Shown here in pieces: positions 1 through 45,135 of a DNA stretch of 45,135 nt. The DNA is from Erysipelotrichaceae bacterium (lineage in GTDB: Bacteria; Bacillota_I; Bacilli_A; Erysipelotrichales; Erysipelotrichaceae). A program made the position numbers and the translations under genes. The notes below the pieces were generated by a model. That model saw nothing but the letters and a program-made list of their open reading frames with translations, made no database searches and was not told the DNA's origin. Positions within the stretch are counted from its first letter, which is position 1. Each line of letters starts with the position of its first letter. Location: assembly GCA_030531215.1 (NCBI GenBank), contig JAUNNY010000009.1, positions 1 to 45,135 on the forward strand. The letters are read 5' to 3'.

Positions 1-55
1 TTATAGTTCTCAAATTCATTCCACGTTTTTCCACGCTAGAATTTAGAGACCCAAA
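1..55. repeat. 55-bp inverted terminal repeat, left copy
   Basis: The first 55 bases are the exact reverse complement of the last 55 bases; the 56th base differs. The unit contains a direct repeat of TTCCACG and its inner edge reads GGGTCTCT on the strand running outward. Exact 55-base identity at both ends matches a common assembler k-mer, so the most likely reading is a contig cut where it enters two inverted copies of a longer repeat, probably an insertion sequence. The outer edge faintly recalls ISL3-type termini, but no transposase is in view. Confidence 0.85.
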
Positions 56-80
56 AGTCTTCTGAATCAAGAAGACTTTT
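53..80 (-). terminator. Intrinsic terminator of the surface protein gene
   Basis: An 11-bp perfect stem (arms AAAAGTCTTCT and AGAAGACTTTT, 6-nt loop) lies about 20 bp downstream of the minus-strand surface protein gene. The last Ts of the tract coincide with the start of the terminal repeat, so the repeat begins immediately after this terminator. Confidence 0.75.
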
Positions 81-101
81 TAATATGATAATAATTTGTT
101 T

Positions 102-1700
102 TTATTCAATTCCAGTCTTTGGAATAATATGACTAGGTTCTGGTGATGGTTTTGATTTAATCACAAACTTTTGACTAATTGTTTGATATCCTTTAGCAAC
201 TATAGTAATCGTATGTGTTCCAGACTTTAAGGTCTTAAGATAATCATTGTGTAGTGCGACATGAATTGAGCCATGTGCTAAATCGTAATTTGATGAATCT
301 ATTTCAACATCATCAACTTTAACAACAACGTCTTCATCATATACATATTCACCATCTGTAACAAACTCTAAATCATCATCATAGTTATAAGCAATCGTAT
401 GTTCCTCATTAGTAAATTTGTGTTTATCTACTAATCTATATGTATATGCTTTAACTAATTTATCTTCATCTAAATAATATGTTTCAGCTTTTTCAATAAA
501 TAATTTTGTATCACCAGCAACTATTATACCTTCATCATATTTTGCATCCGCTGAAAGAGTAAGTACACCAGTTCTATTTAAGATAATCTTCTTGCCGTCA
601 GCGATGATTGTTGCGACATTATCTTCATCCATTGTTTCTACAAATAATGTTGCGACGCCATCTTTTAAGTTATTGCTTCCAATCCGAATATCTTCGGCTA
701 ACTTTAAATTAGTAGTAGTTACCTTTGTATCAGCAACTTTAGATTTTTCCTTCTTATCAGGTGCAATAATATTTCCACCTAAAATTAATTCATAAATTGC
801 TTTAAGTTTTGTTCCTGAATGAACGTCGCCATACCATCCTAGATAGTCTTCCAAAGCGAAACTTAAATCCGAAGTATAAGGATTTATTTCAGTTGCATAA
901 GTGAAGAAAGTATCCTTTGGAACAACGTATTTTGAGCCTTTATATTCAATGCTTAAATTATCTGAAGTGTAATAAGTGCCCACTATCTTTTCTTCTATTA
1001 TTTTTTTAATCAAAGGATAGTTTTGTTCATACAAATATACAGAACCATTATTTTCTATCTTTCCTGATGTCTCAAGATTATGGTGATTCAAATCAAGATA
1101 AGTCAAATCATTGATTACTATATCACTTTTTATTTCTAAATCTTTTAATAAATATATAGTGTTAAATGCTTCAGCATCTTTTAATGCGTTCAATAAATTA
1201 TCGTAATGATAGTAAACTATTCTACTTTCATCTTCGCTAATCGCATAAAAACTTTGCCTTGCAGCAACAGAATGTTTATCTTTCTTCCAATGTGCATATA
1301 AGCTATCAATAGTGCCTTTTACTATGCTATCGCCAGTAATTTTGTATCCTTCTTCTTTTTGCGTATACCAACCATCAAATCTATATCCTAATCTAGTTGG
1401 ATTTTGCTCTGGTAATTTATAATTAGATTCGTATGTTTCTTCAATTGTTTCAACATAATCTGAATCTTCAAAATTTCCATAGAATGTAACTTCGCATGTG
1501 TGTCTATGCTTTTCGATAGCATCATCTTGAATTTCATTAGTGTCTTCATCAAGTTCATCAGTAACAACATCTTCAATAAGATTATCAGTTATGTCTAGAT
1601 TTTGTAGATTTTCTTGTTCGACATCAGCAAATATTACTTGAGGCATTGCGACCACAATTAATAAAACCGAGATCAATATTGTCAATAATTTCTTTTTCAT
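102..1700 (-). CDS. Secreted InlB-repeat surface protein, C-terminal IPKTG without anchor tail
   Basis: 532-residue exported protein. A signal peptide (residues 1-25, MKKK then a hydrophobic run ending VIFA) is followed by an acidic stretch, a Listeria-Bacteroides (InlB B) repeat at about residues 70-140 (pattern GYRFDGWYT ... LYAHW), a central region without a recognised domain, and an Ig-like X2-type module near 440-515 (VDDVEIDSSNY ... LKSGTHTITI). It ends SHIIPKTGIE and then a stop. IPKTG resembles a sortase LPXTG site, but the usual hydrophobic segment and basic tail are absent, and the next codons in frame do not encode them. The start is supported by a strong Shine-Dalgarno (GGAGGGG). 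Single-gene unit with its own terminator; adhesion or surface function is inferred from domains only. Confidence 0.8.
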   Translation of the reverse strand: MKKKLLTILISVLLIVVAMPQVIFADVEQENLQNLDITDNLIEDVVTDELDEDTNEIQDDAIEKHRHTCEVTFYGNFEDSDYVETIEETYESNYKLPEQNPTRLGYRFDGWYTQKEEGYKITGDSIVKGTIDSLYAHWKKDKHSVAARQSFYAISEDESRIVYYHYDNLLNALKDAEAFNTIYLLKDLEIKSDIVINDLTYLDLNHHNLETSGKIENNGSVYLYEQNYPLIKKIIEEKIVGTYYTSDNLSIEYKGSKYVVPKDTFFTYATEINPYTSDLSFALEDYLGWYGDVHSGTKLKAIYELILGGNIIAPDKKEKSKVADTKVTTTNLKLAEDIRIGSNNLKDGVATLFVETMDEDNVATIIADGKKIILNRTGVLTLSADAKYDEGIIVAGDTKLFIEKAETYYLDEDKLVKAYTYRLVDKHKFTNEEHTIAYNYDDDLEFVTDGEYVYDEDVVVKVDDVEIDSSNYDLAHGSIHVALHNDYLKTLKSGTHTITIVAKGYQTISQKFVIKSKPSPEPSHIIPKTGIE

Positions 1701-1779
1701 ATTGAACCCCTCCTCTGTAATCTATAATACTATTTTATCATTAATATATATTCGTATAAAAAGAGAAAGAATTTAGTGC

Positions 1780-1832
1780 AGTTAACCTATATGATGATTG
1801 AAAAAATAGGTTAACTTTTTTATACTTATGAT
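1780..1832 (+). promoter_or_regulatory. HipA-like gene promoter with 11-bp inverted-repeat operator
   Basis: A sigma-A type promoter is clear: TTGAAA at 1798-1803, 17-bp spacer, TATACT at 1821-1826. Perfect 11-bp arms AGTTAACCTAT (1780-1790) and ATAGGTTAACT (1806-1816) bracket the -35 and enter the spacer, a typical repressor operator position. The -10 ends 6 nt before the ATG at 1833, so the mRNA is predicted to start at or next to the start codon. The second arm is followed by T residues, so the repeat could alternatively act as a terminator, but no plus-strand gene lies upstream. Confidence 0.7.
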
Positions 1833-3140
1833 ATGTCACGAATCTCTGAAATAATTAACGAATTAAACAACCTAGCTAATGGCTATATATCGGTCAAAAC
1901 TATAAAAGGAAGGAAATATTATTACCTTCAATTTTTAGAAAACGGCAAATTAAAAAGCAAATATATAAAAAAAGAAAATCTTATTGAAATAAAAAAACAA
2001 CTTGCTAGAAGAAAAGTATTAGAAAATGAGTTACAAAAAATAACTTCCGTTGGTAGATCTCTTCCTAAATTGTCTAAAACAATTAGGAAGCTTTCTGGCT
2101 ATTTAATGATGGGTGATGTTGTTGTTGCTATTTTTGATAATGGCATCTGTACATATTATCACGAAAAACTATGCCCTATCTTAATTAAACGAACTAAAAA
2201 CATTTCATCTTTTCTTTCTTCTAGAGTTATTGATGCATCAAGAACCAATGCACATCTTTTAAAAAAAGCGTTACAGATAATAGATGAAAGCGATGAAATG
2301 ATTAGTTTATATGCTCATAGTGCTACTATTACAGATAACTATTGGTTTAAATCTTTTAAATCTAAGTTAAAATATAAAGATATTTCTTTTGATGGAGACA
2401 CTTATAGCGATTTAGCACTTAATGGTGAATTAATTGCCTATCCCAAGGTTCCCAAAACAACACCTGAACTTACAACACCTGGCAGTTTTGAAAAATGTTG
2501 GAAAAGAATAAATGATGAATGGTGGTTATATAAAAAAGGAAGTGAAAACGAGATATATTCAGAGCTATTTTGTGCAAAAGTATGTGAAGCTTTAAAAATA
2601 CCTACTGCAAAGTATGAATATATAGATGGATATATAAGAACAAAAAACTTTGCTGACAAATATAATTTTGAACCAATGTATTCATTGGCCGGGGATGATG
2701 ATTCATATGAAAATGTCTTCAATAAATTAAATGAACTTTGTCCTGATTTCGCAAAAGAATATTTACTTCTAATATGGTTTGACACAATCGTTAATAATGT
2801 TGATAGACATAATGAAAATTGTGGTTTTTTAAGAAATAAGAAAAATGGTTTTATTTATTCTTTAGCACCAAATTTTGACAATAATCTTGCTTTAATTTCA
2901 AGAAATGAAACTTTGAATACTAGGCCTAATAAAGATGGCTTTATGAGATATTTTGTAAACTTTATTGGTAATAATGATGATGCTAGAAAATATTATAAAA
3001 CACTTAAGTTACCCAAATTAACTGCTAAGATGATTAGTGATTGTTTTAAGAAGCTGCCTTATAAAAAAGATGAAAAACTAATTACTAATTACGTTATGGG
3101 AAGATACGAATATTTGCTATCACTTCAAAAGAAAATATAG
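1833..3140 (+). CDS. HipA-like serine/threonine kinase family protein
   Basis: 435 residues. The C-terminal half matches the HipA kinase fold: WWLYKK near 230-235 (phosphate-binding lysine region), a catalytic loop NVDRHNENCG at 322-331 with Asp324, and the metal-binding segment APNFDNN at 345-351. The N-terminal 70 residues are basic and helical and resemble short DNA- or RNA-associated modules, followed by a linker unlike classic HipA. HipA kinases phosphorylate targets such as glutamyl-tRNA synthetase, causing growth arrest; the target here is unknown. There is no HipB-type HTH antitoxin beside it; upstream is a surface protein, downstream a redox operon. The gene has its own promoter and operator and no Shine-Dalgarno. 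Antitoxin-free (orphan) toxin or a housekeeping kinase are both possible. Confidence 0.75.
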   Translation: MSRISEIINELNNLANGYISVKTIKGRKYYYLQFLENGKLKSKYIKKENLIEIKKQLARRKVLENELQKITSVGRSLPKLSKTIRKLSGYLMMGDVVVAIFDNGICTYYHEKLCPILIKRTKNISSFLSSRVIDASRTNAHLLKKALQIIDESDEMISLYAHSATITDNYWFKSFKSKLKYKDISFDGDTYSDLALNGELIAYPKVPKTTPELTTPGSFEKCWKRINDEWWLYKKGSENEIYSELFCAKVCEALKIPTAKYEYIDGYIRTKNFADKYNFEPMYSLAGDDDSYENVFNKLNELCPDFAKEYLLLIWFDTIVNNVDRHNENCGFLRNKKNGFIYSLAPNFDNNLALISRNETLNTRPNKDGFMRYFVNFIGNNDDARKYYKTLKLPKLTAKMISDCFKKLPYKKDEKLITNYVMGRYEYLLSLQKKI

Positions 3141-3153
3141 GTCATATTTAAGT

Positions 3154-3166
3154 TATAATTAAGATA
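3154..3166 (+). promoter_or_regulatory. -10 box immediately upstream of the redox operon (leaderless candidate)
   Basis: A perfect TATAAT at 3154-3159 lies 7 nt before the ATG at 3167, with no purine-rich ribosome binding site. The -35 region is poor. It sits in the 26-bp gap after the HipA-like gene. Confidence 0.5.
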
Positions 3167-4408
3167 ATGAAAAGCAATTACGATGTAATAGTAATAGGTG
3201 GCGGTCCAGCTGGTTTGGCAAGCGGCATTTCAAGTAAAGAAAATGGCGCTGACACTTTAATAATTGAAAGAGAAGCTAAACTTGGTGGTATTCTTAAACA
3301 ATGTATTCATGATGGCTTTGGCTTAACTAGATACGGCCAAAGACTTACTGGACCTGAATATGCATACAAGGACATTGAAAAAGTTGAAGAGTTAAATATC
3401 GATTTAGCTCTAAGCACTTTTGTTTTAGATATTAAAAAGAAAGATAATCAATATACTCTAATACTTTCTAATTGCGAAGGCATTCATTATGTATCTAGTA
3501 AAGCAATTGTTTTAGCAATGGGATGTAGAGAAAGAACAGCTAAACAAGTATTCATTCATGGTGATAGACCTTCGGGTATATTTACTGCTGGAACAGCTCA
3601 ATATCTAGTTAATATCATGGGCAAGATGCCTGCTAAAAAATGTGTCATTTTAGGTTCTGGCGACATTGGTTTAATTATGGCAAGAAGATTAACACTCGAA
3701 GGTGCAGAAGTATTAGGCGTCTATGAAGCTAAAAATAAGCCTAGTGGTTTAAATAGAAATATTGCTCAATGCTTAAATGACTTCAATATTCCTCTATATT
3801 TATCAAAAACCGTCACGAGAACATTTGGCAAAGATCGCTTAGAGAAAGTCGAAATCATGGATGTAGATGAAAAGATGCAACCAATTGAAGGTAGTGAACA
3901 AATCATTGAATGCGATACGTTAATTCTTTCTGTTGGTTTAATTCCTGAAAATGAAATAAGTGAAAAACTAAATATAAAATTATCAAATAAGACTAAAGGT
4001 GCATATGTCGACAATAATTTACAATCATTGACTGATGGTGTTTTTGCCTCGGGCAATTGTCTAAGCGTAAATGATTTGGTTGACTATGTATCAGAGAATG
4101 GATTTATTGCTGGCAAAGCTGCAAGTGAATATGTAAAGAATAATAAAACGAGAGATCTTGTAGAAGTAAAGAATAGTAAAGGAATCTTAACATGTGTTCC
4201 TCAATATTTAGATTTAAATAGTAACTTATCAAAAGTTAACTTCTATTTACGTAGTGATAATAACTATAAAGACGCAAAGATAATTGTAAAAGAAAATGAA
4301 AGAGTTTTATTTGAAAGGTTATATAAGACAATTAATCAAACTGAAACACAAAAAATAATCTTAGATCTAAGTGATATTAAACATGGAATCGAGGTTGACA
4401 TCATATGA
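3167..4408 (+). CDS. NAD(P)/FAD-dependent oxidoreductase (glycerol-3-phosphate dehydrogenase accessory type)
   Basis: 413 residues. An N-terminal Rossmann FAD site GGGPAGLASG (about 11-20), the family motif for a second nucleotide site GSGDIGLIMARR (about residues 163-174), and a C-terminal FAD-binding stretch DGVFASGNCL mark a pyridine-nucleotide disulphide oxidoreductase-like flavoprotein. It overlaps the DUF1667 gene by 4 nt (ATGA). A GlpA-like dehydrogenase, this type of flavoprotein and DUF1667 form a conserved trio in Thermotoga and many anaerobic Bacillota, taken to be an anaerobic glycerol-3-phosphate oxidation complex; function here is by that context. Cytoplasmic; no membrane segment seen. 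Confidence 0.85.
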   Translation: MKSNYDVIVIGGGPAGLASGISSKENGADTLIIEREAKLGGILKQCIHDGFGLTRYGQRLTGPEYAYKDIEKVEELNIDLALSTFVLDIKKKDNQYTLILSNCEGIHYVSSKAIVLAMGCRERTAKQVFIHGDRPSGIFTAGTAQYLVNIMGKMPAKKCVILGSGDIGLIMARRLTLEGAEVLGVYEAKNKPSGLNRNIAQCLNDFNIPLYLSKTVTRTFGKDRLEKVEIMDVDEKMQPIEGSEQIIECDTLILSVGLIPENEISEKLNIKLSNKTKGAYVDNNLQSLTDGVFASGNCLSVNDLVDYVSENGFIAGKAASEYVKNNKTRDLVEVKNSKGILTCVPQYLDLNSNLSKVNFYLRSDNNYKDAKIIVKENERVLFERLYKTINQTETQKIILDLSDIKHGIEVDII

Positions 4409-4758
4409 AAGAACTAACTTGTATAATTTGTCCTAATGGTTGCCAACTGGTGATTGATGATAATTTAAATGTCACAGGTAATATGTGTAATAGAGGTTCA
4501 GAATTCGCAAAACAAGAATTAAGCAATCCTCAAAGATCAGTTACAACAACCTGCAAAACAACATTTAAAGATAATCCTGTTGTACCTGTAAAAACTAATG
4601 GAACAGTAAATAAAGATTTAGTAAAAGATATTGTTAAAGAAGTAAACAAAGTTACAATCGATAAACATCTAAATATTGGTGATGTCGTAATTAAAAATGT
4701 CTTGAATACAGACGTCGATATCATCATATGTACTAATGCAATTAAGGAAGGACAGTAA
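4405..4758 (+). CDS. DUF1667 domain protein, cysteine-containing redox partner
   Basis: 117 residues, full length for DUF1667. The N-terminal CIICPNGCQL and NMCNRGSEFAKQE segments give the CxxC, C and C pattern expected to bind an Fe-S cluster or metal. The rest holds the PVVPVKTNG and NKVTI patterns of the family. Translationally coupled to the upstream flavoprotein (4-nt overlap) and followed after 3 nt by the phosphotransferase. Likely a small electron-transfer or assembly subunit of the glycerol-3-phosphate dehydrogenase system. Confidence 0.85.
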   Translation: MKELTCIICPNGCQLVIDDNLNVTGNMCNRGSEFAKQELSNPQRSVTTTCKTTFKDNPVVPVKTNGTVNKDLVKDIVKEVNKVTIDKHLNIGDVVIKNVLNTDVDIIICTNAIKEGQ

Positions 4759-4761
4759 AGT

Positions 4762-5571
4762 ATGGTAGAAAAATTCGCAAGAGGAAGATCATCGGAAGCA
4801 TTCAAGTTAGAGGATGGTAAAGTTTTAAAACTATTCTTTGAAGATTATCCAGAAGAATATGCTAAAAAAGAATACCACAACACTAAAATAGCTTATGAAA
4901 CTGGCTGCACCAAGATGAAAGTATATGAGATGACAAAACAAGATAATCGTAATGGTATCGTTATGGATTATATCAATGGCATTTCTCAAAATGATATGCC
5001 AACTAAGAATCCTTTATATATCTTTAAAGGTGGCAAAGATTTAGCTAGATGCCACTATCTAGTACATAATAAAAAATCTCATGATTTAGTTGATGTGCGT
5101 GATATGGTGTGTTCAATGTTGGATGAAGAAACATTAAATGTATTAACTGATGAAGAAAAACAAAAAGCTAAAACATACGTTATGTCTTTGCCAGAAGATG
5201 ATACAATCATTCATCTAGATTTCCATACTGGCAATGTCTTAGTTGACGATAAAGGAGAATGCACAGTAATAGACTGGATGACTGCTGCTAGAGGAAACAG
5301 AGCTGTTGAAGTCGCAATGATGGAATTCTTATTCTCTGAAGCTGAGCTATTCCCAGGTTCAAGTAAATTACAACTAGCATTCTATAGTGGCGTTAGAGGA
5401 ATGATTGGAAAACAATACTTCAAACTATATCAAAAACTTATGCCAATCAAAGCAGAAGAGATTGATAAATATCGTCTACTAGCTCTAATCATTAGAAGAA
5501 GTTGGGGCATTGAATTTGAAAAAGAAAATCTAACAAATAAGATAAAGAATTTGATTAAAAAGTACTGTTAA
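4762..5571 (+). CDS. Aminoglycoside-phosphotransferase/choline-kinase fold protein
   Basis: 269 residues with the APH-type kinase fold: N-lobe with KVLKLF (ATP lysine), catalytic loop IHLDFHTGNVLV near 155-166 (HxDxxxxN) and the metal aspartate in VIDWMTAARGNR. It resembles the TIGR02172 paralogous family found in fibre-degrading and gut bacteria. The substrate is unknown; real aminoglycoside resistance is not implied. The ATG is preceded by AAGGA, 3 nt after the DUF1667 stop, and the gene's stop overlaps the start of the GlpA-like gene (TAATG), so it is an integral operon member, possibly phosphorylating a polyol or sugar linked to glycerol-3-phosphate metabolism. Confidence 0.8.
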   Translation: MVEKFARGRSSEAFKLEDGKVLKLFFEDYPEEYAKKEYHNTKIAYETGCTKMKVYEMTKQDNRNGIVMDYINGISQNDMPTKNPLYIFKGGKDLARCHYLVHNKKSHDLVDVRDMVCSMLDEETLNVLTDEEKQKAKTYVMSLPEDDTIIHLDFHTGNVLVDDKGECTVIDWMTAARGNRAVEVAMMEFLFSEAELFPGSSKLQLAFYSGVRGMIGKQYFKLYQKLMPIKAEEIDKYRLLALIIRRSWGIEFEKENLTNKIKNLIKKYC

Positions 5572-7334
5572 TGAAACTAGAAAAACTACAAAAAGAATTA
5601 TTAAAAATTGATTCAAACATTAAAGCATTTGAAAAAGATGATTGCATCTTTTTAAGTGGTGAAGTTGATGATTATTCTAAAGTAGTTAAAGCTGGTGAAT
5701 TAGCAGTTGATAAGAAAAGATATTTAGGATTAGTAAATAATATAAAAGTTAAAGGTTTCACTCAAAAAGTGGTCTTGCCAAAAATCAATGATTTAAAATA
5801 CGACAAACAAACATGCGATGTTTTGATTATTGGTGGTGGTGTAACAGGATGTGCAACCGCTAGAGAATTAGCTAAATATAATTTAAAAGTGATGTTGGTA
5901 GAAAAAGGACCAGATGTTGCAAGTGGCCAATCATCAAGAAATGGTGGTGTTGTCCATGTCGGTCTTAATTTTTCTACTAATTCATTGAAACTAAAATATT
6001 GTGTTCAAGGAAACAACATGTATGAACAACTATCTAAAGATTTACATGTGCCATTTGAACATAAAGGACAGGTAACATTCGCAAGAACTAAATTAGAGAT
6101 GCTTGCTTTGTATATATTTAAGATGGGCGGCAAGAAAAAAGGCATCGATAAACTAGAATTAATGAACCGTGAAGATTTATTAAAAATAGAACCATCAGTT
6201 CCTGAATGGGCCGTTGGTGGTTTGTGGATGGGAACTGGTGGAATCACTTGCCCTCATAAGATGACTATTGCTTTAGCTGAAAATGCTGCTGAGAATGGTG
6301 CTGAAATATGTCTAAATACAGCTGTTCTTTCGATGAAACTCGAAAATGATTTAATTAAAGAAGTTGTTACAAATAGAGGAACAATATATCCAAAAGTTGT
6401 TGTGAATGCTTCTGGTGTCTATGCGGATGATATTGCCGAAATGGCAAACGATAGAACATTTACTATTCATCCAAGAATCGGCACGGATATGATTACTGAT
6501 AAAAAAGTTGGATATATGGTAAACACTAGTATGGGCAAAACACCATTTACATTAAGTCCATCACAATTAAAAACAATTCCTAATAACCCTATCGCAAAGA
6601 TTAAAGCGATGATTAAAAACTCAAAATCACATTCTAAAGGTGTTGGTTTAATACATTCTGTAGATGGCAATATGTTAGTTGGACCAAATGCAGATGAAAC
6701 AATGGATAAAGAAGATACATCTACAAATCGCAAAGTCTTCAACAACATCATTAAAGTTCAACAGGAAGTTGCTCCAAACTTTAAAGCAAGTGATGTCATC
6801 GCTTATTTCACTGGTGTTAGAGCACCAACCTATGAAGAAGATTTTGTGGTTAGACAAGGAATCAAAACTAAAAACATCTTTGAAGCCGCTGGTATTCAAT
6901 CACCAGGATTAACTGCTGCTCCTGCTATTGGCAAAGATTTAGCCACTTGGATTCATGACTATCTAATATCAATAGGTTTTGATGTTGAAGAGAACAAAAA
7001 CTATAATCCTAAACGTCAATATAAACCTGTTTTATCTGAATTATCTTATGAAGAAAGAGATAAACTAATAAAACAAAATCCTGACTATGGTCAAATTATA
7101 TGCCGATGCGAAGAAATATCTAAAGGTGAAATAATAGATGCTTTAAGATCGCCTCTTCCTGTATATACAGTAGATGGTATTAAGCGTAGAGTTCGTCCAG
7201 GAATGGGAAGATGCCAAGGCGGATTCTGTATGCCTTTAGTTATGAAAATAATATCCGAAGAGACAAACTTGCCACTAGAAGAAGTATATAAATCTACAAG
7301 CGAAAGCAAGATTATATACGGAAATACCAAGTAA
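5571..7334 (+). CDS. GlpA-like FAD dehydrogenase with N-terminal BON-like extension and [2Fe-2S] tail
   Basis: 587 residues. After about 80 N-terminal residues the DAO-type FAD domain begins (IIGGGVTGCATAREL, near 84-98), with VEKGPDVASGQSSRNGGVVH typical of anaerobic glycerol-3-phosphate dehydrogenases. A BFD-like [2Fe-2S] domain closes the protein: CRC near residue 508 and GRCQGGFC near 545-552. The extension has a BON-like look (LSGEVDDYSKVVKAGELA then VNNIKVKG), unusual for GlpA. Role: oxidation of glycerol-3-phosphate or a related 2-hydroxy substrate, passing electrons to the companion flavoprotein. Last gene of the four-gene unit; only a weak AT-rich stem follows the stop. Confidence 0.85.
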   Translation: MKLEKLQKELLKIDSNIKAFEKDDCIFLSGEVDDYSKVVKAGELAVDKKRYLGLVNNIKVKGFTQKVVLPKINDLKYDKQTCDVLIIGGGVTGCATARELAKYNLKVMLVEKGPDVASGQSSRNGGVVHVGLNFSTNSLKLKYCVQGNNMYEQLSKDLHVPFEHKGQVTFARTKLEMLALYIFKMGGKKKGIDKLELMNREDLLKIEPSVPEWAVGGLWMGTGGITCPHKMTIALAENAAENGAEICLNTAVLSMKLENDLIKEVVTNRGTIYPKVVVNASGVYADDIAEMANDRTFTIHPRIGTDMITDKKVGYMVNTSMGKTPFTLSPSQLKTIPNNPIAKIKAMIKNSKSHSKGVGLIHSVDGNMLVGPNADETMDKEDTSTNRKVFNNIIKVQQEVAPNFKASDVIAYFTGVRAPTYEEDFVVRQGIKTKNIFEAAGIQSPGLTAAPAIGKDLATWIHDYLISIGFDVEENKNYNPKRQYKPVLSELSYEERDKLIKQNPDYGQIICRCEEISKGEIIDALRSPLPVYTVDGIKRRVRPGMGRCQGGFCMPLVMKIISEETNLPLEEVYKSTSESKIIYGNTK

Positions 7335-7429
7335 TATAACAATTTTATTAAAAATTAAGTTTTTTTAAGTTTATTTTTGTAGCCTTTTTTATTTAATCTA
7401 CGTATAAAACTATGATAGGAGGAAATATT

Positions 7430-7666
7430 ATGGCAAATTTTAGATTATTATCAGATGATGAATTAGAAAAAGTTAAAGGCGGATATAACTGGACGTCTTA
7501 TAGTAAATGTTTATTAAACAATGGCGCTTCTGCAATTCCTGAATTAGCACCTGTAGTAATGGCTATTCTTAAGAAAGATTATGCAACGGTTGCTCAATTA
7601 TCTGGCGATATTAAAATTAAAGCATTACCAATAGTTATGAAATGTTGGGGTGAAGGTAAAAATTAA
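7430..7666 (+). CDS. Double-glycine-leader peptide, candidate bacteriocin subunit 1
   Basis: 78 residues from the ATG at 7430; AGGAGG 8 nt upstream decides this start rather than the ATG at 7412. The leader MANFRLLSDDELEKVKGG fits the GG-leader consensus cut by C39-peptidase ABC exporters. The predicted 60-residue mature peptide starts YNWTSYSKCLLN, contains IPELAPVV and ends with KCW, giving two cysteines near opposite ends that could form a disulphide. It shares leader and core pattern with the next gene. No exporter, immunity or modification gene is visible nearby. Could instead be a signalling peptide. Confidence 0.7.
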   Translation: MANFRLLSDDELEKVKGGYNWTSYSKCLLNNGASAIPELAPVVMAILKKDYATVAQLSGDIKIKALPIVMKCWGEGKN

Positions 7667-7692
7667 CACTTTTGTGAAAGGCTAGAAAATAT

Positions 7693-7926
7693 ATGAAAAA
7701 CTTTAGATTATTAACAGATGATGAATTAGATGAAATTAGAGGTGGAATTGATTGGAGTTCATACGGCAAGTGTTTAATTGATAATGATGCTGAAAAAATT
7801 CCTGAATTAGCTGAAATAGTACAATATGTTATAGCTAAAGAAAATTTCAAAGTTGCGACAGCTTCAATAGCTATTTTATCTAAGGGAAATCCGCTTGTTT
7901 TAAAGTGTTATAACGACAATAAATAA
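7693..7926 (+). CDS. Double-glycine-leader peptide, candidate bacteriocin subunit 2
   Basis: 77 residues. Leader MKNFRLLTDDELDEIRGG, then a 59-residue core beginning IDWSSYGKCLID. Aligned with the first peptide the core keeps W-x-SY-x-KCL, N, IPELA, and a C-terminal P-x-V-x-KC, so the pair are paralogues with the same two cysteines. It lies 26 bp after the first peptide with a weak ribosome site (GAAAGG) and both end at a strong terminator, so they are co-transcribed. Two-peptide class II bacteriocin or a peptide pheromone pair are the best guesses. Confidence 0.7.
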   Translation: MKNFRLLTDDELDEIRGGIDWSSYGKCLIDNDAEKIPELAEIVQYVIAKENFKVATASIAILSKGNPLVLKCYNDNK

Positions 7927-7960
7927 TATGCTTAATAACAATATAATTGTTTAATAATAT

Positions 7961-7984
7961 GGGCTAGTTCATATGAACTAGCCC
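7961..7984. terminator. Perfect 24-bp palindromic terminator after the peptide pair
   Basis: Perfect palindrome with arms GGGCTAGTTCAT and ATGAACTAGCCC, followed on the plus strand by a T-rich run. It lies between the peptide genes and the convergent M20 gene and probably serves mainly the plus strand. Confidence 0.85.
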
Positions 7985-7989
7985 TATTT

Positions 7990-9180
7990 TTATTTAAGAT
8001 TATAATATTCTTTAACAAATTCTATGTAGGTGGCTACAGCAACATCTAAGCAATCTTCATCAATCTTAAATTTAGAACTATGATGAACCTTGTCTGCTCC
8101 TATTGTTTCGTTTCGACATCCGATAAAACCATATGCACATGGCGCAATATCGCAATATTCCGCAAAATCTTCGCTGCCCATTATTAACTCGGTGTTAATG
8201 AAGTTATCTTCACCAACCACTTTCTTATATGCACATGATGTAATTTCTGTTAGCCTATCATCTGTTCTTAAGGCAGAAATAGAACCGCCGTATTCTACAA
8301 CAGCTTGGCATCCATATGCTTTAGCAGTATTTTCTGCTATCTCTTCAATTCTTGAACACATTGTTGCATCCATTTGTTTTGAAGTAAATCTTGTTGTACC
8401 TATTATTTTGCAATCATCACATATTGCATTGAATTGTTTACCACCATTGATTCCGCCAACACAGACAACAGCTGAATCCATAGCAGAAATATTATTACTA
8501 GTAATAGTTTGTAAAGCTAAGACAATAGCACTAGCAGCTACCAAAGGATTTTTTGTCGTTTCTAGCGTTGAGCCATGTCCGCCTTTACCGATGACATTAA
8601 TATTGAAGATACGAGCCCCTGTCATAAATGAACCGGATTTTGTTCCAACTTTTCCTATATCATATGGTGACCAAACATGTTGACCATAAAATGCCTTAAC
8701 ATCATTTAATTTACCACTACCAATTACTGCTTTAGCACCGGCTGCAGTCTCTTCTCCTGGTTGGAATAGTAAATAGATTTTTCCAGGGAATTTGTGCTCA
8801 TATTTTTGTTTTAGAATTATACCTGCTGATAAAAGTGTTGCAGTATGTGCATCGTGACCACATGCATGCATTAAACCCTCATTCTTAGAACGAAATTCAA
8901 AAGATTTTGGTTCAACAACATTTAAAGCATCAATATCACCTCTTAATGCAAGGATATTATCACTATTGCCATCGCCTTCGATAATACCAATTGTTCCTGT
9001 TTCAGAAGCTTCAATCCAAGCTATACCAGCTTTGTCTAATTCTTCTCTTATCTTTTTTGTTGTCTCATATTCTTTCAAACCAATCTCTGGATGTTCATGA
9101 AAATGACGTCTTAAATTAAGCGTGTAATCATGTTTTTCTAATACAAGTTTTTCTAATTCTTTATCTTTGATTTCAATCAT
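7990..9180 (-). CDS. M20 family metallo-amidohydrolase (N-acyl-amino-acid type)
   Basis: 396 residues, usual length for M20D amidohydrolases (HipO/AmaA-like). Signature segments: ALRGDIDALNV, HACGHDAHTATLL (metal His/Asp), LLFQPGEE (catalytic Glu), GQHVWS, MGSEDFAEY and a C-terminal VHHSSKF. These enzymes hydrolyse N-acyl amino acids, hippurate-like amides or small peptides with two divalent metals; cytosolic. Its ATG overlaps the stop of the upstream alpha/beta hydrolase gene (TAATG), so the two are co-translated and probably act together on peptides or amides. Confidence 0.88.
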   Translation of the reverse strand: MIEIKDKELEKLVLEKHDYTLNLRRHFHEHPEIGLKEYETTKKIREELDKAGIAWIEASETGTIGIIEGDGNSDNILALRGDIDALNVVEPKSFEFRSKNEGLMHACGHDAHTATLLSAGIILKQKYEHKFPGKIYLLFQPGEETAAGAKAVIGSGKLNDVKAFYGQHVWSPYDIGKVGTKSGSFMTGARIFNINVIGKGGHGSTLETTKNPLVAASAIVLALQTITSNNISAMDSAVVCVGGINGGKQFNAICDDCKIIGTTRFTSKQMDATMCSRIEEIAENTAKAYGCQAVVEYGGSISALRTDDRLTEITSCAYKKVVGEDNFINTELIMGSEDFAEYCDIAPCAYGFIGCRNETIGADKVHHSSKFKIDEDCLDVAVATYIEFVKEYYNLK

Positions 9181-10055
9181 TATTTTTTGAATGTCCTATT
9201 TACAAAATCTTTAACTAAAGGAAGTACTTGCTCTGGGAAATCAGCAAAGATTTCATGAGATGCATCTTTGATAGCGTGGAATTCACATCCAGGAATTGCA
9301 TCAGCTATTTCTTTATTTGCTTCATAATCACAAATAAAATCTTTTTCACCACATAATTCTAAAACAGGAAGATTAACTTTCTTTAAGTCTTCACTGTAGT
9401 CATAGCATGTCATATCACCTTTAGCCATTTGATAATTGATAACATCGTTGCTCATTATGGCGCGCATATTACCATTACAATATGCTTCTGGATCATAATG
9501 ACCTTTTGCATGATATAAACTACCCATTCTACTCATGTAGTCTTTAAGATCTAACTTGCCCATATATAAATCTTGATGCATCCATAAATCGTATTGTTCA
9601 GGTGTGCCAAACTCTTTAACATGTCCAGCAATTCTCATTGCATCTACGCATTTATAGCTAGGCGATGTGCACGCGATGATTGCACCATATAGATGCTCAG
9701 GATGATTAATTACATAATATTGTGCTTTCATACCACCATATGATTGGCCAATGATATAAATCTTATCTAATCCCAAATATTCTCTAAGTGCTTCTAAATC
9801 TTCAACATTTTGTTTCATTGAATTTGTTGTAGCATCAATGTGATTGCTCAAACCACAATTTCTATCATCAACATAAACTAGTTGAAATATTTCTTTTAAA
9901 AAAGCATATTGATCAACATATAATGAATGATCTCCACCAGGTCCACCGTGTAAAACAAAACACACTGGTTTTTCTTTCATCTTTGGACCATCTGGTTCAT
10001 ATTGAAGACCATCTACATCGAAATAAATCTTATATCCATTTACATTAGCGTACAT
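9180..10055 (-). CDS. Alpha/beta hydrolase, proline iminopeptidase-like
   Basis: 291 residues. The oxyanion segment HGGPGGDH, nucleophile elbow GQSYGGMKAQYY (Ser), acid region GEKDFICDYE and C-terminal DASHEIFADFPEQV (His) match S33 proline iminopeptidases, which release N-terminal proline or other residues from peptides. No signal peptide. A good Shine-Dalgarno (AAGGAGAA) precedes the ATG; first gene of a two-gene unit with the M20 amidohydrolase. Substrate could also be a small amide or lactone. Confidence 0.85.
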   Translation of the reverse strand: MYANVNGYKIYFDVDGLQYEPDGPKMKEKPVCFVLHGGPGGDHSLYVDQYAFLKEIFQLVYVDDRNCGLSNHIDATTNSMKQNVEDLEALREYLGLDKIYIIGQSYGGMKAQYYVINHPEHLYGAIIACTSPSYKCVDAMRIAGHVKEFGTPEQYDLWMHQDLYMGKLDLKDYMSRMGSLYHAKGHYDPEAYCNGNMRAIMSNDVINYQMAKGDMTCYDYSEDLKKVNLPVLELCGEKDFICDYEANKEIADAIPGCEFHAIKDASHEIFADFPEQVLPLVKDFVNRTFKK

Positions 10056-10124
10056 AAACTAATTCTCCTTTTTTCTATATTAATATTATCACTGACGACA
10101 ACAATGTAAATATAAATAATTAAA

Positions 10125-10151
10125 AACCTTGGATTATTCTTTTCCAAGGTT
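10125..10151 (-). terminator. Intrinsic terminator after the flavin oxidoreductase
   Basis: 9-bp arms AACCTTGGA and TCCAAGGTT with a 9-nt loop; on the minus strand the stem is followed by TTTTTAATTATTT. It lies about 50 bp downstream of the minus-strand flavoenzyme gene. Confidence 0.75.
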
Positions 10152-10170
10152 TACAAGAAAATTGAATAAT

Positions 10171-10193
10171 GTTAAAACTCCTATGGTTTTAAC
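10171..10193 (-). terminator. Second stem-loop in the same intergenic gap
   Basis: 8-bp arms GTTAAAAC and GTTTTAAC around a 7-nt loop, just after the stop of the flavoenzyme gene and before the main terminator. No clear T tract; could be an mRNA 3' stabilising stem. Confidence 0.4.
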
Positions 10194-10202
10194 TAATGTC
10201 TT

Positions 10203-12254
10203 CTATATTCTCATGGCAACTTCATAAGCACGCCATATTACAGTTCTTAAATTACCAATTTGTTTACAATCGCCAACTAATTTAACTTTCCTAGTTTCTT
10301 CTACTAGTGGTGTTGGAATATATCCGATAGAAGAAATTACGCTATCACATTTAATCGTGATATCGTTACCCTTCTTATCTGCACATATGATTTCATCATC
10401 TTTAACTTCTTTAATTTGTGTTTCTAAATATACAGGAACATTATTTAAAGCAAACCATTCCCTTAAGTATGATGAGTTAGCTAAACATACACCTTTTTGG
10501 GCAACTAAATCATCTTTCATTTCAACAATTATTGGTTTTTTATTTTGAAGTGCTAGTTCATATGCAATCTCACAACCAGTTAGTCCTCCGCCGATTACCG
10601 CAACAGTCTCGCCAACTTCTTTTCCATTTAAGTAATCACAAGCTTCGATTGTCTTTTCAAAACCAGGAATTGGAAGTTTGCGAGGTTTTGATCCAGTAGC
10701 AATTACAATATCTTTTCCTTCAAACTTTGATAAATCTTCTATCTTTTCATTAAAATGGATTTCAATATTCAAATCATTCATTTGTTTGATATACCACTTT
10801 AACAAATCTCTTAATTTTCCTTTATAACTTTCAGCAGAAGCTGGAATAAATGTTCCACCAAGTTTATCACTAGCTTCATAGATTATTGGTTTATGTCCTC
10901 TTAGTTTTAGTACTCTAGCGGTTTCCATACCGCCAATACCGCCACCAATAATAATTACTTCTTTAGGATTATCTGCCTTTTTGATGTAATGCTTTTCTTT
11001 TTGCATTGTTTCAGCATTTACAGCACATCTTGCAAGATGAAGTGAATCAGAAAGCTCTTGGTCGTTTGGTACGCCTTTATAATGACACATGTTGAAACAA
11101 CCATTATGGCATAAGATGCATGGACGAATATCATCCATTTGATCATTGATTAGTTTCGTTACCCATGATGTATCTGCTAAAAATTGTCTCGCAAATCCAG
11201 CGCCGTCTAATTTTCCATCAGCAATTTCTTTTGCAGCAACTGCAGGATCCATTCTTCCAGCACAAACAACTGGAATATCTACAAAATTCTTAATATGTTC
11301 TACATCTTCAAGATTACAGTTTTCAGGCATATAGATTGGTGGATGTGCCCAATACCAAGCATCATAAGTACCGTTGTCACAATTCAACATATCATATCCT
11401 GCATCTTGTAGATACTTAGCAGCTTTTTCTGATTCGGCCATATCTCGGCCAACCTCAACATAATCTTCACCAGGCAAAGCTCCTTCTCTAAAACCTTTAG
11501 TTTTTGATACTACCGAATACCTTAATGAAACCGGAAAATCATCACCACATTCTTTTTTAATTGCTTTAACAATTTCAACAGCGAACCTATACTTATTTTC
11601 AAAAGATCCACCATATTCATCGGTTCTCTTATTTACATAATTCAATGTAAATTGATCTAGAAGATATCCTTCATGAACAGCATGAACTTCAACACCATCA
11701 ACACCAGCGTCTTTCAATTTTTTACTAGTCTTTCCAAACGCATCAATAAATTCTTGAATCTCTTCTTTGCTCATAGCTCTAGATGGAACCTTATCAGACC
11801 ATCTATTTGGGCTTTCGGATGCTGTAGCCGTTATCTTATCTAAATCCATAAAAGGTTTAGATATAACTCTTAATATAGGATTAGTATATAATTTTTCCAT
11901 CATTCCACTAACTGTAAACGATCTACCAAACCCTGCAGTAAGTTGTACAAATAACTTAGCTCCTGTCTTATGAAATTCAGGCATCCATTTAGCTAAATCT
12001 TCATACATCTTATCTTTCTTATGAAGCCATTGGCCAAACATTGGATTATACACAGGTTGACAACCAGGCAGTACCAAACCACAATTATTTTTCGCAACTT
12101 CTAAAATAAAATCTGCACCAGCTTTATCAAAATGATTGTTTTCCATCCATCCTAATAAATTGGTACCACCCATAGAAGTCAAAACTATTCTATTTTTAAT
12201 TTCACAATTACCTATTTTCCAAGGTGTAAATAAACCTTCATATTTTTTATCCAT
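10203..12254 (-). CDS. NADH:flavin oxidoreductase, old yellow enzyme family with Fe-S and FAD/NAD domains
   Basis: 683 residues, standard for the 2,4-dienoyl-CoA reductase / enoate reductase / BaiCD-BaiH group. Residues 1-370 form the FMN TIM barrel (VEVHAVHEGYLLDQF, NKRTDEYGG). A [4Fe-4S] site follows in CILCHNGCFNMC and ARCAVN, then an FAD/NAD module with IIGGGIGGMETARV and VIGGGLTGCEIA. Such enzymes reduce conjugated C=C bonds in fatty acids, cinnamates or steroids using NAD(P)H in anaerobes; the exact substrate cannot be read from sequence. Start supported by GTGAGG upstream. Single-gene unit with terminators downstream. Confidence 0.88.
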   Translation of the reverse strand: MDKKYEGLFTPWKIGNCEIKNRIVLTSMGGTNLLGWMENNHFDKAGADFILEVAKNNCGLVLPGCQPVYNPMFGQWLHKKDKMYEDLAKWMPEFHKTGAKLFVQLTAGFGRSFTVSGMMEKLYTNPILRVISKPFMDLDKITATASESPNRWSDKVPSRAMSKEEIQEFIDAFGKTSKKLKDAGVDGVEVHAVHEGYLLDQFTLNYVNKRTDEYGGSFENKYRFAVEIVKAIKKECGDDFPVSLRYSVVSKTKGFREGALPGEDYVEVGRDMAESEKAAKYLQDAGYDMLNCDNGTYDAWYWAHPPIYMPENCNLEDVEHIKNFVDIPVVCAGRMDPAVAAKEIADGKLDGAGFARQFLADTSWVTKLINDQMDDIRPCILCHNGCFNMCHYKGVPNDQELSDSLHLARCAVNAETMQKEKHYIKKADNPKEVIIIGGGIGGMETARVLKLRGHKPIIYEASDKLGGTFIPASAESYKGKLRDLLKWYIKQMNDLNIEIHFNEKIEDLSKFEGKDIVIATGSKPRKLPIPGFEKTIEACDYLNGKEVGETVAVIGGGLTGCEIAYELALQNKKPIIVEMKDDLVAQKGVCLANSSYLREWFALNNVPVYLETQIKEVKDDEIICADKKGNDITIKCDSVISSIGYIPTPLVEETRKVKLVGDCKQIGNLRTVIWRAYEVAMRI

Positions 12255-12330
12255 AACAAAACCTCACTTGTTAATATTTTAACATGTTATTGTTTTACAA
12301 CGATGAATAATATTAAAATGGGATATTTAT

Positions 12331-13074
12331 CTAGTGAAAAATAAATTCTAATATCGCATTTAAAGTCTGTTCTATCTGTTCTTCTTGACTAATCGTCGGT
12401 TCCAAATCTTCTGGCGCTAATCCATAATCACCAAAATAAGAATGACATCCACCTTCTATTACTATTTCTTGGTAATCTCTTGGTAGATATTTTTTATTTT
12501 CTTCATACTTTGTTTTATTCATTACACCATCTAATGAACCGTATATACTTAATGCTTTTAGATTTGTATTGGATAAGTCTTTTGCAGGATAACCTGCTAA
12601 TAAAATAAGTCCTTTATAATCATCTACATGCTTTTCTAGATATTCAGTTGAAACATAAGCACCCATGGAATGTCCGCCAATATACCAATCGGATACATTA
12701 GGAAAATAATCACGCTTAGCATCTGCTACATTTGGGTCAAATAATGGCATATCAAAATTTGCTTTTAGTAAAATACACAATATACCATTATTAGCTAATT
12801 TATCCATCAAAGAAGAATATGACTTGTGGTCAACAAATCCACCCTGATAAAAAATAAATCCTGCTTTAGGATTGTTTGGCACAAAACACAATGAACCATC
12901 TTCTAATGTCTCTATTTGATAATCATGTTCTTCTTCAAGTATTTTATATGCTTCGTCACTACCTTTATATGTTTTGCGTAAGATACCTTTATAATAAAGA
13001 GCTCCACAGCTAATACTCGCAACAATCAACAATGATACTAATATTATTAAAATTGTTTTTTTGTTTTTCTTCAT
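12331..13074 (-). CDS. Membrane-anchored alpha/beta hydrolase
   Basis: 247 residues. An N-terminal hydrophobic segment (about 7-27) anchors or exports it; the body has the nucleophile elbow GGHSMGAYVS, an acid in YGSLDGVMN and the histidine in EGGCHSYFGDYG, the triad of the Abhydrolase_5 family. The substrate is unknown, probably an ester or amide at the cell surface. The ATG overlaps the stop of the phosphatase gene by 4 nt, placing it last in the serpin operon. Confidence 0.8.
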   Translation of the reverse strand: MKKNKKTILIILVSLLIVASISCGALYYKGILRKTYKGSDEAYKILEEEHDYQIETLEDGSLCFVPNNPKAGFIFYQGGFVDHKSYSSLMDKLANNGILCILLKANFDMPLFDPNVADAKRDYFPNVSDWYIGGHSMGAYVSTEYLEKHVDDYKGLILLAGYPAKDLSNTNLKALSIYGSLDGVMNKTKYEENKKYLPRDYQEIVIEGGCHSYFGDYGLAPEDLEPTISQEEQIEQTLNAILEFIFH

Positions 13075-14192
13075 TGTGCAATCTTCCCTATTAATAAATC
13101 AATTTCTTCTAAACTCATACCACCATATTCTAAATATGCTTTAGCACCCTCAACTATATTTTCGTTGGTAATTAATTCTAATGAATCCTTACTAGTTAAG
13201 TAAGTTATAAAATCAGTAAATTTAATATCATAGTACGCATCATACATCTTTTCATTATTTTCCTTAGTTAAAAAGAACAAATTAGAATATGTAAGCATAT
13301 AATCATATTCTAATTCTTCCATACTTGCGTTACATAAAGCTTCCAACAGCAAAGATACAAAGCCTGTTCTATCTTTGCCTTCAACACAATGTATCAAATA
13401 TGGACCATCATTATTTATTATTTGTCTTAATCCATTTACTACTTTATTTGCATATTCTTGTTTACGATAATCTGAAGATATGTCTAAACCATAAACGTGT
13501 CCTGTATCATAAACACTACGCCAATAAGGAATATTTACATCTTTGTTATCATAGTGATTTTTGATTTCTTCTTCAGAATCTGACAAGTCAATAATTGTAT
13601 TAATTTTATATTTTTCACATAGACCAGAAACGCACTCTGCTCTATTATATGTATTATCACAAGGAGTAGCTGATCGATAGATAATGTCAGAATTGATATT
13701 ACCACCTGATAATGGCCTAAAGTTTCCAAATATCTCATCAGATTCGTACTTATTTCTGTCTAAAGATGTATAGACACTCATCGCATTTTGTATATCTAAA
13801 TACTTACCTACTTCATTTAATTCAATAGTGGCAGTAACATTCTCATTTAATTTTCCTTCTTCATATGTTCCAATTCCATTATTGTAGTTTACTTCTATAT
13901 ATGGATAACCAGGATAAGCTATTAATAACGGCAAATCATTTCTTACAAAATAGCCCGTATAAAAAGGAATATCATAGAAACTATAACCATTGGAAAAGAT
14001 AACATTAACTGAGTCTCCATATCTAAAACCAAGTTCGCAAAACTCATCAATAGTTTTGTGTATATATGTACCTCCAAACTTGGTATCTTCTTCAATGGTT
14101 AAATCAGTGACAACTAATTCATGATTACAACCGACCAAAGAAATAAGGAGTAAAACAATTACTAATATTTTATTAATCTTTTTTATTTTCAT
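13071..14192 (-). CDS. Lipoprotein tyrosine-phosphatase-like protein
   Basis: 373 residues. A lipoprotein signal (hydrophobic run then LVGC, lipobox Cys near 22) puts it outside the membrane. The C-terminal half carries the CX5R phosphatase loop HCVEGKDRTG and the upstream IDLSDSEEE region of the bacterial Y_phosphatase3 family. The N-terminal half has SAM-hydrolase-like strands (FGGTYIHKTIDEF) found in other secreted members of this group. Its start lies inside the 3' end of the serpin gene (20-nt overlap), showing translational coupling. Extracellular phosphatase acting on phosphoproteins, phosphoinositides or nucleotides is possible. Confidence 0.78.
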   Translation of the reverse strand: MKIKKINKILVIVLLLISLVGCNHELVVTDLTIEEDTKFGGTYIHKTIDEFCELGFRYGDSVNVIFSNGYSFYDIPFYTGYFVRNDLPLLIAYPGYPYIEVNYNNGIGTYEEGKLNENVTATIELNEVGKYLDIQNAMSVYTSLDRNKYESDEIFGNFRPLSGGNINSDIIYRSATPCDNTYNRAECVSGLCEKYKINTIIDLSDSEEEIKNHYDNKDVNIPYWRSVYDTGHVYGLDISSDYRKQEYANKVVNGLRQIINNDGPYLIHCVEGKDRTGFVSLLLEALCNASMEELEYDYMLTYSNLFFLTKENNEKMYDAYYDIKFTDFITYLTSKDSLELITNENIVEGAKAYLEYGGMSLEEIDLLIGKIAQ

Positions 14193-15270
14193 TTGGATTC
14201 TTGATTGTGCCTATAAATAAAGGCATACGATTATGCTCGACCGCAAACATAAATGGTCTATTAAAAATTAGGTCAATTTCTTCAGATGCCATAAATGGTA
14301 TACCTTTTATTAAAATTGCCATTTCAACATAAGAAGCAGCTTCGATACCACTTTCATCAATCTTCAATCTAGATGCTTGATTAGCTTTCGCAAGACATAC
14401 TTCTTTTTCATCAGTGATAGGAGCAAAATCTGCCTCATATATATCCATAGCTTTTCTAATTCCTAGTTTATTTAATTGAGCAAGCAAATCGCCATCTGCT
14501 TTAATATCGAATTTAGGTAATGATAAATTTATATGATAATCGTGCCCATATACACAATCTTCTTTGCCTTCTAACAAACAAATTAAATCTTCATCATTAT
14601 TTATATCACTTGGTTTATATCCTTCGTTAGGCAAAATAAATAACATTGAGCCTATACCAAGTATAGGAAGTCTAATTGCTTTAAAATGTTCACCACACAA
14701 TACGAAATCACTATATAATCTATTCATAAATTCGCATTCTATTTTTTCTTCTTCATTGATAAAAAATGTTCTATTTTCAGTTCTGTTCTTTTCAAAATTA
14801 TCGGCCCATTTTCCTTTTAGATAGATGGCAGAAAACAATTCCATTATTGTATCAGCGCTCATTTGAATGTTTCCGACATTATCTTCTAATAAATTACCTG
14901 TATTTTTATTCAACCAATCATGTAGCTTATTATTAAAATCTTCATCGCCCATCGCACCTATTTCAATGGTACTATCGTTGTCTTTACATATTTGATTAAC
15001 AACATCTTCTTTAAAACTACGGCTATTATTTAACCACAAAGAAGAATTTAGAGATAGCTTAGTTTCTTCTTCCTCTACATTAAAGGCATTACGTATTGCT
15101 TCAGTTCTAGATAATAATTCTTCTTCACTTACTTCTAATACATCTAATATTTCTTTTTTTGTCTCACCTGCTGCAGTTTGTGCCAACAAACATAAAGCAT
15201 AGTATACAGCTATAGGAGAAAACACAAAATTTCTATCTGTTTCATTTATATTTGTAATTATGTTTCGCAT
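14173..15270 (-). CDS. Serpin family serine protease inhibitor, no signal peptide
   Basis: 365 residues. Serpin hallmarks: NFVFSPIAVYYALCLLAQTA near the N-terminus (helix B region), NSSLWLN, FSAIYLKGKWADNF, the hinge ESGIEAAS at 306-313 and the C-terminal NRPFMFAVEHN and PLFIGTI. The hinge (Glu P17, Gly P15, Glu P13, small residues at P12-P10) is of inhibitory type; counting from P17 predicts Lys322-Gly323 as the P1-P1' bond, implying a trypsin-like target. The N-terminus begins at helix B, so helix A appears absent or very short, and there is no secretion signal. Strong GGAGG before the ATG. Second gene of an operon with a small unknown protein upstream and an overlapping phosphatase downstream. 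Confidence 0.9.
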   Translation of the reverse strand: MRNIITNINETDRNFVFSPIAVYYALCLLAQTAAGETKKEILDVLEVSEEELLSRTEAIRNAFNVEEEETKLSLNSSLWLNNSRSFKEDVVNQICKDNDSTIEIGAMGDEDFNNKLHDWLNKNTGNLLEDNVGNIQMSADTIMELFSAIYLKGKWADNFEKNRTENRTFFINEEEKIECEFMNRLYSDFVLCGEHFKAIRLPILGIGSMLFILPNEGYKPSDINNDEDLICLLEGKEDCVYGHDYHINLSLPKFDIKADGDLLAQLNKLGIRKAMDIYEADFAPITDEKEVCLAKANQASRLKIDESGIEAASYVEMAILIKGIPFMASEEIDLIFNRPFMFAVEHNRMPLFIGTIKNPNENKKD

Positions 15271-15300
15271 ATAAAACCTCCAAATACTCTTATATTATAA

Positions 15301-15669
15301 CTAATCTAAACGATCAATAATATCCGGATATATCATTTTTATTATTTTAATTAATGGTTTTAGCTCTTTTGGTATATCTCCTGAATGATATTCTACAACT
15401 CTCGAAATTGCACCATCTAAATAAAAGATCTTATTAGTTGGTGTATCTAAAAATAATTGCGTGTCATCTTTTTCGATGGATGAAAAATCAGTTTGTTCAA
15501 GTAAACGTATAGCTCTTTTGGTTTGTTTATCATCTAAGGTAAATTCTTCTTCTTTTTTTCCTAGTTCGGGATAAAATACTTCATATTTGCCTCTTCCGCC
15601 ATCATCTAAATCTAAAAATAAACTAAAATAACCTATATAACTGATATTACTAATTATTAATTTTTTCAT
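15301..15669 (-). CDS. Hypothetical 122-residue protein, first in serpin operon
   Basis: Not recognised. A small, acidic, probably cytosolic alpha/beta protein: an N-terminal strand-rich half (LFLDLDDGGRGKYEVFY), a helical middle (KQTKRAIRLLEQTDF) and a C-terminal helix (LKPLIKIIKMIYP). No signal peptide, cysteine motif or membrane segment. AAGGAGG precedes the start and it sits 30 bp before the serpin on the same strand. Possibly a serpin-associated or immunity-like factor, but only position suggests this. Confidence 0.65.
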   Translation of the reverse strand: MKKLIISNISYIGYFSLFLDLDDGGRGKYEVFYPELGKKEEEFTLDDKQTKRAIRLLEQTDFSSIEKDDTQLFLDTPTNKIFYLDGAISRVVEYHSGDIPKELKPLIKIIKMIYPDIIDRLD

Positions 15670-15686
15670 TTTTCCTCCTTAATAAA

Positions 15687-15711
15687 ATGTAATTGCTTAA
15701 CGCAATTACAT
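15687..15711 (-). terminator. Stem-loop between the defence-like pair and the serpin operon
   Basis: 10-bp arms ATGTAATTGC and GCAATTACAT, 5-nt loop, followed on the minus strand by TTTTATT and then the ribosome site of the 122-residue protein gene. Likely terminator of the helicase-HTH unit. Confidence 0.65.
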
Positions 15712-15755
15712 AGTATAAGAAATAATCATATGATATGTCTCTTTAGAAACGACAT

Positions 15756-16229
15756 TTAATATTTAGATATAGGTTTCAAATTGAAAGACATTAGTGCATC
15801 ATCTACATCAAATAAGGTATAATCTTTTTTCTTCTCTAAAAATAAACGAATTATTAAATCGGAATTAGTACTGTGACCCAAGGCATAGCCAGCTCTTTCA
15901 AGTAAATCTTCTGCGGTATCTATGTCTAAATTTAAGGCGATACAAAAAGCTAAAACGGTATTCCTTGAAGGATTATAGTTTTTATTACTTCTAATCTTTG
16001 AAAACAACCTTCTATCTATATTAGCTTTACCATATGCTTGAGAATCACTTAGTTTTCTTTCGTCAATTAATTTTAATAAAGTTTCAGAAAAAGTAGCTTC
16101 TGGTTTTAAATCAATATCAAGCGCCTGACCACAAACACACAAAAAATCATTTGGATAATATAGATCTTCTTCGACATAGTTATCCTTAATGTATTTTTCT
16201 ATTTCTTTATATAATTCTTTACTAATCAT
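15756..16229 (-). CDS. HTH (XRE-like) partner of the DUF2075 helicase
   Basis: 157 residues. The middle has an XRE-type helix-turn-helix: FSETLLKLIDERKLSD, then NIDRRLFSKIRSNKNYNPSR and TVLAFCIALNLDIDTAEDLL, followed by AGYALGHS and SDLIIRLF. This arrangement is widespread as a small HTH protein found beside defence and stress genes. Its ATG lies inside the helicase gene stop (8-nt overlap), so the two are translationally coupled. It may act as the regulator or as a nucleic-acid recognition subunit of the pair. Confidence 0.75.
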   Translation of the reverse strand: MISKELYKEIEKYIKDNYVEEDLYYPNDFLCVCGQALDIDLKPEATFSETLLKLIDERKLSDSQAYGKANIDRRLFSKIRSNKNYNPSRNTVLAFCIALNLDIDTAEDLLERAGYALGHSTNSDLIIRLFLEKKKDYTLFDVDDALMSFNLKPISKY

Positions 16230-18090
16230 TTTTTACTAAAATATGTTTCTTAATATATTCATTAAGTGCTTTATCTTCGCAATAAACAAAACAACCTTTT
16301 TGTCCTCTTGTTAATAAGACTTTATAAGTGTTTCTTATCAACCTGTCAGCTAGTTCTTCGTTTTTGCAACCTCTTATACCACTAGAATGATCATCTTTGC
16401 TTATTGCGTATTTATTTGTTTTTACACTACTGCCATCATAATATAAATCTTTGCCAATGAATACGCCGACATAATCAAATTCCATACCTTGAACTGTATG
16501 AATACATCCTACTTGTTCAAAAGAGTTTTTGTTGATAGCGAAAATAGCATCTTTTTCCAAATTCCATTTAGCCTTAAATTCATCTCCAATGATGACGTCC
16601 CAGTCACCACGTTTATTTTTGACATTCCAATCATAACAATATCCAGCTACCATTCTGGCCTTATTATTTACTTTATTTATCTTCCTTAATTCATCTCTTA
16701 GTTCATTAGGATTATCAAACACTTTAAATATAAAGTCTTTATTACTAATGGTTGTATTTGCGGTTTTAGAAATACCTAATAAATTATTGATAAAGGAAAT
16801 ATAGCTATCTGAACCATTGCATCTAAATTGTGATGTTAATTCGTATGGCTCATCAAAATCAAGAATAGCTCCTTGTCTTTTCGCCATATCTTCTATATCT
16901 TTGATGTCATAACAATCCTTAGTTGTTACTCGCTGATCAAGGTCAATAAAAAATATTGATACTTTGCACGCATTTATGGCATCGAAAAGCATGTCATCAC
17001 CTTTATACATATATGGTTTTTGTTGCATTCTGTGTGACTCATCAAATAAACCAACATCAATTCCGTTTATTGGTGTAGATGGCAAGGTATGTGGTGATTT
17101 AATTGCCATTTTTAAATCAACAATCTTTTTTGAATTTCCATTTGTCAATAAATATGTATAGCAATCTCTTGGCGTTTTATTCTTAGTAATATAAGAAGCG
17201 TTTAAAGACAACTTACTTATACAATTAGCTAAGACATTAATTGCTAATACCGATTTGCCAGTACCTGGACCACCAGAAATAATCATCACATGTTTTTTAT
17301 TATCTTTTCTAGCATTGTCTATGGTCTTCATTATCATGTCATATGCAACAATTTGCTCGTCGATTAATTTAAATTCTTCATTGCCACACAACATTGAATC
17401 TATAGAATCTTGCAAAGCCTTTTGTGGTTTTATTCTTCCATAATCGATCTTATATAACAACTTATTATCACTTGATTTTGCTGTTATATATTTCTCAATA
17501 AAGTCTCTTAATTTCAATACATCTCTTTGTAAAAAGACCGGCGCCTCTGATGTCCACTCAGAATAAATATCATCTTCTATAACTTCACGATAGCTTTCAT
17601 TCAAATTATGTAAATAAGCGCACGGATGCAAATCATCTTTTTCAAGATTAACTTCATCACAATAATTAAGTATTAATGACTTATACGAATATGCTTGATA
17701 GCTTGGATGTGCAACAGGACTATTGCCTCTTAAATCAGACATAATAGAATGTTTGAATACATCATCAATTTTATTAACTCTTGACCATTGCTTAAGTTCA
17801 ACGATTACCACATTATCTCTGTTATTCTTATCAGAACCAAGAATCATAAAATCGACTCTTTTAGAAGTCTGAGGAATATTGTATTCTATTGCCACTTCAC
17901 AATCATCGGGAATACTAGGGCAATCTAAAACATCTTTCATAAAATGCAAAGAATTGTTCCATGAATTTATCTCGCTTCTTGCTCCACCGCTTATTTTTTT
18001 CTCTCTAAGAGATTCAAGTATCTCGTCAGAAATAGAATTTAATAAAACAGCTTCCTTAAAATTCTTTAATGAATTATCATAAACTATCAT
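16222..18090 (-). CDS. DUF2075 helicase with N-terminal PD-(D/E)xK-like nuclease domain
   Basis: 622 residues from the ATG at 18090; a GTG at 18099 is an alternative, but MIVYDNS fits the family N-terminus. Residues about 60-105 carry a PD-(D/E)xK-like pattern: RVDFMILG (Asp80) and VVIVELKQW (Glu98, Lys100). The helicase part has Walker A GGPGTGKS at 273-280, Walker B GLFDESHRMQ, a QFRC arginine region, HTVQGMEFDYVGV and a C-terminal VLLTRGQKG, as in UvrD/Schlafen-group DUF2075 proteins. Predicted role: ATP-driven nucleic-acid cleavage or unwinding, probably in phage defence or nucleic-acid stress. TATAAT at 18114-18119 (minus strand) supplies the promoter. Confidence 0.82.
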   Translation of the reverse strand: MIVYDNSLKNFKEAVLLNSISDEILESLREKKISGGARSEINSWNNSLHFMKDVLDCPSIPDDCEVAIEYNIPQTSKRVDFMILGSDKNNRDNVVIVELKQWSRVNKIDDVFKHSIMSDLRGNSPVAHPSYQAYSYKSLILNYCDEVNLEKDDLHPCAYLHNLNESYREVIEDDIYSEWTSEAPVFLQRDVLKLRDFIEKYITAKSSDNKLLYKIDYGRIKPQKALQDSIDSMLCGNEEFKLIDEQIVAYDMIMKTIDNARKDNKKHVMIISGGPGTGKSVLAINVLANCISKLSLNASYITKNKTPRDCYTYLLTNGNSKKIVDLKMAIKSPHTLPSTPINGIDVGLFDESHRMQQKPYMYKGDDMLFDAINACKVSIFFIDLDQRVTTKDCYDIKDIEDMAKRQGAILDFDEPYELTSQFRCNGSDSYISFINNLLGISKTANTTISNKDFIFKVFDNPNELRDELRKINKVNNKARMVAGYCYDWNVKNKRGDWDVIIGDEFKAKWNLEKDAIFAINKNSFEQVGCIHTVQGMEFDYVGVFIGKDLYYDGSSVKTNKYAISKDDHSSGIRGCKNEELADRLIRNTYKVLLTRGQKGCFVYCEDKALNEYIKKHILVKND

Positions 18091-18171
18091 AATATTCACT
18101 GACTCCCAATATCATTATACAGTTAGTAATTATATGAATAAATATATATTCTTTGATACAAATAATAAAAA

Positions 18172-18189
18172 AGATATGTTTCCATATCT
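18172..18189 (-). terminator. Terminator of the amino-sugar operon
   Basis: 7-bp arms AGATATG and CATATCT with a 4-nt loop, then TTTTTATT on the minus strand, right after the stop of the 279-residue membrane protein gene. Confidence 0.7.
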
Positions 18190-18190
18190 C

Positions 18191-19030
18191 TTAGTGTCTT
18201 CTAACAAGTAACCAAATTACAACAATAGCAACTAATACCAATGTGATTATTTCGATTATAGTTTTCTTTTGTAGATCTTTTCTAACATTTACTCTCGATT
18301 GTTCAAGTGCGGCATTAATATCAACTTTCTTTAACTTAAACCCTTTTGGTGCATTGTTAGAATTGCTATTACCATATCTATTTAAATATAAAGTCGCAGC
18401 TATATCGTCACCATCTTCTTTCCTGATGATGTATTCATCAACGATTCCTTCTACGCCTTCAACAGTCAACGAATCTTTATATTCATATAGTAATTCTTCA
18501 TCTGTATCTGATATCAAAGTAGAAAAATATAAATCAGTTCCTGTTTGACCATGAGTGTAAATTGGTTTTTCTTTTACTAAACCATATTCTTCGTCTCGCA
18601 AATACTTGTTTTCTTTTCCTTCGTTTAATTCCATAAACTTAAACGAATCTAAATACATAGTTGATAACTCATTTAGATTTTCATCATTTAAATCTCTTAA
18701 TACAAGGTTTGTATCTTGAGAATGAAGTACTAAATATGCCATAACTTTACTAGCAGTGTTAATATCTTTTACATAATCACAATGCTTCTTAGGCATATCT
18801 AAAATAATATCTAATTCTTCGTCTCTCGCAGTTTTTCTAACGCAAGTATCAACATAGATATCGGCAAGACCTTTCATAACATCATAATCGATACTTTCGC
18901 TTGGAATTTGGCATATTAAAGAGACAGAAGAAGTGATTGACTCTAATTCGTTTTTACCATTAGGAAAAAGATAACTTCGTGTATCCTTTGAATATGATTT
19001 ATATAATTTTTGGATTGCGTTTTGATTCAT
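18191..19030 (-). CDS. Tail-anchored membrane protein of the amino-sugar PTS operon
   Basis: 279 residues of unknown function. The soluble N-terminal 250 residues include a conserved-looking stretch (EKPIYTHGQTGTDLYFSTL and VEGIVDEYIIRKEDGDDIAATLYLNRYG). A single hydrophobic helix at about 257-275 (IIEIITLVLVAIVVIWLLV) ends in RRH, so it is C-terminally anchored with its bulk in the cytosol. Its start lies 2 nt after the nagA stop, making it the last gene of the operon. Possibly an accessory factor of the PTS or a regulator; no enzymatic motif seen. Confidence 0.65.
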   Translation of the reverse strand: MNQNAIQKLYKSYSKDTRSYLFPNGKNELESITSSVSLICQIPSESIDYDVMKGLADIYVDTCVRKTARDEELDIILDMPKKHCDYVKDINTASKVMAYLVLHSQDTNLVLRDLNDENLNELSTMYLDSFKFMELNEGKENKYLRDEEYGLVKEKPIYTHGQTGTDLYFSTLISDTDEELLYEYKDSLTVEGVEGIVDEYIIRKEDGDDIAATLYLNRYGNSNSNNAPKGFKLKKVDINAALEQSRVNVRKDLQKKTIIEIITLVLVAIVVIWLLVRRH

Positions 19031-19031
19031 A

Positions 19032-20246
19032 CTATTGATATTTCTTTTCTAATACTGAAGGATTTAAAACCATCTTATCAATATTAGAATCATATACCTT
19101 TCTTCCTTCTACATAAGTTTCATAAACATTAAAGTCATCATCAATTACAACATAATCTGCATAATTGCCCACTTCTAGCGATCCTTTATCGTTGAAGCCA
19201 TATTTCAAACAAGGAACTCTACAAGCCATATGCAAAGCATCTAATAAATCGATACCACAGTTTCTTACTAAGTTTCTAACACCGAAGATAACGCCTTTAG
19301 AAGAACCATTTAATGCAGTACCTACTAAAACTCTTCCTTCTTCATCTAGATGAACAGTGTGATCTCCAAGGTCATAATGACCACTAGGGAATCCTACAAA
19401 TCTACTAGAATCAGAAATCAACATTACTTTATTGTGATCTTTTAATCTTAAAACTAGTTTTAACATATCGTTACATACATGAAGACCATCGCATATTAAT
19501 TCACAATATACTCTATCATCCATTAATGAAGCACCCAAAGCTCCGATATTACGATGATGAATTCCTGTCATTACATTACATGTATGAGTTGCGACAGTTA
19601 TTCCATTATCAAATGCTTCAAATGCTTCTTTTGATTTACTGTCCGTATGAGCCATTGCTGGAACGACACCATTCTTTAATAATAATTCAATTGCCTCTTT
19701 ACCTTGAGGAAGTTCAGGAGCTAATCCCATTTCGGCTATTGTATAATCTGATATATCTATAAACTCTTGAATATCATCTAAATTGATTGGATCTGGAACA
19801 TAGCGCGGATCACCTTCGCCAGTTCTATTTAGAAATGGTCCTTCAAAGTTAATTCCTAATGCCTTAGCACCATCAACGTCTTTACCAATATAATTCTTAC
19901 AAGAACTTATTACATCTTTTTCTTCTTGAGCCACTACGGTTGCAAATAAAGTTGGGAAAACAGAAGTTACACCCAAAGAAGCCAATACTTTTAAATACTT
20001 CTCTGTGCATTCATTTCTGTTTTCAATTAGATTTCTAGATTCTTTGTCACCATAAACTGAATACCCACCTGATGCATGATTGTGTGTATCAAAAATACCA
20101 GGAATGATGTATTTATCGCCATAATCTCTAGTAGCTTCTAATTCTTTTGTAGTTATTTCGATAATCTTTTTATCTTCAACTACTAAATAACCATCAATTA
20201 TTCCATCTGGTGTACAAATGTGCTTTGCTTTAATTATTTCTTTCAT
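19032..20246 (-). CDS. nagA: N-acetylglucosamine-6-phosphate deacetylase
   Basis: 404 residues. Amidohydrolase-fold motifs of NagA: PGIFDTHNHASGG (metal His pair), NFEGPFLN, the histidine in MAHTDS, THTCNVMTGIHHRN and ELICDGLHV, and the catalytic aspartate in LISDSS. It removes acetate from GlcNAc-6-phosphate to give glucosamine-6-phosphate in the cytosol. It begins 1 nt after the murQ stop; MurQ makes GlcNAc-6-phosphate, so the order matches the pathway. The HNH instead of HGH at the first metal site is a small deviation from common NagA. Confidence 0.87.
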   Translation of the reverse strand: MKEIIKAKHICTPDGIIDGYLVVEDKKIIEITTKELEATRDYGDKYIIPGIFDTHNHASGGYSVYGDKESRNLIENRNECTEKYLKVLASLGVTSVFPTLFATVVAQEEKDVISSCKNYIGKDVDGAKALGINFEGPFLNRTGEGDPRYVPDPINLDDIQEFIDISDYTIAEMGLAPELPQGKEAIELLLKNGVVPAMAHTDSKSKEAFEAFDNGITVATHTCNVMTGIHHRNIGALGASLMDDRVYCELICDGLHVCNDMLKLVLRLKDHNKVMLISDSSRFVGFPSGHYDLGDHTVHLDEEGRVLVGTALNGSSKGVIFGVRNLVRNCGIDLLDALHMACRVPCLKYGFNDKGSLEVGNYADYVVIDDDFNVYETYVEGRKVYDSNIDKMVLNPSVLEKKYQ

Positions 20247-20247
20247 A

Positions 20248-21180
20248 TTAGTATTTTATATCTAACTCCTTTAACACAAGTTTAAGATTTCCATCATGTT
20301 TAGCTAATGCTTCTCTAGCTTTATCAGCACTAAGTTTTGTGAAGCACATCGTGCAAGCTACTTTGAAGTCATGCTCTGTTCCTCTTACTTCATAGTAAGC
20401 ATCATGAGCTTCTTGTTCGCTACAACCGGTCATTTCCATAATTTGTCTAACTGATCTTGCCCAACCTTTTTCATTAGTGTCATAACCATCAATCAAATAA
20501 TTAGAAAAGACATGACCTAATTTTATCATTGCTGTAGAACTAACCATATTAAGAACTAATTTAGTAGTTGTTCCACCTTTCATTCTTGTTGAACCCAACA
20601 CTATTTCTGGTCCAGTAGGAATATCAACAGGGTAATCAGCAAACTCAGAAAATTCAGATTTAGCAGCTGAAGAAATTGAACCAACTTTACAACCTAAAGA
20701 TTGTGCATATTTCATTGCACCAATTACATATGGAGTTCTACCACTAGCAGCTACACCAATAACCATGTCTTTAGAATTGATGCCAAGTTTCTTAACATCT
20801 TCTTCACCGAGTTCAGCATGATCTTCTAAACCTTCAGCAGGTCTAACTACAGCTTCTAATCCGCCACCCATAACACCAATTACTTGGCCATAAGGAATTC
20901 CATACGTACAAGGAAGTTCTGCTGCATCTACTAATGCAAGTCTACCAGAAGTGCCACATCCAACTTGAAAGATTCTGCCACCATTTTTAATCGTGTCGAC
21001 ATACGCATCAGTAAGTTTTACTATATCATCCATTTTAGATGCAATATTACTCGCAACAGTTGCATCTTCCTTATTGATTATTTCTAATACATCTCTTGTA
21101 GGTAATATATCAATATCTTTTGTATTTTGATTTCTTTGTTCAGTTCCTAAATTCGCAAGTTTTGTAACCAAATTTTCCAT
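20248..21180 (-). CDS. murQ: N-acetylmuramic acid 6-phosphate etherase
   Basis: 310 residues from the ATG at 21180, chosen because GGAGAGG lies 6 nt upstream and the protein then starts MENLVTKLANLGTEQRN as in the family; a longer reading frame would begin inside a terminator hairpin. SIS-domain signatures: GRIFQVGCGTSGRLA, GVAASGRTPYVIGA and GSTRMKGGTTTK. MurQ cleaves the lactyl ether of MurNAc-6-phosphate to GlcNAc-6-phosphate and D-lactate, for recycling peptidoglycan sugars. Lies between PTS permease genes and nagA, suggesting import and breakdown of MurNAc-type sugars. Confidence 0.92.
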   Translation of the reverse strand: MENLVTKLANLGTEQRNQNTKDIDILPTRDVLEIINKEDATVASNIASKMDDIVKLTDAYVDTIKNGGRIFQVGCGTSGRLALVDAAELPCTYGIPYGQVIGVMGGGLEAVVRPAEGLEDHAELGEEDVKKLGINSKDMVIGVAASGRTPYVIGAMKYAQSLGCKVGSISSAAKSEFSEFADYPVDIPTGPEIVLGSTRMKGGTTTKLVLNMVSSTAMIKLGHVFSNYLIDGYDTNEKGWARSVRQIMEMTGCSEQEAHDAYYEVRGTEHDFKVACTMCFTKLSADKAREALAKHDGNLKLVLKELDIKY

Positions 21181-21201
21181 GTTTGCCTCTCCAAAAAAAT
21201 A

Positions 21202-21224
21202 AGGTGGGACCAATGGTCCCACCT
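21202..21224 (-). terminator. Intercistronic terminator between EIID and murQ
   Basis: Perfect 11-bp stem AGGTGGGACCA / TGGTCCCACCT with a 1-base centre, followed on the minus strand by TTATTTTTTT and then the murQ ribosome site. Strong, GC-rich; it would let only part of the PTS transcripts continue into murQ-nagA, or act as an attenuator. Confidence 0.85.
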
Positions 21225-21235
21225 ATATGTGTTAA

Positions 21236-22048
21236 TTAAGCTAAAATGCCTAAAGCACCACCAACGAAACCGATAACTAATAGAATTAGTATAGTCTTAG
21301 TTGGAGTGAACTTCTTAACTTTAATGCACCAGTAGCATAGATAAACAATAAGAACTGGAAGTAATGCTGGGAAAGCTTTATCAAGAGTATCTTGAATAGC
21401 AACTGATTTCTCAACACCATCGATTTCCTTAGTGTAAGTTAATGCTAGAGATACACCAACCATTGAAGGAACGAAACCACCAACAACGGTTAAACCAACG
21501 ATTTGTGCACCCTTAGTAAATTTAGCAAGAGCACTATTAGTATTTAAGTCTTCAATTAATGCAGCTGATTTCTTGTAACCATACCAGAATAGTGGATACT
21601 TAGCTAAATAGAATAGTAAGAATGGAACAATCATTACTACTAATGATAAGTAAGAACCTTCATTAGCTAATGCAGTAGCAACGATATAAGTGATAGGTTT
21701 AATTAATACTGCGAATACAGCATCACCAATACCTGCTAGAGGACCCATTAATGCAACTTTGATTGAATCAGAAGCTTCTGTTTGATATTGTTCTTCAAGA
21801 GCAATAGAAGCACCTAGAATAGCATTAGATGGAGTTGGGTTTGTGTTATAGAATTGAAGATGTCTCTTTAATTGTTCACAAACTTCTTCTTCTGTATCAT
21901 ATAATTCTCTAATTACTGGAGCGATAGAGTAAGCGAAACCAGTGGCTTGCATTCTTTCATAGTTCCAGCAGTGTTGCAATGTATTAGCATGTCTAGAACA
22001 AGCAGTCTTTAAGGCTTTTTTAGAAACTTTTGCATTTGTACGTGCCAT
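21236..22048 (-). CDS. PTS mannose/fructose/sorbose-family EIID
   Basis: 270 residues. Typical EIID: amphipathic N-terminus (LQHCWNYERMQATGFAYSI), GPLAGIGDAVF, and C-terminal hydrophobic helices (VGLTVVGGFVPSMVG, TILILLVIGFVGGALG). With EIIC it forms the sugar channel in the membrane. It begins 2 nt before the EIIC gene ends in operon order, with an AAGGAGG ribosome site. No EIIA or EIIB gene lies in the operon, so the phosphorylating domains must come from elsewhere. Confidence 0.9.
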   Translation of the reverse strand: MARTNAKVSKKALKTACSRHANTLQHCWNYERMQATGFAYSIAPVIRELYDTEEEVCEQLKRHLQFYNTNPTPSNAILGASIALEEQYQTEASDSIKVALMGPLAGIGDAVFAVLIKPITYIVATALANEGSYLSLVVMIVPFLLFYLAKYPLFWYGYKKSAALIEDLNTNSALAKFTKGAQIVGLTVVGGFVPSMVGVSLALTYTKEIDGVEKSVAIQDTLDKAFPALLPVLIVYLCYWCIKVKKFTPTKTILILLVIGFVGGALGILA

Positions 22049-22050
22049 CT

Positions 22051-22782
22051 TTATTCACCCTCCTTGTCAATCTTAGTAACATAAACGAAAGCTACAACGA
22101 TACCAAGTAAACATAGACCCATAGTACCTAAACCTAAGTAACCATAGAAAATGTAACCTAATAACATAGCCCACCAGAAATTCTTTACATCCATGAAAGA
22201 TAGTAATAGAGCGAAACCAACTGCTGGAAGGATATTACCAACAACAGTTAAACCAGCTTCAGCCCAAGCGAATTTCTCAACGAAATCAGTGATAATTTGA
22301 TATTTATCAATGATTAATAAACCTAAGAATGTTGGAACGAAATCTGTGATCGCAATAGTAATGAAACCAAATAGATGCCAGAATTCCATCTTCTTAGAAT
22401 TGTTTTGTTCCAAAGCTTTATCAGCTTGGTGGATGAATAAGTTAGCCCATAGACCTTGAATAATATCTGCCCAAGAACCTAATAGAGCAACTACTGAACC
22501 TACAACGATACCTTGTGCATAGTCACCAGTTTGAGAAGCAACTACAACACCAAATACGGCACCCATATTGTAGTTTGGCACTGTTGCACCGCCATAAGTA
22601 TGGAAACCTACAGACATCATTGAGCAAGCAGCACCAACTGTTAATCCTAATTCAGGATTACCAATAACTAAACCAGTTACAACACCCATTAATAATGGAG
22701 ATTTTAAACCGGAAATGTGGTAAGCGCCCCAACAAACAATAGTACCTGTTAAAGCGATTATAAATGCTGTACCAATATTCAT
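22051..22782 (-). CDS. PTS mannose/fructose/sorbose-family EIIC
   Basis: 243 residues, several membrane helices. Family features: GVVTGLVIGNPELGLTVGA, GGATVPNYNMGAVFG and a hydrophobic C-terminus (GLGTMGLCLLGIVVAFVYV). First gene of the amino-sugar operon, with AAAGGGG before the ATG. The following murQ and nagA suggest that the sugar is N-acetylmuramate, GlcNAc or a derived disaccharide; this is inferred only from context. Confidence 0.9.
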   Translation of the reverse strand: MNIGTAFIIALTGTIVCWGAYHISGLKSPLLMGVVTGLVIGNPELGLTVGAACSMMSVGFHTYGGATVPNYNMGAVFGVVVASQTGDYAQGIVVGSVVALLGSWADIIQGLWANLFIHQADKALEQNNSKKMEFWHLFGFITIAITDFVPTFLGLLIIDKYQIITDFVEKFAWAEAGLTVVGNILPAVGFALLLSFMDVKNFWWAMLLGYIFYGYLGLGTMGLCLLGIVVAFVYVTKIDKEGE

Positions 22783-22804
22783 TATTATTCCCCTTTCTAT
22801 TGGC

Positions 22805-22870
22805 TATAGAAATACCACGTGAATATTTCTATACATATAATTATAAATCATAGTAATATCATTATCTCAA
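22805..22870 (-). promoter_or_regulatory. Promoter of the PTS operon with inverted-repeat operator
   Basis: On the minus strand TATAAT (22840-22845) and TTGAGA (22865-22870) are separated by 19 bp. A perfect 10-bp inverted repeat, TATAGAAATA (22805-22814) and TATTTCTATA (22824-22833), spans the expected start site to about +29, the position of a repressor operator (RpiR- or GntR-type regulators are plausible). The 9-bp centre contains CACGTG. Confidence 0.6.
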
Positions 22871-22886
22871 TTGTGAACACTGTTTT

Positions 22887-22946
22887 TGATACATTTATGT
22901 ATCATATCAAATAAAAATGTAAATATTTACATGTTACAATTTAGAT
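22887..22946 (+). promoter_or_regulatory. Two further dyads and extended -10 before the 181-residue membrane protein
   Basis: TGATACAT and ATGTATCA (22887-22904, 2-bp gap) and a perfect 16-bp palindrome ATGTAAATATTTACAT (22917-22932) lie upstream of TGTTACAAT, an extended -10 (TACAAT 22935-22940). The -10 ends 6 nt before the ATG at 22947 with no ribosome site, so a leaderless mRNA is likely. The dyads may be regulator sites for one or both divergent units. Confidence 0.5.
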
Positions 22947-23492
22947 ATGAAAAAAGAAAAAAAGGAATTAAAAGTTTCAGATCTTAATGACATCTTCGTA
23001 TATAAAGTTGATAAGAATTATATTTACTGCGCGCCTTTTTCAAAAACAGGATATATTTTATCAAATAAAGAAGCTAAACCATTTAGTGTTTATTCAACGA
23101 GATATTATCTACCACTAAGCATAGCTATACTTGCATTCCTAATTAGCAAATCAATCATTATTTCCATAATAGCTTTAGTAGGATTATTTATTATTATGGA
23201 ATTAATGTTTAGAAAAAATGTCTTAGCAAATTGCCCTGTTATAGAAAACTTTGAAAGACCTACTAAAAACTCTATCTTCGAAAAGGCCGCTAATAAATTT
23301 CAACATAACGAATTATTTGTTCCATTAGTATTATTGATAGTTTTAGCAATCGCAATTCCAATCAACGCAAAAAGCAATAATTATGAAGGAGCTGTGTTAA
23401 TTGGTAATTATGTTGTTGCGGGATTGGCGTTTGCCTTAGCTATATTTATATTAATGTGTATTATATACATCAAAAATCATAAAAAGAAATAG
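22947..23492 (+). CDS. Hypothetical four-helix membrane protein
   Basis: 181 residues, not recognised. A basic, charged N-terminus (MKKEKKELKVSDLND) and a short soluble stretch precede two hydrophobic helices at about 53-88, a cytosolic loop (ENFERPTKNSIFEKAANKF), and two more helices at about 124-175; it ends KNHKKK. No catalytic motif. It stands alone between the divergent PTS operon and the convergent MATE gene. Confidence 0.65.
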   Translation: MKKEKKELKVSDLNDIFVYKVDKNYIYCAPFSKTGYILSNKEAKPFSVYSTRYYLPLSIAILAFLISKSIIISIIALVGLFIIMELMFRKNVLANCPVIENFERPTKNSIFEKAANKFQHNELFVPLVLLIVLAIAIPINAKSNNYEGAVLIGNYVVAGLAFALAIFILMCIIYIKNHKKK

Positions 23493-23519
23493 ATCTATCA
23501 CTATATTTACGCTTTGATT

Positions 23520-24902
23520 TTATTTGTCTGTAAATGTAGCAATTCCTTCAGCATTGAAACCATACAAATATCTGCTCTTATACAAGCTCTCTGCTGAGAA
23601 GAAGAACGTAATAAATTCAACAACTAATAAGGTATACCATATCGCTGTCACGCCAAAAATTCTTGGCAAGATAATAACGCTTAAATTTGATAATATAACA
23701 TTTTCTATAACAGATAAGGTTGTTGCAACTTTTGTATTTGCACAAGCATTGAAAAAGTCTTGAATGAAAACGTTGTATGCGATAAAGATAAATGCAAATG
23801 GTGCAACTTTCATACCATAATCAGCCATCTGTCTAACCTCTTCTGCAGAACCTTCTTTTAGATACAAACTAATAATGATATTTCTGCCAAAGAAATAGAT
23901 ACATGCAATAATAACAATCAAGACGCCAATTAGAATTGCCACTTGTTTAACTGTTTTTGTTAAACGTTTTGAATTTTTCTCACCAAAAGCATATGAAATT
24001 ATTGGTGAAGTAGCACCAACTAATCCAAACAACGAATTCAAGAACATAAAGAATACATTGTTAACTATGGTATGTGCTGCAACTAATTGTTCACCCGCAA
24101 GTCCAAGCATAACATTATTAACTATGAAACTATGTAATGAAATAGCGATTGAGGTGATAGCCTGAGTTCTTCCTAACCTAAAGACACTCTTCAATAATGG
24201 TTTGATATTGTTATGTGGTTTACCAAAGCACATTTCTCTTCTCTTATCAGAAAAGAATATTAAGCCAAACAATACAACACAAGCGAAGCCAATCGCATTC
24301 GCATAAGCAGCACCAACAATTCCTGTATTAAGTTTTACAATGAAAAGCCAATCAAAGAAAATATTACAGAATGTTTGAATAACATTTACATACATTGAAC
24401 ATTTAGGTTTGCCAGAAATAACATAGAAATTATTAAATACAGCAGATAGTAAAACCAATGGAGCGTAGAATCTTGACACATCCATATATTGTTTTGCATA
24501 TGGAAGAAGCGCTGGGGTTTCACCTAAAATTACAAGGATCTTATCTCTAAATAAAGTAAGAATTAAAGTAAATACTAAACCAACACAGAAAGTAATAATA
24601 CACATTGTTGTGAAATCACTCTTAGCCTCTTCTTGTTTCTTTTGACCCATTTTAATAGAACAACTAATAGAAACAGCGCCACACAACATAGATACAGCAT
24701 CCACAAGCATGAACCAAGGAAGCGCAACAGAAAAGGCAGCCAAAGCATTCTGACCACAATATCTAGAAATAAATAAACTATCATCTAAAGTTTGAAAAAC
24801 TGACACCAAAAGACGTGTTAACACTGGTGCCGCAACAAACTTAGCTAATTGTTTTAAGGTAAAATCCTTACCAATAGTATTTGTTTTTATCTCATTATCC
24901 AT
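23520..24902 (-). CDS. MATE family multidrug/Na+ antiporter
   Basis: 460 residues with about 12 membrane helices. MATE features: TLKQLAKFVAAPVLTRLLVS at the N-terminus, QTLDDSLFISRYCGQNALAA, the second-half repeat with AHTIVNNVFFMFLNSLFGLVG and PIISYAFGEKN. These carriers export drugs, dyes or metabolites using Na+ or H+ gradients. Monocistronic; TTGACT-17 bp-TAAAAT lies upstream and the -10 ends 8 nt before the ATG without a ribosome site. Confidence 0.9.
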   Translation of the reverse strand: MDNEIKTNTIGKDFTLKQLAKFVAAPVLTRLLVSVFQTLDDSLFISRYCGQNALAAFSVALPWFMLVDAVSMLCGAVSISCSIKMGQKKQEEAKSDFTTMCIITFCVGLVFTLILTLFRDKILVILGETPALLPYAKQYMDVSRFYAPLVLLSAVFNNFYVISGKPKCSMYVNVIQTFCNIFFDWLFIVKLNTGIVGAAYANAIGFACVVLFGLIFFSDKRREMCFGKPHNNIKPLLKSVFRLGRTQAITSIAISLHSFIVNNVMLGLAGEQLVAAHTIVNNVFFMFLNSLFGLVGATSPIISYAFGEKNSKRLTKTVKQVAILIGVLIVIIACIYFFGRNIIISLYLKEGSAEEVRQMADYGMKVAPFAFIFIAYNVFIQDFFNACANTKVATTLSVIENVILSNLSVIILPRIFGVTAIWYTLLVVEFITFFFSAESLYKSRYLYGFNAEGIATFTDK

Positions 24903-24939
24903 ACTATGGTATTTTAACGAATTAACATAAGTAAGTCAA
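24903..24939 (-). promoter_or_regulatory. MATE gene promoter (near-leaderless)
   Basis: Minus strand TTGACT (24934-24939), 17-bp spacer, TAAAAT (24911-24916), then 8 nt to the start codon at 24902. No Shine-Dalgarno is present in the gap. Confidence 0.65.
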
Positions 24940-24941
24940 AG

Positions 24942-24973
24942 AAAACGATGTGTATTATTGCACACATCGTTTT
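24942..24973 (-). terminator. Terminator of the Mrp gene
   Basis: 12-bp arms AAAACGATGTGT and ACACATCGTTTT with an 8-nt loop, directly after the minus-strand Mrp gene; the stem ends in Ts on the minus strand. Confidence 0.85.
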
Positions 24974-24978
24974 AGAAA

Positions 24979-25839
24979 TTATTTTGTAAGTTTATCTATT
25001 AACTTATCTAACAAGTTACTATCATAAGATTCAATATCACCATCATCAGATAAGTTAGCAAGTACAGGATCGATTGGTAATTTACCAACAACATCTAATC
25101 CGTATTTATCAGCAATCTCTTGTGTAACATCATCTTTGTAGATATTTATTTCGTGACCACATTCATCACATTTAACATAAGCCATATTTTCTACTAAACC
25201 AATTATTTGTTTATTAACTTGTTTAGCCATATTGATAGCTTTGCCCACAACCATCGAAACTAATTTTGATGGAGTAGTTACCATAACGAATGAATCAACA
25301 GGAATTTGTTGAATGATTGAAATCGCAACATCACTAGTTCCTGGAGGCATATCGATTAATAGATAATCTAATTCACCCCAATGTACTTCACTATAAAATT
25401 GTTTAATCACTCCACCTAAAATTGGTCCTCTCCACAATACAGGAACATCTTCATTTTCAAGCATCATGTTAATAGACACAACCTCAATTCCTAATGTTGA
25501 TATTGCTGGGAAAATACCAGTTTCATCACCATATAATTGATTATTTAAATTAAACATCTTTGGAATACTTGGGCCAGTTATATCAGCGTCCATAATTCCA
25601 ACCTTATATCCTTTTTGTGCAAGCTCAACAGCTAATAAACTAGTTACCATTGATTTACCTACACCACCTTTACCAGATAATACCGCAACAATTTTGCCTA
25701 TCTTAACATCTTCTAAAGGTTTTGCCATTTCTATTCTTTCACTACAATTTTGTCCGCAACTTGAGCAATCATGGCTACAGCCTTGTCTCTCATCACATTC
25801 TTCATTGCATGAATTACAATCATGATTACATTCTGCCAT
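24979..25839 (-). CDS. Mrp/NBP35 family Fe-S cluster carrier ATPase
   Basis: 286 residues from the ATG at 25839; GGAGGT 8 nt upstream decides this over the ATG six codons earlier. The deviant Walker A GKGGVGKS is at 56-63, followed by MDADITGPSIPKMF, LIDMPPGTSDVAIS and a C-terminal CDEC pair, as in Mrp/ApbC scaffold proteins that carry [4Fe-4S] clusters to apoproteins. The N-terminus holds two copies of a Cys motif: CNHDCNSC and CSHDCSSC, each followed by another Cys, doubling the usual single block. Divergent from the DUF523 gene. Confidence 0.9.
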   Translation of the reverse strand: MAECNHDCNSCNEECDERQGCSHDCSSCGQNCSERIEMAKPLEDVKIGKIVAVLSGKGGVGKSMVTSLLAVELAQKGYKVGIMDADITGPSIPKMFNLNNQLYGDETGIFPAISTLGIEVVSINMMLENEDVPVLWRGPILGGVIKQFYSEVHWGELDYLLIDMPPGTSDVAISIIQQIPVDSFVMVTTPSKLVSMVVGKAINMAKQVNKQIIGLVENMAYVKCDECGHEINIYKDDVTQEIADKYGLDVVGKLPIDPVLANLSDDGDIESYDSNLLDKLIDKLTK

Positions 25840-25884
25840 ATCATTTACCTCCATCAATATGATAGCACATAGTATAATTGAGTC
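25840..25884. promoter_or_regulatory. Compact divergent promoter between mrp and DUF523 genes
   Basis: Minus strand: extended -10 TGCTATCAT (within 25859-25867) about 19 nt before the mrp ATG, leaving room for GGAGGT. Plus strand: TATAAT at 25873-25878, 6 nt before the DUF523 ATG, with no ribosome site. The 14-bp block TATGATAGCACATA (25858-25871) recurs inverted at 29853-29866 in the scpA/rpiB gap. Confidence 0.6.
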
Positions 25885-26337
25885 ATGAAAATAGGAATCT
25901 CCGCATGTTTGTTAGGATACAACGTTAGATACAATGGAACAAACAAATTAAATGACAAATTATTAGATATTTTAAAAGATCACGAATTAATACCTATTTG
26001 TCCTGAACAATTAGCAACTTTTCCCATTCCTCATTTACCATTAGAAATAAAAAACAATAAAGTTTTTGATGAAAGTGGTAAAGATGTAACCAAACAATTA
26101 CAAGAAGGATCAATAAAAGCATACGAATTAATTAAAGATTGTGATTTTTTAGTTTTGAAAACAAAATCCCCTTCTTGTGGTTATCGCAAAATATATGATG
26201 GTACTTTTTCTGGAAAAATAATAAATGGGAATGGCGTGTTCACTGATATAGCATTAAAAAATAATAAAAAAGTCTTCAGTGAAGAAGACTTGGAGTTAAT
26301 TATTACTTACCTAACAAGAAGTGTTTGTAACCATTAA
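25885..26337 (+). CDS. DUF523 family protein
   Basis: 150 residues, the normal length for stand-alone DUF523. Family motifs: ISACLLGYNVRYNGTNK (Cys), PICPEQLATFPIP and LKTKSPSCGYRKIYDG with GNGVF. These cysteine-rich small proteins have been linked to tRNA thiolation-type chemistry and sulphur handling, but the activity is unproven. The 3' end overlaps the convergent GatD-like gene by 35 bp. Transcription appears leaderless from TATAAT at 25873. Confidence 0.85.
   Translation: MKIGISACLLGYNVRYNGTNKLNDKLLDILKDHELIPICPEQLATFPIPHLPLEIKNNKVFDESGKDVTKQLQEGSIKAYELIKDCDFLVLKTKSPSCGYRKIYDGTFSGKIINGNGVFTDIALKNNKKVFSEEDLELIITYLTRSVCNH
26257..26291 (-). terminator. Terminator of scpA-gatD operon embedded in the DUF523 coding region
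   Basis: Arms AAGTCTTC (26270-26277) and GAAGACTT (26284-26291) with a 6-nt loop, followed on the minus strand by TTTTTATTATTTTTT. It lies 11 bp past the GatD-like stop but wholly inside the convergent DUF523 reading frame. Confidence 0.7.
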
Positions 26338-27001
26338 CACGATCAGTGTATGCATCTAATATTTCGTTTTCAAATTTCAAGTTTGGTTCTATGCCAAACT
26401 TTTTTAATAGATTTTTAACAAACAAAGGATTTTGAATAAATAATGGCCCCAATAAATAAGTACCCATAAAATTATTTTTTCTGATACCTTCTATATTTTC
26501 TTTAGGATTATTTCCGGTTCCCTTTACAATCTCAAATAATCCTTTTTCTTTTGAATCATAAATCATGCCAAACTGAGTTTTGAAACCGATGATTTCTAAA
26601 TCTTCAAACTTACCTAAAAAATGAGAATTATGTCTAGTATTGTAATCATATTTAGAATAAAAATCTAAAATACCAAGACATTCTATTTTATTTCCACTTC
26701 TTTCAATATAATTTCCAAATACCTCAACAGCATTATAGGTCATCAAAAAATAAGTATTATTATCTATTAATTCTTTAAGACGTTTTTTATATGGCATCAA
26801 TTTTTCAATAACAGCATTCTGTGAGAATTCAGTCATCGCACCCATATATATCATGTCGACATCATGATTGACAAAATATGGCTCTTCATCAAAATCGTCA
26901 TTGATAACTTCAATGTTGTCGCTGCACATTGCCATATATTTAACATTTGCAGCATCACCATAGATACCACATATTTCTGGGAATAAGAATTCTAGTTTCA
27001 T
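26303..27001 (-). CDS. GatD-like type 1 glutamine amidotransferase homologue lacking catalytic Cys and His
   Basis: 232 residues, normal GatD length, and clearly homologous: FPEICGIYGDAANVKYM, GTGNNPKENIEGIRKNNFMG and TYLLGPLFIQNP line up with GatD of lipid II isoglutaminyl synthase. The nucleophile elbow, normally ICGGxQLLG, reads TYNAVEVFG, putting Tyr89 at the cysteine; the active-site histidine in YLHGP is Leu184; and GGGQDxEQ has become GAMTEFSQ. It should therefore be unable to release ammonia from glutamine. The frame is intact and coupled by a 4-nt overlap to the MurT-like gene, so it is not a decaying pseudogene. A structural or regulatory role, or ammonia use by MurT, is possible. 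Confidence 0.82.
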   Translation of the reverse strand: MKLEFLFPEICGIYGDAANVKYMAMCSDNIEVINDDFDEEPYFVNHDVDMIYMGAMTEFSQNAVIEKLMPYKKRLKELIDNNTYFLMTYNAVEVFGNYIERSGNKIECLGILDFYSKYDYNTRHNSHFLGKFEDLEIIGFKTQFGMIYDSKEKGLFEIVKGTGNNPKENIEGIRKNNFMGTYLLGPLFIQNPLFVKNLLKKFGIEPNLKFENEILDAYTDRVNGYKHFLLGK

Positions 27002-28365
27002 CCTAATTCCTCCATTTTAGTTCCGATTGATTTTCTTAATTCTAAAGCTAAATCACAAGAATAGATATCGTAAGACAAGAAAATATTATTGACATCTTTA
27101 TAGGCAATTTTATCAATTACCTTATGTTCCTCATCGACAATAATTATTTTTTCTTTATCTACTCCTGCGATAAGTAATCTTACTAAGTAATATTTACTAC
27201 GTGGTCCGCCAATAATAATCTTATTGATATATTTATCGTTTGCCAGTAACTCAAAATCAACATCATAAATCCAATGTTCTGTTTCAACTTCATATTTTCT
27301 TCTTTGCAAATCATCGAAAACAAAAACTATATCTTTGCTATCCTTGCAATCATTAATTGTTTTAAGCATTGGATATAAAGTATTCGGATTTGAACCTTTA
27401 ATCATTATTGAGGTCAAATTCTTGCCCTTAACTTGTTGATTCGCAAAACGTGAATCAAGAATTTTAATCTTTTCAAAAGATTCGTTTATTGATGCGGTAG
27501 AATAACCTAATTCTTTTAGAACAGAAATAACAGCTAATACGTTGTAGGTGTTTGGAATATTATTAAAGTTAATATCGTATTTCTCTCTATTCATTAAGAA
27601 ATAATTGTTTTTGAAATTAATCATATTAATTTCATACTTACACTCAGGTCTCTTAAAACCACAGCTACATTCATAATTACCAATGTTATTATATTTAACA
27701 TAATTGTATTTAAGTTTATGATGACACTTAGGACACAAGACCATATCATTAACAATATTGAATATATCATCATGGTCTTCATCTAATTTTTCCATACCAT
27801 AATAAATTGAATTATTATTTCCTAAAGTTACACACAACGCATCATCGGCATTAATCACTAAGGTGGTATCTTCAGGAATTGCTTCAGCTATTCTATCTCT
27901 AACATAATCAGGTGTTGAATTAGCTTTAATTGAATCTCTCATTAAATTATTAACAATCATATAATTTGGTGTGATGTTTTTAAAGATTGAGGAACTAGAA
28001 ATTTCATCAATTTCTAAAATTGCTACATCAGCTGTAACCATATTAAAAATATTTACACAGTCAGCTAAATATGCAATTACACCAGGTGCAGTATTAAAAC
28101 CATCATTGTTAACAACTTTTAAATAATTCTTCTTAAAAAAATCAACAAACATTTGGCAAATTGTCGATTTACCATTTGTTCCTGTGATTGCGATAATTAG
28201 CTTTGGCTTATTTAGATAATAACGAAAATTAGGACATATCTTAGCAGCAACATTGCCCGCAAAATAAGGCACATGTTTGCGTGCTAATTTCATAGCAACT
28301 TGTGTTAATTTACATGCCCATAAGGCGATAAAAAAGAAAAACTTGTTATCTCTTTTATATTTCAT
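26998..28365 (-). CDS. murT: MurT-like Mur ligase family protein
   Basis: 455 residues. Mur-ligase ATP site AITGTNGKST near 59-68, LEIDEISSSS, NADDALC, a zinc-ribbon insert with CPKC (211, 214) and YECSCGFKRP (233, 235), ANQQVKGKN and a C-terminal WIYDVDFE (Asp368), as in MurT, which with GatD amidates glutamate of lipid II. The second zinc pair is CxC rather than CxxC, and NLFRDQLDR is replaced by NLMRDSIKAN. Sits between scpB and the GatD-like gene, 2 nt after the scpB stop. Amidation of D-Glu is the family role, but its partner lacks glutaminase residues, so it might use free ammonia or do something else. Confidence 0.8.
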   Translation of the reverse strand: MKYKRDNKFFFFIALWACKLTQVAMKLARKHVPYFAGNVAAKICPNFRYYLNKPKLIIAITGTNGKSTICQMFVDFFKKNYLKVVNNDGFNTAPGVIAYLADCVNIFNMVTADVAILEIDEISSSSIFKNITPNYMIVNNLMRDSIKANSTPDYVRDRIAEAIPEDTTLVINADDALCVTLGNNNSIYYGMEKLDEDHDDIFNIVNDMVLCPKCHHKLKYNYVKYNNIGNYECSCGFKRPECKYEINMINFKNNYFLMNREKYDINFNNIPNTYNVLAVISVLKELGYSTASINESFEKIKILDSRFANQQVKGKNLTSIMIKGSNPNTLYPMLKTINDCKDSKDIVFVFDDLQRRKYEVETEHWIYDVDFELLANDKYINKIIIGGPRSKYYLVRLLIAGVDKEKIIIVDEEHKVIDKIAYKDVNNIFLSYDIYSCDLALELRKSIGTKMEELG

Positions 28366-28367
28366 AT

Positions 28368-29108
28368 TTATTCAAATAAATTCTCTTCCTCATCTCTATT
28401 TGAGAATTCAGGTAAATCTGGAAGTTCATTTAATGTATATAGTTTAAATGAGTCCATAAATTCTTCTGTTACTTCATATAGAATTGGCTTACCTGGAGCA
28501 TCTGATCTTCCGACTTCTCTGATTAAATTTCTTGCTTGAAGTTTTCTAAGCATCATTTCAGCGCCAACTCCTCTTAATTCTTCTATTTCAACTCTAGTGA
28601 TTGGTTGCTTATATGCAATGATTGCTAAAGTCTCTAAGGCAGCTTGTGATAAAGCGTTGGTCTTTGTTGTTTGGAAAAGTTTTTGTGCATATGGATATAC
28701 ATCTTTTTTAGAAACAAATTTATATACTGAACCATAACCAACTAATTCGATGCCGAACACTTCACTAGCATATTTATGTTGGATATTTTCTAAAATAATT
28801 TTTGTATCTTCTAAAGATTTTTCAATAGTTGAGGCAATTTGTTCAAGCTTAACGCCATCTTCACCAACTATGTATAGAAGGCCTTCTACAATAGCTTCAA
28901 TATTTGTAGGTTCTTTAACCTCTTCTCTTTCAATGACGTTGCTATCTTTAATTTCATCTTTTTGTTCAGTTACAACTTCGGTTTGTGGTTCTTCGTTTTC
29001 AGAAATTGTTTCTTCTACATCGTCATTTACAGCTGTCTCAGCATTATCGATTACAGCTTCTTCTTGTATGTTTTCAACTACTTCTTCAATATTATTATCA
29101 TTATTCAT
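28368..29108 (-). CDS. scpB: Segregation and condensation protein B
   Basis: 246 residues from the ATG at 29108, chosen because AAGGGG lies 8 nt upstream and the ATG overlaps the scpA stop by 8 nt. Residues about 70-246 form the winged-helix ScpB body (EAIVEGLLYIVGEDGV, ALETLAIIAYKQPITR, EIEELRGVGAEMMLRKLQ, GRPGKP-like APGKPILYEVT). The first 60-70 residues are a very acidic, Glu/Asp/Asn-rich low-complexity tail absent from most ScpB. With ScpA and Smc it forms the bacterial condensin. Confidence 0.92.
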   Translation of the reverse strand: MNNDNNIEEVVENIQEEAVIDNAETAVNDDVEETISENEEPQTEVVTEQKDEIKDSNVIEREEVKEPTNIEAIVEGLLYIVGEDGVKLEQIASTIEKSLEDTKIILENIQHKYASEVFGIELVGYGSVYKFVSKKDVYPYAQKLFQTTKTNALSQAALETLAIIAYKQPITRVEIEELRGVGAEMMLRKLQARNLIREVGRSDAPGKPILYEVTEEFMDSFKLYTLNELPDLPEFSNRDEEENLFE

Positions 29109-29835
29109 TGTTGCTTCCCCTTCTAAACCAAATTTCTTCTTTTTCATTTACACTAAATACTAAATAATGGTTTTTAGCCATATCTAAAATCGCTAAGAAT
29201 GTAACGATGTATTGCTGAATATCTGTACAATCATCAATTAATGTATCAAATGAGAATGTTTCTGGTAAATCTTTTAATCTAGCTTTAATTTGTAAAATTC
29301 TATCTTCTGGTGACAATTCAGTCTTCGTAAATTTAACATCCATCGGTTTAGATAGTTGTATTCTACGAAGCACCTTACTCATAGCCTTCAATAAATCGTA
29401 AGGGTCACCTTCAAGCTTTTGTGTTTCTATTTCATCTTTATGTTTTACTACCTCATCATATGATGTTGGCTTTGAAAGTTGGTCTTGTCTATCAATATAT
29501 GAATCGTACAAAGTTTTTGATACTTCTTTGTATTTTTGATATTCCAACAATCTTCTTACTAGTTTATCCTTAGGATCTTCGTAATCATCTTCAATTTCAT
29601 CACTTCTTTGTGGAAGTAATTTCTTTGATTTATATTCAATTAATGTAGCTAGTTCAACTAGGTATTCACTTTCAATCTCTAGATGCAAATCTTCCATCTT
29701 GTGAAGATATTCTATATATTGGTCAGTTAGAACTACCATATCCAAATCAAAAATATCTAATTCTTGTTCACGAATTAGATGAAGCATTAAGTCTAAAGGA
29801 CCTTCAAATTTAAGTGTTTCTACCTCGAATGCCAT
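29101..29835 (-). CDS. scpA: Segregation and condensation protein A
   Basis: 244 residues from the ATG at 29835 (MAFEVETLKFEGPLDLML), the conserved ScpA N-terminus; a start 10 codons upstream would be non-homologous. Further motifs: DIFDLDMVVLTDQYIEYL, LATLIEYKSKKLLP and a C-terminal winged-helix VTFLAILDMAKNH. Kleisin subunit bridging Smc heads. TGGTATAAT (extended -10) ends 7 nt before this ATG with no ribosome site, predicting a leaderless mRNA for the scpA-scpB-murT-gatD-like operon. Confidence 0.92.
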   Translation of the reverse strand: MAFEVETLKFEGPLDLMLHLIREQELDIFDLDMVVLTDQYIEYLHKMEDLHLEIESEYLVELATLIEYKSKKLLPQRSDEIEDDYEDPKDKLVRRLLEYQKYKEVSKTLYDSYIDRQDQLSKPTSYDEVVKHKDEIETQKLEGDPYDLLKAMSKVLRRIQLSKPMDVKFTKTELSPEDRILQIKARLKDLPETFSFDTLIDDCTDIQQYIVTFLAILDMAKNHYLVFSVNEKEEIWFRRGSNNE

Positions 29836-29885
29836 CGCAATGATTATACCATTATGTGCTATCATAAATGAAGAGGTACAAAGAC
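29836..29885. promoter_or_regulatory. 50-bp divergent promoter between scpA and rpiB
   Basis: Minus strand: extended -10 TGGTATAAT (TATAAT 29843-29848), 7 nt from the scpA ATG. Plus strand: extended -10 TGCTATCAT (TATCAT 29860-29865) followed by AGAGGT and the rpiB ATG. TATGTGCTATCATA (29853-29866) is the inverse of the block in the mrp/DUF523 gap. Confidence 0.6.
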
Positions 29886-30332
29886 ATGAAAATAGGTATA
29901 ACTAATGACCATGCTGCAGTTGAATTGAAAAAAAGTGTAGCTGGATATTTGAGGGATAAAGGCTTTGAAGTGGTCAATTATGGCACTAATAAAACCGAAG
30001 CATTTGATTATCCCGTTGCTGCAAAAGCACTATGTAAAGGACTGCAAATTGGCGAAGTCGACTTAGGTATAGCAATTTGTGGAACAGGTGTTGGCATATC
30101 TATTGCTTGTAACAAACACAAAGGTATTAGAGCTTGTTGTTGTTCTGAACCTACATCAGCTAAATTATCAAGGCAACACAACAATGCCAACGTTATATGC
30201 TTCGGCGCTAGAATCATTTCTAACGAACTTGCAGATGATATTGTAGATGCATTTATCAATACTCCTTTTTCTGAAGGAGAAAGACATATTAATAGAATAA
30301 ATATGTTGAAAGAAATAGAGGACGAACAATAA
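29886..30332 (+). CDS. rpiB: RpiB/LacA/LacB family sugar-phosphate isomerase
   Basis: 148 residues from the ATG at 29886, preceded by AGAGGT 8 nt upstream and giving the family start MKIGITNDHAAVELK. CGTGVGISIACNKHKGIRA holds the catalytic cysteine and anion hole; SRQHNNANVICFGAR is the RpiB His/Asn segment. Interconverts ribose-5-phosphate and ribulose-5-phosphate, or related allose or galactose phosphates. DHAA in place of the common DHAG is minor. Two nt before the SIS-domain gene, so probably co-transcribed. Confidence 0.88.
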   Translation: MKIGITNDHAAVELKKSVAGYLRDKGFEVVNYGTNKTEAFDYPVAAKALCKGLQIGEVDLGIAICGTGVGISIACNKHKGIRACCCSEPTSAKLSRQHNNANVICFGARIISNELADDIVDAFINTPFSEGERHINRINMLKEIEDEQ

Positions 30333-30334
30333 CC

Positions 30335-31447
30335 ATGGTTACAATGTTAGACTACATCAAAGAAACACCACAAGTTGTCAACAACATAATAGATAATTCT
30401 TATGAATATACTAAGGATTTAGTAAATTCATATATAAACAATAAATATGAAGGTTTATATTTTATAGCATCTGGTTCTTCATACAACGGTTCGCTTTGTG
30501 CAAAAGCATTTATTCAACACGTTCTAGGATTAGAAGTTAAAATAGTAACACCTTTCACTTTCACTAATCACGAATTTAAATATATGAAAAAGGAAATGCC
30601 AATTTGTGTTTCACAATCTGGATGTTCGACTAACACTTTAGATGTTTTAAAATTGTTAAAAGATAATAACATAAAGAGTGCTTGCTTAGTTGGCAGAGAT
30701 GATTGCGATGCTAAAGAATATACTGATTTATTAGTAAATTGGCATGTTGGTGAAGAACAAATTGGTTTTGTTACAAAAGGCGTAACATCATTAGCTTGTT
30801 TTGAAATGATCTTTGCTTTAGAACTTGGCAAAGCGTTAGGAATGATAAATGACTTTAAATATGACAAAATCAAAACAAATTTAAAGAAATCACAATTAAT
30901 TCAACCAGAAATGGTCCAAAACACAATTGAGTTGTTTAATAAGCATACAGAAGATTTTACTTCCAAAAATAAAGTAATCTTCATATCAAGTGGCCCAGGA
31001 CTTGCTGTAGCAACTGAAGCAGCTTTAAAAATAACCGAGACATCTTGCATAGATACAGCCGTATGCGAAGCAGAGGAATATCTTCATGGACCACTATATT
31101 CAGCAAATCCAAATAATTTATTTATTGCTATAGACAACAATGATGATGAAAGTAGCAAGAGAATAATCGCAATAGCTGATGCCCTAAAAGATATTTCAGA
31201 AAAAGTATACGTTATATCTAACTCACAAGTCTTTGATGATGAACATGCATTTAGAACGAGCGATGAAAACTGTCTACATATAGCTCCGCTATATAAATTA
31301 TCTTGTATTCAAACCTTGGCATATTTAATGAGCGAAGCAACTAATAAATATAAGCCACACGAAAACATTATTAAGTTTAAAGAATTGAATAAAGTCGCAA
31401 GCAAATCTCGACCAGATTTATATCTAGATCTACAAGAACAAAAATAG
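30335..31447 (+). CDS. SIS-domain sugar-phosphate isomerase/deaminase-like protein
   Basis: 370 residues with two SIS domains as in the isomerase half of GlmS, AgaS and fructoselysine deglycases. FIASGSSYNGSLCAKAF and PICVSQSGCSTNTLDVLK form the first phosphosugar site; ISSGPGLAVATEAALKITET and CEAEEYLHGPLYS (catalytic Glu region) the second. Probably isomerises, deaminates or deglycates a sugar phosphate in the cytosol. Operon partner of RpiB, ends in a terminator shared with the convergent LacI gene. The ATG at 30344 is an alternative start. Confidence 0.82.
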   Translation: MVTMLDYIKETPQVVNNIIDNSYEYTKDLVNSYINNKYEGLYFIASGSSYNGSLCAKAFIQHVLGLEVKIVTPFTFTNHEFKYMKKEMPICVSQSGCSTNTLDVLKLLKDNNIKSACLVGRDDCDAKEYTDLLVNWHVGEEQIGFVTKGVTSLACFEMIFALELGKALGMINDFKYDKIKTNLKKSQLIQPEMVQNTIELFNKHTEDFTSKNKVIFISSGPGLAVATEAALKITETSCIDTAVCEAEEYLHGPLYSANPNNLFIAIDNNDDESSKRIIAIADALKDISEKVYVISNSQVFDDEHAFRTSDENCLHIAPLYKLSCIQTLAYLMSEATNKYKPHENIIKFKELNKVASKSRPDLYLDLQEQK

Positions 31448-31466
31448 GATTCACTGAATCCTATTT
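31442..31466. terminator. Bidirectional terminator between SIS gene and LacI gene
   Basis: 11-bp arms AAATAGGATTC and GAATCCTATTT, 3-nt loop, with T-rich DNA on the plus side. It overlaps the stop codons of both convergent genes. Confidence 0.85.
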
Positions 31467-32446
31467 CTTTTTATAGATTTTCCTTTTAATAAATTACCTG
31501 TAACAATTATATTTTCTTTTATAACATTTTGATCTTCGATTTGTTCAATCAATTTTTTTGCCGCCATCCTTCCAAGTGATTCCTTGTCTTGTTGATAGGT
31601 TGTCAAACCCAAAGTTCTAGCCATTTCAATTCCATCATATCCTGCAAAAGAGACTTTCTTTTTAGATGATAAAATAGTTTGAATGCAACCTATCGCCGTA
31701 TAATCATCTGGAAAGAAAATGCATGTTGGATAATTTTTTAATTTTAAAAGCTGATTAAGTTTGTCGTTTGTTAACTTTATATTGTGATATCTACTTTCCA
31801 ATACATACTCGTTAGGAATATCGATATTATTCTTTCTTAATGCCCCATAAAAACTAGATAATCTAGCATTGGTTACTTTCTTATCAGATTTGCCATGGAT
31901 ATAGGCAATGCGTCTATGTCCCATCTTAATTGCATATTCGACAAGTTCAACCATTCCATCGTAGTTATTAGACATAATAGATGAACAATTCTCAAATTGG
32001 TAATCTAATGAAACAACTGGGATTGAAGATTTTGTAAGATCAATTATGTCTTTGCTTTCAAAATCAGCACATATGATTGCGACACCATCATATTTACGAT
32101 ACTCACAATGTTTACGATAAGAAGCTTTTTTACCTGCGATTAAATCATTAATAAAAGATATGTTGTAACCATGGTCTTCTGCTTCCGACTTAAAGCCATC
32201 CAAAACATTAGTAAAATATTCGTTTGATAATCCTGGTTCAGAATCTTTGAACAAAACACCAATACTATATGTTCTATTTGTTTTTAGGGCACGCGCAGAA
32301 ACATTAGCCATATATCCCATGTCTTCCGCAACCTTTATTATTCTTGCTTTTGTTGCGCTTCCAATATCTTTTTGATTATTCAAAGCTTTAGAAACTGTCG
32401 CAACAGAAACGTTACATTTTTTTGCAATATCCTTTATTGATACCAT
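31451..32446 (-). CDS. LacI family transcriptional regulator of the beta-glucan locus
   Basis: 331 residues. N-terminal LacI HTH (VSIKDIAKKCNVSVATVSKA, hinge NVSARALKTNRT) and a periplasmic-binding-protein-like sugar domain (YSIGVLFKDSEP, GHRRIAYIHGKSD, FAGYDGIEMARTLGLT). Likely senses an imported oligosaccharide and represses the ABC transporter and GH94 genes through the boxes near 37.0-37.2 kb. It lies downstream of the ABC operon but has its own promoter (TTGGCT-18 bp-TAAAAT) with the -10 only 6 nt before the ATG. Confidence 0.87.
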   Translation of the reverse strand: MVSIKDIAKKCNVSVATVSKALNNQKDIGSATKARIIKVAEDMGYMANVSARALKTNRTYSIGVLFKDSEPGLSNEYFTNVLDGFKSEAEDHGYNISFINDLIAGKKASYRKHCEYRKYDGVAIICADFESKDIIDLTKSSIPVVSLDYQFENCSSIMSNNYDGMVELVEYAIKMGHRRIAYIHGKSDKKVTNARLSSFYGALRKNNIDIPNEYVLESRYHNIKLTNDKLNQLLKLKNYPTCIFFPDDYTAIGCIQTILSSKKKVSFAGYDGIEMARTLGLTTYQQDKESLGRMAAKKLIEQIEDQNVIKENIIVTGNLLKGKSIKRNRIQ

Positions 32447-32482
32447 ACTTTTATTTTACTTTACTGCTATATTCTTAGCCAA
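32447..32482 (-). promoter_or_regulatory. LacI gene promoter (leaderless)
   Basis: Minus strand TTGGCT (32477-32482), 18-bp spacer, TAAAAT (32453-32458), then 6 nt to the ATG at 32446 with no Shine-Dalgarno. Confidence 0.6.
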
Positions 32483-32498
32483 TAGTAACTAATTAAAA

Positions 32499-32526
32499 AA
32501 CCGCACATTTATTATAATGTGCGGTT
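32499..32526 (-). terminator. Terminator of the sugar ABC operon
   Basis: 10-bp arms AACCGCACAT and ATGTGCGGTT, 8-nt loop, followed on the minus strand by TTTTTTAATT. It separates the ABC operon from the LacI gene. Confidence 0.85.
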
Positions 32527-32553
32527 AAAGAAGTTAATTGAAACAGATTTATC

Positions 32554-33741
32554 TTAGTACTCCAAATTCTTATCGTCGGCTTTTGAGAACACATGAGCAA
32601 CATTACCATTAAATGAGATATGAATATCTTTGCCCATATAGTTAACTGTCTCGCCATTGTTTGGAATAATAGCTATACAATCTTTGCCCATAACAGTCAT
32701 ATGTAAATGACTAGAAGTACCCATTAATTCAGATACATCAACCTTACCAGAAATTCCTTTATCAGTAATTTGAATATGATCAGGTCTAATACCTAAAATA
32801 ACATCTTGAGATTCTACGTTGTTTGCTAGTAATCTCTCTTCTTTTTCTTTAGATAATTCAACTTTTTCATTTTCGATTTCTACATAGTATTTATCGCCTT
32901 CTTTAACAAGCTTTGCATCGAATGTATTCATAGCAGGAGTACCAATGAATCCAGCAACGAATAAATTTCTTGGATGGTCAAATACTTCTTGAGGTGTACC
33001 AATTTGTTGAATATATCCATCTTTCATAACAACGATTCTATCACCAAGAGTCATAGCTTCTGTTTGGTCGTGAGTTACATAAATGAAAGTTGTATTTATT
33101 CTTTGTCTTAACTTGATAATCTCAGCTCTCATTTGGTTACGTAATTTAGCATCTAGGTTAGATAAAGGTTCATCCATCAATAATACTTTAGGATCTCTAA
33201 CGATTGCTCTACCGATAGCTACACGTTGTCTTTGACCACCTGATAATGCTTTTGGTTTTCTGTCTAAATATTGAGTAATGTCTAAGATTTCAGCAGCTTC
33301 TCTAACTTTCCTATCAATTTCATCTTTAGGAAGTTTCTTAATCTTTAAAGAATATGCCATGTTATCATAGACAGTCATATGTGGATATAATGCATAGTTT
33401 TGGAAAACCATAGCAATATCTCTATCCTTAGGCTCTACGACATTTACTAGTTCACCATCAATATATAATTCACCCTCAGATATTTCTTCTAGACCAGCAA
33501 CCATTCTTAGAGTAGTTGATTTACCACATCCAGATGGACCAACAAGAACGATGAATTCTTTGTCTTTAATGTCAAGATTGAATTGTTGTACAGCAATTAC
33601 GCCTTTTTCAGTCTTTTGAAGATGAGCGGTATGATGCTCAGGTTTTTCTTCTTTCTTTTTTCCAAATAGAGACTTCTTTTCTTTTTTAGCCTCAGTATAT
33701 GGATATATCTTCATTATGTTTTTTAATTGAACGTCTGACAT
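32554..33741 (-). CDS. Sugar ABC transporter ATP-binding protein (MsmK/UgpC type)
   Basis: 395 residues. Walker [11 protein letters not shown]-loop [15 protein letters not shown], signature [14 protein letters not shown], Walker [13 protein letters not shown] and the switch His in [13 protein letters not shown]; the C-terminal MalK-like OB domain follows ([10 protein letters not shown]). An insert of about 25 residues rich in Lys/Glu ([17 protein letters not shown]) lies between residues 15 and 45, longer than usual. Powers the importer with the two permeases; may also serve other sugar systems. Confidence 0.9.
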
Positions 33742-33752
33742 ATTTTTCTCCT

Positions 33753-34610
33753 TTATCCTTTAACACTTCCTGAAGTAACACCTTTAATAATAGATTTAGA
33801 TAGGATGATATATACAATCATAACTGGTAAGATAGCCAACATGATAAACATATACATCTTTCCTAAGTCAAATTTAGAATAATCGGCACTTCTCAATTGA
33901 GCTATCATAATTGGAACTGTCTTATATTCAGCTTTAGTCAACAATAGTGATGGTGTGAAATAGTTGTTCCAAGAAGCAATGAATGAGAAAATCATCTGTA
34001 CAGCAATAGCTGGTTTCATAACTGGAAGAACTATTCTATTAAATGTTACAAATTCATTTGATCCATCAATTCTTGCAGCCTCAACAATCTCTAGAGGAAG
34101 CGTAGCCTTTAGATACTGCTTCATATAGAAATATGTTGCTGGACCAGCAATAGAAGGAACAATTAACAACCATAGTTTATTAGTTAAATTATATTTGTAA
34201 GCTAACTGAATAAAACCAACAGTAGAAACTTGTGATGGAATCATCATTACAGCAATGATAAAAGCATCAGCAATCTTCTTTAATTTGAAGTCATAAGCAT
34301 AAATTCCATAAGCAGTTAATGCTGAGAAATAAACATTCAATACTGCAGAAATGATAGCAATCAAGAAACTGTTCAGCATACCACGAGGTATTTTTATCGA
34401 TGCGTCATTCCATGCGTTGTTAAAGTTATCAGCAAAGAACTTACCAAATTTGAATGTGAATGATCCTTGTAGTTCGAAATTAGAGTGAGATGAATTTAAA
34501 ATCATCAAATAGAAGAAGAACAAACACAAAACACTCAAGAAAATAAGAACTAAATAAGCAACTGTTCTAGATAATAATAATTTTGATTTTGCTTTAGCAT
34601 TATTATTCAT
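33753..34610 (-). CDS. Sugar ABC transporter permease (MalG/MsmG type)
   Basis: 285 residues, six membrane helices. Contains the permease EAA motif region [25 protein letters not shown] and the family ending SGSVKG. Second permease subunit; starts 13 nt after the other permease with GGAGAACGAT before the ATG. Works with the 36.9-kb binding protein and the ATPase to import oligosaccharides. Confidence 0.92.
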
Positions 34611-34623
34611 ATCGTTCTCCTTC

Positions 34624-35553
34624 CTAGTCTTCTTTGTTTGTTGCCTTCAAGACAATCAAACTCAAGATACCTGTAATAGCAAACAAGATAACTGAAATAG
34701 CACCAGACATACCATAGTTCCTTGATGGATTTAGATACTTATTCAGCAACATAACCATTGTTGAAGATGTATTATCTGGCATACCATAGCCATTAGTTAA
34801 TACTTGTGGAACATCGTACATCTGCATACCACCAATCATTGATGTAATAGCAACATATACTAGTATTGGTTTTAATAGTGGAAGAGTTACATCAAAGAAT
34901 ACTCTGGTTGAAGAAGCACCATCTATTCTTGCGGATTCAAATAAGCATTCATCAATGCCCTGAATACCAGCCATCAACAATATTGTCGTGTTACCAAACC
35001 ACATTAAGAAGTTCATCAACGCAATCAAACCTCTTACAGAAATCTTTTCTGCTAAGAAATCAAATGTTGGCATATTTGCAGCAACTAGCATCTTATTAAT
35101 AGGACCAGTGTTACCAAACAAACCAAATATCAACATCGCAAAAGCTGCAGCCATGATTAAGTTTGGCATATAGATAACGGCCTTAAAGAATCCCTGACCC
35201 TTAATTTTTAATCTTGTACTTGTAAAGAATAAAGCAAGTATTAATGCAAATATAAATTGTGGAAGAGCACCTAATATCCATAGAACAACCGTGTTTCCAA
35301 AATACTTAATTATTGTAATCGAACCTGTTGCATCAGGTGAGAACAATTTAACAAAATTACCTAGACCCACAAAATTAGGACCAACATGAGTTAATCCATC
35401 CATGTAATTCTCAAATAGCGAATTATAGAAAGTTAATAATTGTGGATATAATGTAAAGACGAAATAAACAAGAAAAAATGGAAGTATAAATAAATAACCC
35501 CATTTTGCGTAACTAACAGATTTTCTCTTGCTTAATTTTGCAGCCTTGTCCAT
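34624..35553 (-). CDS. Sugar ABC transporter permease (MalF/MsmF type)
   Basis: 309 residues from the ATG at 35553; GGGGA is 6 nt upstream of this ATG, while it would touch the alternative ATG two codons earlier. Six membrane helices; the EAA loop reads ESARIDGASSTRVFFDVTLPLLKP. First permease subunit. It is separated from the binding-protein gene by a strong intercistronic hairpin. Confidence 0.92.
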   Translation of the reverse strand: MDKAAKLSKRKSVSYAKWGYLFILPFFLVYFVFTLYPQLLTFYNSLFENYMDGLTHVGPNFVGLGNFVKLFSPDATGSITIIKYFGNTVVLWILGALPQFIFALILALFFTSTRLKIKGQGFFKAVIYMPNLIMAAAFAMLIFGLFGNTGPINKMLVAANMPTFDFLAEKISVRGLIALMNFLMWFGNTTILLMAGIQGIDECLFESARIDGASSTRVFFDVTLPLLKPILVYVAITSMIGGMQMYDVPQVLTNGYGMPDNTSSTMVMLLNKYLNPSRNYGMSGAISVILFAITGILSLIVLKATNKED

Positions 35554-35610
35554 ACGCATTCCCCTTTCATAATATTTTTTATTAGAAGGCTGAACATACC
35601 TCTAATAAAA

Positions 35611-35640
35611 AACTAAGGCAGGTAAAAACCCGCCTTAGTT
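35611..35640 (-). terminator. Intercistronic terminator between binding protein and permeases
   Basis: Arms AACTAAGGCaGG and CCcGCCTTAGTT (9 perfect outer pairs plus 2 inner), followed by TTTTTATT on the minus strand. This arrangement is common in sugar ABC operons and gives more binding protein than permease. Confidence 0.8.
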
Positions 35641-35660
35641 AAATTTTAATTGTTCCTATA

Positions 35661-36978
35661 TTACTCAGTAACAATTGATGGATAAGTTTCATTAACGTAC
35701 TTAATGAAGTTAGCCATAGCTTCGTCTCTAGTAACAGTACCCTTTAGATATTGTTGGAATTGAGCTTGTAGACCTTCGTTTAATAGTTGGTCATAAATTG
35801 TTTGATTTTGGAACTTGATATTATCAGCCATTGCTGAGAATACTGCAGTAGCGTTTTGGCCACCTAATAATTCGTTAGCACCTAATTCATCATCAGCAGC
35901 ACATTTAGCATTTACAGCCTTGTTGTTAGAGAATTGAGCATCTTGAACAACTAGATTAGTACATACTTCTTCATCATTGATGAATGTGTTCATGATATCA
36001 GCTAACATTGTAGGGTTATCTGTGCCTTCAGGAGCAAGTAACCAAGTACCACCCCAGAAGTGAGCAGCTGGACCTTCGATTAATGCCCAGTCACCTAGAG
36101 AACCAGTACCTTCTTCCCAAGCTGGACCCATACAGAAGTTGAAGTACCAAGCAGGACCGAATAAGCAGAATGATTTAGCTTCAGCAAGCATAGAAGCTTC
36201 GTTCTTTTCTGCATCCAAGATACCAGCAGGAATAGTTTCACCAGCAGCATTCATTCTGTCAGTTAAATCTAACCATTCAGTAATCTTAGCATCAAAATTT
36301 AATTTGCCATCTACAACCCATGGAGATGAAACGTTGTTAGAGAAAGGTCTATAAGTTTCAGCAAATGATGGAGTCATGTAGTAACCAGCTTCTTTCATTT
36401 GACCAGCAACTTCTTCGAACTTAGTCCAATCAGATAATAAAGCTTGAACTTCAGTTGGATCATCAGTGCCTAGAACTTCCTTAGCAACTGAACGTCTGTA
36501 AACTAATCCAGATGGACAGCATTGGAATGAAACACCCTTAACAACACCGTTTGTATCAGTACATGCTTCAACAGTGTATTTGTAAGTGTTAGACATATCA
36601 GTAACGCCGATTTGAGTAATGTCTTGAGTAGCTTCAGAATTTACATACTTCAAGATGTAGTCAGCTTCAGCAAGGAACATATCTACCTTGTCATCAGCAT
36701 CAGCATTAGCTTGATTTAATAGAGCTTCATCTAGAGCAGCTTGGTAAGCGCCGCCATCAGATGGAACGATAATCCAGTTAACAGTTACGCCTTCTGGAAC
36801 AGTATAGTATTTTTCAAAGAAGCCTTTGATATTCTTCATTCCAGGCATAAATGTTAAATACTGTACCTTCTGCAGCTTCTTCTGTAGGTTCTTCAGCTGG
36901 AGTGCCTTCGTTAGAAGAACAGCCAACTAGAGCGAATACCATAAGAAGAGCTAATAAAATACTTAAAAGCTTTTTCAT
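35661..36978 (-). pseudogene. Sugar-binding lipoprotein gene interrupted by a +1 frameshift
   Basis: Two overlapping frames together make a 438-residue extracellular sugar-binding protein. The first (from the ATG at 36978, AGGGAG upstream) encodes a lipoprotein signal (LLMVFALVGC), an acidic linker and FNIYAWNEEYQRLL, then TGA at 36814-36816. The second frame, one base on, continues EKYYTVPEGVTVNW, DMFLAEADYILKY and the rest of the family down to position 35661. The shift lies at CTT CTT TGA, with AAAGG exactly 3 nt before the last CTT: the layout of the RF2 (prfB) programmed +1 site. Either recoding, a mutation or a base-calling error explains it. Function: delivery of oligosaccharides to the two permeases. 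Confidence 0.8.
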
Positions 36979-36999
36979 TTTTTCTCCCTTCGCTTTTAA

Positions 37000-37016
37000 A
37001 CTCGTATGATACGAGT
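37000..37016. promoter_or_regulatory. 17-bp dyad upstream of the binding-protein gene
   Basis: Arms ACTCGTAT and ATACGAGT around one base, 22 nt before the binding-protein ATG. It could be a regulator site or a 5'-leader hairpin; no matching copy was seen elsewhere in the window. Confidence 0.35.
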
Positions 37017-37025
37017 ACAAGAAAA

Positions 37026-37039
37026 CTTAAACGTTTTCG
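37026..37039. promoter_or_regulatory. LacI-type box near the ABC operon
   Basis: CTTAAACGTTTTCG matches the perfect palindrome at 37165-37178 in 12 of 14 positions and shares its AAACGTTT core. It lies about 50 nt before the binding-protein start, suiting repression of the transporter by the LacI protein encoded at 31.5 kb. Confidence 0.55.
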
Positions 37040-37082
37040 TAATTTAAGTATAGCACGTTTTCACAAATTCAACACATTAATT

Positions 37083-37096
37083 TGAAAGCGTTTGCA
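37083..37096. promoter_or_regulatory. cre-like catabolite repression site
   Basis: TGAAAGCGTTTGCA fits the CcpA cre consensus TGNAANCGNTNNCA at every fixed position. It is central in the divergent gap between the ABC operon and the GH94 genes. A second LacI protein could also bind it. Confidence 0.6.
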
Positions 37097-37113
37097 ATTG
37101 CCATTTATTTGCC

Positions 37114-37129
37114 TTGAAATCGCTTTCTA
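37114..37129. promoter_or_regulatory. Second cre-like box
   Basis: TTGAAATCGCTTTCTA fits the cre pattern except at the final fixed A. Together with the site at 37083 it would allow cooperative glucose repression of both divergent units. Confidence 0.4.
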
Positions 37130-37164
37130 AAAAAGATATTCTAAAAATATAGGCAAACTTTAAA

Positions 37165-37178
37165 CTTAAACGTTTAAG
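37165..37178. promoter_or_regulatory. Perfect palindromic LacI-type operator before GH94 gene
   Basis: CTTAAACGTTTAAG is a perfect 14-bp palindrome with the central CG typical of LacI-family operators, 15 nt before the GH94 ATG, so binding would block its transcription or early elongation. Confidence 0.65.
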
Positions 37179-37193
37179 AAAGAGAGAAAGACT

Positions 37194-39626
37194 ATGAAAT
37201 ATGGGCATTTCAATGATCAAAAAAGAGAATATGTAATTAATAAGTATGAAACACCCCTTCCATGGATTAACTATTTAGGAAGCGATGACTTTTTCACTTT
37301 ATTATCTAATACTGCTGGTGGATATGCCTTCTATAAGGATGCAAAATTAAGAAGACTAACTAGATATAGATATAATAATTTACCTCTAGATCAAGATGGA
37401 TTCCACATCTACATTAAAGATAAGAAAACGGTATGGAACCCTGGTTGGCAACCCACAAAAACCAAATTAGATAAATATGAATGCCGTCATGGTATGGGAT
37501 ATTCTGTTATTTCGGGAACAAAAAATAAGATCAATGTTAAACAAGAGATGTATGTTCCAAAATACGATAATATTCTATTGAACAGAATTACTGTAACTAA
37601 TAATGACACAAAGACAAGAAAACTAGATTTATTTTCTTTTGTTGAATTCTGTTTGTGGGATGCACAAGATGATTCAACTAACTTCCAAAGAAATTACTCT
37701 TGTGGTGAAGTTGAAGTAGTTGGTTCCAAAATATTCCATAAGACTGAATATCGTGAAAGAAGAAATCATTATGCTGTATTCTATGCAAATAAGGATATAA
37801 CTTCATTTGATACATCTCGCGATGCATTCATGGGTGTTTATGGTACACCAATTAGTCCTAAAGCAATTGAAAATGGTAAATGTAGCAACTCAATCGCTCA
37901 TGGTTGGCAACCAGTTGGTGCTCATCATATTTCTATAACTCTAAAAGCAAAACAAAGTTACGATGTAATCTTTGGTTTAGCATATGTTGAAGTACCAGAA
38001 GATGAAAAATTCGTAAAGAAAAATGTTATCAACAAAAAATACGCAAATCAATTAATCAATAAATATAAGACAAATAAACAATTTGATGATGGATTAACAA
38101 AATTAAATAAATTCTGGGATGAATTATTATCAGGATTTGAAGTTAACACTAAAGAAAAGAACGTAAACCGCATGGTAAACATATGGAACGCTTATCAATG
38201 CATGGTTACTTTCAATATGTCTAGGTCAGCATCATATTTTGAATCAGGTATTGGAAGAGGCATGGGCTTTAGAGATTCTTGCCAAGACTTATTAGGCTTT
38301 GTGCATATGATTCCGACTCGTGCTAGACAAAGAATATTAGATATTGCCGCGACGCAAAAAGAAGATGGTGGTGCATATCACCAATATCAACCATTAACTA
38401 AGAAAGGTAACTCTGATATTGGTGGTGGTTTCAATGATGATCCACTATGGTTAATTGCGGCTGTTGATGCCTATATCAAAGAAACTGGTGACTATGACAT
38501 TTTAAAAGAGAAAGTAGACTTTGATAATAAACCTGAACTAGCTGATTCTCTATTAGAACATTTAAGAAGAAGCTTTAACTATACACTAAATAATTTAGGA
38601 CCACACAAGTTACCACTAATCGGTAGAGCAGACTGGAATGATTGCCTAAATTTAAATTGTTTCAGTGCTCATCCAGGAGAATCTTTCCAAATTACCGGTC
38701 CAAGTGAAGGACCAGTAGCAGAATCAGTATTCATTGCAGGAATGTTTGTAAAGTATGGCAAGGGATATAGTCAAATACTAAAGAAACTTGGTTTGCTAAA
38801 TGAAGCTAAGAAAGCTGACAAAGCAATCAAGAACATGGAAAAAGCAATCCTTAAAGATGGCTATGATGGCAATTGGTTTATAAGAGCATACGATGCATTT
38901 GGTAAGAAAGTTGGTTCAAAAGAATGTGATGAAGGAAAGATCTTCATCGAACCACAAGGTATGTGTATCATGGCTGAAGTCGGTGTAGAAACTGGCGAAG
39001 CACAAAAGGCTTTAGATTCTGTACAAAAATATCTTGAATGTAAATATGGCATTGTTTTATTGAACCCACCATATACAACTTATCGCTTAAATCTAGGTGA
39101 AATATCTTCATATCCTCCAGGATATAAAGAAAATGCTGGTATTTTCTGTCACAATAACCCTTGGATTATTTTTGCTGAAACAATTATGGGCCATGGCGAT
39201 AGAGCATTTGAGTTATATAAGAAAACATGCCCTGCTTACTTAGAAGACATTGGTGAAATCCATCGTACTGAACCATATGTATATTGCCAAATGGTTGCAG
39301 GAAAAGATGCAATAAATCCAGGTGAAGGTAAAAACTCATGGTTAACTGGTACAGCAGCATGGACATTTACTGTTTTATCTCAAGCAATATTGGGCATTAA
39401 ACCTGATTATGATGGTTTGTTAATTGATCCATGTATTCCAAAACATTTTGGTGACTATACGGTAAATAGAAAATTCAGAGGAACTATGTATCATATCACT
39501 ATTAAAAATCCTAACCACGTTTCTAAAGGTGTTAAGGCATTAATCGTTGATGGAAAACAAATTAAAGTTGGAACTATTCCTTTTGAAAACAAAAAAGATG
39601 TTCACGTTGAAGTGATAATGGGATAA
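37194..39626 (+). CDS. GH94 phosphorylase, probable cellobiose phosphorylase
   Basis: 810 residues, the length of cellobiose phosphorylases. N-terminal beta-sandwich starting MKYGHFNDQKREYVI; (alpha/alpha)6 barrel with GMGFRDSCQDLLGF, ATQKEDGGAYHQYQPLTKKG and the catalytic-aspartate segment GRADWNDCLNLN near 478-489; C-terminal NSWLTGTAAWTF and GIKPDYDGLLIDPCIP. Splits cellobiose with phosphate into glucose-1-phosphate and glucose in the cytosol, saving ATP. First gene of a two-gene unit under LacI-type control. A close disaccharide specificity (other beta-linkage) cannot be excluded. Confidence 0.85.
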   Translation: MKYGHFNDQKREYVINKYETPLPWINYLGSDDFFTLLSNTAGGYAFYKDAKLRRLTRYRYNNLPLDQDGFHIYIKDKKTVWNPGWQPTKTKLDKYECRHGMGYSVISGTKNKINVKQEMYVPKYDNILLNRITVTNNDTKTRKLDLFSFVEFCLWDAQDDSTNFQRNYSCGEVEVVGSKIFHKTEYRERRNHYAVFYANKDITSFDTSRDAFMGVYGTPISPKAIENGKCSNSIAHGWQPVGAHHISITLKAKQSYDVIFGLAYVEVPEDEKFVKKNVINKKYANQLINKYKTNKQFDDGLTKLNKFWDELLSGFEVNTKEKNVNRMVNIWNAYQCMVTFNMSRSASYFESGIGRGMGFRDSCQDLLGFVHMIPTRARQRILDIAATQKEDGGAYHQYQPLTKKGNSDIGGGFNDDPLWLIAAVDAYIKETGDYDILKEKVDFDNKPELADSLLEHLRRSFNYTLNNLGPHKLPLIGRADWNDCLNLNCFSAHPGESFQITGPSEGPVAESVFIAGMFVKYGKGYSQILKKLGLLNEAKKADKAIKNMEKAILKDGYDGNWFIRAYDAFGKKVGSKECDEGKIFIEPQGMCIMAEVGVETGEAQKALDSVQKYLECKYGIVLLNPPYTTYRLNLGEISSYPPGYKENAGIFCHNNPWIIFAETIMGHGDRAFELYKKTCPAYLEDIGEIHRTEPYVYCQMVAGKDAINPGEGKNSWLTGTAAWTFTVLSQAILGIKPDYDGLLIDPCIPKHFGDYTVNRKFRGTMYHITIKNPNHVSKGVKALIVDGKQIKVGTIPFENKKDVHVEVIMG

Positions 39627-39629
39627 TAT

Positions 39630-39652
39630 ACAAGGTGCAATATGCACCTTGT
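39630..39652 (+). terminator. Stem-loop between the two GH94 genes
   Basis: 10-bp arms ACAAGGTGCA and TGCACCTTGT with a 3-nt loop, followed by TTTATG. The T run is short, so it may be a leaky terminator or mRNA-stabilising element; the next ribosome site follows directly. Confidence 0.6.
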
Positions 39653-39670
39653 TTTATGAAAGGATAAAAT

Positions 39671-42058
39671 ATGAAATACGGCTATTTTGATGACAAAAAT
39701 AAAGAATATGTTATTACTAATCCAGCAACGCCATCCGCTTGGGCGAACTATTTAGGCGATCCAAACTATGGAGCTATCATTTCTAATAATGCAGGTGGAT
39801 ACTCATTTGAAAAATCTGGCGCAAACGGAAGAATCTTAAGATATGTCTTCAATAGTTTTGATGAACCTGGAAGATATATTTACATAAGAGACAATAAAAC
39901 TAAAGATTATTTTTCTAATACCTGGGGTCCAGTTCACAAAGATTTAAAACAATATAAAAATGAATGCCATCACGGTTTAGGATATTCAACTTTTATCACA
40001 AAATATAAAGGTTTAAAAACAGAAACAACATACTATGTTCCATTAAATAAAGAATATGAAGTATGGTACCTAAAAATAACTAATAACACAAAACAAAATA
40101 AAGATTTAACTATTACTGGATATTGTGAATTTACCAATAACTGTAACTATGAACAAGACCAAGTAAATCTTCAATATTCATTATTTACTTCAAAAACATT
40201 CTTCAAAGGAAATCGTATTAGACAAACTTGTGATGGCAATTTAGAAATCGGAAGACCTTCAGGAGTATCTGAAAGATTCTTTGGTTTAATTAATAGCAAA
40301 GTCGATTCTTATTGTGGTGATAAAGAAAAATTCTTAGGAAGATACAATCACTATGACAAGCCACTAGGAGTCACTTCAGGAAAATTAAATAATGAACTTA
40401 ATTACTGCATGAATTCTTGTGGTGCATTAGCTACAAAAGTTTCATTAAAACCAAACGAAACAAAATGTTTAGCCTTCATCCTAGGAATGAAAAAAGATAA
40501 AGAAGCATCTAGGATAATCAACTCATATAAATCAATCAATAAAGTCGAAAAAGAAATATCTGAATTAAAGAAACATTGGCGTAATAAACTAGATGCTTTC
40601 CAAGTTAATACTCCAAGCAAAGAATTCAATTCAATGATTAATACTTGGCACTCATATAATTGCTTCATGACCTTCATTTGGTCTAGAGCAGCTTCATTTA
40701 TTTATTGTGGTTTAAGAAATGGTTATGGATATAGAGACACTGTTCAAGATATTCAAGGAATCATTCATCTTGATCCAAAAATGGCCAAGGAAAAATTGAA
40801 TTTTATGTTATCTGCCCAAGTAAATAATGGTGCTGGACTTCCTCTAGTAAAATTCAATCATAATCCAGGACACGAAGATACACCTGATGATGATTCGTAT
40901 GTTGCAGCAACTGGTCATCCTGCCTATCGTGCTGATGATGCGATGTGGTTATTCCCTACGGTATATAAATATATTGCCGAAACCGGAGATGTTAAATATC
41001 TTGATGAAATCATCTTGTACGCCAACAAAGGAAAAGACAGTGTATACAATCATTTAAAGAAGGCCTTAGAATTTACAAACAATAATTTGGGCAAACATAA
41101 AATGCCTGTAGGTCTATATGCTGATTGGAACGATTGCTTAAGATTGGGCAAAACAGGTGAATCAACATTCCTAGCGTTCCAATACTACTACGCTTTAAAA
41201 ATAACAAAGGAATTCGCTGAATATAAAAAGGATAAAAAGTATATAGCATATCTAGACAATACTATTACTAAACTAGAAAAAGCATTAACTAAATGTTACA
41301 AACAAGGAAGATTTATTAGAGGATACAAAGAAGATGGCACCATCATTGGTAATCCGACAGATAAAGAAGCGAATATGTGGTTGAACCCACAAAGCTGGTC
41401 TATAATTTCTGGCTTCGCAAATAAAAAACAAGCTGATTCATCAATGGAACTAGTTCATTCGCGTCTTAATACAAAATATGGCGCCAAATTAATGGATCCA
41501 CCATATTATGCACATTCATTCCCTGGTGCTTTATCCTTAACTTTCAATAAAGGCACAAAAGAAAATTCAAGTATTTTCCTACAAACTCAAGGTTGGTTAA
41601 TACTTGCGGAATCATTATTAGGACATGGTGATAGAGCGTTTGAATACTATAAAGAATCTTGCCCTGCTTATCAAAATGAGATTGCCGAAATAAGAACGCT
41701 AGAACCATATTGTTATGGACAATTCACTGAAAGCAATGATTCAAACAGATATGGTAGATCACATACTCATTGGTTAACCGGAACCGCATCAACAGTAATG
41801 GTTGGATGTGTTGAAGGAATATTGGGTATTAGACCAGATATAAATGGATTAAGATTGTCTCCTACGATTCCAACTGATTGGAAACATGTCGAAGTAAACA
41901 AAGTATTTAGAAATAAAAAACTTCATATTACTATTACCAACAATTCAAAAGCTCAATCAGGATACAAAAAAATAATCCTTAATGGTAAAGAATTAAAAGA
42001 TAATTATTTACCTCAAGAATTATTAACGAAAAACAATACTGTAGAAATAATAATGTAA
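39671..42058 (+). CDS. GH94 phosphorylase, second paralogue of unresolved specificity
   Basis: 795 residues, paralogous to the previous gene (MKYGYFDDKNKEYVI start). Barrel motifs differ: NGYGYRDTVQDIQGI, a loop HNPGHEDTPDDDSYV, YRADDAMWLFP, and YADWNDCLRLGKTGES near 481-496 in place of ADWNDCLNLN. Ends with SHTHWLTGTASTVMVG and GIRPDINGLRLSPTIP. The CLRLG form and the different +1-subsite loop point to another acceptor: chitobiose, laminaribiose, cellobionate or longer cellodextrins are candidates. AAAGGA before the ATG; ends in a strong terminator. Confidence 0.82.
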   Translation: MKYGYFDDKNKEYVITNPATPSAWANYLGDPNYGAIISNNAGGYSFEKSGANGRILRYVFNSFDEPGRYIYIRDNKTKDYFSNTWGPVHKDLKQYKNECHHGLGYSTFITKYKGLKTETTYYVPLNKEYEVWYLKITNNTKQNKDLTITGYCEFTNNCNYEQDQVNLQYSLFTSKTFFKGNRIRQTCDGNLEIGRPSGVSERFFGLINSKVDSYCGDKEKFLGRYNHYDKPLGVTSGKLNNELNYCMNSCGALATKVSLKPNETKCLAFILGMKKDKEASRIINSYKSINKVEKEISELKKHWRNKLDAFQVNTPSKEFNSMINTWHSYNCFMTFIWSRAASFIYCGLRNGYGYRDTVQDIQGIIHLDPKMAKEKLNFMLSAQVNNGAGLPLVKFNHNPGHEDTPDDDSYVAATGHPAYRADDAMWLFPTVYKYIAETGDVKYLDEIILYANKGKDSVYNHLKKALEFTNNNLGKHKMPVGLYADWNDCLRLGKTGESTFLAFQYYYALKITKEFAEYKKDKKYIAYLDNTITKLEKALTKCYKQGRFIRGYKEDGTIIGNPTDKEANMWLNPQSWSIISGFANKKQADSSMELVHSRLNTKYGAKLMDPPYYAHSFPGALSLTFNKGTKENSSIFLQTQGWLILAESLLGHGDRAFEYYKESCPAYQNEIAEIRTLEPYCYGQFTESNDSNRYGRSHTHWLTGTASTVMVGCVEGILGIRPDINGLRLSPTIPTDWKHVEVNKVFRNKKLHITITNNSKAQSGYKKIILNGKELKDNYLPQELLTKNNTVEIIM

Positions 42059-42077
42059 TAACAATTCTAATTAATGT

Positions 42078-42106
42078 AAAAACGTCTTTACTACAAAGAC
42101 GTTTTT
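42078..42106. terminator. Bidirectional terminator between GH94 and GH5 genes
   Basis: 12-bp arms AAAAACGTCTTT and AAAGACGTTTTT with a 5-nt loop. It serves the convergent GH94 (plus) and GH5 (minus) genes. Confidence 0.85.
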
Positions 42107-42112
42107 AAATAA

Positions 42113-43486
42113 TTATTCTGACCAGTTTAAATGTTTTGAAGCTACGCCTAAACTAGTGCATACCTTGCAGATATCTTCTTTTTCTTTTTGATTTCCCAAA
42201 TGATATTTAAGTACATAATCTTTTAAGACAATATATTTAAAGTTGTTGTCTTTAAAATCTACAAACCATGAATTACCATCTATATCATGTTTTAAGCATT
42301 TTGATAATGTTTCAGGAAATTCTCTATCCCTGGCAATAAAAGAAATTGCAGTCCATTGTCCTAATGAATCATCTGTTTTCCAAACTTCAGTATCGATTAT
42401 TTCAATATGCTTAAAGATATCATCGTTTACTAAGCTTTCTTTAAAAAGCAGGCCTTGATAAACACCATCGATAACTTCGCTTCTAACATCATCATATCTT
42501 GAATTCACAAAATCAAAATCCATTTCTCTATAAGACCACAAAGCATGTCCTATTCCATATTTACTTAATACAGAATTAATGTCTTGATACCATTTTTTAA
42601 GTTCATTTGGTTCAACATATTCAATAACTCCATATTCACCACAATATAGATAAACACCTTTTTCTTCAGCTGCCACTATTGCGCTTTTAAATATTGTTTC
42701 AAAATAATTAGTACCAACAACTTCGTTTTCATTCATAAATGAATAATCTAATGCAGGATTGCCACAATACTTTTTAGTTAATTCACTTATTTCTTTGAAT
42801 GTTAATTTATATTTTGTTCTAAAATTAACATCCATCTTATCTATCCAATATGCGCCTTGGTGAGTAAAAATTAAAGGTTCATAACAATGAAAATTAAATA
42901 CGATATTATCATCAATTGGAACATCAATATCTTTAACAGCACTTACAGCGTTGTTATAATAACCGCCAACTAATATTTTAATTGTTGGAGATACTTCTCT
43001 AATTCTTCTAATGCACTCTGAAGCAATTCTATTCCAAGCATCTTTATAATCGTAATTTGTAACTTCATTTAAAAGTTCAATAGCTAACATATCTTCATAT
43101 TTAGAAAAACGTTTAACTATTTCTAACCATAAATTATAGAAATTATCCTGATATTCTTTATTATGAAAGAAACCTAATTCTCCTTCTTTTTTATCAAAAC
43201 TAAAGCCTATGGTTTTATGTAAATCAAGAATCATATTTAGTTTGTATTTTTTACAATTTAATATGCACTTCTCAATTCTATTAAAACCATCTTCAATAAA
43301 ACTGTAGTCGTTGTTTTGAACTAAATTATAATCAAACGGGATACGGATATGATCCATGCCCCATTCACTCACCTTCTTAAAATCATCTTCATTTATAAAA
43401 TTATCAAATCTATCTAATGAATAATCACATTGTGAAAACCAACCGCCAAAATTGATGCCATTTAAATAACCAATTAATTTTTTCAT
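42113..43486 (-). CDS. Cytosolic GH5 beta-glucanase with C-terminal extension
   Basis: 457 residues without a signal peptide. GH5 TIM barrel: GINFGGWFSQCDY, GMDHIRIPFDYNL, MILDLHKTIG, acid/base Glu141 in ELLNEV, NFHCYEPLIFTHQG, nucleophile Glu284 in YCGEYGV, and HALWSYREMDF. Residues beyond about 350 form an unrecognised extra domain of about 100 residues (IDTEVWKTDDSLGQW, NSWFVDFKDNN). Likely trims imported oligosaccharides before phosphorolysis, or acts as beta-glucosidase-like exo-enzyme. AGAGGA precedes the ATG; divergent from the lipoprotein GH5 with overlapping -10 boxes. Confidence 0.85.
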   Translation of the reverse strand: MKKLIGYLNGINFGGWFSQCDYSLDRFDNFINEDDFKKVSEWGMDHIRIPFDYNLVQNNDYSFIEDGFNRIEKCILNCKKYKLNMILDLHKTIGFSFDKKEGELGFFHNKEYQDNFYNLWLEIVKRFSKYEDMLAIELLNEVTNYDYKDAWNRIASECIRRIREVSPTIKILVGGYYNNAVSAVKDIDVPIDDNIVFNFHCYEPLIFTHQGAYWIDKMDVNFRTKYKLTFKEISELTKKYCGNPALDYSFMNENEVVGTNYFETIFKSAIVAAEEKGVYLYCGEYGVIEYVEPNELKKWYQDINSVLSKYGIGHALWSYREMDFDFVNSRYDDVRSEVIDGVYQGLLFKESLVNDDIFKHIEIIDTEVWKTDDSLGQWTAISFIARDREFPETLSKCLKHDIDGNSWFVDFKDNNFKYIVLKDYVLKYHLGNQKEKEDICKVCTSLGVASKHLNWSE

Positions 43487-43521
43487 ATCTTTTGTCCTCT
43501 AAAAAACATTATAATACAAAT
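43487..43521. promoter_or_regulatory. Symmetrical divergent -10 between the two GH5 genes
   Basis: ATTATAAT at 43508-43515 reads TATAAT on both strands (plus 43510-43515, minus 43508-43513). The plus-strand copy is 6 nt before the lipoprotein ATG with no ribosome site; the minus-strand copy is about 21 nt before the cytosolic GH5 ATG, leaving room for AGAGGA. Confidence 0.6.
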
Positions 43522-44511
43522 ATGAAAACGTTAAGAAAAATGCTATTAGTATCTATTATCTTTTGCCTACTTTTTGGTTGCGGCAAAAAAACAGATGGCA
43601 GAACAAGGCCTTCTACAGATGGAAAACTTCAAGTGATAGATGGACAACTATGTAATAAGAAAGGAAATCCTGTACAGCTACAAGGTATAAGCATGTACAA
43701 TATCAACTGGTATTTTTCCTTCATAAATGAAGATTGTTATAATCAAGTTTCTAATGATTGGCATTCTAATGTTATTAGATTAGCGATGTATACCAGTGGT
43801 TCTATGGGTTATTGCAAAGATGGACACAAAGATCAAATTGAAGAAAGAATTGATAATGGTATAAATTATGCCACAAACGCTGACATGTACGTAATAATAG
43901 ACTGGCATATATTAGATGACTATAATCCAAATATGTATATCGAAGACGCAAAGGATTTCTTTGATAGAATGTCATTAAAATATAAAGATCACGATAATGT
44001 AATTTATGAAATTTGTAATGAGCCTAACAAAACAGAATGGGAAGATATAAAGAAGTATGCAAACACCATTATTCCTATTATTCGAAATAATGATGAAGAT
44101 GCATTAATTATAGTCGGAACTCCTGTATGGTCATCCGATTTAGACGCTCCACTTAATGACCCTTTGGATTACGATAACATAATGTATACTTTCCATTTCT
44201 ATGCAGCGAGCCATAGGCAGGAAAAACGTGATGTACTAATTAGAGCTTGTGAAGCAAAACTTCCAGTATTTGTTACTGAATATGGAGTATGTGCTGATAC
44301 AGGAAATTATCCTTATGACTTTGACGAAGCTGATATTTGGTGGGATACATTAAACAAGTATAAAATATCTAGTTGTATGTGGGACTTATCAAGTTGTCCT
44401 GAGGGTGCTTCTATGATTAAATACGGCATTTTAAAGACATCGGGATTTGAATACGAAGAACTAACCGATGGCGGTAAATGGTTAGTTGGTAAATTGGCTA
44501 TTGAACAATAA
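43522..44511 (+). CDS. GH5 endoglucanase lipoprotein
   Basis: 329 residues from the ATG at 43522; a TTG further upstream would add a non-signal leader. Lipoprotein signal: MKTLRKM, hydrophobic run and LLFGC with lipobox Cys20. GH5 (cellulase-type) barrel: DGQLCNKKGNPVQLQGIS, VIRLAMYTS, VIIDWHIL, acid/base Glu167 in YEICNEPN, YTFHFYAASH and nucleophile Glu253 in FVTEYGV. Membrane-anchored outside the cell, it should cut cellulose or mixed beta-glucans into oligosaccharides for the ABC importer. Predicted leaderless (TATAAT 6 nt before the ATG). Confidence 0.88.
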   Translation: MKTLRKMLLVSIIFCLLFGCGKKTDGRTRPSTDGKLQVIDGQLCNKKGNPVQLQGISMYNINWYFSFINEDCYNQVSNDWHSNVIRLAMYTSGSMGYCKDGHKDQIEERIDNGINYATNADMYVIIDWHILDDYNPNMYIEDAKDFFDRMSLKYKDHDNVIYEICNEPNKTEWEDIKKYANTIIPIIRNNDEDALIIVGTPVWSSDLDAPLNDPLDYDNIMYTFHFYAASHRQEKRDVLIRACEAKLPVFVTEYGVCADTGNYPYDFDEADIWWDTLNKYKISSCMWDLSSCPEGASMIKYGILKTSGFEYEELTDGGKWLVGKLAIEQ

Positions 44512-44527
44512 AAAATGTCCAATAATA

Positions 44528-44556
44528 TTGCGAAAGAATTTATATTATGGTAATAT
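44528..44556 (+). promoter_or_regulatory. tRNA cluster promoter
   Basis: TTGCGA (44528-44533), 17-bp spacer, TAATAT (44551-44556), about 40 bp before the first tRNA. Confidence 0.6.
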
Positions 44557-44598
44557 ATTAAAGCGCAAGTTCTAAAACTGGCGCTGCAATAAGTTGAT

Positions 44599-44683
44599 GG
44601 AGAGGTAGCGAAGTGGCTAAACGCGGCTGACTGTAAATCAGCTCTCTACGAGTTCGACAGTTCGAATCTGCCCCTCTCCACCA
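44599..44683 (+). tRNA. tRNA-Tyr (GTA)
   Basis: Cloverleaf with acceptor GGAGAGG / CCTCTCC, a long variable arm, T-loop TTCGAATC and encoded CCA. Anticodon loop contains GTA. First of four closely spaced tRNAs. Confidence 0.95.
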
Positions 44684-44686
44684 CTT

Positions 44687-44762
44687 TGGGATGTAGCCAA
44701 GTGGTAAGGCAACAGACTTTGACTCTGTCATTTCGCTGGTTCGATCCCAGCCATCCCAGCCA
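44687..44762 (+). tRNA. tRNA-Gln (TTG)
   Basis: Acceptor TGGGATG / CATCCCA, anticodon stem ACAGA / TCTGT with loop CTTTGAC (anticodon TTG), T-loop TTCGATC and encoded CCA. Confidence 0.95.
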
Positions 44763-44764
44763 AT

Positions 44765-44840
44765 GACTCGGTAGCTCAGGCGGTAGAGCATCTGACTTTT
44801 AATCAGAGGGTCCCGGGTTCGATTCCCGGTCGAGTCACCA
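44765..44840 (+). tRNA. tRNA-Lys (TTT)
   Basis: Acceptor GACTCGG / TCGAGTC with one G-U pair, anticodon loop CTTTTAA (TTT), T-loop TTCGATT and encoded CCA. Confidence 0.95.
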
Positions 44841-44846
44841 CTGCAT

Positions 44847-44920
44847 GCAGGTGTAGTTCAGTGGTAGAACTTCAGCCCTCCAAGCTGACTATGTGGGTTC
44901 GATTCCCATCACCTGCTCCA
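44847..44920 (+). tRNA. tRNA-Gly (TCC)
   Basis: Acceptor GCAGGTG / CACCTGC, anticodon stem TCAGC / GCTGA with loop CCTCCAA (TCC), T-loop TTCGATT and encoded CCA. Confidence 0.95.
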
Positions 44921-44932
44921 GAATGACAATTC

Positions 44933-44955
44933 CTCATCGCAAGATGAGTTTTTTT
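44933..44955 (+). terminator. Terminator of the tRNA cluster
   Basis: CTCATC / GATGAG stem with GCAA loop followed by seven Ts. Confidence 0.88.
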
Positions 44956-44963
44956 ATACAAAA

Positions 44964-44984
44964 AAAGAGAAGTTAATTCTCTTT
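44964..44984 (-). terminator. Terminator of the truncated gene at the right edge
   Basis: Arms AAAGAGAA and TTCTCTTT with a 5-nt loop that overlaps the stop codon; the minus strand continues with a T run. Confidence 0.7.
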
Positions 44985-45080
44985 TATCTCACAAGCATTA
45001 TCACAACCCTGTTCATCTATTTGTTTCTTAATTTGAGATATGGCTTGCGACCAATCATTAAGTTTTAAAGCTAGAATATC
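44973..45080 (-). pseudogene. 3' fragment of an unknown gene cut by the terminal repeat
   Basis: A reading frame enters from the repeat border at 45080 and runs 35 codons to TAA at 44973-44975, ending DEQGCDNACEIKEN. It has no start codon, has a stop in frame inside the repeat, a helical look (LNDWSQAISQIKKQID) and its own terminator, so it reads as the true C-terminus of a gene whose 5' part was separated by the repeat. The protein is not recognised. Confidence 0.55.
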
Positions 45081-45135
45081 TTTGGGTCTCTAAATTCTAG
45101 CGTGGAAAAACGTGGAATGAATTTGAGAACTATAA
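45081..45135. repeat. 55-bp inverted terminal repeat, right copy
   Basis: Exact reverse complement of bases 1-55. Its inner border coincides with the break of the truncated reading frame, which fits a mobile-element edge at exactly this point. Target-site duplication cannot be judged because the two ends belong to different copies. Confidence 0.85.

Follow-up and report, generated by a model that had tools for sequence, protein, structure and literature searches.

A MurT/GatD-type gene pair of an Erysipelotrichaceae bacterium belongs to a widespread subfamily without the glutaminase active site

The amidation of D-Glu that MurT/GatD carries out has been studied as a drug target. What does such a complex do when its GatD subunit has lost the catalytic residues? 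This question is raised by a gatD-like gene in the genome of an Erysipelotrichaceae bacterium (assembly GCA_030531215.1), located within a window of 45,135 bp; the window is the whole stretch of DNA that was analyzed (contig JAUNNY010000009.1, positions 1 to 45,135). The first-pass annotation had described the gene as a full-length gatD homologue with a lost active site, coupled to a MurT-like ligase, and had left three functions for the complex: use of free ammonia, attachment of something else, or regulation. The evidence presented here leans to attachment of something else.

The gatD-like open reading frame is intact, starts with ATG, and is preceded by a Shine-Dalgarno-like GGAGG. It overlaps the murT-like gene by 4 bp (ATGA) on the same strand; hence, both genes form an operon (Table 1). 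The deduced protein P0001 matched GatDs in the PDB along its own length (E 6e-15 to 6e-16), carried the Pfam domain GATase_3, and matched the NCBIfam GatD models with an E-value of 1.3e-21; scores of 77 and 71 bits were below the equivalog cut-offs of 400 and 450. The AlphaFold2 model reached a mean pLDDT of 96.9, and the nearest solved structures were all GatDs with S. aureus 6gs2 at the top (TM-score 0.84). The claimed full-length relationship to GatD was thus upheld by sequence and structure matches. The MurT-like protein matched S. aureus MurT with E 7e-51 and comprises a Mur ligase middle domain with a P-loop as well as a MurT_C domain. The gene is indeed intact and coupled to a ligase which has kept its ATP site and Asp368, as the overlap and the alignment confirmed. 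On the other side, a TudS-like gene on the plus strand (25885-26337) overlaps the gatD-like gene tail to tail by 35 bp.

Table 1. Genes and sequence features at the gatD-like locus (positions within the window).
Feature	Position	Strand	Remarks
gatD-like gene, altered type (glutaminase lost), 232 aa, P0001	26303..27001	-	homology, model, dN/dS about 0.07
GatD codons 54-61, GAMTEFSQ	26819..26842	-	replaces GGGxDxEQ
GatD codons 88-93, TYNAVE, former nucleophile elbow	26723..26740	-	canonical I-C-G-G-Y-Q, clade T-G-N-A-x-E; Tyr89 replaces catalytic Cys
GatD codon 184, Leu	26450..26452	-	replaces catalytic His; H-G-P becomes L-G-P
murT-like gene, Mur ligase, 455 aa, coupled partner	26998..28365	-	homology, 4-bp overlap
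MurT codons 62-67, GTNGKS, ATP-binding P-loop	28165..28182	-	kept
MurT codons 140-153, NLMRDSIKANSTPD, loop facing GatD	27907..27948	-	Ala and Thr replace clade R148 and H151
MurT codons 211-235, Cys4 zinc ribbon (C211, C214, C233, C235)	27661..27735	-	kept
MurT codon 368, Asp	27262..27264	-	S. aureus Asp349 in alignment
scpB, upstream neighbour of murT-like gene	28368..29147	-	
scpA	29101-29865	-	

In an alignment including S. aureus GatD, Tyr89 occupied the position of Cys94, Leu184 that of His189, and GAMTEFSQ that of GGGSDREQ; the substitutions noted in the first-pass annotation were therefore confirmed. The catalytic roles of GatD Cys94 and His189 and of MurT Asp349 were published for S. 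aureus (PMC6113224), and the exchanges C94S and C94G were shown to abolish glutamine use (PMC3266927). The window GatD possesses three other cysteines at positions 11, 26, and 108, one of which might be catalytic together with another His if the alignment were wrong; however, these columns are filled in 40%, 34%, and 17% of the related altered-type GatDs described below, and 16 of 158 such proteins contain no cysteine at all. With no conserved Cys column, an alternative Cys/His pair was ruled out, the probability of an alignment error is practically negligible, and the claim of a lost active site stands. Judged from its sequence, the MurT/GatD of the window is almost certainly not a glutaminase.

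We read 202 distinct GatDs, including proteins from outside the Erysipelotrichaceae, and assigned 158 to an altered and 44 to a classical type. All 44 classical proteins carry CGG[YF]Q or close variants together with HGP. Cys and His are both absent from 158/158 altered-type proteins, none of which has HGP; their elbow reads TGN[AS]x[ED] (131/158) or a variant, with T conserved in 90%, G in 97%, N in 94%, A/S in 100%, and E/D in 96%. Furthermore, ENHGG of the classical GatD is mostly replaced by KSQFS, and Gln143 is newly conserved. Among 272 genomes of the family, both kinds were found, and intermediates were not seen. One altered GatD (L096:1501-2190, contig G001:C8) has the elbow TGCAME with a Cys one residue past the old catalytic position and no His at HGP. 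In a quick-search tree calculated without the motif columns, a single branch (SH-aLRT 100) divided 80 thinned altered pairs from 27 classical pairs; with S. aureus as the root, the altered type had a single origin. The window protein was placed inside this Cys/His-less clade, the support of 100 referring to the clade.

The closest ortholog, encoded by a congener (G004), is 86% identical to the window GatD and in the same state, with dN 0.08, dS 1.2, and dN/dS of about 0.07; the MurT partner gave a dN/dS of 0.04. It had been considered that close relatives might all keep Cys and His, which would point to local decay, with a once normal gatD degenerating in this lineage or assembly; they do not keep them, as the whole clade lacks both residues. 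As to whether Tyr89 and Leu184 are conserved in a clade, the loss of Cys and His proved to be clade-wide, but Tyr89 itself is private to the window gene and one ortholog, with Gly at this position in 97% of the clade. This private residue and the origin of the sequence from an assembly that is 69% complete could be taken in favor of decay; the intact frame, the confident model, the ortholog in the same state at a dS of 1.2, and the state of the entire clade make it very improbable. Purifying selection and clade-wide loss thus argue against local decay, and the window gene is best regarded as a member of an old and widespread subfamily rather than as a lone degenerate gene. They also support the earlier suggestion of a MurT/GatD-type complex which no longer uses glutamine and is retained under selection.

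The altered clade spans Erysipelotrichaceae, Anaerovoracaceae, Oscillospirales, and other Bacillota. GTDB r220 was scanned with a profile of the clade A subset, and the taxon list is biased to clade A accordingly; the best 80 of 386 relatives include Mogibacterium timidum, Mobilibacterium timonense, Baileyella intestinalis, [Eubacterium] infirmum, Sporobacter termitidis, Candidatus Acutalibacter, and many uncultured Clostridia. The altered type was also found in a further family of the same class, among members with small genomes. Of 174 sampled Clostridia genomes with a MurT_C match, 43 scored in the range of altered partners, a count made by score alone with fragments included. The altered GatD of Vescimonas fastidiosa is annotated as 'hypothetical protein' beside a 'Mur ligase family protein'.

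Additionally, we searched for a second, normal murT-gatD in the window's genome (G000), a 1.16-Mb metagenome-assembled genome. A second pair exists on contig C39; it is of the typical altered type without Cys and His. Neither a third pair nor a classical pair was found in this 69% complete assembly. Orthologs of both pairs are encoded by the congener G004 (96% complete), and a classical pair was not found there either. Altered and classical MurT never co-occurred in any of the family's 196 genomes with a MurT; in each altered-type genome, even the highest MurT_C score fell in the altered range. Two or three pairs were present in 19 of 74 altered-type genomes as compared to one clear two-pair case in 122 classical genomes. 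At two loci (L182:6001-10261 and L189), two adjoining altered pairs form a cluster with the different gene order gatD-murT-murT-gatD. Elsewhere, a solitary MurT-like gene of the classical score range (L222:2683-4032, minus strand, contig G043:C59) has a Crp/Fnr-like regulator gene in the place of gatD.

The ligase half has changed together with GatD. A comparison of 39 classical with 131 altered-type MurTs revealed that the latter keep the P-loop, Asn91, Glu118, Asp120/Glu121, Arg306, Lys323, Asn326, and the Cys4 ribbon. The loop facing GatD reads N-F-F-R-D-Q-L-D-R-x-x-E in the classical MurTs, where R-D-Q-L-D-R and E are invariant, and N-L-x-R-D-S-x-x-R-N-x-H-x-E in the altered ones; the window MurT has RDSIKANSTPD instead of RDQLDRxxE. 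In S. pneumoniae, MurT loop 135-143 is located at the GatD interface and was proposed as an ammonia channel (PMC6085368). Furthermore, Arg122 is new in altered MurTs (84%). New conservation therefore flanks the former ammonia passage on both sides, as expected of a re-used pocket; the strict conservation of the new elbow also argues for a re-used pocket over a passive remnant. Asp368 is kept in 95% of the clade although its His partner is gone; hence, it has another role. The first-pass annotation had pointed to this kept Asp, and its conservation holds throughout the clade; it is no sign of residual glutaminase function. Among paralogues, unusual GatD elbows showed no association with unusual MurT loops (Fisher p 0.52).

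A scan of flanking genes revealed PF14397 (ATPgrasp_ST), a predicted amidoligase, as the sole recurrent partner of altered pairs. It was found near 29 of 144 altered loci and 0 of 26 classical loci; the altered cases come from several distinct lineages, with the gene either preceding or following the pair. Genome-wide, 59 of 74 altered-type genomes of the family carry PF14397 as compared to 7 of 122 classical ones (Fisher p 9e-28, uncorrected for kinship); counted by genus, the numbers are 12 of 17 and 1 of about 29. Just 6 of 16 Clostridia with the altered type have it; hence, an ATP-grasp step would not be universal. In genomes of the window's own genus, the altered pair is accompanied by a gene for a SpoVB/MurJ-type flippase and by the ATP-grasp gene. 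In one of these (G028), the genes for flippase, ATPgrasp_ST, altered MurT, and altered GatD overlap or abut in the same direction and are followed by a gene for a CHAP-domain protein (L040:6053-10734, contig G028:C38). Three other genomes (G031, G035, and G030) have MurT-GatD-flippase beside ATP-grasp. The company of flippase and ATP-grasp ligase ties the pair to lipid II and amide-bond formation. A single conserved neighbourhood for the clade was rejected because the context varies; likewise, the idea that the ScpA/ScpB neighbourhood is part of the system was not borne out, as scpB is not conserved beside other clade members.

The MurE specificity motif is linked to the ATP-grasp gene by a tendency, not by a rule, and hints at the reason for the absence of this gene from some altered-type genomes. 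Several altered-type genomes without PF14397 have the meso-DAP motif DNPR, among them Sporobacter, and many genomes with PF14397 have other motifs; the motif is QDAR in the window's genome and DDPS in G024 and G028. In two related genomes, the window's own and G004 (contig G004:C34, L263), MurE is fused to an Amidohydro_3 amidohydrolase domain. The fusion in the window's genome is one frame of 966 aa (G000:C8:4725-6083 and on; L261:1462-4359, plus strand), in which QDAR stands instead of DNPR/DDPR and GKGHE is changed to GKGIE. Genomes that are probably Erysipelothrix (group g61) possess ATP-grasp genes and mostly lack MurT/GatD. Three of these without MurT/GatD (loci L282, L283, and L284 in G201, G207, and G202) carry two ATPgrasp_ST genes close to each other near Lon-like and EngB-like genes, and these paired genes are candidates for bridge synthesis in probable Erysipelothrix.

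We tentatively propose that the altered MurT/GatD is a lipid II ligase which has abandoned glutamine; its substrate is probably an amino acid, which it would link to the α-carboxyl group of D-Glu. GatD would have lost its glutaminase chemistry once and would have been retained as the obligate partner of its own MurT-like ligase, together termed 'TGNA-type'. The altered MurT would still activate the α-carboxyl group of lipid II D-Glu with ATP; we consider it likely that this D-Glu is still the acceptor. The attacking amine would be other than glutamine-derived ammonia, and an amino acid or a short amine, most likely bound by the remodelled MurT-GatD interface, would then be joined to D-Glu. An amino acid rather than ammonia is slightly favored as donor, because the new motif is strict, paralogues are multiple, and an amidoligase is found in company with the pair. 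The added residue would be the first of an α-linked branch or bridge, as in group B or α-glycyl walls, and the ATP-grasp ligase may add further residues. A more specific version, possible and held with rather low confidence, describes the TGNA-type as an ATP-dependent, tRNA-independent ligase of a free amino acid, with the dead glutaminase as the amino-acid binding half, the ATP-grasp ligase adding the next residue, and paralogues adding different residues.

Alternatively, the complex may still synthesize D-isoglutamine as the classical product, taking free NH3/NH4+ from ammonia-rich gut or rumen with the altered GatD as a structural half. Given ammonia at pH 8.5, S. aureus MurT with GatD C94G is still able to amidate lipid II, and both subunits are necessary for this activity, neither being active alone (PMC3266927); loss of the Cys alone therefore requires no new donor, and this is the strongest point for ammonia. 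The mutual exclusion of altered and classical pairs fits an identical product, and altered-type genomes with a DNPR MurE and without ATP-grasp are what plain amidation predicts. However, the S. aureus complex did not use ammonia at pH 7.5, and for plain amidation neither the new strictly conserved polar residues in the elbow and the MurT loop, nor several paralogues per genome, nor operons with ATP-grasp and flippase genes would be expected. We regard ammonia use as possible, although somewhat doubtful.

The pair located in the window differs from its clade. At the elbow T-Y-N-A-V-E, Tyr89 replaces the clade's Gly, and its MurT has Ile122, Ala148, and Thr151 where the clade has Arg, Arg, and His; the loop thus contains A-N-S-T as compared to R-N-x-H, whereas the second pair of the same genome on contig C39 is typical. 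The nearest relative in the tree is the G028 copy (support 91), which shares the loop change, keeps TGNA, and is part of the ATP-grasp operon described above; the window pair is not adjacent to the ATP-grasp gene of its genome. By these signatures, the window copy is an atypical member of the altered type; its donor is less certain, and the copy may represent a paralogue that uses a different donor. The lost signatures and the co-existence with a typical altered pair would also suit a non-catalytic role, in which the pair senses lipid II or ATP, or in which the window copy alone is a pseudoenzyme and the C39 pair is active. Against this, the P-loop, the Mg/acceptor residues, Arg306, and Lys323 of the window MurT are intact and dN/dS is 0.04-0.07, so that we consider a non-catalytic or regulatory function unlikely.

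The proposed amino acid ligase can be compared with known systems. The two-gene operon and the GatD fold resemble MurT/GatD of S. aureus, S. pneumoniae, and S. pyogenes (6gs2, 6fqb, and 9sq9), and the window ligase has the P-loop, the acidic Mg pair, the zinc ribbon, and the Asp349 equivalent of classical MurT. In contrast, the altered pair lacks Cys, His, GGGxDxEQ, and ENHGG, and RDQLDRxxE is replaced; the window pair reached 77 and 195 bits, where the NCBIfam cut-offs are 400 and 800. Judging by these features, it works in the MurT/GatD frame but lacks the catalytic features that define GatD, and its classification as lipid II isoglutaminyl synthase should therefore be avoided. In carbamoyl-phosphate synthetase I, a Cys-less glutaminase domain is found in an ammonia user; the likeness consists in a glutaminase half retained as a structural subunit after Cys loss, but the whole of the altered pocket has been rebuilt around a new conserved signature, accompanied by changes in the ligase half. 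MurD, MurE, and MurF belong to the same ligase superfamily and drive the joining of amine and carboxyl group on the stem peptide with ATP; however, they act on UDP precursors without a GatD partner. Altered MurT has no MurD/E/F N-terminal domain and stays MurT-like (E 7e-51 to 7q8e). A description of a Cys-less GatD or of the altered subfamily was not found in the literature searched, and no NCBIfam model covers the altered pair above cut-off.

Synthesis of group B or α-glycyl side chains would, by analogy, use the same α-carboxyl group of D-Glu, and an enzyme for its first step was not found in the literature searched. To our knowledge, wall chemistry has not been described for the organisms in which we found the altered type. 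B1-delta walls, in which D-Glu carries amino acids, are present in Erysipelotrichaceae such as Holdemania and Erysipelothrix (PMC4062643), and Gly or D-Ser on the D-Glu α-carboxylate was described in other taxa (PMC11555704). The link to group B is weakened since Cys and His are retained in a plasmid-encoded GatD of the group B taxon Leifsonia, and most of the probable Erysipelothrix genomes lack the pair; group B walls would hence not require the altered pair. The group B wall as a simple marker of the altered type was rejected for these reasons and also because Sporobacter combines an altered pair with a DNPR MurE. On the Leifsonia shinshuensis plasmid (NZ_CP043642.1, L239), the classical murT/gatD lies beside an M15 peptidase gene called vanY-like; murT/gatD-like copies are also present on Enterococcus and Limosilactobacillus plasmids.

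The altered clade occurs in many Bacillota, mostly uncultured lineages from gut, rumen, and digesters, and its proteins are annotated as 'hypothetical protein' or 'glutamine amidotransferase'. The data suggest that these gut and rumen bacteria decorate their cell-wall building block with something other than glutamine-derived ammonia. If only ammonia is used, the clade would amount to the C94G experiment carried out by nature on a large scale. Should the ligase attach amino acids, it would be a candidate enzyme for the residues on the D-Glu α-carboxyl group in walls that are cross-linked there, and the wall fragments shed by these bacteria, which include NOD2-type ligands, would change as well.
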